A DNA stretch of 54,148 nt from Nitrospira sp. (GTDB lineage Bacteria; Nitrospirota; Thermodesulfovibrionia; Thermodesulfovibrionales; SM23-35): positions 1 to 54,148 of the forward strand of contig VGWX01000007.1 of the NCBI GenBank assembly GCA_016873615.1, written 5' to 3'. The position numbers and the translations under genes were made by a program. The notes beneath the pieces are model-generated. The model saw only the letters and a program-made list of their open reading frames with translations, had not been told where the DNA came from and ran no database searches. Positions 1 through 54,148 of the stretch are shown piece by piece (positions within the stretch are counted from its first letter, which is position 1; every line of letters starts with the position of its first letter).

Positions 1-176
1 CAGGAGTTGTCCGCCTGAATGTTTATCAGAGTTGACCATCCTGCGCCAGCCTGCCAGTATGATATACCGGCTCCTCCCGGCAAGTTTTCAAGCGCGGAAG
101 TTGAGGCATTCAAGATATCAAAAGCAGAAAAAATGACGATAATCATCATACATGCGATAAGACATCTATTCAGCAT
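1..176 (-). CDS. Secreted protein, N-terminal part (runs off window)
   Basis: The minus strand has an ATG at 176 preceded by a strong AGGAGGT ribosome site (complement of 181-187), six bases from the start codon. It opens a frame that stays open to the window edge (58 codons). The first ~25 residues (MLNRCLIACMMIIVIFSAFD...) look like a signal peptide, followed by a Gly/Ala/Trp-rich segment containing GWSTLINIQADN. The protein is therefore probably exported. I do not recognise the family from this fragment. It is divergent from the HEAT gene at 360, so the ~180 bp between them should hold both promoters. Confidence 0.7.
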   Translation of the reverse strand, partial: MLNRCLIACMMIIVIFSAFDILNASTSALENLPGGAGISYWQAGAGWSTLINIQADNS

Positions 177-359
177 GAAAACCTCCTCATTATTTTACAG
201 CAATATTTATTGGGAATTTCTTTATCATTCCAAACATTTTATATTATTGTGTAAATTTTATCACAAGAATCATCATTGTCAATTATTATTTTTGAGGAGG
301 TATGAAAATCTGGTACCTTGGTTGTGATAGAATAAAAATAAATACTTGATAGGGAAAAT

Positions 360-1043
360 ATGAACAGATGCACTTGCCATAGTATTTTCAGCAGGATGTT
401 TTATTCAGTCTGTTTAGTCTCAATAGTAATTGCTGCTTCAACAAGTTTTGCTGCAGAGGGTTTTGATAAGATAAGGGCAGACCTTAACAGCAGAAACTGG
501 GAAGTCCGTCTCGGAGCATTAGAAAAGCTGAATAATCTCAAAGAAGAAAATACAATTGATCTGCTCATACAGGTTGCAGGAGAGCGCGGTGAATACTGGC
601 CCGTGAAAATAAAGGCGATAAAATTACTCGGAGAGTCAGCAGATCCGAAGGCGGTGGAGATTCTTTTGTCAATTTTCAATGACACATTTAACAACTGGGA
701 GTGCCCGGCGATAAAATCCTATACAGCCCTTGCCCTCGGTAATTTCAAGGGGAATGCAAAAGTGGTTGATTCTCTTATTTCCGGCATAAACGACCCCGAA
801 CTATTTACCAGGGAGGCATCGATACAGTCTCTTGGAAAAATCGGAAATCCGGCAGCAGTATTGCCTTTAGTCGCTGCTTTAAACAGTGGTAGCTCTGCAG
901 TAAAGTTGAGCTCTATTAAAGCCCTTGAAATGATTGGAGACCCGCAGGCTATTCCTTACATACAGCAGATTGCAGAAAATGATAACGATTCTGTAATTAA
1001 AGATCATGCAAAGGCTGCTCTGAACAATTTTCATAAAAAATAA
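360..1043 (+). CDS. Exported HEAT-repeat protein
   Basis: 227 aa. Residues 1-32 form a signal peptide (hydrophobic FYSVCLVSIVIAA, then SFAA as a likely cleavage site). The rest is a run of ~31-residue helical repeats of the HEAT/PBS-lyase type: AVEILLSIFND, VVDSLISGIND, AVLPLVAALNS and AIPYIQQIAEN, each followed by a KxxAxxALG-like helix. HEAT arrays are protein-protein scaffolds, so this is probably a periplasmic adaptor; no catalytic residues are seen. The ATG at 360 has only a weak AGGG site. gapN starts 29 bp after its stop, possibly in one transcript, though no functional link is evident. Confidence 0.8.
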   Translation: MNRCTCHSIFSRMFYSVCLVSIVIAASTSFAAEGFDKIRADLNSRNWEVRLGALEKLNNLKEENTIDLLIQVAGERGEYWPVKIKAIKLLGESADPKAVEILLSIFNDTFNNWECPAIKSYTALALGNFKGNAKVVDSLISGINDPELFTREASIQSLGKIGNPAAVLPLVAALNSGSSAVKLSSIKALEMIGDPQAIPYIQQIAENDNDSVIKDHAKAALNNFHKK

Positions 1044-1072
1044 AGGTATAAAGCCGAAAAGGAGGAGGTTGC

Positions 1073-2698
1073 ATGTCCATAGAAGATAGAATCAGGTCAA
1101 TATTTCCTGATGAGGCTGATATACCTGAAGAATTCAGACTGGAATATCCGGTTATCCAGAAGGAATATCTTGTCAATGGAGAACTGTGCATCTGGCAAGG
1201 CCGGATGCAGGAAGTTATTACTCCCATATATGTCAAAACCCTGTCCGGTCTCAAACAGAAAGTTGCAGGAAGTTTCCCAAGGCTGACAAAAAAAGAAGCG
1301 CTTGAAGCACTTCAGGCTGCTGTTCGGGCATACGATCAGGGAAAAGGCCTTTGGCCTTCAATGTCAGTGCATGAGAGGATAGGGCATATCAGGGATTTCC
1401 TGTTTCAGGTAGAGTCACAGAAAATGGAAATCGTAAAACTCTTAATGTGGGAAACCGGTAAAACATACGATGGATCATTAAGGGAATTTGACAGGGCAGT
1501 TGATTATATCAATAAAATCATTTCTGCAACCAAGGATCTTTCGGATATCTCTTCCGGATTTATTGCAGAACAGGGAGTCATGGGCCAGATACGGCATATG
1601 CCGTTGGGTGTTGTTTTATGTATGGGCCCTTTTAATTATCCGCTTTTTGAAACATTTACAACCCTGATCCCCGCACTTGTCATGGGAAACACTGTGATCT
1701 TAAAGCCTCCGAAACTAGGGATACTGCTCCATTATCCTATGCTGACTGCTTTTCAAAAATATTTCCCGCCAGGGGTAGTAAACACGATATATGGAGAGTC
1801 GAGCGATCTTTTGCCTTCTCTTATTTCAACAGGCAAGGTAGACTGTCTTGCCTTTATAGGTTCAGGAAAAGTAGCGGACATGCTGAAAAGCAGGCATCCT
1901 AAACCTCACAGACTCAGGTCTGTCCTTGGTCTGGAAGCAAAAAACCCGGCCATCATATTGCCGGATTCTGATATTGACCTGGCTGTCCATGAATGCCTGA
2001 GGGGAAGCCTTGCTTTCAACGGCCAGCGCTGCACCGCCCTCAAGATCCTTTTTGTCCATAGAAAAGTTGCAGATATATTCCTCAATAAATGCGCAGAATT
2101 AATCAGCAAACTGGGATTCGGCATGCCATGGGAAAGGGATGTTTTTATTACTCCGCTTCCAGAGCCTGACAAGACTAAATATCTCACAGAGCTTTTGGAA
2201 GATGCCCTTGAGCGCGGTGCAAGAGTTATAAATGTATCGGGTGGTATGGTAAATAAAACATTTTATTATCCTGCTCTGATATATCCGGTTGATGCGGGAA
2301 TGAGGCTATACAAAGAAGAACAATTCGGCCCTTTAATCCCTGTTGTTCCCTTTGATGATATTGAGGTTCCGGTTGATTACATTATTCAGTCGAGATATGG
2401 ACAGCAGGTGAGTATTTTCGGCAATAATCCGGAAGAAATCGCAGATCTTGCGAATATCCTTATCAACCAGGTATGCAGGGTTAATATCAACAGCAAGTGT
2501 CAGAGGGGACCCGACCTGTTCCCATTTGGCGGAAGAAAAGATTCAGGTAAAGGATCTCTTTCTGTTGCAGATACGTTAAGAATGTTTTCTATACAGGCAA
2601 TTGTGACTGCAAAAAGAACAGACAAGAATATGGAAATAATCACTACGATCGAAAAAGACTGGGAAAAGGGCGCTATGCCGGCAGAAGTTGTCTCATAG
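1073..2698 (+). CDS. gapN: NADP-dependent glyceraldehyde-3-phosphate dehydrogenase (non-phosphorylating)
   Basis: 541 aa member of the aldehyde dehydrogenase superfamily, closest to the long bacterial/plant GapN group. GapN oxidises glyceraldehyde-3-phosphate directly to 3-phosphoglycerate and makes NADPH. Visible marks are the cofactor-side segment MGPFNYPLFE (~185), GNTVILKPPK, the general base Glu in LGLEAKNP (~288), the catalytic Cys in FNGQRCTA (~320), and EEQFGPLIPVVPFDD in the last third. The ~60-residue N-terminal extension and the KCQRGPDLFPFGGRKDSG segment fit GapN better than generic aldehyde dehydrogenases. The start is fixed by a strong GGAGGAGG site just upstream. Its 3' end overlaps the convergent TolC gene by six bases, so no terminator fits between them. 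Confidence 0.85.
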   Translation: MSIEDRIRSIFPDEADIPEEFRLEYPVIQKEYLVNGELCIWQGRMQEVITPIYVKTLSGLKQKVAGSFPRLTKKEALEALQAAVRAYDQGKGLWPSMSVHERIGHIRDFLFQVESQKMEIVKLLMWETGKTYDGSLREFDRAVDYINKIISATKDLSDISSGFIAEQGVMGQIRHMPLGVVLCMGPFNYPLFETFTTLIPALVMGNTVILKPPKLGILLHYPMLTAFQKYFPPGVVNTIYGESSDLLPSLISTGKVDCLAFIGSGKVADMLKSRHPKPHRLRSVLGLEAKNPAIILPDSDIDLAVHECLRGSLAFNGQRCTALKILFVHRKVADIFLNKCAELISKLGFGMPWERDVFITPLPEPDKTKYLTELLEDALERGARVINVSGGMVNKTFYYPALIYPVDAGMRLYKEEQFGPLIPVVPFDDIEVPVDYIIQSRYGQQVSIFGNNPEEIADLANILINQVCRVNINSKCQRGPDLFPFGGRKDSGKGSLSVADTLRMFSIQAIVTAKRTDKNMEIITTIEKDWEKGAMPAEVVS

Positions 2699-3994
2699 CT
2701 CACCTGTTGCGTATTGCAGGCGTATTTTGGCTATTACAGCGTCATATACAGCATTATAGTAATTGCTGTAGCTTCTGATCCGGAGTGTTTCAGCATCAAG
2801 GACTTCTGTATTGGTGCCGACCCCTTCACGGTAACGGTCTTTCGCAACCCTCAGATTCTCTTCAGACTGTGCGAGGGCGTCGCGGGTTACAGGGATACGT
2901 TTATGAGTCTCTTCGATATCAAGGAATGCCTGACGCACCTGCAATGAAATAACTGAAGCGGTATCTGAGCGTATACTGTTCAAGGCTTCTGCTTTCTGTA
3001 ATACGGCGTTGGCATTATTTCTGGCTATCCCGCCATCAAAGATCTCCCATTTCAGTCCTATGGTTGCAGACCATACATCTTCATACACCTGATATTTATT
3101 CTTCATGTAGCTGTACCCTCCGGAAACAGCGATTTGAGGCCATATTGCCGAACGTAAACCTGCAGCCTGGCGCTGCAATGCCCGTGACTGTTCCGAGAGT
3201 GAAATAAGTTCAGGACGTTTTGACAGTGCCCTTGATGTTAAATCATTCAAATCTAATGTTACAGGCTCTGCAGATAAATCATCGATGACAACGCTAATGT
3301 CAAGGGGTCGTCCCAATAATCTGTTATACGCTGCATACGAAAGGTTCAGATTGTTTATTGCCTGGATTGACCGCTGCCGGGCGTCTGCAAGAGCCACCTG
3401 TGAAGCGAGCAGATCGTTTTTAGTTATCATACCCTGCTCATAGAAATGTGCAACATCCCTGGTATGCGCTGAAAGACTTGCTACGTTGTTGCCGGTTACT
3501 TCGACCAGATGTTTTGAACGCAATACAGATACATATGCCTCTGCGACTCTCATTTTGATGTCGAGGATTGTTTTTATTTCATCCTGTTTTGCGGAATTGA
3601 GTCCGGAGCCTGCAGAAGAAATACCCTCTGAAATTCGGCCGCCTGTAAAAACAGGCATGTTGATCATGGCTTTATAGGAAAGAGATTTATCCTCACCGGT
3701 GGGCAATTCCTTGATTGTAAAGGCAGAGTTGTCTATAAGAGCAGCAGGCGCATTATTCAGAATCGTATACCCGCTCTCAAGGGTAAGTGAAGGTATTCGC
3801 GCGGATTTCGCCGCTTCAAGAGAAAGCTGAGAAGAAATGGTGTTTCTCTGGCTTGCCTGTATCTGATGATTGCCGGCGAGGGCAGCTTTCCAGGCGTCTT
3901 CCATTGTTTCAGCAAAGACCGGCAGAGATGCCGGCGAAAAAGACAGAAATATGAATAAAACAGTTATCAAAAGCAGCTTTGTATCTATTTTCAT
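2693..3994 (-). CDS. TolC-family outer-membrane efflux protein
   Basis: 433 aa. Residues 1-28 are a signal peptide (LLLITVLFIFLSFSP, cleavage after VFA). Two similar halves follow, each with long amphipathic helices, typical of the OEP/TolC fold: AWKAALAGNHQIQASQRN and LTSRALSKRPELISLSEQ begin the equivalent repeats. YREGVGTNTEVLDAET near residue 400 is the classic C-terminal TolC motif. It should form a trimeric outer-membrane channel for a tripartite pump or type I exporter. No adaptor or pump gene lies beside it, so the partner must be elsewhere. Minus-strand gene, single, convergent with gapN. Confidence 0.85.
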   Translation of the reverse strand: MKIDTKLLLITVLFIFLSFSPASLPVFAETMEDAWKAALAGNHQIQASQRNTISSQLSLEAAKSARIPSLTLESGYTILNNAPAALIDNSAFTIKELPTGEDKSLSYKAMINMPVFTGGRISEGISSAGSGLNSAKQDEIKTILDIKMRVAEAYVSVLRSKHLVEVTGNNVASLSAHTRDVAHFYEQGMITKNDLLASQVALADARQRSIQAINNLNLSYAAYNRLLGRPLDISVVIDDLSAEPVTLDLNDLTSRALSKRPELISLSEQSRALQRQAAGLRSAIWPQIAVSGGYSYMKNKYQVYEDVWSATIGLKWEIFDGGIARNNANAVLQKAEALNSIRSDTASVISLQVRQAFLDIEETHKRIPVTRDALAQSEENLRVAKDRYREGVGTNTEVLDAETLRIRSYSNYYNAVYDAVIAKIRLQYATGEL

Positions 3995-4056
3995 ATTAAG
4001 TAATACAGTCTAATGAAGAAAAATGTCATTGTCAATTGAAATAATTTCACTGTCAA

Positions 4057-5850
4057 TTAGAATTTGCCAAGTTTCTTAGCTAATTTCATGGTTTCCTGCA
4101 ACAATGACTCAACTTCATCCAGTCCCTTATCCCAGAAGCTTTGGTCAGTGATATCGATTCCGAGTCTCCTGAAGATATTCTCCGGAGAACTGGATAGACC
4201 TGCTGATAAAAATTCTTTAACCTTTTCTATGAAATGGGAATTCTCTTTAACGGTTTTCTGAAGAGATTTTGAAATAAGAAGGCCGCTGGCATAAGAATAC
4301 ACATAGAAAAAACTGCGGATGTGTCCCCAATATATCCACCAGTTTTCAGAGCCGGATGACTGTACAACAGCATCACCCATATAGGCTGCCATATGTTCCC
4401 GGAACAGCTTCCCTATATCATCTTTTGAAAGATACCCCTTATGCCTGAAATCCTGATGGAGTTGCTGCTCGAATCTGTAGCATGCAACCTGTCTGAATAT
4501 TGTCGAAACTTCATCATTCAGTCTCATCATCATGATTGAAAGACGCAGATCGTCGTCTGCTTTTTTCAGTATCTCCTGAAGAACAAAATCCTCCATAAAA
4601 GTGCTGGCGACTTCAGCAGTTGATATCGGCGTTCCGAAATTCAGGGCATTCTGTTTTTCCTTTATCAATTCATTGTTTATTCCATGACCTAATTCGTGGG
4701 CAAGGGTCAGCACATCATTAAGCCTGTCTGTATGGTTTAAAAGAATATAGGTAGGCTGGGAAATCAGGTGATGGGCACAGAACGCACCACTGGACTTCCC
4801 CTTTCCGGGATAGACGTCAAACTGGCCATTTGACAGAAACCTGTCTAAAATCTCAGCAAATGAACTGTCGATATTCTGAAATACATTGCGGATAAGTTTG
4901 ACTGATTCCTTGTAGGGATATTTCCTGCTAATATTCCCGTATTCCACATTCCTCTCATGATATTTAAGTTTCCTGACTTTCAAAAGCCTTGCCTTTAACG
5001 CATAGTATCCTGAAGATATGTCAAACCTGTCAGAGACTGTTTTTATGAGAGCATCTACAATTTTGCTGTCTATATCGTCACTGATATGCCTGATAAGGTC
5101 CGGCCTGTATACTTTGCGGAGTTCATCATCAACCTTTTTGTTTGCAAGGACTGAATTCATCTCAGCCTCGGCAACATCTGCATGTTTGTCCAGAATATCA
5201 TTGAACGCCTTTGCTGCAGCATCCCTGACATTTTTCTTTTTGCTGTTCATCTGACTCAGTATGTCTGAGAACGTCCTGCTCTCTCTCCTGCCATCATCGA
5301 GAATGATGCTTCTCTCTTCTTTTGCAAGAAAGCCTGATATCATTTTAACCCAGTTAGAATGGGAGGTCGGGGATTTGAGGTTCAGTATTTTTTCTTCGGG
5401 TTCAGTCAGTAAATATTTTGCTTCGGCAAATATGCGTTCAAGGAAATGCCTGTAATCTTTTAAGCCGCGATATTCAAGAAAAAGATTTTGTTTTTCCTCG
5501 GGTATCTTTGCTATTCTGAGATAAAAGAACTGAATATCGTTCTCAATCTTCTTGCTGAAGGCCTCGATTTTATTAAAATGCGCCTTAAGTTTAGGGTCGT
5601 TCTGATCCTGGGCATACCTTAACCAGAAATAATAGCCTTCATCGCCGTCGCTTCCATAATCTTTTTTCCATGATTCATATTCATCAAGGGCCTGTCTGAG
5701 TACGGACGGCTTTTCAAGATAATCTTTGCGGTCTTTCCATTTATTTATAAACTCATAGCTCTTTTTTTCGACAATCTTTCTATTTCCCTCAATTGAAGGG
5801 TCATCATCGCCATCGAAGAGGAGGGCAAGATTCCATCTGATCTGTTTCAT
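4057..5850 (-). CDS. pepF: M3-family oligoendopeptidase (PepF-like)
   Basis: 597 aa zinc metallopeptidase. The HExxH zinc motif is HELGH at ~385-389, within TLAHELGHGIN. The third ligand is expected in the downstream EVASTFMEDFV helix (~410-420), and GSENWWIYWGHI with the later YSYASGLL matches M3 C-terminal segments. The mostly helical N-terminal half (1-250) is the usual PepF domain. No signal peptide is seen, so it is cytoplasmic and probably trims short peptides. ATG at 5850 is preceded by AAAGGA at a good distance. It stands alone between TolC and the repeat/terminator region. The symbol is by family similarity only. Confidence 0.85.
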   Translation of the reverse strand: MKQIRWNLALLFDGDDDPSIEGNRKIVEKKSYEFINKWKDRKDYLEKPSVLRQALDEYESWKKDYGSDGDEGYYFWLRYAQDQNDPKLKAHFNKIEAFSKKIENDIQFFYLRIAKIPEEKQNLFLEYRGLKDYRHFLERIFAEAKYLLTEPEEKILNLKSPTSHSNWVKMISGFLAKEERSIILDDGRRESRTFSDILSQMNSKKKNVRDAAAKAFNDILDKHADVAEAEMNSVLANKKVDDELRKVYRPDLIRHISDDIDSKIVDALIKTVSDRFDISSGYYALKARLLKVRKLKYHERNVEYGNISRKYPYKESVKLIRNVFQNIDSSFAEILDRFLSNGQFDVYPGKGKSSGAFCAHHLISQPTYILLNHTDRLNDVLTLAHELGHGINNELIKEKQNALNFGTPISTAEVASTFMEDFVLQEILKKADDDLRLSIMMMRLNDEVSTIFRQVACYRFEQQLHQDFRHKGYLSKDDIGKLFREHMAAYMGDAVVQSSGSENWWIYWGHIRSFFYVYSYASGLLISKSLQKTVKENSHFIEKVKEFLSAGLSSSPENIFRRLGIDITDQSFWDKGLDEVESLLQETMKLAKKLGKF

Positions 5851-5975
5851 ACCGGTTCCTTTCTGTGATGTAATTTTATGACGGCAGAACCTGAATATAA
5901 TAACACCGGGGCATTACAAATTCACATGGGTTCTTTTTTATAAAAGAATCCCTTCAGTCAAAGGTGTAAAAAATT

Positions 5976-6077
5976 AATTCCCCTCTTTGGCAAAGAGGGG
6001 TTAGGGGAGATTTTATTAAATGATTTCAAGATAATATAAAAATCCCCCCCTTGCCCCCCTTTTCCAAAGTGGGGATA
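5976..6077. repeat. Head-to-head pair of C-rich/G-rich palindromic repeats
   Basis: Two copies of one element in opposite orientation. The first reads CCCCTCTTTGGCAAAGAGGG followed by TTAGGGGAGATTT. The second reads AATCCCCC(CC)TTGCCCCCC then TTTTCCAAAGTGGGG. The same family occurs inside alr at 32468-32512, and weaker relatives lie at 17247-17284, 39845-39871 and 46727-46800. The element lies in the 319-bp gap between the M3 peptidase and the OmpA lipoprotein, which holds no gene. Confidence 0.75.
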
Positions 6078-6103
6078 TATCCACGCTTCACTGAAGCGTT
6101 ACT

Positions 6104-6144
6104 TATAAAAAACAAAACCCCCTTGTGAAAGAGGGGGTTTTGTT
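6104..6144 (-). terminator. Rho-independent terminator of the OmpA-type lipoprotein gene
   Basis: Perfect 12-bp stem: AACAAAACCCCC (6111-6122) pairs with GGGGGTTTTGTT (6133-6144) around a 10-base loop. On the minus strand it is followed by TTTTTT (6105-6110 region), giving a standard terminator 26 bp past the OmpA-type stop codon. The T run on the other side gives some two-way potential. Confidence 0.85.
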
Positions 6145-6169
6145 TAAGACATTATGATAGAAGATATTT

Positions 6170-6877
6170 CTAATCAGCCAGGATGAGGATTTCTACTCTC
6201 CTGTTTTTAGCCCTTCCATCGCGGGTTTTATTCGAGGCAACTGGCTTTAATTCGCCATAGCCGACAGAACTGATCATTTTAGGGTCTATGCCGCCTTTGT
6301 CGACAAGATATTTGCTGGTAGCTGCAGCCCTTCTTTCAGACAGGCGCTGGTTATATTGCTCTGTGCCTGTCCAGTCAGTATGACCTTCGAGTTTTACCTT
6401 GTGGCCTTTGTATTTCTTTACAAAAGCTATGGCCTCATCGAGTTGTTTCTTGTCTTTGCTCCTTATAGCTGATTTGTCGAAGTCAAAATTGATTGTTAAG
6501 GTGAATTTGTCAATGACCTTGTCGGATGGCATCATGCTTATCGGTTTAGGTTTTGCCGGGCATAAGGCTTTTGCCATTTTGGTTGCTTCTTTCGCCATCT
6601 TTTTGGCCTCATCTGTATTGCAGTCTACATAAGTCTCATAGGCCTTTTTCTTCAGCAATTTTGCTTCTGCGAATTCAACCGGGCATACCTTATCTTTCCC
6701 TGCCTTTTTGGCATCTGCAACAGCCTTGTCTGCCTGAACAAGCTCCGTAGGGAAATACCAGCAACATGCATCCTTAACATTTTTTGGAGCAAATTCCATT
6801 CCCGCGCAACCGATAAGCAAAGTCAGTGAAGAGAGGATAACAAACAGAGAAAGTCTTTTTAATGCAATTGCATTCAT
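6170..6877 (-). CDS. OmpA/Pal-type peptidoglycan-binding lipoprotein
   Basis: 235 aa. Lipobox LLIGC puts the lipidated Cys at 24, so this is an outer-membrane (or inner-membrane) lipoprotein. Residues 30-115 are Ala/Lys-rich helices with four extra Cys (DACCWYF, VCPVEF, VDCNTDE, LCPAK), which could form disulfides. Residues 125-235 are an OmpA C-terminal domain: INFDFDKSAI, EGHTDWTG and NQRLSERRA carry the diaminopimelate-binding Asp and Arg positions. It should anchor the outer membrane to the wall. Start set by AAGGAGG upstream of ATG at 6877. Monocistronic, with its own promoter (6984-7011) and terminator (6104-6144). Confidence 0.9.
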   Translation of the reverse strand: MNAIALKRLSLFVILSSLTLLIGCAGMEFAPKNVKDACCWYFPTELVQADKAVADAKKAGKDKVCPVEFAEAKLLKKKAYETYVDCNTDEAKKMAKEATKMAKALCPAKPKPISMMPSDKVIDKFTLTINFDFDKSAIRSKDKKQLDEAIAFVKKYKGHKVKLEGHTDWTGTEQYNQRLSERRAAATSKYLVDKGGIDPKMISSVGYGELKPVASNKTRDGRAKNRRVEILILAD

Positions 6878-6909
6878 TTTTATACCTCCTTATTAATTTA
6901 TTAATATGA

Positions 6910-6948
6910 TCATGGCATGAAGCATACAGGCCGGTTTTTGATATCCAT
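6910..6948 (-). other. Possible 12-codon leader ORF upstream of the OmpA-type gene
   Basis: On the minus strand a perfect anti-16S match, AAGGAGGTGA (complement of 6953-6962), sits six bases before an ATG at 6948. The frame encodes MDIKNRPVCFMP and stops at 6910, 33 bases before the OmpA-type start, within that gene's 5' leader. The ribosome site is stronger than that of most genes here. Too short to judge by composition. Confidence 0.3.
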
Positions 6949-6983
6949 ATATCACCTCCTTGTAAATATATAGACTGCAAAAG

Positions 6984-7011
6984 ATATTAGCACCTTGAAC
7001 AGATTGTACAA
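6984..7011 (-). promoter_or_regulatory. Sigma-70-type promoter of the OmpA-type gene
   Basis: Minus strand: -35 TTGTAC (complement of 7006-7011), 16-bp spacer, -10 TAATAT (complement of 6984-6989). It gives a leader of about 100 bases that contains the possible short ORF at 6910-6948. Confidence 0.5.
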
Positions 7012-7082
7012 AAATTATATCATATCTTCAACTAAAATCAGCTTTTTCATTTACTAATTTTTTTAATGAAATAGGGGGCTTT

Positions 7083-7517
7083 ATGAAATATCAGGTCGGC
7101 AGGGCCGGAAGGATTATAGTGGCAAGGTTCGAAGACAGGGACGATATTATTGAAAATATCATTACTGTTGCCAGAAAAGAGGATATTAAGAGCGCAGTAT
7201 TCCATCTTATAGGCGGTGTCAAACAGGGCAGGATTGTGGTTGGCCCTGAAAAGGAAGAGATGCCGCCGAAACCCGTATGGAAAGATATCAAAGAGAGTCA
7301 TGAGGTTATGGGCAGCGGCACAATTTTCTGGATGGAGAATGAACCGAAAGTTCACTTTCACGGGGCGTTCGGTAAGAAAGAGATGGTTAAGGTAGGCTGT
7401 CTGAGAGGAGTATCAGAAACATTTCTTGTGCTTGAAGTGATTATTATCGAAATACAGGGTGTTGATGTTAAAAGAGAACTTGACCCGGTTTCAGGTTTAA
7501 CCCTTTTGAAGGTGTAA
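7083..7517 (+). CDS. PPC-domain (DUF296) protein
   Basis: 144 aa, a single PPC/DUF296 domain across the whole length, found alone in bacteria and archaea and fused to AT-hooks in plants. The family mark is the metal-site-like HFHGAFG (~91-97); GSGTIFWMENEPKVHFHG and the ending GLTLLKV also fit. The bacterial proteins form trimers, but their biochemical role is unsettled; DNA binding is established for the plant versions only. AUG at 7083 follows AGGGGG. Single gene between divergent and convergent neighbours. Confidence 0.8.
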   Translation: MKYQVGRAGRIIVARFEDRDDIIENIITVARKEDIKSAVFHLIGGVKQGRIVVGPEKEEMPPKPVWKDIKESHEVMGSGTIFWMENEPKVHFHGAFGKKEMVKVGCLRGVSETFLVLEVIIIEIQGVDVKRELDPVSGLTLLKV

Positions 7518-7557
7518 GAATTATGCTGATCGTATATCAGTGAACCCCTGAGATTTT

Positions 7558-9375
7558 TTATTCAGTGCTTTTTTTGATCGTTTTTAGCGGCACTGTTAGC
7601 GTGGCGTGGGTTCCAAAGCCTGTTTTTGAATCGATCTTGAAATGGCCCCCAAGATATTTCAGGCGCTCATGTATGGTAAAGAGGCCAAAACCGCCGGATT
7701 TACTGGTATGAGAGTCGATATGTGAGGCATCGAAACCTATACCGTCGTCTTCAATATCAATCTGAACATTTTTATAATCTCTCTGCACCGATACTTTTAC
7801 ATTGCGTGCTTTTGCATGTCTTGTCACATTGATCATCAGTTCCCGAACTGCCTGGTACAGAAGGACTGAGGTCTCGTCAGACAGAGGCTTGGGTTTTTGA
7901 TCATCTTTGAAATGGAATATCAATCCGAGCTGTTTCTGAAATTGATATCCGAGCCATTTGAGTGCGGACTCCAATCCCTCCTCATAAAGCAAAGGTGTCC
8001 CAAGCTGAAATGTGAGCGACTTGGCATATTCAATGGTCTGGTCGATCAGATCTGCTATTTCAGCAGCAGATGTTTTGAGTTCAGTTGAAGAAACCATTTC
8101 GTTAAACGCACCCATTTTATTTTTACAATAATATAAAGTTTGTCCAATGTAGTCGTTCAGTTCAGTTGCAATACACCGGCGTTGACGCTCCTCGACAAGT
8201 GAAAGTTCCGAGGCAAGAGAACGAAGCTGCTTTTGATACGAAAGAAGCTTTTCTTCAGCCTTCTTTCGGTCGGTAATGTCGGTAAGAATAGCAAAGCTGC
8301 CGGCAAACTTGCCTTCATCATCAAAAAGCGGTTTAGGTGAAACAATTGTATGTATTTTCTTGCCATCTTTTCTGGTTACGCTAAGTTCATAGGGTGTAGC
8401 ATCTCCGCTCAATCTTTCAGCCCACTGTTTTTTAAATATGCGCTGGTTTTCTTTGTCCAGAAGCACCAAATAGTTATAACCCAATAATTCATCACGGCTG
8501 TAACCGGACATCTCGCAGAACTGTTCGTTTACAAATGTGATAACATTATTCTGATCAATAACTGAAAGCCCTTCGTTCATCGTCTCTATTAATGTGCGGT
8601 GATGCTCTTCGCTCCTGCGCAGAGCTTCTTCAATACGCAGGCGCTCTGCAATTTCCTGATGGAGTTTCTCATTTGCTATTGTCAGTTCAGCGGTTCGTTC
8701 CTGAACCCTGTGCTCCATATCATCGTAGGCTTTCTGCAAGGCTGTCTCTGCCCGCTTACGTTTGGAAATTTCTCTGGCAATGCTTTCAATAGTATCGTTC
8801 GTTACTTTTTTCAGGGATTCCAGCAGCTCTATTTGTGATATTCCGGATACCCTTGCACGAAGGTTGCCTATGGATACCTTATGCAGCACATCAAAATGTT
8901 CGGCAAGAACAATCGCAAATTCATGAGATTGATCAACGATTTCGCCGATTTCCTCAGCAGTCAGATTAATAATATGTTTTAATTTGCCGATAAGCTCGAT
9001 GCGTGATTCTTCAGGTATTCTTACCGTAGGGTCGCCGGATGAAATCTTTTTTAATGCCTCAAAGACTTCCGAAAGACTCAGGGCCAGTTCCATGCTCATG
9101 CTCTCCAGTTCTCTGTCCCTGTCTCCAATGATATTGCTGTATTCCTTGAATTGCTTGTTTATAACATTGAGCGTAGCTTTCATTGCGCTAATATCATTAT
9201 TTGCCTTAAAAACATCACAATCAAGGCACATTTCTATCTTTTCAATAAATTTCCCCTGGATTTCGTTCCTGCAGTGGGTTTCGGAAAACAGCCAGCACTT
9301 AAGATCCTTTGCCTTGAAAGCAGGGCAGCTCTTTTCTTTACATTGAAAAGCTTCCCAGCATTTAACCAGTCCCAT
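7558..9375 (-). CDS. PAS sensor histidine-kinase-like protein with Cys-rich N-terminus; phosphoacceptor His replaced by Asn
   Basis: 605 aa from ATG 9375 (a TTG at 9387 adds 4 residues). Order: residues 1-55 a Cys/Trp-rich module (VKCWEAFQC..CPAF..KCW..HCRN..CLDCDVF, a two-CW-like pattern); ~60-210 helical HAMP-like pair; coiled coil; PAS ~250-365 (FVNEQFCEMSGYSRDELLG); then a HisKA_3-type dimerisation segment and an ATPase domain. The ATPase boxes look intact: INVTRHAKARNV, DDGIGFDAS, GGFGLFTIHERL. The dimerisation helix reads ERQRRCIATELNDYIGQTL, where NarX/DesK-type kinases have LHD. The Asn codon is AAC at 8155-8157. No membrane segment, so cytoplasmic. It shares its first ~210 residues with the HD-GYP protein at 10883. 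No response regulator adjoins it. Confidence 0.85.
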   Translation of the reverse strand: MGLVKCWEAFQCKEKSCPAFKAKDLKCWLFSETHCRNEIQGKFIEKIEMCLDCDVFKANNDISAMKATLNVINKQFKEYSNIIGDRDRELESMSMELALSLSEVFEALKKISSGDPTVRIPEESRIELIGKLKHIINLTAEEIGEIVDQSHEFAIVLAEHFDVLHKVSIGNLRARVSGISQIELLESLKKVTNDTIESIAREISKRKRAETALQKAYDDMEHRVQERTAELTIANEKLHQEIAERLRIEEALRRSEEHHRTLIETMNEGLSVIDQNNVITFVNEQFCEMSGYSRDELLGYNYLVLLDKENQRIFKKQWAERLSGDATPYELSVTRKDGKKIHTIVSPKPLFDDEGKFAGSFAILTDITDRKKAEEKLLSYQKQLRSLASELSLVEERQRRCIATELNDYIGQTLYYCKNKMGAFNEMVSSTELKTSAAEIADLIDQTIEYAKSLTFQLGTPLLYEEGLESALKWLGYQFQKQLGLIFHFKDDQKPKPLSDETSVLLYQAVRELMINVTRHAKARNVKVSVQRDYKNVQIDIEDDGIGFDASHIDSHTSKSGGFGLFTIHERLKYLGGHFKIDSKTGFGTHATLTVPLKTIKKSTE

Positions 9376-9534
9376 CGTATTAACCAATATTTTTTGTATG
9401 CATGTTCATAAAATTAATGCCTTATATTAAATCCCAAAATAGCCATGTATAATATTTTAGAACAATTTCAGACGATTGTCTAAAAAAATGACTATCCATA
9501 AATGTAAAAATCAGAATACTGTTATTCCCTCAGG

Positions 9535-10440
9535 TTAAGCCTTACTGGCAAGCCTTAAAATAACAGAGACAACAGCCTTTGTAACATTCAGCATAAAATC
9601 AAAATCAAGGGTTTCGTATCTATCATGAGAAGTATGGTAATGAGGATTTCTGAACATGGCTGTATCTGTCAGCATCAGTGCAGGGTAGCCTTGATCCCAG
9701 AAAGAAGCATGGTCGCTGAACCGGGTTTCAGGAATAATCCTGCCGTTGAAAGGCACTTTATATGGCACAACAGAGAGTTCCGGTACATGCTGGGCTGAAG
9801 CGCTGCAGAAGTATTTCATGATCCCTTCAGATTTTCGGTTTGCAATAACTCCGAGGAAATTTCCTTTTTTGGGGACAGGGATTCTTACAAAAAGGGGTGT
9901 GACCTGGCTTCCTTCCTCATTATCAGTGTAGCCGACCGATTCCAGAATAATAACAGCTTCATAACTCCTCTTTAATCTCTTTGACTCTTTAGCGAAAAGG
10001 TCACTGCCGATCAAAAAATGAATGGTTTGAGGCTGTGGCTCCTCAAGGGTAAATGCTGAGAATTGAACAGTTTTATTTAGCGTAAGCTTACTTATAATAT
10101 TTGCTGCTTCAAGCAATACCGCCACACCGCTGGCATTGTCGTCTGCGCCAGGGCTCCCCCATGCAGCATCATAGTGAGCGCCTAACAGAATCAGGTTGTT
10201 ATCTTTTAAGGCGCCTTCATGAGTAGCTATAATATTGCGGTAGGTTCTCCCATGGAACGGCACTTCCTGGTTTTCAACAGAAAGATTAAATGAGCGGAGG
10301 GTATCTTCAACATATTTTGCCTTTTCTTCCAATGAGTTATAATTTTCCCATCCATGGCGTAAACCTTCTGTTTTTTTAACATATTCCCTGAGCCTGTCCA
10401 TGCTGATATTCGACAATATATCGTGTATATGTGATGACAT
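9535..10440 (-). CDS. M28-family zinc aminopeptidase
   Basis: 301 aa. The co-catalytic two-zinc ligands of clan MH are visible: His89 and the Asp after it in GAHYDAAWG, Asp100/101 in GADDNASG, the catalytic Glu pair in LEEPQ (133-134), and the late HYHTSHDRYET. FSDHASFWDQGYPALMLTDT (~235-255) is the usual C-terminal motif. No clear signal peptide, so cytoplasmic unless the start is mis-set; ATG at 10440 lacks a strong ribosome site. A broken relative of the same family lies at 20701-21144. Confidence 0.85.
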   Translation of the reverse strand: MSSHIHDILSNISMDRLREYVKKTEGLRHGWENYNSLEEKAKYVEDTLRSFNLSVENQEVPFHGRTYRNIIATHEGALKDNNLILLGAHYDAAWGSPGADDNASGVAVLLEAANIISKLTLNKTVQFSAFTLEEPQPQTIHFLIGSDLFAKESKRLKRSYEAVIILESVGYTDNEEGSQVTPLFVRIPVPKKGNFLGVIANRKSEGIMKYFCSASAQHVPELSVVPYKVPFNGRIIPETRFSDHASFWDQGYPALMLTDTAMFRNPHYHTSHDRYETLDFDFMLNVTKAVVSVILRLASKA

Positions 10441-10882
10441 TTTTAAATAAAATAAGAAATAGAGAATTTGAACAAATTATTATTTTGTTAATTATGTATA
10501 CGTTAAAATGACTCTCTTTTTTTGTCAACATTTTATAAAATAAAGATATATTGACAGTCCGAAAGACTATCTGATAAAATTAGCAATAGCTATTATTTAA
10601 AATAAAAATGAAATTTATAAATATTCCTTATTATTAACCCAATAAATGCAATTGACGGTAGGCATATGTGCAGCAAAAGCGCTTGTGCAGCACCTTTGTG
10701 AGCGCTTTAATGAACCATATAACGTGCACGTTTTCATTCTTAGCGTTCAGATACTATGCAAACTCAAATTCTGCGTTCAAGAGGTTTTGATGCATATGTG
10801 CCTGCCGTTTTTTTATCCAAATGCATTTTTTGGGTTAAGAAGGTTTAATTTGATTCACTGAACATAAATAAAGATATTCCGA
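10441..10882. other. Intergenic region between divergent genes, no gene seen
   Basis: AT-rich 442-bp gap. The only structure noted is an inverted repeat AAAGCGCT (10678-10685) / AGCGCTTT (10702-10709). An open frame at 10646-10861 has no ribosome site and looks like chance. Both neighbouring genes must be served from here. Confidence 0.5.
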
Positions 10883-13522
10883 ATGATAAAAAGGGGAGCC
10901 GATATATTATTGAGTCAGCAGTCTGAGATGAAAACAGAAAAAATGGCTAAATGCTGGGAAGTTCTTGACTGTAATGAAAAGGCATGCCCTGCCTATATGT
11001 CAAGCAAATTAGAGTGCTGGCTTACCCCAGGGACCCTCTGTCGAAACTCAATACAGGGAAATTTTCTGGACAAGATTGAATTGTGCATAGGGTGTAATGT
11101 TTTTTCAATAAATATAAATATCGATTCAATAAAAGAAACACTCAAGATAGTTGATAAACAGTTCAGGGAATTCAGGGAGATTGTTCGGGAGAGGGATGAA
11201 GAGGTGGAAAGTATCGGTCTTGAGCTGGCAATAAGTCTCTCTGAGGTATTTGAAGCATTAAAGAAAATTTCTCAGGGAGATCCATCGGTAAAGATATCCG
11301 AAGGTTCTACAATTGAACTTATCAGCAGATTAAAACATATCGTTAATATGACAGCTGGAGGCATCAGTGAAATCGTCGATCTCTCGCATGAATTTGCTAT
11401 TTGTCTTGCAGAACACTTTGATGTATTGCACAGGGTTTCAAAAGGTGATCTCAATGCAAAAGTAACCGGAGCTTCACAGGTTGAGCTTCTTGAATCACTG
11501 AAAAATGTAACAAATGAAACAATCGAAAATATATCACATGAAATCGAGAAACGAAAGAACGCAGAAAATGCGCTCCGTAAATCTGAGGAGAGGTACCGTG
11601 TTATCTTCGAGAATACCGGGACTCCAACAATAATTGTGGAAGAAGATATGATGATATCCATGGCAAACAAGGAATTCGAAAAATTCTCAGGATATATAAG
11701 AGATGAAATTGAAGGCGAAAAAACCCTGCTGGAATTTATTCTGAAAGATGATATCGAAAGATTTAGAGATTATAATGATACAAAATCGTTTCTCCTGAAA
11801 AATTGTTTAAATTCTTTAGAATTCAGGTTTGTCAATAAACAGGGCAATGTTAAGGATATCATAGCAGTTGTTTCCATGATACCGGGAACAAAAATGAGGG
11901 TAGCCTCTTTATTGGAAATCACCGAGCGCAGGCAGAGGGAAATGGAAGCTATTGTTATGTTAACTGCTGCCTTGCGCTCTGCGCAAACCCGTGCCGATAT
12001 GCTACCTGTAGTTATCAACCAGTTGATGAATCTGCTGAAAGCAGAAGGAGCATCATTGGCTATCCGGGATACAATCAGTGGAGAGACGCTGATCGAAATT
12101 GCACGGGGTGAATGGGCAAACTGGACAGGCTTAAGGTTGCCGCCGGGTGAGGGGATAAGCGGACATGTCATTGATACAGGGCTCCCTTATTTAAACAATA
12201 ATATACTGTCTGATCCGCGCTTTGCCAGGCCCGAGCTGATCGGTAATCTCCAGGCTGTTGCCTGCGCCCCGCTTATTGAACAGGGGCAGACGATAGGCGC
12301 GATCTGGATAGGCCGTAAATCTGAAATTGCAGAATACGAAGTCCAGCTGCTCACAGCAATCGGAGAGATTGCTGCAAATGCGATACATCGGACCTCTCTC
12401 CATGAACAGACTGAACAACGTTTGCAACGCCTTTATGCGCTGCACGCTATTGATATGGCTATAACAGCAAGCCTGGATCTTCGTGTTACGCTCAATATTC
12501 TGCTTGAACATGTTACGAATCAGCTTCATACAGACGCTGCAACAGTTTTGCTGCTTAATCCTTATTCGCAGACTCTCGAATATGCTGCAAGCCGTGGCTT
12601 TCGCTCACATTCCATTAAAAATACGAGGCTGAAATTAGGTGAGGGCCATGCAGGAAAAGCAGCAATCGAACGACGGTTGATCAGCATTCCGAATGTGTTA
12701 AAGACAGAAGACCCATGCGTTCGCACACAAATACTGTCAGGTGAAGTATTTATTGCACATCATGCGGCCCCGCTTATTGCAAAAGGCCAGGTAAAAGGAG
12801 TTCTCGAAGTTTTTCACAGGACTCAACTCGTACCGGACCCTGAGTGGCTGGAATTTTTTGAAGCCCTTGCATCACAGGCAGCCATTGCCATAGATAACGC
12901 TACACTTTTTGATCAACTACAGCGCTCAAATATTGAACTTTCACTGGCTTACGACACAACTCTGGAAGGATGGTCGCATGCACTTGATATGCGCGACAAA
13001 GAGACAGAGGGACATACCCTGCGGGTAACCGAGATGACCATTCAGCTTGCGCGCAGTATGGGTATAAGCGAAGCTGAACTCGAACACATACGTAGAGGAG
13101 CATTGCTCCATGATATCGGGAAGATGGCAATCCCTGATACAATACTTCTCAAGCCGGGGCCGCTCAGCAATGAAGATTATGAGATCATGCGAAGGCATCC
13201 TGCCCATGCACATAAGATGTTATCGCCAATTTCCTTTTTAAGGCAGGCATTGAACATTCCTTACTGCCACCATGAAAAATGGGATGGCACAGGCTATCCT
13301 CATGGGTTAAAGGGTGAGCAGATACCGCTTGAAGCCCGCGTATTTGCTGTTGTTGATGTATGGGATGCTCTCACGTCAAACCGTCCGTATCGTCCTGCCT
13401 GGAATAGAGAAGATGCATTGAAATACATACAAGAGCAATCAGGCCGGCACTTTGACCCAAAGGTTGCAGAAACCTTTCTCAAAATGCTTTCTCAAAAGCC
13501 TTCATTTGCCATAACGAACTAA
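10883..13522 (+). CDS. Two-CW-like / PAS / GAF / GAF / HD-GYP signalling protein (probable c-di-GMP phosphodiesterase)
   Basis: 879 aa. Residues ~20-75 are the same Cys/Trp module as the kinase-like protein at 7558 (KCWEVLDC..CPAY..ECW..LCRN..CIGCNVF), followed by a HAMP-like helical region to ~215. Then PAS (~240-345), two GAF domains (~365-520 and ~530-690), and HD-GYP (~705-870). The HD-GYP metal and signature residues are present: LLHDIGK (His743, Asp744), HHEKWDGTGYP (GYP ~804), VVDVWDALTSNRPYR. It should hydrolyse c-di-GMP in the cytoplasm under control of ligands sensed by PAS/GAF. The start is uncertain: ATG 10928 or TTG ~10909 (after GGGGAG) are alternatives. Single gene, 130 bp before the phosphatase operon. 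Confidence 0.9.
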   Translation: MIKRGADILLSQQSEMKTEKMAKCWEVLDCNEKACPAYMSSKLECWLTPGTLCRNSIQGNFLDKIELCIGCNVFSININIDSIKETLKIVDKQFREFREIVRERDEEVESIGLELAISLSEVFEALKKISQGDPSVKISEGSTIELISRLKHIVNMTAGGISEIVDLSHEFAICLAEHFDVLHRVSKGDLNAKVTGASQVELLESLKNVTNETIENISHEIEKRKNAENALRKSEERYRVIFENTGTPTIIVEEDMMISMANKEFEKFSGYIRDEIEGEKTLLEFILKDDIERFRDYNDTKSFLLKNCLNSLEFRFVNKQGNVKDIIAVVSMIPGTKMRVASLLEITERRQREMEAIVMLTAALRSAQTRADMLPVVINQLMNLLKAEGASLAIRDTISGETLIEIARGEWANWTGLRLPPGEGISGHVIDTGLPYLNNNILSDPRFARPELIGNLQAVACAPLIEQGQTIGAIWIGRKSEIAEYEVQLLTAIGEIAANAIHRTSLHEQTEQRLQRLYALHAIDMAITASLDLRVTLNILLEHVTNQLHTDAATVLLLNPYSQTLEYAASRGFRSHSIKNTRLKLGEGHAGKAAIERRLISIPNVLKTEDPCVRTQILSGEVFIAHHAAPLIAKGQVKGVLEVFHRTQLVPDPEWLEFFEALASQAAIAIDNATLFDQLQRSNIELSLAYDTTLEGWSHALDMRDKETEGHTLRVTEMTIQLARSMGISEAELEHIRRGALLHDIGKMAIPDTILLKPGPLSNEDYEIMRRHPAHAHKMLSPISFLRQALNIPYCHHEKWDGTGYPHGLKGEQIPLEARVFAVVDVWDALTSNRPYRPAWNREDALKYIQEQSGRHFDPKVAETFLKMLSQKPSFAITN

Positions 13523-13652
13523 ACGCCTCTTTTCCGTCATTCTGAAGCAGCATTCCGACTGAAGAATCTGCCCGTGGATATATTTGTTTTTATTTACCTT
13601 GAAATCTTCATTAAAATCTGGTATCCAATATGGTATGAAAGAAGGAAATAAA

Positions 13653-14924
13653 GTGAGCGTGGCCGTGGATTACCTTGCCCGTTTAGAAAAAAAAGTCGAA
13701 ACGCTGAAGATACTTACGGAGGTTTCTCCTGTTATCTCATCAACTCTCGATTTAAAAGAACTCATGACCATTGTCATGGAAAAGGCAAAGGATATCATGC
13801 AGGCAGAGGCATGCTCAATCCTGCTGTATAACAAAGATACTAAAAAACTTGAATTTGAGGTCGCGATCTCTGAAAATAAATCTGCAACGGATATTTTGAA
13901 AGAGAAAATCAGTCTTGACTTAGGGCAGGGAATCGCGGGTTGGGTGGCGCAGAATCGTGAACTGTTGTTTATTAAGGATGTAAGGAAAGACAAACGCTTT
14001 TATCATGAAGCAGACAAGAAGACCGGATTCACGACAAAGAGTCTTATCGCTGCTCCGCTTATCGGGAGGCGCGGGCTTATTGGCGTTGCTGAAATCATTA
14101 ACCCCGGTAAAGAGGAGTATGATTTAGAGATACTGAAGATTCTCACCAAACACTTTGCCATTGCAATAGAAAACGCGCTCTACCATAAAGATGCACTTGA
14201 AAAAGAAAGGCTGAAACAGGAGCTTGAGATAGCTGCTACATTGCAAAAGAGCTTTCTCCCTGAATCTCCGCGCTGTAAGAAAGGCAATGTAATGGTGTCG
14301 GCAGTGAATATCCCTGCAAAACTGGTTGGAGGAGACCTCTACGATTTCACAGAACTCTCCGGGGGTAAGCTCGGAATCTTTATAGGCGATGTTTGCGGCA
14401 AAGGGATATCTGCTGCGCTTTATATGGCCAAAATTATAAGCGACTTCAGATACATTGCCCATGCAGAAGATTCTCCTGAGATTGTGATGAACAGATTGAA
14501 TTCCCTGCTGTCAAAAACTCCCCGGGGCATGTTTCTTACGGCAATTTATATGATAATGGATACCAGAAATGGAGGGGCTGTTATTTCTGTCGCAGGACAT
14601 CCGCCATTCCTCTGGATAACACAAAAGGGGGTAAAAGTGTCTTCTCTTGTTTCCGGAGCGCCGCTTGGAATAATACCAGAAGATTACAGTTCAGGCGCTA
14701 TTTCTCTCAGTAAAGGTGACAGGCTTTTGTTGATCACTGACGGCGTATTCGAGGCAAAGAATAAAAAGGGACAGAGGATTGGTTTTTCTGGTCTTTTGCG
14801 TTTTGTAAAAAAGAATAAGAATGATAAAAGACTTGTTAAGAAGATTGCTGAATATGTAAATATATTTTCAAGAGGCGCTGAAAAGGCGGATGATCTGACC
14901 ATTGTGGAAGTGAAATATTTATGA
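13653..14924 (+). CDS. GAF-PP2C (SpoIIE/RsbU-type) serine phosphatase
   Basis: About 423 aa from GTG 13653, chosen because AAGGA lies 7 bases upstream; ATG 13635 or TTG 13584 are in frame but lack ribosome sites. A coiled coil (~5-25) leads into a GAF domain (~25-180: AEACSILLYNK, LGQGIAGWVAQ, SLIAAPLIG). The PP2C/SpoIIE domain (~200-420) shows its metal Asp motifs LVGGDLYDF, GDVCGKGISAAL and LITDGVFEAKN. In RsbU systems this enzyme dephosphorylates a STAS antagonist. The kinase-like gene starts inside its last codons (ATGA-type overlap at 14921-14924), so the two are translationally coupled. Confidence 0.9.
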   Translation: MSVAVDYLARLEKKVETLKILTEVSPVISSTLDLKELMTIVMEKAKDIMQAEACSILLYNKDTKKLEFEVAISENKSATDILKEKISLDLGQGIAGWVAQNRELLFIKDVRKDKRFYHEADKKTGFTTKSLIAAPLIGRRGLIGVAEIINPGKEEYDLEILKILTKHFAIAIENALYHKDALEKERLKQELEIAATLQKSFLPESPRCKKGNVMVSAVNIPAKLVGGDLYDFTELSGGKLGIFIGDVCGKGISAALYMAKIISDFRYIAHAEDSPEIVMNRLNSLLSKTPRGMFLTAIYMIMDTRNGGAVISVAGHPPFLWITQKGVKVSSLVSGAPLGIIPEDYSSGAISLSKGDRLLLITDGVFEAKNKKGQRIGFSGLLRFVKKNKNDKRLVKKIAEYVNIFSRGAEKADDLTIVEVKYL

Positions 14925-15337
14925 AGGACTTTGCAACTATTGCTATTCCGTCCCATCCGAAATATCTTTCCATTGTTAGGTCTGTGACAGGGAAAATAGC
15001 GCAAATATATGAAATCACCGAAACCTTAACAGAGGATATGAAACTTGCTGTTGACGAGGCTTGTGCAAATGTCATTAAACATGCTTACCAGGGAGACAGA
15101 ACAAAAAAGATTGTATTAAAATACAAAATTACAAAAAAGTCCTTTAATGTAATTATCGAAGACAGCGGGATCAAGGCAAAAACGGATTTAATAAAAGGGA
15201 GGGATCTGGACGATATAAGGCCCGGGGGGCTGGGAATTCATTTTATCAAACGGGTATTTGATGTATTTCATTTTGATGAAACCAAGAAAAAAGGCAACAG
15301 ATTGATACTCATTAAATACATGAACATAAAGAAATGA
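14921..15337 (+). CDS. RsbW-like serine-protein kinase / anti-sigma-type ATPase
   Basis: 138 aa, a single GHKL ATPase domain of the HATPase_c_2 (RsbW/SpoIIAB) type. The N-box is VDEACANVIKHAY (~47-59) and the glycine lid is RPGGLGIHFIKRVFD (~100-115). EDSGIKA sits where the ATP-contacting DxG box lies. Such proteins phosphorylate a Ser on a STAS partner and bind the unphosphorylated form or a sigma factor. It overlaps the phosphatase before it by 4 bases and the STAS gene after it by 4 bases. No sigma-factor gene is in the cluster, so its output may not be a sigma factor. Confidence 0.9.
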   Translation: MKDFATIAIPSHPKYLSIVRSVTGKIAQIYEITETLTEDMKLAVDEACANVIKHAYQGDRTKKIVLKYKITKKSFNVIIEDSGIKAKTDLIKGRDLDDIRPGGLGIHFIKRVFDVFHFDETKKKGNRLILIKYMNIKK

Positions 15338-15663
15338 ACATAGGGATCGCATCCTATAAAGGCAGCAAGGTAATCCAGCTGTCAGGAGACATTGACATGT
15401 ACTCGTCTCCTGAACTGAGAACCGAATTGATGGGCCTGATAAAGAAGAGAATATCACCATTATATGTTGACTTTAAAGAGGTATCATATATAGACAGCTC
15501 AGGCATAGCAACCTTTGTTGAGGGGCTGAAGATTATGAAGACATATGATGGTAGATTGCGTCTTTTCTGCATACCTCAGGGAATCATGGAGATATTCAGG
15601 TTTTCGAAGCTTGACAGGGTATTCGAGATATACGGAAGCATTGATGATGCCATCAACAGCTGA
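15334..15663 (+). CDS. STAS-domain protein (anti-anti-sigma / MlaB-like)
   Basis: 109 aa, one STAS domain. The conserved phosphorylation loop is YIDSSGIATF with Asp54-Ser55-Ser56-Gly57, so a phosphorylatable Ser is kept. It resembles SpoIIAA/RsbV (substrate of an RsbW-type kinase), but E. coli MlaB, which binds the MlaF ATPase, is also a STAS protein. Position supports both: it overlaps the kinase gene upstream by 4 bases and its last ~20 bases overlap the start of mlaE downstream. I infer that it may be a phospho-controlled MlaB. That is not shown by sequence alone. Confidence 0.9.
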   Translation: MNIGIASYKGSKVIQLSGDIDMYSSPELRTELMGLIKKRISPLYVDFKEVSYIDSSGIATFVEGLKIMKTYDGRLRLFCIPQGIMEIFRFSKLDRVFEIYGSIDDAINS

Positions 15664-16453
15664 AAACATCCTGAACTCTGCAGTCAGGAAGGCAAGGTCG
15701 ATTTCCAGGGATATACACGATGCGTCAAAGATTATAAACGATATTTTTTTCTGGTCGTTTATCTCTCCCCTTAAAGGCAAGCCGCTCAGGTTCAGGGCGA
15801 GTATTAATGAGATGGTTAAGGCCGGCTATAATTCAGTGCCGATCGTAGCCGTCATTTCATTCTTCATAGGCATCATACTGGCATTTCAGGCAGCATACCA
15901 GCTTAAGAGGGTAGGAGCGCTTATCTATGTCGCAAACCTTGTAGGCGTATCGATAACAAGAGAGCTTGGACCGATAATAACAGCCATTATAGTATCAGGG
16001 AGGAGTGGTTCTGCCTTTGCAGCAGAAATCGGATCGATGAAGGCTGCTGAGGAGGTCGACGCCCTTATCAGCATGGGGATAAATCCCGTAAGGTTTATCG
16101 TTGTACCGAAGCTTATTGCCCTTATGGTTATGGTTCCCGCCCTTACAATATTTTCAGATTTCATAGGCATCCTTGGCGGCTTTGTCCTTTCTGTGACTAT
16201 TCTCGAAATCCATCCTGTCAATTATTTTCTGCAGACAGTGAACGCCCTGCTCGTAAAAGATGTAATGACCGGACTCATTAAGGCATGGGCCTTCGGTATC
16301 GTGATAACGACTGTCGGCGCATACCAGGGATTTAAGGTGACCGGAGGAGCAGAAGAAGTGGGAAGACGTACAACTGCTGCTGTTGTTGCCTCTATTTTTC
16401 TGGTAATTGTTTTTGATCTGTTTTTTACGACTATGTTTTATTATTTCACATAA
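15644..16453 (+). CDS. mlaE: MlaE-type ABC permease (copy A)
   Basis: 269 aa from ATG 15644 (15647 is equally possible; GGAAG lies 5 bases upstream). Six-helix-type permease with family segments VPIVAVISFFIGIILAFQAAYQL, GVSITRELGPIITAIIVSGRSGSAFAAEIG, the EEVDAL coupling helix, and a final ~ITTVGAYQGFKVTGGAEEVG. MlaE, with MlaF and MlaD, moves phospholipids between inner membrane and periplasmic carriers. It starts inside the STAS gene, so translation of the two is coupled. The second copy at 32919 has the same organisation but no STAS gene. Confidence 0.9.
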   Translation: MMPSTAENILNSAVRKARSISRDIHDASKIINDIFFWSFISPLKGKPLRFRASINEMVKAGYNSVPIVAVISFFIGIILAFQAAYQLKRVGALIYVANLVGVSITRELGPIITAIIVSGRSGSAFAAEIGSMKAAEEVDALISMGINPVRFIVVPKLIALMVMVPALTIFSDFIGILGGFVLSVTILEIHPVNYFLQTVNALLVKDVMTGLIKAWAFGIVITTVGAYQGFKVTGGAEEVGRRTTAAVVASIFLVIVFDLFFTTMFYYFT

Positions 16454-16460
16454 GATTATT

Positions 16461-17246
16461 ATGGAAAATGCAATCCAGGTGACCGGTCTTGTTGCCCGTT
16501 ACGGAGACAGAGAAATCCTGAAAGATATATCGTTCTTTATACCAAGGGGAATGACGACTGTAATACTCGGAGGAAGCGGATGCGGCAAAAGCACTCTCCT
16601 GAAACATCTGATCGGGCTTTTGAAACCAACACAGGGACAGATCAAGATCAACGGAAAAAACATAGCAGCGCTGAACGAGAACGAATTGAATGAAGTGCGG
16701 AAGAAGATGGGAATTTTATTTCAGGGAGCTGCCCTTCTCAATTCCATGACGATCGCAGACAACGTTGCCCTTCCTATGAGGGAGCATACCAGGCTGGAAG
16801 AAACCACAATACAGATTATGGTGCGCATGAAGCTTGACCTCGTTGGACTCTCAGGTTTTGAAGAGTTCTATCCTTCACAGCTTTCCGGTGGAATGAAAAA
16901 GAGAGCAGGCCTGGCAAGGGCAATAGCGCTGGACCCTGAGCTGCTTTTCTTTGACGAGCCATCTGCAGGGCTTGATCCCATAACTGCCGCAGGACTTGAT
17001 GAGTTGATACTAAAACTCAGGAATGTATTTAAGATGACGATAATTGTTGTAACCCATGAGCTTCCAAGTGTATTCACGATCGCGGATTATGTTATCATGC
17101 TTGATGCCGGCGAGATTATTTTTTCAGGAACGCTCGATGAGCTGAGGGCGTCTGTTCATCCAAGGATAAAGATGTTTCTTGAGAGACAGCCGGAACAGGA
17201 GACATATTCACCTGAGGATTATTTCAGGATTATTGCCGGAGAATAA
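16461..17246 (+). CDS. mlaF: MlaF-type ABC ATPase (copy A)
   Basis: 261 aa from ATG 16461, the first Met that fits the domain start (MENAIQVTGLVARYGDREIL). Walker A GGSGCGKST, Q-loop LFQGAALLNSMTI, signature LSGGMKKRAGLARA, Walker B LLFFDEPSAGLDP and the switch His in VVTHELPS are all present. The ending IKMFLERQPEQETYSPEDYF extends past the core domain. It powers the MlaE permease at the inner membrane; in E. coli the STAS protein MlaB binds this subunit. It lies 7 bp after mlaE. Confidence 0.9.
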   Translation: MENAIQVTGLVARYGDREILKDISFFIPRGMTTVILGGSGCGKSTLLKHLIGLLKPTQGQIKINGKNIAALNENELNEVRKKMGILFQGAALLNSMTIADNVALPMREHTRLEETTIQIMVRMKLDLVGLSGFEEFYPSQLSGGMKKRAGLARAIALDPELLFFDEPSAGLDPITAAGLDELILKLRNVFKMTIIVVTHELPSVFTIADYVIMLDAGEIIFSGTLDELRASVHPRIKMFLERQPEQETYSPEDYFRIIAGE

Positions 17247-17284
17247 AAAATCCTCTATTTAAAAAGGGGAGGCAGGGTTAGATA

Positions 17285-18181
17285 TTGAAAGAAGAGATTA
17301 AGGCAGGAATAATAATCATCGCATCCCTCGCTATACTCAGCAGCTTTATCATTCTGATAGGCGGCAGCGAGCTTTTTGAAAAATATGACAAATACTACAT
17401 GAAAGTTATGAATACAGCCGGACTCGAAACCGGCGCTCAGGTCAGGCTCGGTGGTGTAAGGGTTGGAAGGGTTACGGACGTAAAACCACCTGGCAGTCCC
17501 GGAGAGCCTGTTGCTGTGGAAATCGGAGTAAAAAGAGGGACTGTTCTGTATAAAGGCACCAAGGCTCTGATTACACAGATAGGATTTGTCGGAGATATAT
17601 ATCTCCTTCTTGCCGTTGACGGCACTATAAACGAGAGGATTAAAGTTGGTGATGTTATTCCGACTGAAGAGAAGGTTCAGTTTGACCTGCTTATGGCAAA
17701 AATGAATACCCTGTCACAATCAGTGGATATTCTTATTAAAGATATAAATAAGCTTTTTAGCGAGAAGAATGTAAAAGGGATAGAAACTTTAATCGGAAAT
17801 ACAAACAATGCTATTATTTCCGGTTCATCGAATATTGAAAAAATAGCGATGAACATGAAGGATACTTCAGCAAAGCTTGAACGTGTTCTGAATGAGGTAG
17901 AAGATATTATCCACAGCAATAAAGCTGAAGTTGCGCAATTGATAAAGAAGGCAAGGGAAGATATAGAGAAAGCTGGAGAAATGATCAATAGCATAGAATC
18001 AACAGCGAAGTCGGTTGAAAAGACATCAAAATCAGCTGATAAAGCTATTAACCTTCAGTCCAGAAATCTCGAAAACCTTATCGGAGCCATGACAAAAACA
18101 ACAGAAGAGTTGCAGGATCTCCTCAGGGAGATAAAACATAAGCCATGGAGTTTTATTTACAAAGAAAAAAGGGGGGAATGA
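17285..18181 (+). CDS. mlaD: MlaD-type MCE substrate-binding protein (copy A)
   Basis: 298 aa from TTG 17285. One membrane anchor (~7-27: GIIIIASLAILSSFIILIGG), an MCE domain (~38-118: NTAGLETGAQVRLGGVRVGRV, LITQIGFVGDIYLLL), then a long helical tail (~130-290) with heptad-like pattern ending KPWSFIYKEKR. MCE proteins form hexameric rings that pass lipid between membranes. The short upstream gap (17247-17284) is a decayed copy of the G-rich repeat and supplies the GGGGAGG that may serve as ribosome site. The next gene starts one base after its stop. Confidence 0.9.
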   Translation: MKEEIKAGIIIIASLAILSSFIILIGGSELFEKYDKYYMKVMNTAGLETGAQVRLGGVRVGRVTDVKPPGSPGEPVAVEIGVKRGTVLYKGTKALITQIGFVGDIYLLLAVDGTINERIKVGDVIPTEEKVQFDLLMAKMNTLSQSVDILIKDINKLFSEKNVKGIETLIGNTNNAIISGSSNIEKIAMNMKDTSAKLERVLNEVEDIIHSNKAEVAQLIKKAREDIEKAGEMINSIESTAKSVEKTSKSADKAINLQSRNLENLIGAMTKTTEELQDLLREIKHKPWSFIYKEKRGE

Positions 18182-18182
18182 G

Positions 18183-18782
18183 ATGAAAAAAATACTTTTA
18201 TTCATCTTATCTGTTTGTTTCTTATATGCCTGCTCAATGCCTGAAACAAAGATTTACAGCATTTATCTGCCTGCAGCCTCTGCGTCCACGGATATCGGGA
18301 AGGAGAGGGCAGATGAGGCAAGCTCAAGGTCTGTCGTAATACTTATGAATTCCCCCAGGTATCTTGTTCAGCCTTACATTGCTTACAGGAATTCACCGTA
18401 TCAACTTGAGATATCAAGATATTCAAAGTGGGAATCACCGCCCGGTGATATAGTAAAGGATGCATTCAAGAATTACTTATCATCTTCAGGGGTTTTTAAT
18501 GAGGTCAGGGCATCGAATGTCGTGCCCGAGGGATTTTATTCATTTGAAATAAACCTGAAAAAATTTGAGAGATATGATCAGGGAAACGATTCCTACGGGG
18601 AACTTTATTATGATATTAAAGTTTATTCACCTGACAGCAAGGAATTATATAGGGCAACCGTTTTAAAAAAGGTTAAACTCGACAACAGTACCTTCCTTTG
18701 TCTTGCTGAGGGATTAAGCAGCGCACTTTCTGAAAGCATCAAAGAAGTAACTGGGAGTTTAAATGAAGCGGTAGATAATTAG
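18183..18782 (+). CDS. ABC-type transport auxiliary lipoprotein (PqiC/MlaX-like)
   Basis: 199 aa. Residues 1-17 are a lipoprotein signal with lipobox FLYAC (Cys ~16), followed by SMPETKIYSIYLP, the usual opening of the ABC-transport auxiliary family (PqiC-type). SPYQLEISRYSKWESPPGDIVKDAF is the conserved centre. These outer-membrane lipoproteins accompany MCE transporters and probably link the MlaD ring or tunnel to the outer membrane. It begins one base after mlaD and closes the operon; the convergent khpA gene ends 26 bp beyond. Confidence 0.85.
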   Translation: MKKILLFILSVCFLYACSMPETKIYSIYLPAASASTDIGKERADEASSRSVVILMNSPRYLVQPYIAYRNSPYQLEISRYSKWESPPGDIVKDAFKNYLSSSGVFNEVRASNVVPEGFYSFEINLKKFERYDQGNDSYGELYYDIKVYSPDSKELYRATVLKKVKLDNSTFLCLAEGLSSALSESIKEVTGSLNEAVDN

Positions 18783-18807
18783 TTTCTGTTGTCATGAGTG
18801 ATTCAAT

Positions 18808-19038
18808 TTAATCCAATATTTCGAGAACACAGCGTTTGCCTATTTTTGTTCCCGAAGCGCTCAATATTGTTCTCATTGCACGCGCTGTATTCCCCTGCTT
18901 TCCTACAATCTTCCCAATATCACTTGCAGCAACACGCAATTCAAAGAGCGCAGTTTTTTCTCCGCCTACCTCGTTTACTACAACCTCCTGCGGTTTATCT
19001 ACCAACGATTTCGCCATGAGTTCAATAAGCGCTTTCAT
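18808..19038 (-). CDS. khpA: KH-domain RNA-binding protein KhpA
   Basis: 76 aa from ATG 19038, set by GGAGGTTGAT just upstream; a longer frame to 19080 lacks such a site. Starts [21 protein letters not shown] and carries the type II KH motif [24 protein letters not shown], the GxxG being GKQG. In other bacteria KhpA pairs with KhpB and binds many RNAs, with effects on cell division and sRNA regulation. It follows the RRM gene by 69 bp on the same strand. The pairing of two RNA-binding genes suggests co-expression. Confidence 0.9.
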
Positions 19039-19107
19039 ATCAACCTCCATAAGTATTTGGGCTGTTTTTTTCAGACCCAATATTTTTAAGAGTTTTTTTA
19101 CAATAAT

Positions 19108-19422
19108 CTATCTCCAACCTCTCCCTGTATCCCCTCCCCCATAGCCACTGCTTCTTTTATTAAAACCTTGCCGTTTCTGTTGAGGTCTCGCCTCAGCTAC
19201 AGCAAGTGATTTTCCCATGAAATCTTTTCCATTAAGGGTTGCGATTGCCTTTTTTGCATCTTCTTCATTTATCATCTCAATAAAACCAAATCCTTTAGAC
19301 CGGTCCGTGAATTGATCCTTCAATATTTTTAATGATTCAATCTCACCAATCTCTGAAAAAAATTCCCTCAATTCCTCTTCAGTGGCTTTGTATGGGATAT
19401 TACCAACATACAATTTATTCAT
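19108..19422 (-). CDS. RRM RNA-binding protein
   Basis: 104 aa. A single RNA recognition motif spans residues 1-80. RNP2 is LYVGNI (4-9) and RNP1 is KGFGFIEM (~44-51), the aromatic positions intact. The tail (~81-104) is basic and glycine-rich (QQKRQGFNKRSSGYGGGDTGRG), like cold-inducible cyanobacterial Rbp proteins. Likely an RNA chaperone. AGGAGG precedes the ATG. It lies in a minus-strand row with khpA, and cspA is about 0.85 kb upstream, so three RNA/ssDNA-binding genes cluster. Confidence 0.9.
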   Translation of the reverse strand: MNKLYVGNIPYKATEEELREFFSEIGEIESLKILKDQFTDRSKGFGFIEMINEEDAKKAIATLNGKDFMGKSLAVAEARPQQKRQGFNKRSSGYGGGDTGRGWR

Positions 19423-19471
19423 TTTAAACCTCCTTTTTTATTCACAAAAACCTCAGATCTTTTACTCATAC

Positions 19472-19631
19472 GGTCATTAGTAAGACGACATTGTTAATAT
19501 TTTTGTCATTGCGGCTTGTCCGCAATCCTTCTGGGTTTTGCAGAAAGATTCTCGCCTCGGCGAGTCGCCTGAGGTGACCCGACAAGCGGGAATGACATCC
19601 ATGTAGCCTTACTTTTGCACTTATTAGTAAC
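19472..19631. repeat. MITE-like dispersed repeat, copy 1
   Basis: About 160 bp, related in reverse orientation to 37570-37767. Shared blocks include TCATTCCCGCTTGTCGGGTC and GACTCGCCGAGGCGAGAATC, and both copies have TTACTAATAAG at one end and a TTAGTAAG-like sequence at the other. The interior folds on itself (ATTGCGGCTTGTCCGCAAT). No gene inside. It fills most of the 430-bp gap between the RRM gene and the gene at 19853; the rest (19632-19852) is AT-rich with nothing recognised. Confidence 0.7.
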
Positions 19632-19852
19632 TTCCTTGTATACTTTTGAATTATTCATTCTATTGAGCTTTCCATATATTTAACGCGCATAAGTTAGATT
19701 AATAGAATTGTATATGCAATATGCTTTCATTTTCTTTATTTTTTCACTTGCATTTGCTTATAAACCGGCATAAAAGTCCTTATGTTGATAGCCGACTCTG
19801 AGAGAGAGATGATGTTGTCTAAAATATATCGAAAGATTAAAGGACAACGATT

Positions 19853-20221
19853 TTACGTATAATGTATGTCAACTTTATAGGCAATAGCTGAGTGGTTGGT
19901 GGAAGAATCGGTGCCTTCACAACTAAGCGCGCCTTTTGCCACGGCTCTGCGGTTCCTGATCATTTCGGTTATGACCTTGGTTAGATCAAACCCGCCATCA
20001 ACGCAGTCTTTTCTTAGACAGTTTACGATGAAAAAAGCATAGCTGTTGGGAGTGAAATTAAAAGTACGGAGTATCGATTTTGACCCGCTCTGGTTATATG
20101 TCATATTCATGACGATGGTTGCAACCTCAGGGAAGTGTGTAGCTACAGAGCCTGCGTCACGTCTCTGCTGCATCATGTCCTGCTTTCTCTCCATCATTGC
20201 TGCATGCTTATTATTATTCAT
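19853..20221 (-). CDS. Conserved protein of unknown function (122 aa)
   Basis: Reads MNNNKHAAMMERKQDMMQQR from ATG 20221, with GAGAGGAAC as ribosome site; an in-frame TTG at 20239 is less likely. A basic, Met/Gln-rich N-terminal helix (1-25) is followed by a compact alpha/beta part with HFPEVATIVMNMTY, FTPNSYAFFIVNCL and the Cys pair in CLRKDCVDGGFDLTKVI. The pattern (conserved-looking Cys, Gly, Asp) suggests a real, folded cytoplasmic protein. I recall similar short hypotheticals in related genomes but no function. It lies directly after cspA and behind a 33-bp palindrome (20235-20267). Confidence 0.6.
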   Translation of the reverse strand: MNNNKHAAMMERKQDMMQQRRDAGSVATHFPEVATIVMNMTYNQSGSKSILRTFNFTPNSYAFFIVNCLRKDCVDGGFDLTKVITEMIRNRRAVAKGALSCEGTDSSTNHSAIAYKVDIHYT

Positions 20222-20234
20222 GTTCCTCTCATTC

Positions 20235-20267
20235 CTCAATACTCCCTCCGGCGGAGGGAGTATTGAG
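20235..20267. other. 33-bp near-perfect palindrome between cspA and the 122-aa gene
   Basis: CTCAATACTCCCTCCG (20235-20250) and its exact complement (20252-20267) around one G. No T run follows on either strand, so it is not a standard terminator. It sits just after the cspA stop and abuts the ribosome site of the next minus-strand gene. It could be an RNA processing or stability hairpin, or gate translation. Confidence 0.6.
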
Positions 20268-20274
20268 CAGTTAA

Positions 20275-20475
20275 TTAGAGTTTGACTACATTGATCGCTT
20301 TGGGGCCTTTCGGGCCTTTTTCGGTATCAAAGCTGACATTGTCACCTTCGGCAAGGCTTTTAAATCCACTGCCCTGGATGGACGTATGGTGTACAAATAC
20401 ATCACTGTTGTCTTCAGCAGTAATGAAGCCAAAACCTTTGCTGTCATTGAACCACTTCACTGTTCCTTGTGTCAT
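20275..20475 (-). CDS. cspA: Cold-shock protein (CspA family)
   Basis: 66 aa, full-length single cold-shock domain. RNP1 is KGFGFI (~13-18) and RNP2 is VFVHHT (~26-31), within [20 protein letters not shown]. Ends [11 protein letters not shown] as usual. Binds single-stranded RNA/DNA as a chaperone. The ribosome site GAAGGAGG is strong. Its ~100-base leader contains a terminator-like hairpin (20523-20556) that may act as an attenuator. Confidence 0.95.
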
Positions 20476-20522
20476 TTTGTTTACCTCCTTCTCGATGAAC
20501 TAAAATCTCAGAAGAACTCAAT

Positions 20523-20556
20523 AAAAAAGGCCCCAAAGCTAAAAGTCTTTGTGGCC
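20523..20556 (-). terminator. Terminator-like hairpin in the cspA leader
   Basis: Minus strand: GGCCACAAAG (complement of 20547-20556), 8-base loop, CTTTGGGGCC (complement of 20529-20538), one mismatch, then TTTTTT (20523-20528). It ends ~48 bases before the cspA start, so it is either a premature terminator in the leader or the end of an unseen upstream RNA. Confidence 0.6.
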
Positions 20557-20700
20557 CTCTTTGAACGCAAAAACCTCTAAAATCTTGTTAATACAATATC
20601 ATATGCTTACCAGTTAGTCAAGGTAATTCGGGCATGATGCATCTTCCATTCATTTGTTCAAAGGTTGAAGACCCTGTTCCAATCAGCAATCCGGCAGTAA

Positions 20701-21144
20701 AACGCGGGACAGAGAAGATTCTGGCAGTGGAAAACGATGCTTTCACTTGAGACGATAGGTTGTTATTGCGATGAAAAAGGAAGTCAGAAATATCCTTTCC
20801 CTTTCAGCTTCTTTTACCCTGATACCGGCAATTTCATTGGCTTTGTCGGGAATGTTTCATCCCGGACATTGGTTCGAGAGGCGATATAGATATTTCGCAG
20901 CAATACTGCTTTTCCTTCTGAAGGCATAGCAGTTCCAGGTTGGATTATGGGAATAGACTGGTCGGATCACTGGTCATTCTGGAAAGAAGGATACCCAGCC
21001 ATCATGATTACTGATACGGCCTTATTCCGTTATCAATACTATCATTCTCATCAAGACGTTCCGGATAGAATTGATTATGAACGCATGGCAAGAGTTGTTG
21101 TTGGAATTAGCCAAATTATACGTGAACTCTCTACTGTAAAATGA
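20701..21144 (+). pseudogene. Broken M28-family peptidase
   Basis: One frame from 20701 to the TAA at 21142 reads KTMLSLETIGCYCDEKGSQ, then FFYPDTGNFIGFVGNVSS, LVREAI, a TAG at 20887-20889, then FRSNTAFPSEGIAVPGWIMG, DWSDHWSFWKEGYPAIMITD and HSHQDVPDRIDYERMARVV. These match the C-terminal half of M28 peptidases in order, so the stop is a nonsense mutation in a real gene. The N-terminal half with the first zinc ligands is missing. An overlapping frame just upstream (PAVKRGTEKILAVE) may be a frameshifted continuation. Related in family to the intact gene at 9535 but clearly a different subtype. Confidence 0.75.
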
Positions 21145-21218
21145 ATTGTAATGCATTCCCTGTGATATTAAATTAGGCGACTGCATAGTGATAACAGGAG
21201 AAGAATTCTCACAGCATC

Positions 21219-21389
21219 TGGGATTTGACTCGGCTGATTATAAGGAGGCTTCGACCGCTCATCAGCCATCTTGAGGAAGAGCTGATACGTAAGCTGCTCC
21301 ACATAATCCCCGTAACTCATCCCGTCGTCACGGAGGACGTTGCAGTAGTTCCAGAGTTTTTGAACAATTGCAGATGATCCGTTAGGCAT
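21219..21389 (-). pseudogene. hsdM N-terminal remnant (type I restriction-modification)
   Basis: From ATG 21389 on the minus strand: AIVQKLWNYCNVLRDDGMSY, GDYVEQLTYQLFLKMADE, RSKPPYNQP. This is the start of HsdM_N, the helical N-terminal domain of type I methyltransferase subunits. After ~57 residues the match ends and the frame closes at 21168. No methylase motifs (N-PPF/Y) remain and no hsdS or hsdR is present, so it is a fragment. It abuts the transposase remnant. Confidence 0.75.
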
Positions 21390-21412
21390 TTTTTTTGTAT
21401 GATTCCTTTCAT

Positions 21413-21664
21413 TTCCGGATTTTCTTCGTCCTCATTCCATTTTAAAGGGTTGTATCTGATATATTCCCGAATTGCCTGCAATTTTCTGTCATCGCGGATG
21501 ATATGTTCGTAATAATTTCTTTGCCAGACAGGCTGGCCGGGTGTATTACGGATTTTGTTGATTTGTTTTGCAGAATTCATTTTAAACCAACCGATAATTT
21601 TTGGTAACAAAATTTTTCTACGTTGGTTTATATATACATGATGTGTTTCCCCATGTAGGGGCAA
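21413..21664 (-). mobile_element. REP-associated tyrosine transposase (RAYT/IS200-like) C-terminal fragment
   Basis: Minus-strand frame reads LPKIIGWFKMNSAKQINKIR, NTPGQPVWQRNYYEHIIRDD and AIREYIRYNPLKWNEDEENP, the C-terminal half of Y1-type transposases including the YYEHIIR catalytic-Tyr helix. The N-terminal HUH motif is missing; the frame instead begins in the REP-like palindrome at 21654-21683. Inactive by itself. The ORF runs on into hsdM sequence out of frame. Confidence 0.75.
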
Positions 21665-21683
21665 TTCATGAATTGCCCCTACA
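21654..21683. repeat. 30-bp perfect palindrome, GTAGGGGC (REP-like) type
   Basis: TGTAGGGGCAATTCA and its exact complement TGAATTGCCCCTACA, no loop. GTAGGGGC palindromes are the REP type mobilised by RAYT transposases, and here one sits at the head of a RAYT fragment. A related GTAGGGGC element is at 45151-45240. The stretch 21691-21777 beside it reads as a lone hydrophobic segment (IAAVVFGFTVLIILLLIIRI), probably a remnant of some membrane protein. 21778-21994 holds nothing I can assign. Confidence 0.8.
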
Positions 21684-21994
21684 AAATCTCATTGCTGCGG
21701 TTGTTTTCGGGTTTACTGTTCTTATCATACTTCTGCTTATAATCAGAATACTAACAGAATTACAAAAATTTCCTTGAGCTCGATACTCCATAGCATCTTG
21801 GATTCCCGCAATAGGGGAACCAAATAACAACGCAGAACACCTGAAAGCCAACACCTTGGGTATCTCATTGATCGCATTTATTTCGTGAAATAACTCGCAA
21901 ATCTTTTCCGCATATTGTGCTAAAAACCGATAAAAATTATGCATATAATGCAACTTTCTTATATGGTATAATATGGGCATGGAGGTGGTCATAA

Positions 21995-22258
21995 ATGAAA
22001 CTGCTCTCAGTCAAAGAGTTTCGGGATAGCGCAACAAAAGCACTAAAAAGCAAGGAGCCTTTGATTATTATGAGGCGTGGAGAGGTTGCCGGGATTTTTT
22101 TCCCGACACCTTTAGAATCGGTCCCGTTTGAACTTAAAAAGGATATATTCATCAGCCTCACAGATTCGATAAAGAAAAAGCTTCAGACACATGGCGTAAA
22201 AGAGGAAGAGGTTCTTGAGGATTTTGAAAGATATAGAAAAACTCGCCGTAGACGCTAA
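21995..22258 (+). CDS. Antitoxin, Phd/YefM-like
   Basis: 87 aa. MKLLSVKEFRDSATKALKSK, EPLIIMRRGEVAGIFFPTP is the Phd-type N-terminal DNA-binding fold (helix, then two strands). The C-terminal half is a charged helical toxin-binding tail (KEEEVLEDFERYRKTRRRR). GGAGGTGG lies 8 bases before the ATG. It overlaps the PIN toxin frame downstream by 44 bases in another reading frame, so the two are coupled. The antitoxin is intact though its toxin is frameshifted. Confidence 0.8.
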   Translation: MKLLSVKEFRDSATKALKSKEPLIIMRRGEVAGIFFPTPLESVPFELKKDIFISLTDSIKKKLQTHGVKEEEVLEDFERYRKTRRRR

Positions 22259-22633
22259 TCCGATTCTCTCCGCCATAATCGGTGGAAAAGCAAGGTCTAT
22301 ATTTCTTGACGGTCAACACATCTCTTTTTATACAACACTCTTCAATTTCAAGGAGGTTGAAAAATATATTCCTGCGCTGGCTTCTAAACGCTCTCTAAGA
22401 TAGATGACCTTTATTTAGCTCTTTCTACACTTCCTATTTCAGTCTGCGATGTTGAATTCTATAAGGACACCTTGAAGAAAGCCAAAAGTCTAATCGGTGA
22501 AAGAGATCCGGATGATATCCATTTGCTTGGTCTCGCTTTGAAGCTCTCTTGTCCGATATGGAGCAATGATAGGGATTTCGATGATGTAGGTATTTCAGTT
22601 TACAGCACACTTGCCCTTATTGGAAAGCATTAG
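22215..22633 (+). pseudogene. PIN-domain toxin with a frameshift
   Basis: Starts at TTG 22215, MRILKDIEKLAVDANPILSA, with the first PIN Asp in VDANPILSAIIGG. The frame breaks at TAG 22401-22403 after YIPALASKRSLR. Shifting at the CTCTCT run (22391-22396) gives SKIDDLYLALSTLPISVCDV, GERDPDDIHLLGLALKLSCP and WSNDRDFDDVG to a stop at 22631, which are the second and third acidic PIN motifs. Removing one CT restores a ~139-residue RNase toxin. It is either a recent inactivation or a sequencing error; the antitoxin remains intact. Confidence 0.75.
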
Positions 22634-22710
22634 GACTTGCTAACAGACCAAGAAGCCTACTGTCCGAATCTCTCCGAAATCTTCACCCACTGCATTTCGC
22701 TTTTTGCAAT

Positions 22711-23258
22711 TTATGTGCACTAAATTGTGACTGATGCGAAATCCCATACAAAGCATGACTCTATACGATGCCTGCTGAGTGAAGGGAATCTATAAATTTT
22801 CATTACAACTCCGTACTAAGACGAAAACAGCCGGAAATACTTGTTACTGTGATTATGTGGAGTTGCCAATTATGTGCAGTAGTTACTCTGAATCCTTACT
22901 GCATAAGTATTCTGGAAAGATTTACTGCACATAATAATGCAGCGGCACTTAGATGCAGTCCTTATTGAAATGCCTAAATTAAGGATTATATAGCACAGCA
23001 TTCGTTTTAAAAGCATAAGGAATGGAATTGCAAAACGCCTTATCAATACAGGATTCACGCTGGGTCTCTGATTCTTCAAGGGATTCATCGGTACTCTGCC
23101 AAAAAAACCAGTTCCATTGAACTTGAGGCGATGGAAGTTCCCTCATTATGTGAAGTAGATTGAACCGGAATTGGTGTGATTCTTATCTCTGCAACGTTCA
23201 CTTCACATAACGGGGAACTCCACATAATCACAGAAATGTGAAGCTCAACATTTCTGTG
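22711..23258. repeat. Cluster of TTATGTG inverted repeats, nested
   Basis: Copies of TTATGTGnAnT occur forward at 22711, 22853, 22870 and 23146, and reversed at 22897 (imperfect), 22923, 23200 and 23220. The outermost pair is an exact 18-bp inverted repeat, CTGTGATTATGTGGAGTT (22847-22864) against 23216-23233. Inside, ATTATGTGCAGTA (22869-22881) pairs with 22923-22935, and TTATGTGAAGT (23146-23156) with 23200-23210. A separate 11-bp hairpin, CACAGAAATGT, spans 23229-23258. No convincing gene lies in 22634-23487. This looks like a recombination-site cluster or a decayed mobile unit, but I cannot name it. Confidence 0.6.
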
Positions 23259-23487
23259 AGTACATCGCACATATTGTTTGTGAGAGCAGGCTACGAACGA
23301 TCTCTTAAAAAATGTAAGAGAAATCCTGGAAAGGTGATAAAAATAATAAATACACATATCCAGCAATAAGAACCGTCATTTCAAGGAGATTGCCAGGTAA
23401 CTTTCAGGTGCTTGCACTTGAATAGTTTTATCAAGTGGTTTAGGTACTTATCGCTGGATTTGGGATATTAACCTGAATAATGCAATT

Positions 23488-23678
23488 AACCACAGAGAAC
23501 TCGGAGAATCATATTGACAATAAAAGAGAACCTATCAGTTTTTATAATTTCCTCTGTGCACTATTTTATGCAAGTTTGAGTCTTAATTGTTTTCAAAAAA
23601 ATAACATGAGGACACAGAGAATTGCTTGAAATTAAAAGTCTTTTTAAAGTTTAAAATGCCTCTGTGAGCTCTGTGGTT
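23488..23678. repeat. Degenerate CACAGAG-type repeat
   Basis: AACCACAGAG (23488-23497) is matched in reverse by CTCTGTGGTT (23669-23678). Between them lie CCTCTGTGCAC and GAGGACACAGAG, extra units of the same type. Repeats of ACCACAGAG...CTCTGTGGT type are common dispersed intergenic sequences in many bacteria. It lies just beyond the alaS stop codon. Confidence 0.6.
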
Positions 23679-23700
23679 TTATCTAAATGCATTTTTTAGG

Positions 23701-26325
23701 TTAATTGAGAGTTGCCTTTTTTACTATTTCATGCAGAGATTCAAGGGCAGCATCCAGTTTTTCGATCTCCTTTGTCCCTCCCTGAGCCATTTCAGGTTTT
23801 CCTCCGCCTTTTCCACCGGCAAGCTTAGAGATGTTTTTGACTATCTCTCCGGCGCTGTATTTTTTTGCAAGATCCTGTGTTATCATGCAGACAATGGAAG
23901 CCTGGCTGTCAATAACAGAAGATAGAACAATAATGCCTGATTTCAGGCGGTCCCTGATATTATCTGCCAGCAGACGCAGTTCGTTCGGATTGAGACCGTC
24001 CTGGCGTATGTTAATTATCTTTACGCCATCAAGTTCCTGTGCATGTTTCAATGCGTCAGATATTATATCTCCGGAGAAGCCTGTTTTCAGTTTCTGAATT
24101 TCCTTTTCCAGTGATTTGGTATCCTGAATAAGTTTTTCTATCTTTTCGGCAGGTGATTCTGTTTTTAATAATCCTTTGATTTCATTTAGTTCCTGTTTCT
24201 TGCTGCGCAGATACTCAAGAGCGTTTTTACCGGAGAGAGCTTCAATCCTCCGTATGCCTGATGCAACGCTTCCTTCGGAAAGTATTATGCATATTCCGAT
24301 TTCGCCTGTAGACTTACAGTGCGTTCCGCCACACAGTTCTTTGCTGAAATCTCCCACAGAGACAACCCTGACAGTCTCACCATATTTTTCATCGAAGAGG
24401 GCAACTGCGCCTGATCTCGTTGCTTCTTTAATATTCATAATGTCGGTTCTCACAGCAAGATCTTCGAGTATCTTTTCGTTGATAATATCTTCAATAGCTT
24501 TTATTTCATTATCATGAACTGCATGGAAATGGGTGAAGTCGAACCTCAGTCTCTCAGGGTCCACCACTGAACCGGATTGTTTTACGTGGTCTCCGAGTGT
24601 CATTCTCAAAGCCTTGTGAAGAAGATGGGTGGCGGTATGATTCCTCATGGTGGATCTTCTGAGCGTTTCATCAACACTGCAGATTACCTTCTCACCCTTA
24701 GCAATTTTGCCCCTCTCTACTTTTATCCTGTGAACAATAACGTCAGGAGAAGGTTTTTTTGTATCAAGTACTCTGAGAAATACATTTTCTGATTCCATCG
24801 TACCTGTGTCGCCAACCTGTCCGCCTGATTCTCCATAGAAAGGTGTCCTGTCAAGAAATATATTCCCTTCATCGCCTTTTTTTAGTGTTTCAACAGGACT
24901 GCCTTCCATGAGCAATGCAATGACGGTAGCTTCAGCTTTGAATGTGTCGTATCCGGTAAATTCAGTTACGACTGAAAGTGTTACAGAGTCAGCTTTATGT
25001 TCACCGGAAGAGACGTCCGGCGCTTTTGATCTTTTGCGCTGCAATTCCATCTCTCTCTGAAAGGCGTCTTCATCGATTTTCAATCCGGCATCCATTGCGA
25101 TATCCCTTGCAAAATCAACAGGGAATCCATAGGTATCATATAATCTGAATACTTCCTCGCCGGGAATCATCCGGAGACCGTCTTTCCTTACTCTCGATAT
25201 GATTTCATCGAGCCTGTTCATGCCTGCATCAATCGTTCTGTAGAAATTTTCCTCTTCAATTTTAAGAAGCTTTTCGGTCCTGTCTCTTTCACCAATAATT
25301 TCAGGATATATACTGCCAATTACCCGATTGACAGAATCAGTTAATCTGTAAAGAGACGCCTCATGCATATTGAGGAGCTTTGCATGTCTTGCAGCCCTTC
25401 GTATTATTCTCCTCAGGACATAACCTCTTCCTTCGTTGGAAGGGACAAGACCTTCAGAAAGCATAAAAACAGTTGCCCGCATATGGTCGGCAATGACCCT
25501 CATGGACGTATCCTGATCATGTGATGTTCCGTACTGTATATGTGCGACGGAGGAGATATCTTTTATAATCGGCTCAAATAGGTCTGTATCAAAATTGGTT
25601 GTTTTTCCCTGGAGTACTGCGCTGATTCGTTCGAGCCCCATTCCTGTATCGATACTCGGTTTTGGAAGGGGCGTAAGGTCTCCGTTTTCATTCCGGTTAA
25701 ACTGCATGAAGACAAGGTTCCAGAGTTCAAGAAACCTGTCACAGTCGCATCCGACAGCGCAGTCAGGTTTGCCGCACCCTAAATGGCTGCCCTGGTCTAT
25801 GATTATTTCAGAACAGGGTCCGCATGGCCCTGTATCACCCATCTGCCAGAAATTATCTTTTGCGCCGAGCCTGACTATCTTTTCATCAGAAAGGCCGATC
25901 ATATCTGACCAGAGTTCTGCTGCTTCGTCATCCTGCTCATAGACAGAGACGTAGAGTTTATCCTTTGGCAGGTTGAAGCTGCCGGTTAAAAGTTCCCACC
26001 CGAAAAGTATCGCGTCTTTCTTGAAATAGTCACCAAAGGAGAAATTTCCGAGCATCTCAAAAAAGGTGTGATGCCGTGAAGTATGTCCGACGTTCTCAAG
26101 GTCACTATGCTTGCCTCCTGCCCTCATGCATTTCTGACAGGAAACCGCGCGGCTATAATTCCTTTTTTCCTCGCCTAAAAAAGTCTTTTTGAACTGGACC
26201 ATGCCCGCATTAACAAAGATCAGGGTAGGGTCATTCCATGGAATCAGAGGAGAGCTCTGAACGAATGTATGATCCCGGGATTTAAAATATTCTAAAAATG
26301 CGGCTCTTATTTCTGCGCTTGTCAT
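23701..26325 (-). CDS. alaS: Alanyl-tRNA synthetase
   Basis: 874 aa, full length for the family. Catalytic domain 1-~370 with NDPTLIFVNAGMVQFK, HTFFEMLGNFSFGDYF (motif 1/2) and a Cys-rich zinc-like insert DCAVGCDCDR. Editing domain: HTATHLLHKAL (~563) and CGGTHCKSTGEIG (~668) provide the metal ligands that clear Ser/Gly mischarging. C-terminal DHHA1 ends GGKGGGKPEMAQGG. Acts in the cytoplasm. Last gene of a minus-strand housekeeping row that also holds recA, pilT and recX; separated from the lipoprotein gene by 25 bp. Confidence 0.97.
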   Translation of the reverse strand: MTSAEIRAAFLEYFKSRDHTFVQSSPLIPWNDPTLIFVNAGMVQFKKTFLGEEKRNYSRAVSCQKCMRAGGKHSDLENVGHTSRHHTFFEMLGNFSFGDYFKKDAILFGWELLTGSFNLPKDKLYVSVYEQDDEAAELWSDMIGLSDEKIVRLGAKDNFWQMGDTGPCGPCSEIIIDQGSHLGCGKPDCAVGCDCDRFLELWNLVFMQFNRNENGDLTPLPKPSIDTGMGLERISAVLQGKTTNFDTDLFEPIIKDISSVAHIQYGTSHDQDTSMRVIADHMRATVFMLSEGLVPSNEGRGYVLRRIIRRAARHAKLLNMHEASLYRLTDSVNRVIGSIYPEIIGERDRTEKLLKIEEENFYRTIDAGMNRLDEIISRVRKDGLRMIPGEEVFRLYDTYGFPVDFARDIAMDAGLKIDEDAFQREMELQRKRSKAPDVSSGEHKADSVTLSVVTEFTGYDTFKAEATVIALLMEGSPVETLKKGDEGNIFLDRTPFYGESGGQVGDTGTMESENVFLRVLDTKKPSPDVIVHRIKVERGKIAKGEKVICSVDETLRRSTMRNHTATHLLHKALRMTLGDHVKQSGSVVDPERLRFDFTHFHAVHDNEIKAIEDIINEKILEDLAVRTDIMNIKEATRSGAVALFDEKYGETVRVVSVGDFSKELCGGTHCKSTGEIGICIILSEGSVASGIRRIEALSGKNALEYLRSKKQELNEIKGLLKTESPAEKIEKLIQDTKSLEKEIQKLKTGFSGDIISDALKHAQELDGVKIINIRQDGLNPNELRLLADNIRDRLKSGIIVLSSVIDSQASIVCMITQDLAKKYSAGEIVKNISKLAGGKGGGKPEMAQGGTKEIEKLDAALESLHEIVKKATLN

Positions 26326-26350
26326 TTTTTCTTCTTAATCAGATGAACAA

Positions 26351-26671
26351 TTATTTGATATAAATCAATTTGCCGTCATAGAAAAGAAGGATTTTGGTGC
26401 CGACAACGCCCAAAGTTCCAGCAGATGAATACATCCATTCTTCCCGTGACTTGCCTTCAAACGGGTCAAGGATTTTTATTGAATCAGGAGATCCCCATGC
26501 ATACCGTACCTGCTCGGGTTTCATTCCAAGATCAATCTGTGCTTTCCTTATATTGTCCTGTACGTTGGCAGGATAGGCTTTTATCTCCTCTTCTGTGTAT
26601 CTGACGGCCTTTGTACAACCGACCTGTAACAGGAAAGATAAAACTAAGACCAAAAGCAAGACTTTTTTCAT
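26351..26671 (-). CDS. BamE/SmpA-like lipoprotein
   Basis: 106 aa. Signal with lipobox LQVGC (Cys ~19). Residues 25-106 read as an SmpA/OmlA (BamE-like) fold: IRKAQIDLGMKPEQVRYAWG is the helix-turn pattern 'G-M-x-x-x-q-V-x-x-a-W-G', followed by a strand-rich EEWMYSS...ILLFYDGKLIYI. In E. coli BamE is part of the beta-barrel assembly machine; here a role in the envelope is inferred only. Four bases from recX, in the alaS-recA row. Confidence 0.75.
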   Translation of the reverse strand: MKKVLLLVLVLSFLLQVGCTKAVRYTEEEIKAYPANVQDNIRKAQIDLGMKPEQVRYAWGSPDSIKILDPFEGKSREEWMYSSAGTLGVVGTKILLFYDGKLIYIK

Positions 26672-26674
26672 TTT

Positions 26675-27142
26675 TTATTCCTCCTTGTTAGATATATTTT
26701 TTAATACATTCATAATTGTTTCTGCAGAGTATCCTCTCCTTAAAAGGAGATTATATAATCTTCGCTTTACAGTCTCTGAGGGATAATGATTCAAAGACTT
26801 GAGCTTTTTATCAGCAAATCTCAGGGCATTGTCAAAATCCTTATTTTCATCGTGATAAAATACCCCATCAACAATATCTCTGGGTATACCCCTGGTCTGC
26901 ATATATCTTTTTGCTCCGTTCCGGCTTAGCATTTTTGTTGTTAATGCCTCTCTTTTTAGCGCTTCAGCTAAGGCCATATCATCAATAAGTCCTATTTCCT
27001 TTAGTTGATTTATTGTCGAAGAAACCATGTTTTTTGTGATGCCCTTTTTTAACAATCGTTCTTCGAGTTCTTTTTCGCTTCTTCCCCTGTAGCTCAGCAG
27101 TTTCAGGGCATATTGCCTTGCTCTATTTGGAAAACCTTTCAA
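26675..27142 (-). CDS. recX: Regulatory protein RecX
   Basis: 155 aa. Three-helix tandem repeats typical of RecX: YALKLLSYRGRSEKELEERL opens repeat 1 and LRRGYSAETI ends the last. RecX caps RecA filaments and inhibits RecA. TTG start at 27142 overlaps the end of pilT by 20 bases, so translation is coupled. Unusually, pilT lies between recA and recX; these two are more often adjacent. Confidence 0.9.
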   Translation of the reverse strand: MKGFPNRARQYALKLLSYRGRSEKELEERLLKKGITKNMVSSTINQLKEIGLIDDMALAEALKREALTTKMLSRNGAKRYMQTRGIPRDIVDGVFYHDENKDFDNALRFADKKLKSLNHYPSETVKRRLYNLLLRRGYSAETIMNVLKNISNKEE

Positions 27143-28286
27143 TTTTCATCTTATCCTTATCATCGGGTTTATCATGCCTCATGGCGAGCTGCTCTTCGAG
27201 GGAAAGTTCACTTGTGGACTGAATACCCTTAACCTTAAGAACAAAATCGTCAGGATTTGTGGCTCTTCTCAAAGCCTCTTCGTAGGTAATGAGGCCTGAT
27301 TTATACAGGTTCAGGAGAGACTGATCAAAGGTCTGCATTCCATAGTGTATGGCTCCCTGTTCAATTACATCAGGAATCAACTTGGTCTTGTCCGGATCAA
27401 GGATGCAATCCTTTATGGTTGCCGTGGCTATCAGTACTTCAACGGCAGGAACCCTGCCTTTCCCGTCTGCCCTTGGCATAAGACGCATAGATATAATCCC
27501 TCTGAGCACTGACGACAACTGCATACGAACCTGCTTGTGCTGATATGGAGGGAAAACAGCAATAATCCTGTTTACCGTTTCGGTAGCATCTATAGTATGG
27601 AGGGTGCTTAAAACAAGGTGACCTGTTTCTGCAGCAACAAGGGATGTCTGAATTGTTTCAAAGTCACGCATTTCTCCAACAAGTATAATATCCGGGTCCT
27701 GCCTGAGGGCCTGTCTGAGGGCCTTGCTGAAGGATTCGGTATCGCTTCCTATCTCTCTCTGGTTTATAATGCTTTTCTTGTCCCTGTGAAGGTATTCTAT
27801 GGGGTCTTCGATAGTCATGATATGCTCGGTCCTCATGCTGTTCATTAAGTCTATCATCGCAGCAAGGGTTGTGGACTTTCCGCTACCGGTAGTCCCTGTA
27901 ACGATTATCAGCCCCCTCTGTTCCATAGAAAGTTTCTTTATAACCTCGGGAAGATACAACTCATCAATGGTAGGGATTTTTACAGGGATGACCCTGAAGA
28001 CAAGCCCTACTGTGCCCCTCTGCATAAACACATTGCATCTGTACCTTCCAAGCCCCGGGACGCTATAGGCAAGGTCCATGTCATTCTTCTTTTTGAATAT
28101 TTCAGCCTGACCCGGCGTCATGACAGCCAGTGCGATTTTCATCGCATCTTCGTGGGCGAGTTTTTTCTCTGAAGTAAGCGGTGTCAGCTCACCGAAAATC
28201 CTTAATACCGGCGGTGAACCGACTTTTATGTGAAGGTCAGAAGCCTGCAATGCGGATGCTTTTTTTAATAGTTCATTGATATCCAT
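27123..28286 (-). CDS. pilT: Type IV pilus retraction ATPase PilT
   Basis: 387 aa. N-terminal PAS-like domain (1-~100, LHIKVGSPPVLRIFGELTPL), then RecA-like ATPase: Walker A GTTGSGKSTT (~135), Asp box ITIEDPIEYLH, Walker B IILVGEMRDFET, His box GHLVLSTLHT. Family-typical C-terminal segment EEALRRATNPDDF. A ~25-residue charged tail follows (LAMRHDKPDDKDKMKIERF). Powers pilus disassembly at the inner membrane. No other pilus genes are in the window. Two bases after recA, so cotranscribed with it. Confidence 0.93.
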   Translation of the reverse strand: MDINELLKKASALQASDLHIKVGSPPVLRIFGELTPLTSEKKLAHEDAMKIALAVMTPGQAEIFKKKNDMDLAYSVPGLGRYRCNVFMQRGTVGLVFRVIPVKIPTIDELYLPEVIKKLSMEQRGLIIVTGTTGSGKSTTLAAMIDLMNSMRTEHIMTIEDPIEYLHRDKKSIINQREIGSDTESFSKALRQALRQDPDIILVGEMRDFETIQTSLVAAETGHLVLSTLHTIDATETVNRIIAVFPPYQHKQVRMQLSSVLRGIISMRLMPRADGKGRVPAVEVLIATATIKDCILDPDKTKLIPDVIEQGAIHYGMQTFDQSLLNLYKSGLITYEEALRRATNPDDFVLKVKGIQSTSELSLEEQLAMRHDKPDDKDKMKIERFSK

Positions 28287-28288
28287 AA

Positions 28289-29296
28289 CTACCTCCTTAG
28301 ATTAAAGGCCTCAATGATTTTATTCTCAATTTCTTTTGCGGTATCTGCATTGGCTTTTAAAAATTCCTTTACGTTTTCACGCCCCTGACCGATCCTGTTG
28401 CCTCCGTAACTGTACCAAGCGCCTGATTTTTCAATAATCGATTTTTCAACTCCAAGATCTACAAGTTCTCCAACCCTTGAAATTCCCTCATTGAAATATA
28501 TATCAAACTCAGCCTGCCTGAATGGTGGAGCTACCTTGTTCTTTACAACTTTAACCCTTACCCTTCCTCCTATAGTCTCCTGATTTTCTTTAAGGTTTTC
28601 TATCCTTCTTATATCCAGTCTCATGGAAGAGTAGAATTTCAGAGCATTTCCGCCTGTTGTTGTCTCAGGGCTGCCGAACATAACGCCTATCTTCATTCGT
28701 ATCTGATTGATAAAGATAACAGTTGTTAGAGACTTTGATATTGCTGCAGTGAGCTTTCTCAATGCCTGACTCATAAGCCTTGCCTGCAGTCCCGGCAGGG
28801 AATCACCCATCTCCCCCTCTATTTCTGCCCTTGGGACAAGCGCAGCAACCGAATCTATTGCTATTACATCTACAGCGCCGCTTCTGACAAGAACCTCAGT
28901 GACTTCAAGCGCCTGTTCACCTGTGTCCGGTTGTGAGACAAGGAGGTCTTCAATTTTAACTCCGAGTTTTTGGGCATAATTAACATCTAGCGCATGTTCT
29001 GCATCTATAAAAGCTGCTGCGCCACCGGCTGCCTGTGCCTGTGCAATAGCGCCTAACGCAAGGGTGGTTTTCCCTGATGATTCAGGACCGTATATTTCTA
29101 TGACCCTTCCTCTTGGAAAACCTCCTATTCCGGTTGCGATATCAAGCGTTAAGGAGCCTGTAGGTATAACCTGAATCCCTTCTGCGGTTCCTTCTGCGCC
29201 AAGACGCATAATTGAACCTTTTCCGAAACTTTTTTCGATCTGCGAGATAGCCATCTCAATAGCCCTGGTTTTGTCTGTTTTATCTTTATTCGTCAT
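28289..29296 (-). CDS. recA: Recombinase RecA
   Basis: 335 aa, normal length. Walker [10 protein letters not shown] (~67), Walker [12 protein letters not shown]1 loop [21 protein letters not shown]2 region with [28 protein letters not shown]. Strand exchange, recombination and SOS coprotease. Minus-strand row thpR-recA-pilT-recX. No clear LexA box was recognised upstream within the thpR gene or the 26-bp gap. Confidence 0.98.
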
Positions 29297-29322
29297 CTTC
29301 CCTCCGTATTCTTATGACATTT

Positions 29323-29886
29323 TTATTTCATTAACGGAATATCATGCAGGCAGGTATACACTGCGCCTTTTGGTTTTAAATCACTCTTCATGAGTTTGAT
29401 ATGGTCGACATGCAATATTCCGAATTCCATGATTTTGTAATTATCAAATTCATTCACTATATTCACGACGCCTTTTGGAGAGCGAACCCTTCCAAGTGTA
29501 AGATGGGGGTTAAATTCCTTGTCTTCTTTCTGAAAGCCTAATAATGCCATTGCCTGTTCAATATCACCTTTCATTTTATTTAATGTCTCTGAACCGTCAA
29601 TCCCTGTCCATATTACCCGTGGATATTTCCTGTTTGGAAATATGCCTGTGCCATATATTCTAATATAAAACGGCTTATAAGACGATAGAATCTTTGATAG
29701 GGATTTACGGATATCAGGCAATAAAGCGTCAGTTGTGCTGCCAAGAAACTTAAGGGTGAGATGAACATTTTCCGGCGCTACCCATTTTATATCAGCATCG
29801 TGTTTTTGCATAATATCCAGCAGTTTCCCGACCTCCTTTTTTATGGGGTCAGACATTTCTATTGCTATAAAGCATCTGAGGTTCAT
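29323..29886 (-). CDS. thpR: RNA 2',3'-cyclic phosphodiesterase
   Basis: 187 aa. The two HxTx motifs of the 2H phosphoesterase family are HLTLKFLG (~42) and HLTLGRVR (~127). RCFIAIEMSD is the common start. Opens 2',3'-cyclic phosphates; formerly called 2'-5' RNA ligase. It begins seven bases after pgpA ends and precedes recA by 26 bp, an arrangement commonly found near recA. Confidence 0.93.
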   Translation of the reverse strand: MNLRCFIAIEMSDPIKKEVGKLLDIMQKHDADIKWVAPENVHLTLKFLGSTTDALLPDIRKSLSKILSSYKPFYIRIYGTGIFPNRKYPRVIWTGIDGSETLNKMKGDIEQAMALLGFQKEDKEFNPHLTLGRVRSPKGVVNIVNEFDNYKIMEFGILHVDHIKLMKSDLKPKGAVYTCLHDIPLMK

Positions 29887-29892
29887 GGCTTC

Positions 29893-30339
29893 TCAGTTGA
29901 TATAAACCCATATCTGTAAAATGAGATTTGCATATACAGCAGCCATAATATCATCTGCCATTATGCCTTTGCCTCCACTGAATGCAGTTTCGATTTTTCT
30001 GATCGGAAACGGTTTTAGTATATCGAAAACTCTGAATAAAAAAAAGGCTGCGACTGCATGACCCATGCTGAATGGAATAAAGAGTGTTGAAGAGAAATAT
30101 CCGCAGAACTCATCAATGACTATATGCCTGCTGTCTTTTTCATTCAGCATTCGTTCAGTATGCCCAGCAGAGATTATCCCGATTGGTATGATAAGGATCA
30201 ATATGATAACTTGCAAAAAATCAGATGGCTTCAGAAGAATGTATACTGCAAATGCAGCTAAAGTTCCAAAGGTGCCGGGTGCAAAAGGGATATATCCCGC
30301 AAAGCCGAGGGTAGCAATATATTTGTAAAGGATATTCAT
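29893..30339 (-). CDS. pgpA: Phosphatidylglycerophosphatase A
   Basis: 148 aa integral membrane protein. Family marks: GYIPFAPGTFGTLAA (~16-30), VIDEFCGYF (~75-83, acidic catalytic residues), FRVFDILKPFPIRKIE (~107) and MADDIMAAVYANL (~126). Dephosphorylates phosphatidylglycerol-phosphate to phosphatidylglycerol. In the same minus-strand row as thpR and recA. The CDP-alcohol transferase at 51922 is of the same lipid pathway class but appears to serve inositol lipids. Confidence 0.92.
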   Translation of the reverse strand: MNILYKYIATLGFAGYIPFAPGTFGTLAAFAVYILLKPSDFLQVIILILIIPIGIISAGHTERMLNEKDSRHIVIDEFCGYFSSTLFIPFSMGHAVAAFFLFRVFDILKPFPIRKIETAFSGGKGIMADDIMAAVYANLILQIWVYIN

Positions 30340-30369
30340 TTAATATATGTGTAACCTCTCTGCAACACT

Positions 30370-30789
30370 TTACTCCTGAATTATTTTACAGGAAAAGCCT
30401 ATCTTTGCAGCGCCCTCGAGGGTGGCCTTAACAGAGCAGTATTTGTTCATTGAAAGTTCAATCGCCTTTTTTACCGCTTCTTCAGAGATATTCCTTCCTT
30501 TTACAATAAACTCAAGGGTGATATGTGTAAATTTTTTCGGATATTCTTCTGCCTTTTCCCCTTTTACCCGTATCTCAAGGCCTGTCACTTCCTGCCTCTT
30601 CTTTTTAAGGATTGAGATAACATCCATTCCTGAACAACCGCCTGCCCCGAGAAGGAGCAGTTCCATCGGTCTTGGGCCGGTATTATGTCCGCCAACTGAG
30701 GGTTCGCCATCCATAACTAATGCATGGCCTGATGACGAATCCCCTACGAATTGAAGCCCTTTAACATAAGTTATCTTTGCATCTAACAT
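30370..30789 (-). CDS. OsmC-family peroxiredoxin-like protein
   Basis: 139 aa, single OsmC domain. The two redox Cys are in GAGGCSGMDVISIL (~52) and MNKYCSVKATL (~118). GGHNTGPRPMELLLLGAGGC is typical of the YhfA-type subgroup. Such proteins reduce organic hydroperoxides, although substrate for this subgroup is unsure. GGAGG precedes the ATG. First gene of the minus-strand row; pgpA follows 30 bp later. Confidence 0.88.
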   Translation of the reverse strand: MLDAKITYVKGLQFVGDSSSGHALVMDGEPSVGGHNTGPRPMELLLLGAGGCSGMDVISILKKKRQEVTGLEIRVKGEKAEEYPKKFTHITLEFIVKGRNISEEAVKKAIELSMNKYCSVKATLEGAAKIGFSCKIIQE

Positions 30790-30946
30790 TCAGAACCTCC
30801 TTTGAGCATAATTTATAAATCAGCGTTACTTTATTTGAGATAAATTCATTTGTCAATAAAACCTGTTGTTGTAAGCGAAGTTTTGTTTTTTATTGAAAGT
30901 ATTTTTTTAATAAACTATTATAAAAGATATTATATATAAGCATAAA

Positions 30947-30974
30947 TTGACATAAGCAGGAGTTATGATATGCT
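30947..30974 (+). promoter_or_regulatory. Sigma-70-type promoter of mobA
   Basis: -35 TTGACA (30947-30952), 16-bp spacer, -10 TATGCT (30969-30974). Transcription would start near 30981, giving a leader of only ~8 bases before the mobA ATG, which has no ribosome site at the usual distance. Possibly a near-leaderless message for the whole mobA-tatA-alr-mla run. Confidence 0.5.
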
Positions 30975-30988
30975 ATTGGTAATTACAA

Positions 30989-31576
30989 ATGGACGCCTTG
31001 ATTTTAGCCGGGGGTGAAAACAGGAGGATACCTTTTTTAAAAGGGTTTCTTGAGATAAACGGCACGAAGATTATTGAGTCGAATGTCAGACTTTTGAAAA
31101 GTATATTCAACAGGGTTCTGATAAGCACCAACAGCCCTGAACTCTATTTTTATCTCGGCGCTCTAATGGTTGGTGATATAATTAAACACAGAGGACCCAT
31201 GACAGGGATATATTCAGCGCTAAACGTTCCGGATGTCTCAGATGTTTTTGTAACCGCATGTGATATGCCTTTTATAAATGTTATACTTATACAACATATG
31301 ATTAATAAATGGGACAGAAAGTGGGATTCTGTAATACCTGTTTTCGATAACAGACCCCAGCCGCTTTTTGGCATTTATTCACAGAAAATTACCGGCAAAA
31401 TTGAGGATAGCATAAGGAAGGGGAGAAGGAGTTTGAGGGAATTACTGAAAAGAATAAATGTGCTGTATATAAAAGAAGAGGAGGTAAGAAGCATAGATAG
31501 GGAAGGAAAGTCTTTTGTGAATATAAATACTGTGGAAGATTTTAAGAGAGAAGGGGGTAAATTATGTTTGGTTTAG
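30989..31576 (+). CDS. mobA: Molybdenum cofactor guanylyltransferase
   Basis: 195 aa nucleotidyltransferase. The start MDALILAGGENRRI is the loop that binds GTP (LAGGxSxRM in E. coli). HRGPMTGIYSAL and VTACDMPFIN (Asp metal site) also fit MobA. It attaches GMP to molybdopterin for bis-MGD enzymes. tatA, needed to export folded cofactor proteins, begins within its last codons (13-base overlap), a sensible pairing. Atypical: the usual Lys in the P-loop region is replaced within ENRRIPFLKG, with Lys slightly further on. Confidence 0.88.
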   Translation: MDALILAGGENRRIPFLKGFLEINGTKIIESNVRLLKSIFNRVLISTNSPELYFYLGALMVGDIIKHRGPMTGIYSALNVPDVSDVFVTACDMPFINVILIQHMINKWDRKWDSVIPVFDNRPQPLFGIYSQKITGKIEDSIRKGRRSLRELLKRINVLYIKEEEVRSIDREGKSFVNINTVEDFKREGGKLCLV

Positions 31577-31782
31577 GGACACAGGAGTTAATTATTATCC
31601 TGATCATCATTGTTATTCTATTTGGTGCGACAAGGCTTCCCCAGATCGGAAGCGGTATCGGACAGGCTATCAAGAACTTTAAGAAGGGCGTGAAGGAGAG
31701 TGATGAAATCGATGTAACTCCGGATAAGGAATCATCCAAGCAGGCAAAAAAAGAAAAACTCGATAAAGAAGAAGGTGTTTAG
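31564..31782 (+). CDS. tatA: Sec-independent translocase subunit TatA
   Basis: 72 aa. MFGLGTQELIIILIIIVILFG is the membrane helix with the polar Glu; LPQIGSGIGQAIKNFKKGVKE is the FG-containing hinge and amphipathic helix. An acidic/basic tail follows. Forms the Tat export pore for folded proteins. Site AGAAGGGGG before the ATG. Overlaps mobA (13 bases) and alr (8 bases). No tatC in the window. Confidence 0.92.
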   Translation: MFGLGTQELIIILIIIVILFGATRLPQIGSGIGQAIKNFKKGVKESDEIDVTPDKESSKQAKKEKLDKEEGV

Positions 31783-32935
31783 AGGGCCTGTTGCAGAGAT
31801 CAGTTTATCTGCTATAGGGCAAAACCTTCAGGCTATAAGAAAGATTGTCAAAAACCGTCCGGTAATTGCTGTGGTAAAGGCTGATGCTTATGGTCACGGT
31901 GCGGTTGAAGTTTCAAAAAGACTCCTCAAAGAAGGAATCTCTTACCTTGCAGTTGCGTATATCAACGAAGCTGTTGAACTCAGGGACGCCGGCATCACTG
32001 TCCCTATAATTGTTCTATTTGACACGGAAGATGTTAAATCAATCTTTGATTTTAACCTCATGCCTGTTATCTGCGATATGGATAATGCCTTATCTCTATC
32101 ACGGGAATCAAAAAAAAGAAACATCCCTCTAAAGGTTCATGTTAAGGTTGACACCGGTATGGGAAGGATGGGATTGCATGGGAATCATATCATTACGGAT
32201 TTGATGAAGATATCAGACATGCATGGACTCGAAATAACAGGCATGTTAAGCCATTTTTCAGAAGCCGACCTCTCAGACAGGACTTATGCAAAAATTCAGC
32301 TTGAACGATTTAATGCAATAAAGGAAAAAATCTCTGAGAAATTAAAGAGAAGGATTTTTTCTCATATAGCGAACAGCGCAGCCATCCTGAGCTTTCAGGA
32401 AGCGCACCTCGATGCAGTAAGGCCAGGACTGATGCTTTATGGATATTCTCCCTTTAATTATGGAACAAATCCCCCCTTACCCCCCTTTGCTAAAGGGGGG
32501 CAGGGGGGGATTACTCATGGCATTAATCTTATTCCCGCGATGTCAATCAAAACCAGGATTCTTTGCATCAGAAATGTGCCTTCAGGTACGCCAATAAGTT
32601 ACGGCAGAACTTTCATTACAAAGAGACCGAGCAGGATAGGTGTGATTCCTTTAGGATATGCTGACGGATATAACAGACTGTTTTCGAATAATGCTGAAGT
32701 GCTTGTAAACAGAAGGCGTGCCCCTGTCGCAGGCAGGGTATGCATGGACCTGACCATGATTGACCTTACAGATGTCAAAGGCGCTAAAGAAAAAGATGAA
32801 GTAGTCATAATCGGCAGGCAGGGCAATGAATCAATAAAAGCTGAAGAGCTTGCATTTCGCTCAAATACAATATCGTATGAGATACTGACAACGCTTGGAA
32901 GCAGATCAAAGAGAACATATGTTGAGACCCATTGA
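31775..32935 (+). CDS. alr: Alanine racemase carrying an in-frame repeat-derived insert
   Basis: 386 aa from GTG 31775. The PLP lysine is in AVVKADAYGHGA (~35), the substrate/Tyr side in VPSGTPISYGRTF (~270) and RVCMDLTMIDL (~318). Makes D-Ala for peptidoglycan; the D,D-carboxypeptidase at 45626 trims such peptides. Residues ~232-246 (NPPLPPFAKGGQGGI) come from a 45-bp palindromic repeat (32468-32512), lying between LYGYSPFN and the LIPAMSIKTRIL strand, a surface loop region in alanine racemases. The insert keeps the frame. mlaE begins inside the last codons. Confidence 0.93.
   Translation: MFRGPVAEISLSAIGQNLQAIRKIVKNRPVIAVVKADAYGHGAVEVSKRLLKEGISYLAVAYINEAVELRDAGITVPIIVLFDTEDVKSIFDFNLMPVICDMDNALSLSRESKKRNIPLKVHVKVDTGMGRMGLHGNHIITDLMKISDMHGLEITGMLSHFSEADLSDRTYAKIQLERFNAIKEKISEKLKRRIFSHIANSAAILSFQEAHLDAVRPGLMLYGYSPFNYGTNPPLPPFAKGGQGGITHGINLIPAMSIKTRILCIRNVPSGTPISYGRTFITKRPSRIGVIPLGYADGYNRLFSNNAEVLVNRRRAPVAGRVCMDLTMIDLTDVKGAKEKDEVVIIGRQGNESIKAEELAFRSNTISYEILTTLGSRSKRTYVETH
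32468..32512. repeat. 45-bp palindromic repeat inside alr
   Basis: AATCCCCCCTTACCCCCC (32468-32485) and GGGGGGCAGGGGGGGATT (32495-32512) pair around TTTGCTAAA. Fifteen codons exactly, no stop in the used frame. Same family as 5976-6077. Confidence 0.9.
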
Positions 32936-33692
32936 ACTTATAGGAAAGACAATTATACGTTTCTCCGAGGAACTTGGCAGGATATTGATACTCCTTTCTT
33001 TAACTGTCAGGCACATGTTGCTTCCCCCCTATGAAGTGAGGAATACCTTCAAACAAATGCTTGAGATCGGAGTGCGATCTTTGCCTGTTGTGCTGATAAC
33101 AGCAATTTTTACAGGAATGGTCTTTGCCCTCCAGACCTTTACAGGGTTTAAGAGATTTGGCGCTGAAGGAGTTGTAGGAACTGTTGTTGCGCTTTCGATG
33201 ACGAGAGAACTTGGGCCTGTCCTTACAGGTCTTATAGTAGCAGGAAGGGCAGGGGCTGCCATGGCAGCTGAATTAGGAACTATGAGAGTTACAGAACAGA
33301 TAGATGCACTCGAAACATTGGCAACGAATCCTATAAAATATCTTATCGTTCCGAGATTTATAGCCGGTATGCTTATGCTTCCGGCGCTTGCTGCAGTAGC
33401 TGACATAACCGGTATAATAGGCGGTTATTTCATTACTGTGGGACTCTTTGATACAAGTTCGATCGCATACTGGAAAAGGACATGGAATTATTTGATGATA
33501 AGTGATATTTACAATGGCTTGATAAAAGCAGGATTTTTTGGTGCAAGCATTTCACTGTTAAGCTGTTATAAGGGGTTTTATACAAGGGGAGGAGCTGAAG
33601 GTGTCGGAAAAGCAACAACCGGAGCAGTAGTTTTATCATCTATGACCATATTAATATCTGACTATTTTCTCTCGGTATGGTTATTTAAATGA
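32919..33692 (+). CDS. mlaE: MlaE-type ABC permease (copy B)
   Basis: 257 aa from ATG 32919 (a TTG at 32895 is in frame but deep inside alr). Family segments SLPVVLITAIFTGMVFALQT, MTRELGPVLTGLIVAGRAGA, MRVTEQIDALETLATNPIKY (coupling helix) and SCYKGFYTRGGAEGVGKATT. With the next two genes forms an inner-membrane lipid transporter. It overlaps alr by 17 bases. Clearly paralogous to copy A at 15644, but without an adjacent STAS gene. Confidence 0.92.
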   Translation: MLRPIELIGKTIIRFSEELGRILILLSLTVRHMLLPPYEVRNTFKQMLEIGVRSLPVVLITAIFTGMVFALQTFTGFKRFGAEGVVGTVVALSMTRELGPVLTGLIVAGRAGAAMAAELGTMRVTEQIDALETLATNPIKYLIVPRFIAGMLMLPALAAVADITGIIGGYFITVGLFDTSSIAYWKRTWNYLMISDIYNGLIKAGFFGASISLLSCYKGFYTRGGAEGVGKATTGAVVLSSMTILISDYFLSVWLFK

Positions 33693-33708
33693 AGATTAAT
33701 TATTGCTT

Positions 33709-34488
33709 ATGATAGAGATCATTAACGTTCACAAATCATTTGGGAAAAAATATGTGCTTGGAGGAGTAAATCTCAGGGTTGAAAAAGGCGAAAGCATGGT
33801 CGTTATCGGCGGGAGCGGTTCCGGGAAAAGCGTTTTACTAAAGCATATTATAGGAATTATAAAGCCGGATGAAGGCAAAGTACTTATAGACGGCATCGAT
33901 ATAACTTCACTTAGAGAGAATGAACTATATGAAGTCAGAAAGCAATTTGGTATGCTTTTTCAAATGGCAGCATTATTTGATTCAATGACTGTATGGGAGA
34001 ATGTTGCTTTTGCATTGCTCAGGCAAAAAAAATTAAGCGTAAAAGACGCTAAGTCTCATGCCATTGAAAAATTGAGAATAGTTGGGCTCGTAGGCGTAGA
34101 GGATTTAATGCCATCAGAACTTTCAGGAGGGATGAAAAAAAGGGTAGGGCTTGCAAGGGCTATTGCACATGAACCTGACATATTGTTGTATGATGAGCCT
34201 ACAACAGGACTTGACCCCATTATGGCAGATGCGATTAATGACCTTATTGTTGATATGAGAGAGGCCCTCTCTGTTACCAGTATTGCTATAACTCATGATA
34301 TGAACAGTGCTTACAAAATTGGCGACAAAATTGCCATGCTTTATGAAGGGAAGATAATAGAAACAGCAACCCCTGATGCAATAAAGAGTACGCAAAACCC
34401 TCTGGTAAGGCAATTTATAACCGGCAGCGCAGTAGGCCCAATAAAGATAGAAGGAGTAGATTATGAGAAGTCTTTCAACAGAACTTAA
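33709..34488 (+). CDS. mlaF: MlaF-type ABC ATPase (copy B)
   Basis: 259 aa from ATG 33709 (TTG 33703 is alternative). Walker A GGSGSGKSVLLKH, Q-loop LFQMAALFDSMTV, signature LSGGMKKRVGLARA, Walker B ILLYDEPTTGLDP, switch His in AITHDMNS. The C-terminal extension (VRQFITGSAVGPIKIEGVDY) fits MlaF. mlaD overlaps its end by 26 bases. Confidence 0.93.
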   Translation: MIEIINVHKSFGKKYVLGGVNLRVEKGESMVVIGGSGSGKSVLLKHIIGIIKPDEGKVLIDGIDITSLRENELYEVRKQFGMLFQMAALFDSMTVWENVAFALLRQKKLSVKDAKSHAIEKLRIVGLVGVEDLMPSELSGGMKKRVGLARAIAHEPDILLYDEPTTGLDPIMADAINDLIVDMREALSVTSIAITHDMNSAYKIGDKIAMLYEGKIIETATPDAIKSTQNPLVRQFITGSAVGPIKIEGVDYEKSFNRT

Positions 34489-35947
34489 GGTAGGTTTCTT
34501 TGCACTATTCGTCATATCAATCCTTGTATTTATGACATTTAAAATAGGCGCCCTCGACTGGATGAAAAAAGAAGGTTATATGGTACATGTCTATTTTAAA
34601 AATATTGCGGGCCTTGACGAAAAAACCAAAGTGAAAATAGCCGGAGTCAATGCCGGTTTTATAGAAAAAATACAGCTTTCAGACGGCAAGGCAAAGCTGA
34701 CTGTCAGGATGAATAAGGAAATCCCCCTTTATGAAGACGCAAGCGCTTCTATCAAGGCGTCGGGCCTTCTTGGCGACAAGTATCTCGACATAAGGCCGGG
34801 CTATCAAAAACCAGCACTCAAAAATGGAGCCACCATCCATAATGTTGTGGAGATTGTCGACCTTGATGATCTGACGCGAAATCTTACCGCTGTGTCGGAA
34901 AATATCAATATTCTTGCCAAATCATTCAATGAATCATTTGGCACTGAAGAGGCCAAAGATGCATTAAAACAATCTGTGTTGAATATAAAAGACATAACTA
35001 TAGATTTAAAGGAAGCCATTTCTGTAAATGACAATAAACTGAGAGATGCGCTCGACAACATTAATAATCTTACGGCTTCAATTAATGACCTGATTCAAAA
35101 GAATAAAGATACAGTATCAACAGCTGCAGGCAATATAAAAGACTTTTCTGTAAGTTTAAAGCAGGACACCCCTCAGCTGATTGCGAAACTTAATAAGGCA
35201 GCTGATGAACTGAAGGCCATGGTCGAGGAGAACCGACCCACCATAAAAAGTGCTGCAGACTCTATTGACAACATCGCAAAGAAAATTGATAAAGGCGAAG
35301 GGACTCTCGGCAAGCTCGTAAAGGATGAGAGTCTTTATGAGAATATAAACAAGGCTGCAGCCGGGATCGATAAGACTATATCGACAGTGGAAAGGTTCAA
35401 GACTTTCATAACCTTTCAGGGAGATTATCTTACGGAAGCGAAAGAGGGGAAGGGATATTTCTATCTCACTCTCCAGCCAAAACCCGATAAGTACTATATT
35501 CTGGGTGTTGTCGGAGATCCCTTGGGAAAATCAACTACAAAAGAGACAACTACAATAACCTCCAGCGGCACAACTAAGGTTAAGGAGATCGAGACAAAGA
35601 AAAAGATAGAATTTACAGCACAGTATGCGATGAGGTACAAAGATGCAGTATTAAGATTAGGACTTACAGAAAATACATTTGGCGCAGGGGCAGACCTTTT
35701 CTTTAATAACGACAGAGGCAAATTAGCAATAGACGCCTGGGACTTTTCCAATGATGAAGAAGAATCTAAAAACCCCCATGTGAGAGCCGGGGTAGATTAT
35801 TTTATTTTCAAAAATGTATTTATATCAGCTGGTGTTGATAATATCATGAACAAGAAGTGGCGTGGCGGCTACGCAGGCATGGGACTGCGTTTTGAGGATG
35901 AAGATATCAAGTACCTGTTTGGGACATTGCCAAAGATTTCTCCCTAA
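34463..35947 (+). CDS. mlaD: MlaD-type MCE protein with C-terminal beta-rich region (copy B)
   Basis: 494 aa, far longer than E. coli MlaD (~180) and copy A (298). Anchor helix ~10-28 (VGFFALFVISILVFMTFKI); MCE domain ~38-118 (KNIAGLDEKTKVKIAGVNAG, SGLLGDKYLDIRPG); long helical stretch ~130-310 with repeated DNI/AAxxI heptads; then ~315-490 an alternating, aromatic-rich segment: GKGYFYLTLQP, KIEFTAQYAMRY, AVLRLGLTENTFGAGADLFF, VRAGVDYFIFKNVFISAGVD, GGYAGMGLRF. This last part looks like outer-membrane beta-strands. Such MCE-helix-barrel fusions are known from diderm Firmicutes, where one protein spans the periplasm. Spanning here is inferred. Confidence 0.88.
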   Translation: MRSLSTELKVGFFALFVISILVFMTFKIGALDWMKKEGYMVHVYFKNIAGLDEKTKVKIAGVNAGFIEKIQLSDGKAKLTVRMNKEIPLYEDASASIKASGLLGDKYLDIRPGYQKPALKNGATIHNVVEIVDLDDLTRNLTAVSENINILAKSFNESFGTEEAKDALKQSVLNIKDITIDLKEAISVNDNKLRDALDNINNLTASINDLIQKNKDTVSTAAGNIKDFSVSLKQDTPQLIAKLNKAADELKAMVEENRPTIKSAADSIDNIAKKIDKGEGTLGKLVKDESLYENINKAAAGIDKTISTVERFKTFITFQGDYLTEAKEGKGYFYLTLQPKPDKYYILGVVGDPLGKSTTKETTTITSSGTTKVKEIETKKKIEFTAQYAMRYKDAVLRLGLTENTFGAGADLFFNNDRGKLAIDAWDFSNDEEESKNPHVRAGVDYFIFKNVFISAGVDNIMNKKWRGGYAGMGLRFEDEDIKYLFGTLPKISP

Positions 35948-36000
35948 AGATGGCAACAATTTATAATTATCAAAACTTAAAACGGAAGGAGGTGAAGAAG

Positions 36001-36396
36001 ATGCGGATTCCGTTCATGAAGCATATTTCCTGGTACATGATTATCGCCATGTTTGTAATCGGCATAACACCAAGGGTTGATGCAGGGCTTGCACCTTCAG
36101 AGATTATGGCACTCGCTCAGTCAGATAGGGTTGCAGATCTTGATAAGATTCAGAAAGTCATTGAAGTCAAGGCAATAAGTGAAAGACTGAAACAGTTCGG
36201 GCTTACACAGGACGAGGTTCAGGCAAGACTTGCACAAATGAGTGACCAGCAGATACATCAGGTAGCCCTGCAATTAGATAGTTTGAAGGTCGGACAGTCT
36301 GATGCCCTCTTTGTAATAATCGCTATTCTGGTGATAGCAATTCTTGTTGTTGTGCTTTTAAAGGTTACAGGGCATAAGGTAATCATTACAAAATAG
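36001..36396 (+). CDS. PA2779-family protein
   Basis: 131 aa from ATG 36001, set by AAGGAGGTGA upstream (an in-frame ATG at 35950 lacks a site). Signal peptide/helix 1-28, then the family core LAPSEIMALAQSDRVADLDK, ERLKQFGLTQDEVQARLAQM and SDQQIHQVALQLDSL, and a C-terminal membrane helix (~105-124, ALFVIIAILVIAILVVVLLK). PA2779-family genes usually sit beside a PA2778-family C39-like peptidase, as here. Function unknown. It follows mlaD by 53 bp. Confidence 0.8.
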   Translation: MRIPFMKHISWYMIIAMFVIGITPRVDAGLAPSEIMALAQSDRVADLDKIQKVIEVKAISERLKQFGLTQDEVQARLAQMSDQQIHQVALQLDSLKVGQSDALFVIIAILVIAILVVVLLKVTGHKVIITK

Positions 36397-36435
36397 GGAA
36401 ATACAGGTAGCAATATTACAATTCAACATACAGTA

Positions 36436-36502
36436 TTGCTTCGCTGCTCTCGCAATGACAGAACATTTATGATCTTCAGTCATTGCGAGGAGCGAAGCTG
36501 CA
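36436..36502. repeat. ATTGCGAG-type inverted repeat overlapping a gene start
   Basis: CTTCGCTGCTCTCGCAATGA (from 36439) pairs with GTCATTGCGAGGAGCGAAG (36479-36497) around ~20 bases, with two extra bases on the left arm. ATTGCGAGGAGCGAAG repeats are widespread dispersed elements. The right arm is translated as SHCEERSCK in the peptidase gene. Confidence 0.75.
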
Positions 36503-37038
36503 AATCAATATGTCTTTTATTAATTATCCTTAATGCCCTTTTTTTCTTGTCTTCCTGTGCTCACAGGACAAGCATACCTGAATCATCAGCTCAGCATATG
36601 ATTGAAAACGTGCCTTTCTATCCGCAGGAAACCTATCAGTGCGGACCGGCATCACTTGCCGGGGTGTTGAACTACTGGAGAATTCCGGCAAGGCCGGATG
36701 ATATCGCAAAAGATATTTTCAGTGAAAGCGCAAAAGGAACGCTAAGCATTGACATGGTTATGTATGCGCAGAAAAAAGGCCTGTTCGCTTTCCAGTATAA
36801 AGGCAGCCCGGAGGATCTGAAAAAAAATATAGACGCAGGTTATCCTCTCATTGTCCTTGTCGATTACGGGATATATTTCTATCAGGCAAACCATTTCATG
36901 GTGGTTGTCGGATATAATGAAAATGGGGTAAGAGTTAATTCAGGGAAAGATAACAATGTATTTATATCCAATAAAGATTTTTTAAGAGTATGGAAAAGGG
37001 CAGATTACTGGACTCTGCTCATAAAAAGCAAAGAGTAG
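36469..37038 (+). CDS. PA2778-family C39-like cysteine peptidase, lipoprotein
   Basis: 189 aa from ATG 36469 (TTG 36436 in frame upstream is inside the repeat). Residues 4-14 derive from an ATTGCGAG repeat; a hydrophobic stretch with lipobox LSSC (Cys ~30) follows. Peptidase core: the catalytic Cys in YQCGPASLAGVLNYW, His in NHFMVVVGYNENG, and Asn/Asp in VNSGKDN. In Pseudomonas the equivalent protein continues into TPR repeats; here TPRs are encoded by the next gene. Substrate unknown. Confidence 0.8.
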   Translation: MIFSHCEERSCKSICLLLIILNALFFLSSCAHRTSIPESSAQHMIENVPFYPQETYQCGPASLAGVLNYWRIPARPDDIAKDIFSESAKGTLSIDMVMYAQKKGLFAFQYKGSPEDLKKNIDAGYPLIVLVDYGIYFYQANHFMVVVGYNENGVRVNSGKDNNVFISNKDFLRVWKRADYWTLLIKSKE

Positions 37039-37162
37039 ACAGTAGGTAGTAGACTGTAGACAGGAGCAGCATATACGGAAAAATAAAACATGAAAAACAA
37101 TAATATATTTTTCTTTAAAATATCTGTTTGCTGTCTACTTTCTACAGTCTACAGTCTACTGT
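37036..37162. repeat. TAGACTGTAGAC-type inverted repeat around a gene start
   Basis: Left arm GTAGACAGTAGGTAGTAGAC and TGTAGACAGGAGCAGC (37036-37070) pairs with the right arm GCTGTCTACTTTCTACAGTC and TACAGTCTACTG (37130-37161). The right arm is translated as CCLLSTVYSLL in the signal peptide of the TPR lipoprotein. Confidence 0.7.
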
Positions 37163-37569
37163 TGTTTTCATGTGCTTTGCCGAGGATTGTGGTGCTCGAT
37201 GACCCATTGAGCCCGGAAGAGCATCTTAACCTTGGTGTAAGTTATGAAAAGAAAGGCGAGCTTGATAATGCCCTGAAGGAATATCAGGAAGCATCCGGAA
37301 AATTACCGGCTGCATATCTGTTTATGGGCAATATATATTTTCATAAAAAGGAATATGATGAAGCAGAAACATATTATAAAAAGGCAATAAAGAAAGACCA
37401 GCACAATGCTGATGCGTATAACAATCTTGCCTGGCTATATTACACAAAGAACGAAAAACTTGATGAAGCAGAAAAACTTGCACTAAAAGCTATTGAGCTG
37501 AATCCTGCTAAAAAGGACATCTATCAGGATACCCTTGATAAAATCAGAGGACTCAAAAGATCGCAATAA
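37090..37569 (+). CDS. TPR-repeat lipoprotein
   Basis: 159 aa. Signal peptide 1-27 with lipobox LLFSC; part of it (CLLSTVYSLL) is encoded by repeat DNA. Three TPR units follow: AEEHLNLGVSYEKKGELDNALKEY-like at ~42, AAYLFMGNIYFHKKEYDEAE at ~75, ADAYNNLAWLYYTKNEKLDE at ~107. Probably the split equivalent of the TPR half of PA2778 proteins and a partner of the peptidase 51 bp upstream. Confidence 0.8.
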   Translation: MKNNNIFFFKISVCCLLSTVYSLLLFSCALPRIVVLDDPLSPEEHLNLGVSYEKKGELDNALKEYQEASGKLPAAYLFMGNIYFHKKEYDEAETYYKKAIKKDQHNADAYNNLAWLYYTKNEKLDEAEKLALKAIELNPAKKDIYQDTLDKIRGLKRSQ

Positions 37570-37767
37570 ATACTAATAAGATCGTAAGTAAAGCCACATC
37601 TGTCATTCCCGCTTGTCGGGTCGCCTCTTCTCCTCAGCGAACCCGCCTGAGTGCGGGAGCGACTCGCCGAGGCGAGAATCTTTCTGAGAAAAGAAGGATT
37701 CTGGACAAGCCAGAATGACAAAATTGACATGTGAATGTGGTTATGCTTATGAACTCCTTAGTAAGTA
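37570..37767. repeat. MITE-like dispersed repeat, copy 2
   Basis: About 200 bp, inverted relative to 19472-19631. Shares TACTAATAAG at the left end, TCATTCCCGCTTGTCGGGTC, GACTCGCCGAGGCGAGAATC and AGAAGGATT..GGACAAGCC..AATGACAAAA; differs by a ~25-bp insertion (CAGCGAACCCGCCTGAGTGC region). No coding sequence. Confidence 0.75.
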
Positions 37768-37816
37768 AAAATATATAAAAGCAATGCTTTAAATAATATT
37801 ACATAACTTATTGATT

Positions 37817-38842
37817 ATGAACCATAAGTTAAATCTAAAATCTCTCTCCAAAGAAGAGATATTTCTCTTTATAGAAAAAATCGGTCTACCGCGATACAGG
37901 GCTGAGCAGTTACTGAGCTGGATGTACACGAAATACGCACCTGAGATAGATGCAATTACAGAATTTTCCAAAGACCTCCGGTATCATTTAAATGGCATTG
38001 CCTTCATCAGTAATCTTAAGCTTGTCGAGAGATTGCAATCATCAGATGGCACAGAAAAGTTCCTTTTTTCACTTGAAGACGGTAATGCCATAGAAAGTGT
38101 ATTGATACCGGATGAGAACCGCTTTACCTTATGCATCTCATCACAGGCAGGCTGTGCCATTGGGTGCCAATTTTGCCTGACAGGGAAATCAGGATTGGTC
38201 AGAAGCCTGAAATCATATGAGATAACAGATCAGATCATAGCAGTGAACAGGATTATCTCACCGGAGAAGGTTACGAATATTGTATTCATGGGCATGGGAG
38301 AGCCTCTTATGAATTTCGATAACGTTGTCGAAGCCCTCTGGAGGATCATCCAGTTTATCGGGATATCAAAGAGAAAGATAACAGTATCGACGGCCGGGAT
38401 AGTGCCAAAGATGCTGCTTCTTCCCTTGAAAGCGCCTGATATAAATCTTGCGGTTTCATTAAATGCTGCGGATAATGAAACGAGAAACAGGTTGATGCCG
38501 ATAAACAAAAAATATGATATAGAATCACTTATTACTGCATGCAAAAAATATCCACTCAAGTCAGGAAGAAGGATTACATTTGAATATGTCATGATTGATG
38601 GAATAAATGATTCACCTGATGTTGCTCACAAGCTTATAAAGCTCCTTAAGGGCGTTCGCTGCAAGATAAACCTCATCCCGCTCAACCCCCACCCGGAAAG
38701 TGATTTTAAAAGGCCTCCGGAAGAAAGGGTATTGGAATTTCAGAAGATACTCTTAAATAAATATATTCGGGCGCTTATCAGGGAGAGCAAGGGGCAGGAT
38801 ATACTTGCAGCCTGCGGCCAGCTCAGGACAGGGAACAGATAA
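37817..38842 (+). CDS. rlmN: 23S rRNA (A2503)-C2 / tRNA (A37) methyltransferase RlmN
   Basis: 341 aa from ATG 37817. Radical SAM cluster CxxxCxxC is in QAGCAIGCQFCLTG (~108-119). VFMGMGEPLMNFDNVV and AVSLNAADNETRNRLMPINK are family motifs; the resolving Cys is in ILAACGQLR near the end. N-terminal helical domain LPRYRAEQLLSWMY. Makes 2-methyladenosine in 23S rRNA. Stands alone between a repeat and the ferritin-like gene. Confidence 0.95.
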   Translation: MNHKLNLKSLSKEEIFLFIEKIGLPRYRAEQLLSWMYTKYAPEIDAITEFSKDLRYHLNGIAFISNLKLVERLQSSDGTEKFLFSLEDGNAIESVLIPDENRFTLCISSQAGCAIGCQFCLTGKSGLVRSLKSYEITDQIIAVNRIISPEKVTNIVFMGMGEPLMNFDNVVEALWRIIQFIGISKRKITVSTAGIVPKMLLLPLKAPDINLAVSLNAADNETRNRLMPINKKYDIESLITACKKYPLKSGRRITFEYVMIDGINDSPDVAHKLIKLLKGVRCKINLIPLNPHPESDFKRPPEERVLEFQKILLNKYIRALIRESKGQDILAACGQLRTGNR

Positions 38843-38861
38843 GAGGTGTTTTTAAAATCCA

Positions 38862-38920
38862 ATATTTCAATAATCTGAACCAATATTAACCTTGACTAAG
38901 TGTCCATATTGAAATATGAT
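38862..38920 (+). promoter_or_regulatory. Promoter with overlapping inverted repeat, ferritin-like gene
   Basis: -35 TTGACT (38892-38897), 17-bp spacer, -10 TATGAT (38915-38920): near-consensus. An 11-bp inverted repeat, ATATTTCAATA (38862-38872) and TATTGAAATAT (38907-38917), covers the spacer and -10. A repressor bound there could block the promoter. Confidence 0.6.
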
Positions 38921-38971
38921 TATTTGTAATTACTAATAATAATTTAAACCACTTGAGAAATGGAGAGGACT

Positions 38972-39829
38972 ATGAAAAAAAACGAATTGATTTTGATGTT
39001 AAACAAGGATATGGCAGATGAACATGCGGCAATTATACGCTATCTTGTGCATGGATGGCTGGAGGGGGAAGACACATCAATAGGAGCGAGCCTTTTATCC
39101 CGTTCCAGAGAAGAGATGTGGCATATGCACTGGCTCGGGGCAATTATCGGCAAGCTGGGCGGAGAGCCGAATTTCATACCGGCGCCATATCCTTATGATC
39201 CAACGAACAGGGCCACGATCTTCAGATCATATGTTGAATACGAAAAAAAACTGATCCCGCATTACAATGGAGAGGCGGATATGGTGGATGACCCTCACAT
39301 CAGGCGGGTGCTGCATAGGGAAGCCTGGGAATCTTCTATTCATGCCAGAAAATTCCAGAGGATATTGGACAAGCTGAGCCCTGAACAGGCTAAAGAAGCT
39401 CCCGGAGGAGAGCGTGGATTACCTGTAGATTTTTTAAGCTCATTACAGAAGGAAGTAACAGATAAATACAACGAAATGCTGCAGCATATACGCTCCTCGT
39501 GGGTCTTTCAAAAGAACAGCATGACGGCATGGCAGCTTATGGATCATGCTATGGAAAAGATGAAGCAGATTGCCCACTTTGCTGAGGGTATAGCAGAAAA
39601 CGGTCTGACTCCGAAATTCAAGCCGGGGAAAATTGATTCAGGCAAGGATATCGGCAAGGTGCTGAAAACATTATCAGACAATGTGACCAAATCTCAAAAG
39701 CGCCATATGAAACTTAGAAAAGACACTGAACTGAATAAACATGGGGGAATGGTCATCAATCTTGATCTTACTATTCAGCAGGAGCAGTATCAGGCAGAGG
39801 AACTGAAAGATATGGGCAAGAAGAAATAG
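38972..39829 (+). CDS. Ferritin-like protein
   Basis: 285 aa from ATG 38972, preferred because GGAGAGG ends 4 bases upstream; ATG 38960 adds 4 residues. Two helical pairs carry possible di-iron ligands: ADEHAAIIRYLVHGWL and SREEMWHMHWLG (N-terminal half), REAWESSIHARKFQRIL and DHAMEKMKQIAHFAEGIA (second half). Longer than bacterioferritin (~160). Iron storage or oxidation is suggested; the exact subfamily is not recognised. It has a strong promoter with an inverted repeat. A hairpin at 39845-39871 lies just after its stop. Confidence 0.75.
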   Translation: MKKNELILMLNKDMADEHAAIIRYLVHGWLEGEDTSIGASLLSRSREEMWHMHWLGAIIGKLGGEPNFIPAPYPYDPTNRATIFRSYVEYEKKLIPHYNGEADMVDDPHIRRVLHREAWESSIHARKFQRILDKLSPEQAKEAPGGERGLPVDFLSSLQKEVTDKYNEMLQHIRSSWVFQKNSMTAWQLMDHAMEKMKQIAHFAEGIAENGLTPKFKPGKIDSGKDIGKVLKTLSDNVTKSQKRHMKLRKDTELNKHGGMVINLDLTIQQEQYQAEELKDMGKKK

Positions 39830-39844
39830 ATTTGTAACTCCCCC

Positions 39845-39871
39845 AGCCCCCTCTTATATTAAGAGGGGGCT
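39845..39871. terminator. Hairpin between convergent genes
   Basis: Perfect 11-bp stem AGCCCCCTCTT (39845-39855) / AAGAGGGGGCT (39861-39871), loop ATATT. No long T run, so a weak or two-way terminator; it resembles the C/G-rich repeat family. Confidence 0.6.
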
Positions 39872-39883
39872 AAGCGGAAGTTA

Positions 39884-40852
39884 TTATTCAAAACATAAAG
39901 TATTTTCTCCGGGTATGTCGAATGTCATACCATTCCTGAAAATCCTGAGAGATAATCTGTGACATCCGGATGATATTTCGTTTCGCGGCAATTCAGCCTC
40001 CCAACCAATGATAAATGTCTTCCTGGATTCTTCACAAAGGTGAAATACCTTCGCAACATCAGGCCTGTTGTGCAGGTAATTAACCTTTGAAGAGGTACGA
40101 TTGTCAACCGCAATATACAGATTTTCAGCAGGTAAAACTGTACATGTATCATATGCCCATCCCCCTATAAGGATTTTATCTGCAGTATTGTGTATTGTTG
40201 CTTTTTTGTTTTGAAAATACAGGCCGTTTACATGATCTATATGGTATTTCAGATTTTCACTGCCGTCACGATATTCATTCCTGATCCAGTAGATAAGATT
40301 GTGCTTATTATGCGTTTTGTTTGTTTTATTAAGCCATTGCTCATACAATAAAAAAATATATGGACCGATCGACCTTGAAAAAGGGAGGACTCCATATCTG
40401 AAAGAAAACTGTTTTCTCAGTTCAGATAATGGCGGATTTTCTTCTATTGCTAAGGCCAATGCGCTGACCATACCTGTTCTGTCAACGCCTCTCTTACAGT
40501 GGACAAGGAGAGGCCTTTCAGATATTAATACTATATCAAGGATATTCATGAGCTTGCCGCATTCCGGCAGTTCATTGGAGGATATCGCGACATTATAGAG
40601 CTTTATATGTTTTTCTTCGGCTATCTCTTTTTCACGCATGTGCCATTCTAAATTATCGCCTTCTCCCCTAAGATTCAGGATGGACTTGATATTTTTTTCG
40701 CTAATAAGGCGTTTCAGGGCATTCTCAGAAAGCTGGCCGCTTCTGTAAATTCTTCCTTCTATAACAGCGCGAATGATGCGAGTACTGTAGAGATTGTAGA
40801 TCACAAACAGGAGTAAAGACAGGACAATGATAATTGATAAAATCTTCTTCAA
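39884..40852 (-). CDS. Membrane-anchored protein-tyrosine/dual-specificity phosphatase-like protein
   Basis: 322 aa. N-terminal anchor 4-22 (ILSIIIVLSLLLFVIYNLY). Phosphatase domain ~30-170: YRSGQL, SILNLRGEG, and the CX5R signature VHCKRGVDRTG (Cys ~119, Arg ~125), so the catalytic residues are present. Residues ~200-322 form a separate strand-rich domain (ILIGGWAYDT, IIGWEAELPR, LSLRIFRNG) that I do not recognise. Topology suggests the active site faces the periplasm. A role on phospholipid or phosphoprotein is possible. Monocistronic, minus strand. Confidence 0.8.
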   Translation of the reverse strand: MKKILSIIIVLSLLLFVIYNLYSTRIIRAVIEGRIYRSGQLSENALKRLISEKNIKSILNLRGEGDNLEWHMREKEIAEEKHIKLYNVAISSNELPECGKLMNILDIVLISERPLLVHCKRGVDRTGMVSALALAIEENPPLSELRKQFSFRYGVLPFSRSIGPYIFLLYEQWLNKTNKTHNKHNLIYWIRNEYRDGSENLKYHIDHVNGLYFQNKKATIHNTADKILIGGWAYDTCTVLPAENLYIAVDNRTSSKVNYLHNRPDVAKVFHLCEESRKTFIIGWEAELPRNEISSGCHRLSLRIFRNGMTFDIPGENTLCFE

Positions 40853-40962
40853 ACCTAAAGCTTGCCTCCATATATGGATGCTGCGTGAGCTGAAAATAGT
40901 TTTATTACATTATAGTGTGGTAAAATTCAAAAAATCAAAAACTATTATAAGGAGGGACATGA

Positions 40963-42153
40963 ATGTTTTCTGACAGGGCGCGCAAGATCAAGCCATCGCC
41001 AACGCTTGCGATTGACGCAAAGGCAAAGGCGATGAAGGCAAATGGAATTGATATTGTTAATTTCGGTGTTGGTGAACCTGACTTTGATACTCCGGAAAAT
41101 ATAAAAGAGGCTGCAATAAAGGCCCTGAAAGACGGTTTTACAAAATACACAGCCGTAGGAGGCATTGATCCTTTAAAAGATGCGATCATAGAAAAATTCA
41201 GGAAAGACAACAACCTTAACTATACACGTGAAGAAATAATCGTTTCATGCGGCGCAAAACACAGCCTTTACAATATTGCACAGGCCATTTACAGTCCCGG
41301 AGATGAGGTATTGATCCCGTCGCCATACTGGGTATCTTATCCCGACCAAACTCTGCTGAACGATGCAATCCCTGTATTTATTAAAACATATGAGGCTGAT
41401 TCTTTTATGATTAAACCCGAGATATTAGAGTCCCGTATAACTTCAAAAACAAAGGCCCTGATTTTAAATTCCCCTTCCAATCCCACTGGATTGACATATG
41501 ACCGGAGGACGTTAGAGAAGGTCGCTGAAATTGTTCTTAAGCATAACCTTTATATAATCTCTGATGAAATTTATGAGAAACTGACATATGATGGCTTTGA
41601 ACATATCAGTATTGCATCAATAGATCCCGGCGTTAAAGAAAAAACAATTGTAGTTAACGGGCTTTCCAAATCGTATGCCATGACAGGATGGAGAATAGGT
41701 TTTGCTGCAGGGCCGAAGGATATCATAAAAGCAATGACAAATATCCAGAGCCAGTCAACATCGAACCCATCATCCATATCACAGAAAGCTGCCGTTGAAG
41801 CCCTTAAAGGGCCGCAGGATTTTATCAGTGCAATGCTTGCTGAATTCGACAGGAGGAGAAGGTTTCTGGTCAGTCAGCTGAATTCAATCCCCGGAATGAG
41901 ATGCCTTACTCCTACAGGAGCATTTTATGCATTCCCGAATACCTCCAGCTTTTATGGCAAATCCGCAGAAAACCGTCAGATAGCATCTTCATCAGACCTT
42001 GCCCTTTATCTCCTTGAAAAAGCAAATGTTGCGCTTGTACCTGGCGGAGCTTTTGGTGACGACCATTTTATCAGACTCTCTTACGCTGCTTCTCTTGACG
42101 ATATAAAGAAGGGTGTTGACAGGATCAGAGAGGCATTGGATAATCTCTCATGA
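40963..42153 (+). CDS. Class I/II pyridoxal-phosphate aminotransferase (aspartate aminotransferase type)
   Basis: 396 aa. PLP Lys in NGLSKSYAMTGWRIGFAAG (~238), SPSNPTG (~170), DEIYEKLTYDG, NFGVGEPDFDTP near the start, and the substrate Arg in FIRLSYAAS near the end. This is the aspartate/prephenate aminotransferase subgroup (I-gamma type). GGAGG precedes ATG 40963. era overlaps its stop by 4 bases, so it heads an operon aminotransferase-era-nuclease-recO. Confidence 0.92.
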   Translation: MFSDRARKIKPSPTLAIDAKAKAMKANGIDIVNFGVGEPDFDTPENIKEAAIKALKDGFTKYTAVGGIDPLKDAIIEKFRKDNNLNYTREEIIVSCGAKHSLYNIAQAIYSPGDEVLIPSPYWVSYPDQTLLNDAIPVFIKTYEADSFMIKPEILESRITSKTKALILNSPSNPTGLTYDRRTLEKVAEIVLKHNLYIISDEIYEKLTYDGFEHISIASIDPGVKEKTIVVNGLSKSYAMTGWRIGFAAGPKDIIKAMTNIQSQSTSNPSSISQKAAVEALKGPQDFISAMLAEFDRRRRFLVSQLNSIPGMRCLTPTGAFYAFPNTSSFYGKSAENRQIASSSDLALYLLEKANVALVPGGAFGDDHFIRLSYAASLDDIKKGVDRIREALDNLS

Positions 42154-43049
42154 ACATTGAGAATATTAAAGACTTTCGTTCCGGCTATGTCTCGATAATC
42201 GGAAGGCCAAATGTCGGCAAATCCACTCTCCTGAATACTATCCTCGGGGAGAAGATCGCAATTGTTACCGCAAAACCACAGACTACAAGAAACAGGATCA
42301 TGGGAATAAAAACGCTTCCTCATGCACAGATTATCTTCATTGATACCCCGGGCATTCACAAACCAAGACATAAACTTGGTGAAACCATGGTCAGGACTGC
42401 CATGAATGCATTAAGTGAAGTAGATGCTATCTTATTCATGGTCGAGCCATGTAAACCGTTAAAGGGCGACATTGCTGTCATGGATATTTTAAAAAAAGCA
42501 CACTCGCCCGTATTTCTCATCATAAATAAAATAGATACTGTCAGGAAACAGGAACTCCTCCCGGTAATAGATAAATTTAAAGGCCTCTATCCTTTTAAAG
42601 AGATAATACCTGTCTCTGCGATAAAAGGCGACGGAATAGATATTCTTTTGGAGAAAGTATGTGATTATCTGCCGGTCGGCCCAATATATTACCCGGACGA
42701 TCTGATAACCGACCAGCTTGAAAGATTCATGGTCTCCGAGATACTCAGAGAAAAGGTTATGGATATGACAGAGGAAGAGATACCTCATTCAGTTGCTGTT
42801 GAGGTAGAAAGATGGGAGGAAAGAGAAGACGGTCTTATATCAATAAGCTGCAATATTTATATTGAAAGAGAAGGACAAAAGGCTATAATAATAGGTAAAA
42901 GCGGAAAGCTGCTCAAGGATATAGGGAGCGCTGCAAGAATTGATATGGAAAAGCTTCTCAATACAAAGGTCTTTCTTGAGATATGGGTAAAGGTCAAAAA
43001 ACACTGGAGAAATGATATGCGACTCCTGAAGGAATTGGGATATTCATAG
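42150..43049 (+). CDS. era: GTPase Era
   Basis: 299 aa. G1 GRPNVGKS (~17), G2 TTRNRIMG, G3 DTPGIHKP (~65), G4 NKID (~128), G5 VSAIKG. C-terminal KH domain includes IIIGKSGKLLKDIGSAARID. Needed for 16S rRNA maturation and 30S assembly. Starts in the stop codon of the aminotransferase (ATGA); the next gene starts directly after its stop. Confidence 0.97.
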   Translation: MNIENIKDFRSGYVSIIGRPNVGKSTLLNTILGEKIAIVTAKPQTTRNRIMGIKTLPHAQIIFIDTPGIHKPRHKLGETMVRTAMNALSEVDAILFMVEPCKPLKGDIAVMDILKKAHSPVFLIINKIDTVRKQELLPVIDKFKGLYPFKEIIPVSAIKGDGIDILLEKVCDYLPVGPIYYPDDLITDQLERFMVSEILREKVMDMTEEEIPHSVAVEVERWEEREDGLISISCNIYIEREGQKAIIIGKSGKLLKDIGSAARIDMEKLLNTKVFLEIWVKVKKHWRNDMRLLKELGYS

Positions 43050-43502
43050 ATGCTGATCCAGATGAAGGTTGAGGGGATGCTGTTTGATCCGAGAAGCAAT
43101 ATGTATATTTTGCTTTTAAAGGAGATAAACGGCAATGGCACTCTCCCCATCTGGATAGGCAAACCTGAGGCTGATTCAATCGCTCTTGCATTAGGGAAAG
43201 TTGAAACTCCGAGGCCTTTGACGCATGACCTTGTGAAAAATATAACCGACAGTCTCAAAACCACAATAACAAAGATTATCGTAACAGAAATCCAGGACAA
43301 TACCTATTATGCCCTTATCTGCCTTAACGACGGGAAGAAGGAGACGCTTGTAGATTCAAGACCCAGTGATGCCGTAGCTGTAGCTCTGCGGGTCAATGCA
43401 CCCATATTTGTTGAAGATTCCATAATGGAACGTAAAAGTTCGGATGAACTTGAGGACTGGCTGAAGAATCTTAAGCCGGAAGATTTCGGAAATATCATGT
43501 AA
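43050..43502 (+). CDS. Bifunctional nuclease family protein (DUF151)
   Basis: 150 aa. Start MLIQMKVEGMLFDPRSNMYI, then LPIWIGKPEADSIALAL, RPLTHDLVKNI and DSRPSDAVAVALRVNAPIFV, the signature run of DUF151. Members from plants and some bacteria show RNase/DNase activity, but the bacterial role is unclear. Adjoins era (no gap) and overlaps recO by one base (TAATG). Confidence 0.9.
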   Translation: MLIQMKVEGMLFDPRSNMYILLLKEINGNGTLPIWIGKPEADSIALALGKVETPRPLTHDLVKNITDSLKTTITKIIVTEIQDNTYYALICLNDGKKETLVDSRPSDAVAVALRVNAPIFVEDSIMERKSSDELEDWLKNLKPEDFGNIM

Positions 43503-44239
43503 TGCTCAGGAGAACCGAAGGCATTGTCCTGAGAACCATTCCATTCGGGGAAGCAGACCTTATCGTTACGTATCTTACCGGAGATCTCGGACTTATTAAG
43601 GCATTTGCAAAAAGCCCGCGCAAGATTAAAAGCCGTTTCGGGAGCAGCCTCGAGCCGTTAACCCATTCAATAATATCATTCTGGGGAAAAGAAGATACAG
43701 CGCTGCCGAGATTAACGCAGTCTGATATCATACATCCCTTCAAGTCCATAAGAGACAGCCTTAACTCTTTTCTCAGGGCTTCGGAGATAATAGAAATCAC
43801 GCTGAACTTTATTCCGGAAAGAGATGCAAACAGAAACGTATACTCTCTGTTATTACATATATTACAGGCGCTTGAAAATCAGGATAATCCGAAAATCCTG
43901 GTTAATCACTATAAAATAAAATTTCTAAAGTTAGTTGGATTTGCGCCAAAGCTTGATGCCTGTGGAAGATGCGGCAGAAGCGGAACCTCTTTTTACCTGT
44001 CCCATGGATCTGTTTTGTGTGAAACCTGTGCCAGAGGGATTGACTCTCCGGTAAAAATATCAGCAGCAGTTTTGAAGCTTTTTACTGATCTGACCACCTG
44101 GGATACTCTGAAAGTACATCGCATCAAACCTTCTGATATACTCCTTTCCGAACTCTCAGATATAATAAACATGCATATAAAATATATTCTTTCAAAGCCT
44201 TTAAAATCCGAAGCATTTAATAACTCAATTTCCGGATAG
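43502..44239 (+). CDS. recO: DNA repair protein RecO
   Basis: 245 aa. N-terminal OB fold (EGIVLRTIPFGEADLIVTYL), helical centre, and a four-Cys zinc finger CGRCGRSG...CETC (~158-180). Loads RecA on SSB-coated DNA with RecR. era-recO adjacency is common in bacteria. Last gene of the operon; no clear terminator follows. Confidence 0.95.
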   Translation: MLRRTEGIVLRTIPFGEADLIVTYLTGDLGLIKAFAKSPRKIKSRFGSSLEPLTHSIISFWGKEDTALPRLTQSDIIHPFKSIRDSLNSFLRASEIIEITLNFIPERDANRNVYSLLLHILQALENQDNPKILVNHYKIKFLKLVGFAPKLDACGRCGRSGTSFYLSHGSVLCETCARGIDSPVKISAAVLKLFTDLTTWDTLKVHRIKPSDILLSELSDIINMHIKYILSKPLKSEAFNNSISG

Positions 44240-44523
44240 GCTATGGATACGAAATAGTTGTAAATAAAAAACAGGATCCTTCGGAGAGATTGAGACAAAC
44301 TAAAAAAAAACAGAACCAACTAATTTTAATCAGATTTGGATAATTCGTGATCAAATTGCCTATCGGGAAGGAAGGGCTGAGGGGATCAAGTTTGCTATTG
44401 ATGAACTTGAGAAGTAACTCATCATTTTTTCCTGTAAACAATGTGCTTAGCTTGGTTAGAAAATCTGCTGATTTATAAATGGGGATAGACACTAAAAGTC
44501 GTATGTCGCCGAGGTATATTGTA
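44240..44523. other. Gap after recO with a coding remnant
   Basis: No whole gene. The frame 44343-44417 reads IRDQIAYREGRAEGIKFAID then ELEK and a stop, like the C-terminal REGRxEG tail of PD-(D/E)XK-type transposase/nuclease proteins. Only the tail is left. Confidence 0.35.
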
Positions 44524-44552
44524 TTGACACTGTTATTACTTTGTCTTAAAAT
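44524..44552 (+). promoter_or_regulatory. Promoter of brnTA, apparently leaderless
   Basis: -35 TTGACA (44524-44529), 17-bp spacer, -10 TAAAAT (44547-44552). The brnT ATG is at 44559, right where transcription should begin. No ribosome site is present. Confidence 0.65.
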
Positions 44553-44558
44553 GTAACT

Positions 44559-44849
44559 ATGGAATTTAGATGGGATGCAAACAAGAATAAAGAAAACATA
44601 AGAAAGCATGGCATATTATTCGAGGACGTGGCAGAGGTATTTGATGATCCTCTTCATGTTTCCATTCTGGACAAAAGATTTGATTACTTCGATGAGAGAT
44701 GGATTACTATAGGCAGTCTTAAAAAAGGAAGCATCATTGTAGTGGGTCATCTGTACTACTTAACAGAGAATGGTGATGAAATCATAAAAATAATAACTGC
44801 AAGGAAAGCAACAAAAAAGGAGGTGAAACAGTATGAAACAATTGGATAA
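44559..44849 (+). CDS. brnT: BrnT-family toxin
   Basis: 96 aa. FRWDANKNKENIRKHGILFE is the BrnT signature start; FDDPLHVSILDK, ERWITIGSLKKG and IIKIITARKATKKEVKQYE complete the RelE-like ribonuclease fold. The His, Arg and Glu/Lys of the signature are intact. Inhibits growth by RNA cleavage when free. Overlaps brnA by 17 bases. A promoter places transcription start at or next to its ATG, suggesting leaderless translation of the toxin. Confidence 0.9.
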   Translation: MEFRWDANKNKENIRKHGILFEDVAEVFDDPLHVSILDKRFDYFDERWITIGSLKKGSIIVVGHLYYLTENGDEIIKIITARKATKKEVKQYETIG

Positions 44850-45066
44850 GAAAGAAGCATTTGAACTCAAAGAGGAGTACGACTTTTCTAAAGGGATAAG
44901 GGGCAGGTTCTATAGACCCAAGAAGATCTCTACGACCATAAGACTTGATAATGATATTCTATTGTTTTTTAAGAAACTGGCTACTGAAAAGAAATCTGGA
45001 TATCAAACACTCATGAACGATGCTCTGAGAGAGTATGTCAAAAAAACTGGGCACCAGTGTGCATGA
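44833..45066 (+). CDS. brnA: BrnA-type antitoxin (ribbon-helix-helix)
   Basis: 77 aa. Start MKQLDKKEAFELKEEYDFSK; then a ribbon-helix-helix: ISTTIRLDNDILLFFKKLAT and GYQTLMNDALREYVKK. Binds BrnT and represses the operon. Its ribosome site, AAGGAGGTGA, is near-perfect, whereas the toxin's start has none, which fits antitoxin excess. Confidence 0.88.
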   Translation: MKQLDKKEAFELKEEYDFSKGIRGRFYRPKKISTTIRLDNDILLFFKKLATEKKSGYQTLMNDALREYVKKTGHQCA

Positions 45067-45150
45067 ATATTTGATCAGATCTGAACACAAAGTTCTTCCT
45101 GAAGCAAAGATTGTTGTACAATCCGGAAATTACGAGCAATATTTTGGGAA

Positions 45151-45240
45151 GTAGGGGCGGGGTATCCCCGCCCTTCTGTATTGGCGGGTTTGTTGTTAAA
45201 CCGGATGAAGATAAGGCGGGCGAGGAGACCCCGCCCCTAC
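45151..45240. repeat. GTAGGGGCGGGG (REP-like) inverted repeat
   Basis: GTAGGGGCGGGGTATCCCC (from 45151) pairs with GAGACCCCGCCCCTAC ending at 45240, with an inner GCGGGTTTG...CCGGATGAAG loop. Same type as the 21654 palindrome next to the RAYT fragment. Confidence 0.75.
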
Positions 45241-45625
45241 AATCATTGCCCTCTATTGCAATAATCTCATATAGGGTTCAAGTTGCAAACTTGAACCCGC
45301 AAAGGAAAATCCAAAGGCTGTCATTCTCGCAAGTGAAGCGCGTCGGGAATCTTTTTGTGAAGCCATAGGAAAAATTCCGGTCAAGCCGAAATGACAAACA
45401 AACAGAAAAAATAACGACTTTAAAAACAGACACTAAATAATCAATGCAAGGTGTAGCATCTTAATATTTACTGCGCTCCTTTCCTGCAGAGGCAAGTTTT
45501 TTAGTCGCAGAGGACGAACAAATTAAAGGACGGGATGGCAATATGATACAATATAATTAGAATAGATATATTATTCAATTGAATTTATTGGTTTTTTATT
45601 TATGGGTGCAGTCAATTAGGTAATT
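45241..45625. other. Gap before dacA-like gene: palindrome and repeat
   Basis: 45274-45298 is a perfect 25-bp palindrome centred on TTGCAA (GGGTTCAAGT...). 45317-45397 is a TGTCATTCTCGC...GCCGAAATGACA inverted repeat, a distant relative of the MITE-like elements. 45401-45625 is AT-rich; nothing recognised. Confidence 0.55.
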
Positions 45626-46723
45626 ATGAGAAAGAATAGCCCAAGAATCAGATTCAGATTTATCGTCCTCCTGGTCTTCAGCATCTTTCTGCTACTGTCA
45701 ACAAATTCTTTTGCTGATAATATCCTATCGAGTTCTGTCGTCGTGCTGGATGCGTCGACAGGAAAAATGTTATATGCAAAAAATCCATCACTTAGACGTC
45801 CTCCTGCGAGCACCACAAAATTAATGACGTCGATCATAGCGGTTGAGAATGCCAACCTTTCAGGGCAGGCTGCCATAAGCAGGAACGCCTCACATGTCCA
45901 GCCGCACAGGGCAGGGTTTAAACAGGGCGATCAGGTAACGGTGGAGCAGTTGTTGTATGCCGCTCTCCTTGGTTCTGCAAACGATGCAGCTGTTGCCCTT
46001 TCTGAAACTGTCGCCGGGTCTGAGGAAAATTTTGTTGCACTCATGAACAATAAGGCAATCGATATCGGCGCTGAAGATACAAGGTTCGTTAATTCCAATG
46101 GTCTTCCCGGAGACTTCCAGCATACGACGGCATATGATTTGGCCAAGATTATGAGATATGCCCTGAAATATCGGACATTAAGAGATATCATTGGAACGCG
46201 CGTTACTGATATTACTACGGAAAACGGTGATTCGATCTTTCTAAAAAATACAAACAGACTTTTATGGTCTGAAGCAGATATCCTCGGTGGAAAAACCGGT
46301 TACACGCGCAAGGCTATGCACTGCTTTGTATGCGCTGTTGAGCGTAATAACCGGACGTTGATAGTGGCCATTCTCGGAAGTCCGAGCAGGGATAATCTCT
46401 GGAAAGAATCGGGAATGCTCATCAGCAAAGGTTTTGAGCTGCTCGAAAATAACCTGGAGCCCGTTATTTATACTACGGATACGGATTTTGGTTTCTATGC
46501 GGCCGGCAATTACAAGAAATCAAAAGTAAAGAAAAAATCCAACCAGCAGACAAAAATACTAGCAAAAAAGAAAGCAGGGTCCGGAATGCTTGCGGAGAAA
46601 AAAGGGAAAACTTACCTTAAGAGTAAAAAATATAAGAAGAATTATAACTTGTTGGCGAAAAAAAAGGAGCGAAAAGACCAAAGGTTAATAAACAGGGAAT
46701 TTACGATTCATGTTTTTATTTAG
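45626..46723 (+). CDS. D-alanyl-D-alanine carboxypeptidase (S11, PBP5/6 type) with Lys-rich tail
   Basis: 365 aa. Signal peptide 1-30 (FIVLLVFSIFLLLSTNSFAD). All three active-site motifs are present: STTK (PPASTTKLM, ~57), SAN (LLGSANDAA, ~117), KTG (LGGKTGYTRKA, ~220). Trims pentapeptides in the periplasm. After ~290 it lacks the beta-rich PBP5 C-terminal domain and membrane helix and instead has ~70 residues extremely rich in Lys (KKKSNQQ, LAKKKAGSG, KSKKYKKNYN). The last ~12 residues (REFTIHVFI) look like read-on sequence. The tail could bind wall or nucleic acid polyanions. Confidence 0.9.
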   Translation: MRKNSPRIRFRFIVLLVFSIFLLLSTNSFADNILSSSVVVLDASTGKMLYAKNPSLRRPPASTTKLMTSIIAVENANLSGQAAISRNASHVQPHRAGFKQGDQVTVEQLLYAALLGSANDAAVALSETVAGSEENFVALMNNKAIDIGAEDTRFVNSNGLPGDFQHTTAYDLAKIMRYALKYRTLRDIIGTRVTDITTENGDSIFLKNTNRLLWSEADILGGKTGYTRKAMHCFVCAVERNNRTLIVAILGSPSRDNLWKESGMLISKGFELLENNLEPVIYTTDTDFGFYAAGNYKKSKVKKKSNQQTKILAKKKAGSGMLAEKKGKTYLKSKKYKKNYNLLAKKKERKDQRLINREFTIHVFI

Positions 46724-46735
46724 TAATCTCCTCTT

Positions 46736-46765
46736 ACCCTCTTTATAAAAGAGGGGTATTTTGCT
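46736..46765 (+). terminator. Terminator after the carboxypeptidase gene
   Basis: ACCCTCTTT (46736-46744) pairs with AAAGAGGGGT (46748-46757, one bulged G), followed by ATTTTGCTTCTTTTC. Nested in a wider inverted repeat, TAGTAATCTCC (46721-46731) with GGGGATTACTA, of the C/G-rich family. The rest of the 183-bp gap to 46908 shows nothing else. Confidence 0.6.
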
Positions 46766-46907
46766 TCTTTTCAGAATGGTATCCACGTGCTGCCTCCTAA
46801 GGGGGATTACTAAACGTAATTCTCATTTTTCAACTTTTATAAGAAAGATCCAGTTTCATTATTATGAGACCGTTAATAGTGAATGATTCGGGACAGGAGA
46901 ATAATGT

Positions 46908-47102
46908 ATGGCTGGAAATAAACGTTCAGATATAAAGCCGGGATTGCGTGTTTCAGTTGTATTGAAGAAAGACCAGCAGACAGGGAAATTAACGCAGGGT
47001 ATAGTAAGGAATATCTTAACGAAATCATCTGCCCATCCGCATGGAATTAAAGTTCGTTTGGAAAGCGGGGAAATAGGGCGTGTAAAAGAGATATTGGGTT
47101 AA
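46908..47102 (+). CDS. YwbE-family protein
   Basis: 64 aa. The whole length matches the YwbE family: RSDIKPGLRVSVVLKKDQQT, GKLTQGIVRNILTKSSAHPH and GIKVRLESGEIGRVKEI. Small, basic, beta-rich; function unknown. GGACAGGAG precedes the ATG. It follows a terminator and precedes the acetate-CoA ligase by 51 bp. Confidence 0.9.
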   Translation: MAGNKRSDIKPGLRVSVVLKKDQQTGKLTQGIVRNILTKSSAHPHGIKVRLESGEIGRVKEILG

Positions 47103-47153
47103 TATTTTCTCTTTATAAATAAGGTTATCTTTAGTTAATATATCCGTGAATAT

Positions 47154-49250
47154 ATGCTTGATAACTTTTTCAATCCCAAATCAATTGCAGTCATAGGGGC
47201 ATCGAGGACACCCGGAAAGGTGGGATACGATATCCTGAAAAACATTATCCAATACGGATATGAGGGCGCTGTCTTTCCAATTAATCCGAGCGCCACAGAG
47301 GTTTTAGGGAAAAAATCATTTTCTTCCCTTCTCGATGTGCCTGACAAAATAGATTTAGCTGTGGTAGTCGTTCCTTCAAAGAATGTCATAGAAGTGATCG
47401 GACAGTGCGGGGCAAAAAAAATCGATTCTGCGATTATTATTACCGCCGGATTTAAGGAGAGCGGAATAGAGGGCGCGAAGCTCGAAAACGAACTGATCAA
47501 AAAATCGCAGGAATGCGGGGTGAGATTTATTGGCCCCAATTGCCTTGGGATGATCGATACCCACTCGAAGGTCAATGCCTCTTTTGCTGCTGGAATGCCT
47601 GCGAAAGGCGGCATCGGTTTTTTCTCACAGTCCGGGGCCCTCTGCCTGGCTGTACTTGATCGCGCCTTGCCCGATGAGATCGGTTTTTCGAAATTTATAA
47701 GCATGGGGAACAAGTCAGACATCACAGATACGGATGTTATGCTGGCGCTGTCTGAAGACGAAAATACCAAAGTAATCCTTGGATACATTGAGGGCGTGAC
47801 CGATGGAAGAAAATTCATGGAGGTTGCAGCACAGGTATCAAAAAAGAAACCCATTATTATACTAAAATCAGGCATTACCAGCGCCGGAGCAAAAGCAGCG
47901 TCTTCCCATACCGGCGCTCTCGCAGGCCGTGAAGCTGCATTTGATTCTGCCTTTAAACAGAGCGGGGTTATCAGGGCGCATACGATAAACGAGCTTTTTA
48001 ATTATGCCCTGGCCTTTGCAAATCAGCCGCTGCCGAAAGGCCCGTATGTGGCAATTGTCACTAATTCAGGAGGGCCGGGCATACTTGCTGCTGATGCCTG
48101 TGACAAATCCAACCTCCAGCTTACTCCGTTGCATAAAGAATATGTAGACGAACTAAGAACTTTTCTTCCCCCTGTCGCATCATTCTATAATCCCATAGAT
48201 ATCCTTGGAGACTCCGGCGCTGACAGATATGAAAGAGCGCTCAATACCGTTCTGAAGGATGAAAGGATAAACGGCGTTATGGTGCTCCTTACGCCGACTG
48301 CTGTTGTGGATGTTGATGCAACAGCCATGGCAGTCGTAAATGTATCAAAATCCATTGACAGGCCGATACTCACCTCATTCATGGGAAAACAAAGGGTGGA
48401 ATCAGGGACAAAGACTCTCATGAAATACGGTGTGCCAAATTACAGCTATCCGGAAGAAATGGTCTCATCTATGAACGCCATGTACAACTATTATCTATGG
48501 ATAAACAGACCTGAAAAAACATATAACAATATTAATGGCTTAAAAGAGAAGGCTGCTGAGATTTTCGATGAAGTTAAAAAGGAAAGTCGGGATCGTTTAT
48601 ACGAGCTCGAAGTTCATGATATTTTGCAGGCATATGGATTTAGCCAGCCAAAAAGCTTATTTGCAAGGACACCGGAAGAGGCTGTTGCCGCTGCTAAGGG
48701 TATAGGTTACCCTGTGGTTATGAAGATTATGTCTCCCCAGATTGTCCATAAGAGTGATATGGGGGGCGTCAAAATAAACCTGATCAGCAAAAAAGAGGTC
48801 GAAAACGCCTTCTTTGATATTACTACCCGCGTAAGGAACATTATGCCTGCTGCGCATATATCCGGCGTAATGATACAGGAGATGGTGCCGAAAGGGAAAG
48901 AGGTAATCATGGGGATAACCAAAGATCCCCATTTTGGACATATGATTATGTTCGGATTAGGCGGGATATATGTGGAAGTCTTAAAGGATATTTCATTCAG
49001 AATCGTACCATTGAGCCAGGAAGATGCCCATGAGATGCTCCGTGAAACAAAGACCTTTCCCCTTCTGCGGGGAGTAAGAGGTGAGGCAGAGGCTGATATT
49101 GAGGCCATTGAGAAATCCCTCTTAATCTTATCTCAGATGGCTGTTGATTTCCCTCAGATCATTGAGGCTGATATAAACCCTCTTCTGGTCAGACAGAGGG
49201 GAGAAGGGGTTGTAGCCATTGACGCACGATTTACCATAGGAGGTGACTAA
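47154..49250 (+). CDS. Acetate/acyl-CoA ligase (ADP-forming), fused alpha-beta
   Basis: 698 aa. CoA-binding Rossmann domain ~1-130 (KSIAVIGASRTPGKVGYDI), succinyl-CoA ligase-like domains ~135-455 (RFIGPNCLGMIDT; the phospho-His region ASSHTGALAG), and ATP-grasp ~470-698 (GYPVVMKIMSPQIVHKSDMG, EADINPLLV). Makes ATP and free acid from acyl-CoA, or the reverse. The 1-base step to the next gene implies an operon with the DRTGG protein. Start lacks a strong ribosome site (TGAATAT ATG). Confidence 0.92.
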   Translation: MLDNFFNPKSIAVIGASRTPGKVGYDILKNIIQYGYEGAVFPINPSATEVLGKKSFSSLLDVPDKIDLAVVVVPSKNVIEVIGQCGAKKIDSAIIITAGFKESGIEGAKLENELIKKSQECGVRFIGPNCLGMIDTHSKVNASFAAGMPAKGGIGFFSQSGALCLAVLDRALPDEIGFSKFISMGNKSDITDTDVMLALSEDENTKVILGYIEGVTDGRKFMEVAAQVSKKKPIIILKSGITSAGAKAASSHTGALAGREAAFDSAFKQSGVIRAHTINELFNYALAFANQPLPKGPYVAIVTNSGGPGILAADACDKSNLQLTPLHKEYVDELRTFLPPVASFYNPIDILGDSGADRYERALNTVLKDERINGVMVLLTPTAVVDVDATAMAVVNVSKSIDRPILTSFMGKQRVESGTKTLMKYGVPNYSYPEEMVSSMNAMYNYYLWINRPEKTYNNINGLKEKAAEIFDEVKKESRDRLYELEVHDILQAYGFSQPKSLFARTPEEAVAAAKGIGYPVVMKIMSPQIVHKSDMGGVKINLISKKEVENAFFDITTRVRNIMPAAHISGVMIQEMVPKGKEVIMGITKDPHFGHMIMFGLGGIYVEVLKDISFRIVPLSQEDAHEMLRETKTFPLLRGVRGEAEADIEAIEKSLLILSQMAVDFPQIIEADINPLLVRQRGEGVVAIDARFTIGGD

Positions 49251-50324
49251 ATGATTTCATTATATGTAGGATCAACGTCGGGTTATACAGGAAAGACTTT
49301 GATAACCATGGGACTTGGCCATAAACTGAAAAAAGATGGACTGAGGGTAGGTTATATGAAACCTGTTGGCATCCTGCCCCTTAAGGTTGACGATATACTT
49401 ACCGATCATGATGCCTGGCGTATCTACAGGGCGCTTGAACTGAAAGACCCTGTGCCTGACATATGCCCTGTGGTGCTGACACAGGAACTGGCAGTGATAA
49501 GTTATCTGAAGGATGTTAAGGGGCTTTTGGGGAAAATTGTAAACTCATTTAACCGCTTGTCGAAAGATAAAGATATTATGCTTATTGGCGGTTATGGCAG
49601 CGTATATACAGGAAGCTACCTGGGTGTTCAGGGGCTCCAGGTAATAAAGCGCCTCAATTCAAAGGCAGTCATTGTGGTGAAATATGAGGGTGAATATATT
49701 GTCGACTATGTGCTTCAGGCAAAAAAAGACCTGAAGGATAAATTTCTAGGCGTAATACTGAATAAAGTCACCGAAGATCACAGGCAGAGCGCTGACGAAT
49801 ACGCAGTGCCGTTTCTGAAAAGGAAAGGCGTTGATATCATCGGCGTAATTCCACAGGACCCTGTAGTAGGATCAATTACTGTCGAAGAACTGACTGAAAT
49901 GCTTGGCGGAAAAGTTTTATGCTGCCACGACAAACTGGGCAATCTCGTAGAGCATTTCCTGATCGGCGCCATGCAGGCGGATAGGGCTATAGAATATTTC
50001 AAGAAGACCAGACGCAATGCCGTTATTGTAGGCGGTGACAGGGTAGATATTCAATTGTCTGCAATAGAATCAGGCTCAGTATGCCTGATTCTAACCGGGG
50101 AGCTCTATCCCAGTGAGATAATCCTTTCAAGGGCAGAACAGAAGGAAGTCCCGATGATGGTAGTAAGAGAAGATACCTTCAGCATCGCAAAGAAACTCGA
50201 AAAACTCTCTGTAAGGTTACGGCTGAGAGATAAGTCTAAAGTTGAACGAGGCATGAACCTTGTTGCAGATAATGTAGACTTTTCAATGATCTATAAAAAG
50301 CTGGGGATTAAGACCGGCTCATAG
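49251..50324 (+). CDS. Phosphotransacetylase-family / DRTGG-domain protein
   Basis: 357 aa. N-terminal AAA_26 (BioD/CobQ-like) domain 1-~210: P-loop GSTSGYTGKTLITMGLG, MLIGGYGS. C-terminal DRTGG domain ~215-330 (AVIVGGDRVDIQLSAIESGS, LILTGELYPSE). This is the N-terminal half of long Pta enzymes without the catalytic PTA_PTB domain. In many genomes it sits beside an ADP-forming acetate-CoA ligase, suggesting regulation of acyl-CoA energy metabolism. GGAGG just before the ATG. Confidence 0.88.
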   Translation: MISLYVGSTSGYTGKTLITMGLGHKLKKDGLRVGYMKPVGILPLKVDDILTDHDAWRIYRALELKDPVPDICPVVLTQELAVISYLKDVKGLLGKIVNSFNRLSKDKDIMLIGGYGSVYTGSYLGVQGLQVIKRLNSKAVIVVKYEGEYIVDYVLQAKKDLKDKFLGVILNKVTEDHRQSADEYAVPFLKRKGVDIIGVIPQDPVVGSITVEELTEMLGGKVLCCHDKLGNLVEHFLIGAMQADRAIEYFKKTRRNAVIVGGDRVDIQLSAIESGSVCLILTGELYPSEIILSRAEQKEVPMMVVREDTFSIAKKLEKLSVRLRLRDKSKVERGMNLVADNVDFSMIYKKLGIKTGS

Positions 50325-50362
50325 ATTTCTTATAATTTGTCCCCATTTCATTGATATTTTTC

Positions 50363-50390
50363 TTGACATTATCATAAACTTTAGTATATA
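50363..50390 (+). promoter_or_regulatory. Promoter before the HTH-ino1-transferase genes
   Basis: -35 TTGACA (50363-50368), 16-bp spacer, -10 TATATA (50385-50390). Expected start ~50397, adjacent to the ATG at 50400. No ribosome site. Second likely leaderless message in the window. Confidence 0.55.
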
Positions 50391-50399
50391 TATTTGTGC

Positions 50400-50825
50400 A
50401 TGGAACTGTCTTTTAAAATGAAAGATTTCTTCTGTCCCAATGAAGCTTGCGGAGACCACGGGAAAAAGGGACAGGGAAACATAGTCGTTTACGACAGATA
50501 CGGCAAAAACCAGAGAAGATTGCTGAGATGCAAAACCTGCAATTTCAGATTCTCTGAAAGAAGGAATTCGCTTTTTTTTGGTCTCCACACAAAAGATACA
50601 AAAATACGAGAAGTCATCTTCTATCTGATGGAAGGAATGAGTTTCAGGGAGGCTGCCAGCGCAACAGATCTTGATAAAGACACCGTTCAGAGGATTTGGA
50701 AAAGATTCATGCAGTACTGTGAGGAATCCATGGACAGTCTATTAAAGGAGTTCAATTTAAAAATGGAAGATCTCATAATGCTTTTACATAAACGAATTCA
50801 GAAGGGTGAATTGAAACATGGGTAA
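50400..50825 (+). CDS. IS1-type zinc-ribbon/HTH DNA-binding protein (no catalytic domain)
   Basis: 141 aa from ATG 50400 (TTG 50394 in frame). Zinc ribbon: FFCPNEACGDHGKKGQGNIV and LLRCKTCNFRFSERRNSLFF give Cys pairs at ~13/18 and ~45/48. A helix-turn-helix follows: GMSFREAASATDLDKDTVQR. These are the DNA-binding parts of IS1-like transposases; the DDE catalytic domain is absent and the end (SLLKEFNLKMEDLIMLLHKR) is a helical tail. It overlaps the inositol synthase gene by 8 bases, so it is probably a regulator adapted from a transposase and not an insertion. Confidence 0.75.
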   Translation: MELSFKMKDFFCPNEACGDHGKKGQGNIVVYDRYGKNQRRLLRCKTCNFRFSERRNSLFFGLHTKDTKIREVIFYLMEGMSFREAASATDLDKDTVQRIWKRFMQYCEESMDSLLKEFNLKMEDLIMLLHKRIQKGELKHG

Positions 50826-51921
50826 GATACGAGCAGCAATCGCAGGGGTAGGAAATTGTGCCAGTTCATTGATTCAGGGCATTGAATATTACAAGGCATT
50901 AGATAAAAACCATCCGGAAAGATCACTTGGACTGATGCATTTTAATCTTGGCGGATACAAACCCGATGACATTGAATTTGTGGCTGCTTTTGATATTGAT
51001 AAAAGAAAAGTTGACAAACCACTGAGAGAAGCCATTTTTGCCCAGCCAAACTGCACAAAGGCATTCAACAGAAATATTTCTGATATCCCCGTAACTGTTA
51101 TGATGGGAAACTTGCTTGACGGTTTATCTGCACATATGCAGGACTATTCAGAAAAGAGGACGTTCCTTGTTGCCGGAAGAAAACCTTGCGATGTCAGTGG
51201 AGTCCTCAAGCAGAGCGGCGCTGATGTGCTCATAAGTTATCTGCCTGTAGGATCAGAGAAAGCGACTGCTTTTTACGCAGAAGCCTGCCTGAAGACCGGC
51301 GTCAGTCTTATCAACTGTGTTCCTGTCTTTATAGCATCCAATAAGGAATGGGCCAATCGGTTCGAGAAGAGAAATATCCCGATTATTGGTGATGACATAA
51401 AAAGCCAGATAGGGGCAACAATAATCCATCGGACTCTGACTAAACTGTTTGAGGATCGGGGAGTAAAGATGGACAATACGTATCAGCTGAATGTCGGTGG
51501 AAATACGGATTTCCTGAATATGCTCAACAGAACCCGTTTGGCATCCAAGAAGATTTCAAAGACAGAGGCTGTGCAATCCCAGCTTCAGACCCCGCTGGAT
51601 AATGAAAATATCCATATAGGCCCCTCTGATTATATTCCATGGCTTATGGACAATAAGATATGTTTTCTCAGGATGGAGGGCAGAGGGTTCGGGAATATAC
51701 CGATACATCTTGAGATGAGGCTTTCTGTTGAAGATTCTCCGAACAGCGGAGGGGTTGTTGTAGATGCTATCCGCTGCTGCAAGATTGCCCGTGACAGAGG
51801 GGTAGGCGGGGTGTTAGTGTCCCCATCTGCATATTTCATGAAACACCCCATGATTCAGTTCCCTGACGAAACAGCAAGAGATATGGTTGAAGAGTTTATA
51901 AAGGGTAAAAAAGAGAGGTAA
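50818..51921 (+). CDS. ino1: Inositol-3-phosphate synthase
   Basis: 367 aa. NAD-binding start IRAAIAGVGNCASSLIQGI, then SYLPVGSEKATAFYAEACLK, IPIIGDDIKSQIGATI, LNVGGNTDFLNM and the lysine-bearing RTRLASKKISKTEAV. Converts glucose-6-phosphate to inositol-1-phosphate (L-myo-inositol-3-phosphate). Length matches the archaeal/actinobacterial short type. AGAAGGGTGA precedes the ATG. The next gene adjoins directly, a pathway pairing. Confidence 0.93.
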   Translation: MGKIRAAIAGVGNCASSLIQGIEYYKALDKNHPERSLGLMHFNLGGYKPDDIEFVAAFDIDKRKVDKPLREAIFAQPNCTKAFNRNISDIPVTVMMGNLLDGLSAHMQDYSEKRTFLVAGRKPCDVSGVLKQSGADVLISYLPVGSEKATAFYAEACLKTGVSLINCVPVFIASNKEWANRFEKRNIPIIGDDIKSQIGATIIHRTLTKLFEDRGVKMDNTYQLNVGGNTDFLNMLNRTRLASKKISKTEAVQSQLQTPLDNENIHIGPSDYIPWLMDNKICFLRMEGRGFGNIPIHLEMRLSVEDSPNSGGVVVDAIRCCKIARDRGVGGVLVSPSAYFMKHPMIQFPDETARDMVEEFIKGKKER

Positions 51922-52485
51922 ATGCTTAGTGCGCGCCTTGGTCATTTCCTCGATGCACCTCTCGGATTCATTGCAAAACATATCCCTTTCAGCCCAAATA
52001 TCCTCACCGTAACCGGATTTGTCATCACAGCAATAGCAGCGTTAGTTATACCCTACAATATAAGGCTTGGCGGCATATTCATCATGATCGGCGGCATTTT
52101 CGATATGCTCGACGGTATGGTCGCAAGGACAAGCGGGAAAACAACAAAGTTCGGCGCATTTCTCGACTCTGTCCTTGACAGGTATTCAGACGCATTTCTG
52201 TTTCTTTCCATCGCATGGTATCTCGCAGCGCATGGTGATCATACCGGTTCTTTTCTGAGTATCGGGACACTGGTTGGAGCTTTTATAATCAGCTATGCAA
52301 GGGCAAGAAGTGAGGGTCTCGGAGAATCATGCCACACCGGCATTTTGGAAAGACCGGAGAGGATTATCCTTCTCATATTTGCAACTCTGACCGGATGGCT
52401 TGTGCCGGTACTATGGATAATGCTTGTCCTTACACATATTACAGTAATTCAGAGAGTGTATCATGTGTGGAGGATGATGAGATAG
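51922..52485 (+). CDS. CDP-alcohol phosphatidyltransferase (likely phosphatidylinositol-phosphate synthase)
   Basis: 187 aa membrane enzyme. The catalytic motif D-x2-D-G-x2-A-R-x8-G-x3-D-x3-D is complete in DMLDGMVARTSGKTTKFGAF, then LDSVLDRYSD. About six membrane helices. The family includes PgsA, PssA and PIP synthase; joining inositol-3-phosphate to CDP-diacylglycerol is inferred from the adjoining ino1 (zero gap). Last gene of the operon, no terminator recognised. Confidence 0.88.
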   Translation: MLSARLGHFLDAPLGFIAKHIPFSPNILTVTGFVITAIAALVIPYNIRLGGIFIMIGGIFDMLDGMVARTSGKTTKFGAFLDSVLDRYSDAFLFLSIAWYLAAHGDHTGSFLSIGTLVGAFIISYARARSEGLGESCHTGILERPERIILLIFATLTGWLVPVLWIMLVLTHITVIQRVYHVWRMMR

Positions 52486-52824
52486 CGTTTGCAATTCTAT
52501 ACATATTCGGGCTTAAGTAATTCTCTTTATATAATTCTCCAGGGAAACCGATGTTTTTTTATTCAAAAAGATATAAAGGCACAGGGCAATAAAAAGCATA
52601 TTTCTTAAAACAGCCTTTATATCCGCTTAGTCAGGAATCTTCATAATATCTGCAAAGAGTCTGAACAGCCGCAATCTATATCTATACCTCTCATAATAAC
52701 TGATAAAATCGAACATGCAAAGAGCTTTACTTTTAGTCCTTACTGCAGGAAATATTGCAGAAATATATTTTCCTATCATCTTCGCCTATATAGAGGTGTA
52801 TTAAACCTTTCCCCATTAAATGAG
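52486..52824. other. Gap after the transferase gene, no firm gene
   Basis: 339 bp, AT-rich. Two opposed 29-codon frames share the ATGCAT-like point at 52714-52717 (plus to 52804; minus to 52627, reading MFDFISYYERYRYRLRLFRL). Neither has a ribosome site. Nothing else seen. Confidence 0.4.
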
Positions 52825-52860
52825 TGGAGCGGGCGACGGGATTCGAACCCTTGAAGTTCC
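52825..52860 (-). other. tRNA 3'-end fragment, probable attachment site
   Basis: Minus strand: GGGTTCGAATCCCGTCGCCC then GCTCCA, i.e. T-arm/loop, 3' acceptor strand and an encoded CCA. No matching 5' half (would start GCGGGCG...) lies in the ~100 bases before it. A tRNA 3' end on its own is the usual mark of a tyrosine-integrase att duplicate. The acceptor strand CGCCCGC suggests tRNA-Gly-like, not certain. Confidence 0.7.
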
Positions 52861-52888
52861 GGTGTAACTTATTGTTAATTAAGTAATT

Positions 52889-53008
52889 TTACGTTGCTTT
52901 CCTCTCTCTGGTGACAGTTTGGTGACAGTTTGCGATCCGCTTCAAGGATATTTTATCATATATATTCTCAAGTTCTCTACGTGTTAGATTGAAATGAGCA
53001 GCACTGTT
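52889..53008 (-). pseudogene. Short coding remnant beside the att fragment
   Basis: Minus frame reads SAAHFNLTRRELENIYDKIS then LKRIANCHQTVTRERKAT and stops 29 bases before the tRNA fragment. Position and the basic, CHQTVT-type ending suggest the tail of an integrase, by context only. The rest of the gap to 53087 shows a small hairpin (CCCCGCAGAGGGG, 53037-53049). Confidence 0.25.
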
Positions 53009-53087
53009 TCAGACGGCAATTAGAGGCAAAGCAGACCCCCGCAGAGGGGACAACCCCACTATGGCACAGGCTTTTTCCTCAGTTAAA

Positions 53088-53150
53088 TTGACAAGTTCAG
53101 AAAGGTTGCGATAATATAATTAAACTAATCACTTAACTAATCAGTTGAGA
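53088..53150 (+). promoter_or_regulatory. Promoter and direct-repeat operator of the Phd/PIN pair
   Basis: -35 TTGACA (53088-53093), 18-bp spacer, -10 TAATAT (53112-53117). AACTAATCA is repeated at 53123-53131 and 53135-53143, 12 bp apart, at the transcription start: a likely antitoxin autorepression site. Confidence 0.55.
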
Positions 53151-53170
53151 TTTGTACGGAGGCAACAAAA

Positions 53171-53464
53171 ATGAAGAGCACGAATGCGGTAAAAACAATT
53201 GAGGCATTAGAAGCCAGGGTTCATTTTGGATCTGTCATGGACGAGGTAGAGAAGAAAAATACGCGTTTTCTGGTAAGTAAAAGAGGCAAGCCCAAAATTA
53301 TCATGCTGAGCGTTACCGATTATCTTAAAAACATCCTCAAGGAGGATGAGCTTTTAACAAAGATTCACCTGAAGACTAAAGAAACAGGCTTAGACAAGAT
53401 AAGCGAAGAGGAAATAGAAAAGGAAATCCGGGCCTCTCGCAGAAAAAGAGCCGGTAAGAGATAG
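53171..53464 (+). CDS. Antitoxin, Phd/YefM family
   Basis: 97 aa. IEALEARVHFGSVMDEVEKK and FLVSKRGKPKIIMLSVTDYL are the Phd fold (AR..F...L..V, then GxPxAVLxS-like strand). C-terminal acidic/basic helices (KISEEEIEKEIRASRRKR) bind the toxin. CGGAGG seven bases before the ATG. The toxin gene starts 11 bp after its stop. Promoter with direct-repeat operator at 53088-53150. Confidence 0.88.
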   Translation: MKSTNAVKTIEALEARVHFGSVMDEVEKKNTRFLVSKRGKPKIIMLSVTDYLKNILKEDELLTKIHLKTKETGLDKISEEEIEKEIRASRRKRAGKR

Positions 53465-53475
53465 ATAGCTGAAGC

Positions 53476-53913
53476 GTGTTTAAAATAGTCATGGACACTA
53501 ATGTGCTGGTATCGGCTTTATTGAAAGAAAACAGCCTGCCAGCCTTTATTTTGGCCCTGATCAGAAGGGGAAAGATAAAATTATGCTTTAGCAAAGAGAT
53601 ATTCGAGGAATATGAAGAGGTTTTGCAGAGAGAAAAATTCCATCAGATTAAAAGAGAAGTTGCCCCGCTTCTAACTTCTTTGAGGAAAGGATCCTTACTC
53701 GTGAAGCCGAAAGGCAAGATAACCGAGGCGAACGATCCGGATGATAACAAATTTTTAGAGTGCGCTTTAGAAGCCAAAGCAGACTTCTTGATTACCGGTA
53801 ATAAAAAGCATTTTCCCTCAAAAAGCTTCCACCGCACCCGTATTGTCAGCCCTCGTGATTTTATCGACACTGCACTTAAATTTGTTATTCTCAATACAAC
53901 AAGAAAGCAATAA
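53476..53913 (+). CDS. PIN-domain RNase toxin (COG1569-type)
   Basis: 145 aa from GTG 53476. VMDTNVLVSALLKENSLPA carries the first Asp; EIFEEYEEVL the Glu; ITEANDPDDNKFLECALEAK and ADFLITGNKKHFP the remaining acidic residues. All four metal-binding positions look intact, unlike the broken PIN gene at 22215. Probably cleaves RNA; held by the Phd-type antitoxin upstream. Lies beyond the att-like tRNA fragment, so it may belong to an integrated island. Confidence 0.9.
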   Translation: MFKIVMDTNVLVSALLKENSLPAFILALIRRGKIKLCFSKEIFEEYEEVLQREKFHQIKREVAPLLTSLRKGSLLVKPKGKITEANDPDDNKFLECALEAKADFLITGNKKHFPSKSFHRTRIVSPRDFIDTALKFVILNTTRKQ

Positions 53914-54148
53914 CAGTGTATAACGATAACCTCACGAAACGTGGAAATCGAACGCTAAGGTTAACAAGGTGTCACAATTACTGCACGCCAGGTCTCTTAA
54001 ATAGTACTATTATAATTCACTCTGTAAGAAACATCAGCATTTTCCTCATAACACAGAGTAACAAGCATCGACTGACTTTACGCTCGGACAGGATTTCCGA
54101 TTCAAACACGCGCATCTGAATCTTACTCTGTACATCCAGAAAGAGAGC
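53914..54148. other. Window end, no gene recognised
   Basis: 235 bp. ACTCTGT (54019-54025) and ACAGAGT (54053-54059) form a loose inverted repeat. A short frame 53916-54119 has no ribosome site or recognisable content. Confidence 0.4.

Follow-up and report, generated by a model that had tools for sequence, protein, structure and literature searches.

Seven genes, overlapping or closely spaced, join a partner-switching module (a GAF-PP2C phosphatase, an RsbW-type kinase and an RsbV-type STAS protein) to mlaE, mlaF, a long mlaD and a lipoprotein gene in the window, which is the whole stretch of 54,148 nucleotides analyzed here. The operon appears to encode an MCE-type lipid ABC transporter (MlaE-MlaF-MlaD and the lipoprotein) that carries its own serine kinase/phosphatase switch. 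We consider it likely (probability of about 0.6) that the STAS protein is an MlaB-like regulator of MlaF which is phosphorylated at Ser55 by the RsbW-type kinase (off) and restored by the PP2C phosphatase (on). This reading is favoured because of the gene content, the overlaps, the broad conservation, the intact enzyme residues, the available serine and the lack of any other evident target, and from it we infer the phosphorylation, the docking of STAS on MlaF, the on/off polarity and the signal. If true, an ABC lipid transporter would be controlled directly by a phospho-switch, and partner switching would gain an ABC-transporter output. The recurring arrangement probably illustrates a way in which some bacteria raise or lower the lipid traffic between their two membranes.

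Gene organization and its conservation

The annotated genes are as follows:

13635..14924, + strand: GAF and SpoIIE/PP2C (RsbU-like) phosphatase, predicted STAS-P phosphatase and signal input (Pfam SpoIIE 1.5e-42, GAF 3.5e-14)
14921..15337, + strand: RsbW/SpoIIAB-type GHKL serine kinase (HATPase_c_2 6.5e-25; best PDB match RsbW 6m36_A, 4.9e-14)
15334..15663, + strand: RsbV-type STAS protein, predicted phospho-switchable MlaB-like regulator, with the Ser55 codon at 15496-15498 (STAS 5.6e-18)
15644..16453, + strand: MlaE permease (PF02405 1.7e-76)
16461..17246, + strand: MlaF ATPase with C-terminal extension YSPEDYFRIIAGE (PRK11831 MlaF 9.9e-72, under the curated cut-off; PDB MlaF 2e-63)
17285..18181, + strand: long MlaD/MCE protein with a C-terminal helical part and a TTG start (PF02470 4.5e-10)
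18183..18782, + strand: ABC_trans_aux / PqiC-like lipoprotein (PF03886 7.7e-07)

The positions, order and domains given in an earlier sequence-only reading were borne out by gene calls and domain searches, and an MlaE permease, an MlaF ATPase and an MCE-domain MlaD, as expected of an Mla/MCE lipid ABC transporter, are all present. The PP2C gene was called from 13635, with the in-frame GTG at 13653 being a possible alternative start. Overlaps of 4, 4 and about 20 bases had been described; we measured 4 bp between PP2C and RsbW, 4 bp between RsbW and STAS and 20 bp between STAS and mlaE (17 bp if 15647 is taken as the mlaE start), followed by a gap of 7 bp between mlaE and mlaF. The genes therefore overlap as reported, but the wording ‘fused by overlap’ does not extend to a fused protein. 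The second Mla locus in the window (mlaE/F/D, 32895-35947) is devoid of genes for a STAS protein, a kinase or a phosphatase, in line with the same reading, and the MlaC and MlaA genes are found at a separate locus of the genome.

The relatives place the genome in Nitrospirota, in the vicinity of Thermodesulfovibrionales. A close homologue of the STAS protein was found in about 28 genomes among 100 relatives, and the order PP2C-RsbW-STAS-MlaE occurs in about 25 of those relatives' loci, most of which continue with MlaF, MlaD and the lipoprotein. A lack of conserved order in relatives had been named beforehand as a possible refutation, which the proposal thus survived. Nearly all of the 80 loci taken from wider genome contigs show an RsbW or a PP2C-RsbW fusion, then STAS, then mla genes, and in 64 of 94 loci the stop codons of STAS and MlaE lie exactly 790 nt apart. 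Taken together, the order in the relatives, the 80 loci and the constant spacing indicate that the arrangement is more than chance. Nor is it special to the present genome, since it extends far beyond the relatives. A scan seeded with a STAS peptide found the linkage in Acidobacteriota, Planctomycetota, Hydrogenedentota/Abyssobacteria, Wallbacteria, Nitrospinota, Thermodesulfobacteriota and Alpha- and Gammaproteobacteria. Overall, the linkage occurs in eight or more phyla, in two gene orders and with two MlaE lineages that are distant from each other. Its carriers include cultured strains, for example Telmatospirillum siberiense, Caenispirillum bisanense and Acidobacterium sp. S8.

As that scan depended on a STAS peptide, the survey was repeated with an RsbW profile in Gammaproteobacteria, Alphaproteobacteria, Acidobacteriota and Nitrospirota. 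mlaE or mlaF was found in the examined flank of 85 of the 90 strong matches and of none of the 37 weaker ones, figures which describe a faithful subfamily and not the share of all RsbW proteins, because the profile was built from Mla-linked sequences. By taxon, the Mla-linked strong matches number 41 of 45 in Gammaproteobacteria, 12 of 13 in Alphaproteobacteria, 2 of 2 in Acidobacteriota and 30 of 30 in Nitrospirota; two of the four gammaproteobacterial exceptions sit at contig ends. No Mla gene was seen in the flanks examined around a few strong RsbW-STAS pairs (L220 and L243), and one strong match (L271) has no recognised STAS. Many of the weaker matches show the usual order with STAS before RsbW. 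The strong RsbW type is present in about 46 of the 274 genomes sampled from Gammaproteobacteria, i.e., in at least about one in six species genomes.

In a tree of 127 MlaE sequences, the kinase-linked state requires three changes, against 24 with shuffled labels. Ten gammaproteobacterial kinase-linked MlaE sequences form a lineage apart from the rest, adjoining the kinase-less C18 paralogue of the present genome, and several of these ten loci are ordered RsbW-STAS-MlaF-MlaE. In one Nitrospirota genus, the STAS gene of three genomes overlaps mlaE with no kinase or phosphatase gene beside it, and these loci nest among kinase-bearing ones. A kinase may act in trans in this genus, as weaker RsbW homologues exist elsewhere in the three genomes.

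The switch proteins, STAS and MlaF

The catalytic residues expected of a partner-switching module are present in both enzymes. The SpoIIE-type PP2C carries equivalents of the metal-binding aspartates (D234, D252, D369 and D419/D420), which are invariant in all 87 Mla-linked homologues, and in the GHKL kinase R20, E46, N50, D81 and the GGxG residues G102, G103 and G105 are invariant in 93 of 93 Mla-linked kinases. The input domains of the phosphatase vary, with GAF-SpoIIE in most loci and HDOD-SpoIIE in some Gammaproteobacteria. Natural PP2C-RsbW fusions were found beside STAS-Mla genes; neither STAS-MlaF fusions nor RsbW-STAS fusions adjoining mla genes were found among the examined loci.

The sequence D54-S55-S56-G57 of the STAS protein confirms the two serines after Asp54 that had been pointed out, and this places an acceptor serine after an aspartate at the start of helix 2, as in partner-switching STAS proteins. 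Alignment with RsbV and SpoIIAA assigns the phosphosite to the first serine, S55. An acceptor serine was observed in 98 of 98 kinase-linked STAS proteins and also in 24 of 24 canonical MlaB proteins without a nearby kinase. Conservation of this residue was therefore rejected as proof of phosphorylation: Ser55 alone proves nothing because kinase-less MlaB keeps the same serine just as invariantly. The flanking motif is DSSG in kinase-linked STAS proteins and mostly DSAG in canonical MlaB, with loci L126-L153 left out of the DSSG count as they were found with the seed peptide YIDSSGIA. Canonical MlaB still bears an acceptor serine or threonine.

Although the STAS gene lies in an operon with mlaE, mlaF and mlaD as expected of an mlaB gene, the modelled protein is not a minimal STAS domain. 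The AF2 model (mean pLDDT 95.8) has a fifth strand (E98-100) and a C-terminal helix (H103-107), both of which E. coli MlaB lacks (PMC7367683). A Foldseek search with this model placed RsbV (6m36_B) on top with a TM score of 0.83-0.90 and E. coli MlaB lower, and sequence searches matched RsbW and STAS best to B. subtilis RsbW and RsbV-type structures. The protein did not match the NCBIfam mlaB model NF033618 at E<=0.001, matching TIGR00377 and TIGR02886 instead; a survey of Gammaproteobacteria with NF033618 gave nothing that passed the model's cut-off. As judged from sequence, length and modelled fold, STAS is nearer to RsbV/SpoIIAA than to MlaB, and so it may work like MlaB instead of being MlaB. 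Of the proposal that it is a phospho-switchable MlaB, the tie between a partner-switching module and an Mla/MCE transporter holds, whereas the MlaB identity is weakened by an RsbV-like fold and length, and the serine by itself is no evidence.

The MlaF proteins linked to STAS end in an aromatic-x3-hydrophobic motif, e.g., DYFRIIAG or EYLRRLTG. The C-terminal extension of E. coli MlaF fills the MlaB-MlaF groove with Tyr261, Leu265 and Leu266 (PMC7367683), and a shorter extension has also been predicted in a species without MlaB (PMC10665443). The motif was not matched in the C47 paralogue or in the second MlaF of the window, the tail of the latter being related. We treat the motif as supportive only, because its regular expression matches 15% of shuffled tails and flagged the C18 paralogue, which has no visible extension. 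In these tails MlaF keeps a C-terminal motif resembling that which contacts MlaB in E. coli. Docking of STAS on MlaF, as of MlaB on the helical subdomain and the extension, is predicted.

The proposed switch and other explanations

In the proposed switch, unphosphorylated STAS would dock on MlaF in the manner of E. coli MlaB and make the ATPase assembled or put it into its active state. The RsbW-like kinase would bind the same helical face of STAS and phosphorylate Ser55, upon which STAS would leave MlaF and transport would stop, and the GAF-driven PP2C would dephosphorylate STAS and turn transport on again. The kinase binds this same STAS face in SpoIIAA/SpoIIAB. Use of one face by both RsbW and MlaF implies that STAS would be shared between them, and phosphorylation of Ser55 would release both. 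E. coli MlaB binds MlaF through a helical face centred on Thr52 (PMC7367683); T52E weakens this binding, which favours phosphorylation as the off state, and with T52A the ATPase activity is lost (PMC7367683, PMC5016091).

The kinase could instead be the effector, with RsbW itself binding and inhibiting MlaF or MlaE and unphosphorylated STAS freeing the target by binding RsbW, i.e., as an antagonist and not a subunit. By the logic of B. subtilis, the target is bound by the kinase, and the STAS protein is RsbV-like with its best fold match in the RsbV of an RsbV/RsbW complex. We nevertheless regard this as improbable, since the partner bound to MlaF in E. coli is the STAS protein (PMC7367683), the Mla-linked order sets STAS and not RsbW beside mlaE or mlaF, and STAS stays beside mlaE where the local kinase is missing, a situation in which an antagonist would be needless. 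A slightly smaller chance is given to control of a sigma factor or transcription regulator whose gene lies elsewhere, in which case the module would have only the operon in common with the transporter and would accompany its expression. The usual end point of an RsbU/RsbW/RsbV module is a sigma factor, and the genome does encode four RpoD-like sigma factors and one ECF. However, the sequence-only reading was right that the locus has no sigma factor, and none of the SigB/SigF/FliA type, the cognate output of such modules, was found in the 99.98% complete genome. A single sigma match (an ECF) turned up in the flanking regions of about 115 related loci, while linkage to mla genes is kept across phyla, gene orders and MlaE lineages. 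The genome has one RsbW-type kinase and one phosphorylatable STAS protein, which is the one at this locus; the only other STAS match reads DLAN at the acceptor site and adjoins a response-regulator-like gene.

The least probable of the three alternatives keeps STAS on the transporter as a constitutive MlaB-like subunit, with phosphorylation acting on assembly or turnover, or with the phospho-form being the active one. MlaB does stabilise MlaF in E. coli (PMC7367683, PMC5016091) and phosphorylation of Bordetella BtrV promotes partner binding (PMC8256260), but the weakened binding of the T52E variant (PMC7367683) argues against it. Beyond this locus, it is conceivable but doubtful that kinase/phosphatase gating is a widespread and ancient control of MCE transporters, with canonical MlaB being a kinase-less descendant of a phospho-switched STAS protein.

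Relation to known systems

That MlaB might be phosphorylated was suggested in 2016 (Thong, PMC5016091) and again in 2020 (Kolich, PMC7367683, which called it an open question) without a known kinase, and the present locus offers a candidate kinase and phosphatase for it. The sequence-only reading named no described system of this kind, and in agreement with it no paper joining MlaE, RsbW and STAS, or MlaB and RsbU, was found among open-access full texts, although such absence is no proof of novelty. The E. coli MlaFEDB system (PMC5016091, PMC7367683) resembles the locus in encoding a STAS protein with MlaE, MlaF and MlaD, in a Ser/Thr at the same site, in an MlaF extension with an aromatic-hydrophobic motif and in the phosphoregulation proposed for MlaB. 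It differs in that kinase and phosphatase genes are absent from the E. coli-type operons examined, mlaB is last in its operon whereas the STAS gene here overlaps mlaE, and MlaB is without the additional strand and helix of the STAS model.

The B. subtilis modules (RsbU-RsbW-RsbV and SpoIIE-SpoIIAB-SpoIIAA) share the PP2C, GHKL kinase and STAS components, the catalytic and acceptor residues and, with RsbV, the closest fold. Unlike them, this locus has no cognate sigma factor, its kinase gene precedes the STAS gene, and the output to which it is linked is a lipid transporter of the ABC type. Brucella Mpc (PMC12436622) also places a STAS domain within an MCE transporter and has a long MlaD-like MpcD; there MpcE is a STAS-MlaE fusion with no mention of phosphorylation, whereas the STAS gene here is separate. 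STAS switches without a known sigma target are found in V. fischeri SypE/SypA and Bordetella BtrU/V/W (PMC8256260), where the outputs are control of biofilm and type III secretion in place of a lipid transporter. SypE is a dual kinase/phosphatase, much like the PP2C-RsbW fusions of our survey.

Genes flanking the operon

10883-13522: PAS-GAF-GAF-HD-GYP protein, directly upstream of the operon
18808-19080, minus strand: small KH-domain-like protein
19108-19422, minus strand: small RRM-like RNA-binding protein

The upstream protein is likely a c-di-GMP phosphodiesterase, and a GAF-bearing ORF at the equivalent position was observed only in the closest relatives (loci L035 and L036). The two downstream genes, read from the sequence only, are adjacent and convergent to the operon.

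Variation in the phosphatase and RsbW loci

In some Gammaproteobacteria the GAF domain of the phosphatase is replaced by HDOD, as confirmed with Pfam for the ORF upstream of RsbW in loci L144 and L153, which suggests a different input signal. HDOD-like N-termini were also observed in L242, L244, L248 and L254.

Three kinases that match the Mla-type RsbW subfamily strongly (L220, L243 and L271) have no mla genes in the examined flank, and in L271 a recognised STAS is likewise absent; for these loci, the target may be encoded elsewhere. In Candidatus Magnetocorallium (L051/L116), the Mla-linked RsbW-STAS pair is accompanied, at a distance of a few kb, by an additional pair encoded on the other strand.

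Further STAS and MCE genes of the genome

L387 (contig C53), 1480-1797: STAS protein whose acceptor site reads DLAN; a response-regulator-like gene comes after it
Window, 32895-35947: second MCE transporter (mlaE, mlaF and a long mlaD of 494 aa), no STAS gene

The L387 STAS protein is non-phosphorylatable. Beyond the loci in the window, two further MlaE copies were found in the same genome, on contigs C18 and C47.

Follow-up and report, generated by a model that had tools for sequence, protein, structure and literature searches.

A long MlaD with a predicted C-terminal outer-membrane barrel in a Nitrospira sp. genome

The window analyzed here, a stretch of 54,148 nucleotides from Nitrospira sp. 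(contig VGWX01000007.1), encodes a long MlaD in which a predicted inner-membrane anchor, an MCE domain, a helical stretch and a conserved, predicted ten-strand barrel follow one another in a single frame. This architecture is already known, and the case is a well-supported further example of the barrel-bearing long MlaD described in V. parvula in 2023, also with ten strands (Grasekamp 2023, PMC10665443). What is new here is that, of 295 genomes sampled from the phylum, 124 have the barrel, mostly without MlaA and MlaC, the source genome keeping both. According to the models, the protein probably bridges the inner and outer membranes. Among the papers listed by a literature search covering titles and abstract openings, none deals with MlaD of Nitrospirota or Nitrospira, and the string "nitrospir" is absent from the main text of Grasekamp 2023 (PMC10665443), whose supplementary data may include the phylum.

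Table 1. Features of the mlaEFD locus, with positions in the window
Feature	Positions	Strand	Basis
MlaE permease	32895..33692	+	PF02405, E 2.5e-83
MlaF-like ATPase	33703..34488	+	PF00005, E 1.1e-33; MlaF as top NCBIfam match, scoring under the cut-off
Long MlaD of 494 aa, C-terminal outer-membrane barrel predicted	34463..35947	+	open frame, PF02470, AlphaFold2
Predicted inner-membrane anchor helix, residues 6-29	34478..34549	+	AlphaFold2
MCE domain, residues 38-133	34574..34861	+	PF02470 at 38-113; AlphaFold2 strands
Helical stretch, residues 134-304, predicted to span the periplasm	34862..35374	+	low-confidence AlphaFold2 helices
Predicted ten-stranded antiparallel barrel, residues 313-479	35399..35899	+	AlphaFold2, Foldseek, VIA-align
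Loop/hairpin of variable length joining strands 3 and 4, residues 352-381, probably extracellular	35516..35605	+	length 11-33 (66 sequences)
Conserved tail EDED(hydrophobic)KY past the barrel, residues 478-487	35894..35923	+	alignment

Gene layout and predicted fold

The mlaD frame starts with ATG, preceded by GAAGGAG, and overlaps mlaF by 26 bases. With mlaE upstream, the gene order is alr, mlaE, mlaF, mlaD, all in one direction. Promoter and terminator scans gave counts near or slightly above chance (21 versus 17.5 and 9 versus 5.2, respectively). PF02470 matches the protein once (E 3e-18). With TIGR04430, which models the short MlaD found in the classical system, the score is 107.2 bits, under the cut-off of 135. 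Among the matches listed (25 of 27 for Pfam, 16 for NCBIfam), no family extends past residue 329. Searched against plasmids, the barrel gave no match, and the whole protein matched 46 records, of which the 15 listed all end at or before residue 342.

From the letters alone, the first-pass annotation had proposed an anchor, an MCE domain, a helical stretch and a C-terminal beta region, and AlphaFold2 agrees closely with this layout. The full-length model (66 sequences, mean pLDDT 67) places the anchor at residues 6-29, the MCE strands up to about residue 129, helices of low confidence at 134-304 and ten strands, with block means of 51-86, at 313-479. The model of residues 305-494 (81 sequences) has a mean pLDDT of 81.8 and a pTM of 0.72, with 100 of its 190 residues at a pLDDT of at least 90. 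It contains the same ten strands, together with an additional hairpin (block means 55-67) within the loop 352-381, and the tail forms a short helix. Across 81 sequences the columns of the beta region average 60% identity, which marks it as conserved, and as modeled its fold is a ten-strand barrel. A disordered tail and a beta-sandwich, the outcomes that would have spoken against an outer-membrane-like domain, were both rejected on the basis of the full-length and 305-494 models. Structure prediction and fold comparison, together with the amphipathic strands and the conserved sequence, support the reading as an MCE-helix-barrel protein.

The MlaD of V. parvula likewise combines an anchor, one MCE domain, a long helical region and a ten-stranded C-terminal barrel, with mlaE and mlaF in the same operon (PMC10665443). 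It differs in length (419 residues versus 494 here) and in the neighbors of mlaD, which are tolC/tamB in V. parvula and alr and DUF6627/C39 here (PMC10665443); moreover, MlaA, MlaC and three other MlaDs occur in the genome studied here. Fusions of this kind had been placed in diderm Firmicutes by the first-pass annotation; they are indeed known there, but this range is too narrow, since reported barrel MlaDs come from diderm Terrabacteria as well as from some Proteobacteria and related phyla (PMC10665443). The Mla system of E. coli shares the MCE domain, MlaE and MlaF, as well as MlaA and MlaC, which lie elsewhere in the source genome, whereas its short MlaD has neither the long helical extension nor the barrel. 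Brucella Mpc also places an elongated MCE protein on an MlaEF-type transporter, but uses a PqiC-like outer-membrane lipoprotein and no fused barrel; its layout is that of the second Mla operon of the window, copy A (PMC12436622). In mycobacterial Mce1 (8fed), the MCE domain is followed by a helical needle. Mce1 is however a heterohexamer in which each subunit contributes one strand to a shared small barrel, instead of one whole barrel per subunit (PMC10665443).

Possible roles of the barrel

A transenvelope MlaD of the V. parvula type is, in our view, the likely product of this gene. In this reading, six copies would sit on MlaE2MlaF2 in the inner membrane via their anchors and an MCE ring, their helices would build a hydrophobic tunnel spanning the periplasm, and the outer membrane would hold the ten-stranded C-terminal barrels. 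As in the mechanism proposed for V. parvula, MlaE2F2 would drive lipid through the MCE ring and the six-helix tunnel to the barrels, phospholipid passing between the membranes without an MlaC shuttle or an MlaA lipoprotein. A helix rises 1.5 Å per residue; taken as one helix, residues 134-276 would measure about 215 Å (143 x 1.5), which would fit a periplasm, and this segment covers 107-164 residues across the 66 aligned sequences. The presence of MlaA and MlaC in the same genome counts against this explanation. Barrel-tipped MlaDs have been proposed to belong to the ancestral means of phospholipid movement between two membranes.

A serious alternative, to which we would give somewhat poorer than even chances, is that the barrel serves for anchoring and not as a conduit: it would only attach the end of the MlaD tunnel to the outer membrane, lipid entering or leaving by another route or partner. 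Ten-strand barrels are narrow, a barrel this small being too narrow for phospholipid according to Grasekamp 2023, where anchoring is raised as a possible role (PMC10665443). This alternative is also favored by two relatives from one genus (L049:2929-3909 and L050:2986-3966), 326 aa long, which retain the anchor, MCE domain and helices and end past the helices without a barrel; the profile search of the phylum genomes found no barrel match in either genome. Conversely, the strong conservation of the tail and of the outward face of strands 1-2 exceeds what a bare anchor would seem to need.

These two relatives belong, with four others, to what amounts to a natural deletion series for the role of the barrel. 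In another genus, L048:3001-4410 and L173:301-1707 keep the barrel and stop ahead of the tail, and in a third, L033:1519-2967 and L034:1504-2952 end at the position of K483, where they carry R or K, and lack the tyrosine. Inspection by eye revealed no readable tail 3' of the stop codons in any of the six, and a DUF6627-like protein starting downstream in L048, L049, L050 and L173, as at the source locus. The genomes of these last four have MlaC and lack MlaA, and those of L033 and L034 have both.

Conservation of the tail, expressed by weight among those of the 121 aligned sequences having the residue, reaches 99% for D479, 100% for K483 and 99% for Y484. The motif FED[ER]D[FIL]KY is carried by 78 of the 80 sequences supplied by the contig scan, which used it as one of its two patterns. 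Because the scan itself selected on the tail and two relatives stop inside it, this conservation is weaker evidence. The 40 sequences from the phylum profile search are a fairer sample, though that profile also contains the tail: the lysine is present in 39 and the tyrosine in 38, the exceptions being L183, with a T, and L173, with no tail.

In strands 1-2, and in no others, conservation is clearly higher on the outward than on the inward face (entropy of 1.22 versus 1.89 for strand 1 and 0.94 versus 1.97 for strand 2, strands 3-4 being about equal). As the outward face is conserved there, a protein contact may exist on this side, for instance between the barrels of the proposed hexamer. Conservation of the tail and of strands 1-2 does not feature in the consulted passages of Grasekamp 2023 (PMC10665443). 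In a more speculative and rather unlikely scheme, the six barrels would pack via strands 1-2 around the hexamer axis, the tail would close or gate the periplasmic mouth, and lipid would move between the barrels along their outside instead of through their lumens. The bridge would then work beside the MlaA/MlaC shuttle with divided labor, perhaps in opposite directions.

Membrane barrel or soluble barrel

The strands of the barrel are markedly amphipathic. With strand limits taken from the full-length AlphaFold2 model, hydrophobicity alternation reaches 2.95, versus 1.42 +/- 0.33 for shuffled strands, none of the 10,000 shuffles scoring as high. The faces that we infer to be outward carry no charge in seven of the ten strands; the charges found in strands 3, 4 and 10 (positions 343, 390 and 479) are at or near strand ends. 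In strands 5-10 the outward-assigned face is the more variable one, as expected of lipid contact. The loops on one side of the barrel measure 4, 30, 2, 12 and 8 residues and the opposite turns 2, 2, 4 and 4, giving mean lengths of 11.2 and 3.0, the former owing much to the single loop of 30. Long loops on one side and short turns on the other are the pattern of outer-membrane proteins. In the beta-signal of outer-membrane barrels, the last strand ends in an aromatic residue. Strand 10 ends around F477, a phenylalanine in 95% by weight of 121 sequences, which corresponds to this signal, but is followed by a tail, unlike in classical cases. The genome also holds two Omp85 matches and one LptD match.

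Covariation analysis showed that adjacent strand pairs outscore the others (p 5e-4). Parity is consistent with a single outward face at 10 of 10 interfaces, once strand 3 is given the phase that fits. Of the 20 best pairs listed, 11 are non-adjacent, and these follow the same parity when read by eye. Given this refitting and the parity shared by non-adjacent pairs, covariation does not prove the strand registers. The orientation of strand 3 was assigned post hoc, hydrophobicity alone placing it in the opposite sense, and for strands 1-2 the hydrophobic phase was kept as outward. We infer both the closure of the barrel and its outward face.

In fold comparison of the barrel model with Foldseek, 45 of the 50 best rows are titled as outer-membrane or designed transmembrane barrels, several being the same protein, four others are hotdog or thioesterase entries, and the title of the remaining one, 5g26, is uninformative. 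No match was obtained at E <= 0.001, and TM-scores were low (0.35-0.39 in the first three rows). The top row of VIA-align was OpcA (Z 16.7, rmsd 4.5, 155 aligned); another of its matches was 8uzl, a designed transmembrane barrel (Z 13.8, rmsd 2.6, 133 aligned). By sequence, the best E value of the barrel profile against the PDB was 0.06. With the full-length model, the 50 Foldseek rows listed are all Mla or Mce chains, 8fed coming first.

VIA-align additionally matched barrels not titled as membrane proteins, such as BFA1 (Z 12.5) and nitrobindin (Z 11.9, rmsd 3.4, 137 aligned), other soluble barrels being present among its 50 rows. A soluble periplasmic beta-barrel of the nitrobindin or lipocalin kind, binding lipid inside, is compatible with this fold similarity, but appears very unlikely in view of the predominance of membrane barrels in Foldseek and of outward-assigned faces that are largely uncharged and, in strands 5-10, variable. 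In addition, the isolated barrel of V. parvula MlaD fractionates with the outer membrane (PMC10665443). That the beta region might be a disordered or degenerate remnant with no defined fold, as could be imagined because most long MlaDs have no complete barrel (Grasekamp 2023, PMC10665443), is scarcely credible against the pLDDT values and the column identity reported above.

Distribution in the phylum and other Mla systems of the genome

Scanning contigs with the barrel profile revealed 149 relatives in 183 candidate stretches. Further analysis used the best 80, comprising 74 with Nitrospirota-type names, four "Bacterium BMS3", one "uncultured" and one "Nitrospinota". A full-length frame was obtained for 74 of the 80 loci, 65 of which were aligned with the long MlaD studied here for the full-length model. 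In these best 80 of 149 loci, mlaD neighbors mlaF in 73, mlaE in 68 and DUF6627 in 16; for six of the seven loci without mlaF, no more than about 230 bases separate the contig start from the mlaD frame, and the seventh is L111.

Among the 295 phylum genomes, the barrel profile matched 124, MlaA 148 (one match, in G127, being weak) and MlaC 187. The three samples were taken as the same genomes since their handles agree, the non-matching genomes not all being listed. On this basis, 95 of the 124 barrel genomes have neither MlaA nor MlaC, 22 have both and 7 have MlaC only. Genomes without the barrel comprise 126 with MlaA and MlaC, 32 with MlaC only and 13 with none of the three. The distributions of the barrel and of MlaA or MlaC are complementary (Fisher p of 2.7e-22 and 2.7e-36, respectively, a test that ignores phylogeny and genome completeness), and the same trend is reported across bacteria (Grasekamp 2023, PMC10665443). 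In this phylum, the barrel largely replaces MlaA/MlaC, with exceptions such as the source genome that keep both. The family of the source genome is itself an exception, as 8 of its 10 barrel-bearing genomes among the matches listed also have MlaA. We also observed MlaC without MlaA in 39 of the 295 genomes, and MlaA without MlaC in none.

The source genome carries four MlaDs and four MlaEs and differs from a minimal MlaEFD genome, which would lack MlaA and MlaC, by one copy of each, found together on contig C8. Separate operons encode two short MlaDs with lengths of 146 and 157 residues. Copy A (window 15641-18782, +) consists of MlaE, MlaF, a 298-residue MlaD and a PF03886 (PqiC-type) lipoprotein. 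The first-pass annotation had suggested that the two Mla systems of the window use different outer-membrane solutions, which holds at the level of annotation: copy A has the lipoprotein, and its MlaD is devoid of a C-terminal beta region. With the barrel MlaD, the copy A lipoprotein and MlaA/MlaC, three different outer-membrane solutions coexist, by annotation, in this genome. Since MlaA, MlaC and two further short MlaDs are present, the organism need not rely on the barrel bridge alone.

Several neighboring or related genes display further features. A frame with a STAS domain (15334-15663) lies just upstream of copy A. In one of the short-MlaD operons (L057:4864-6264, contig C47), the MlaF-type ATPase bears a C-terminal GGDEF domain (PF00990, residues 298-450, 26.2 bits for a cut-off of 23.8), and is by its sequence a putative Mla ATPase fused to a diguanylate-cyclase-like domain. 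The MlaA of contig C8 (L058:4974-6365) ends in a SPOR domain (PF05036, E 2.2e-12) and sits after MlaC, with a small EF-hand protein downstream. Finally, 3' of mlaD (window 35950-37569, +), a DUF6627/PA2779-family protein is followed by a C39-like peptidase and then a TPR protein. The latter two correspond to the first and the last part of a single NCBIfam model, NF033920 (PA2778 family), each scoring below its cut-off, so that this family seems to be split into two genes here.
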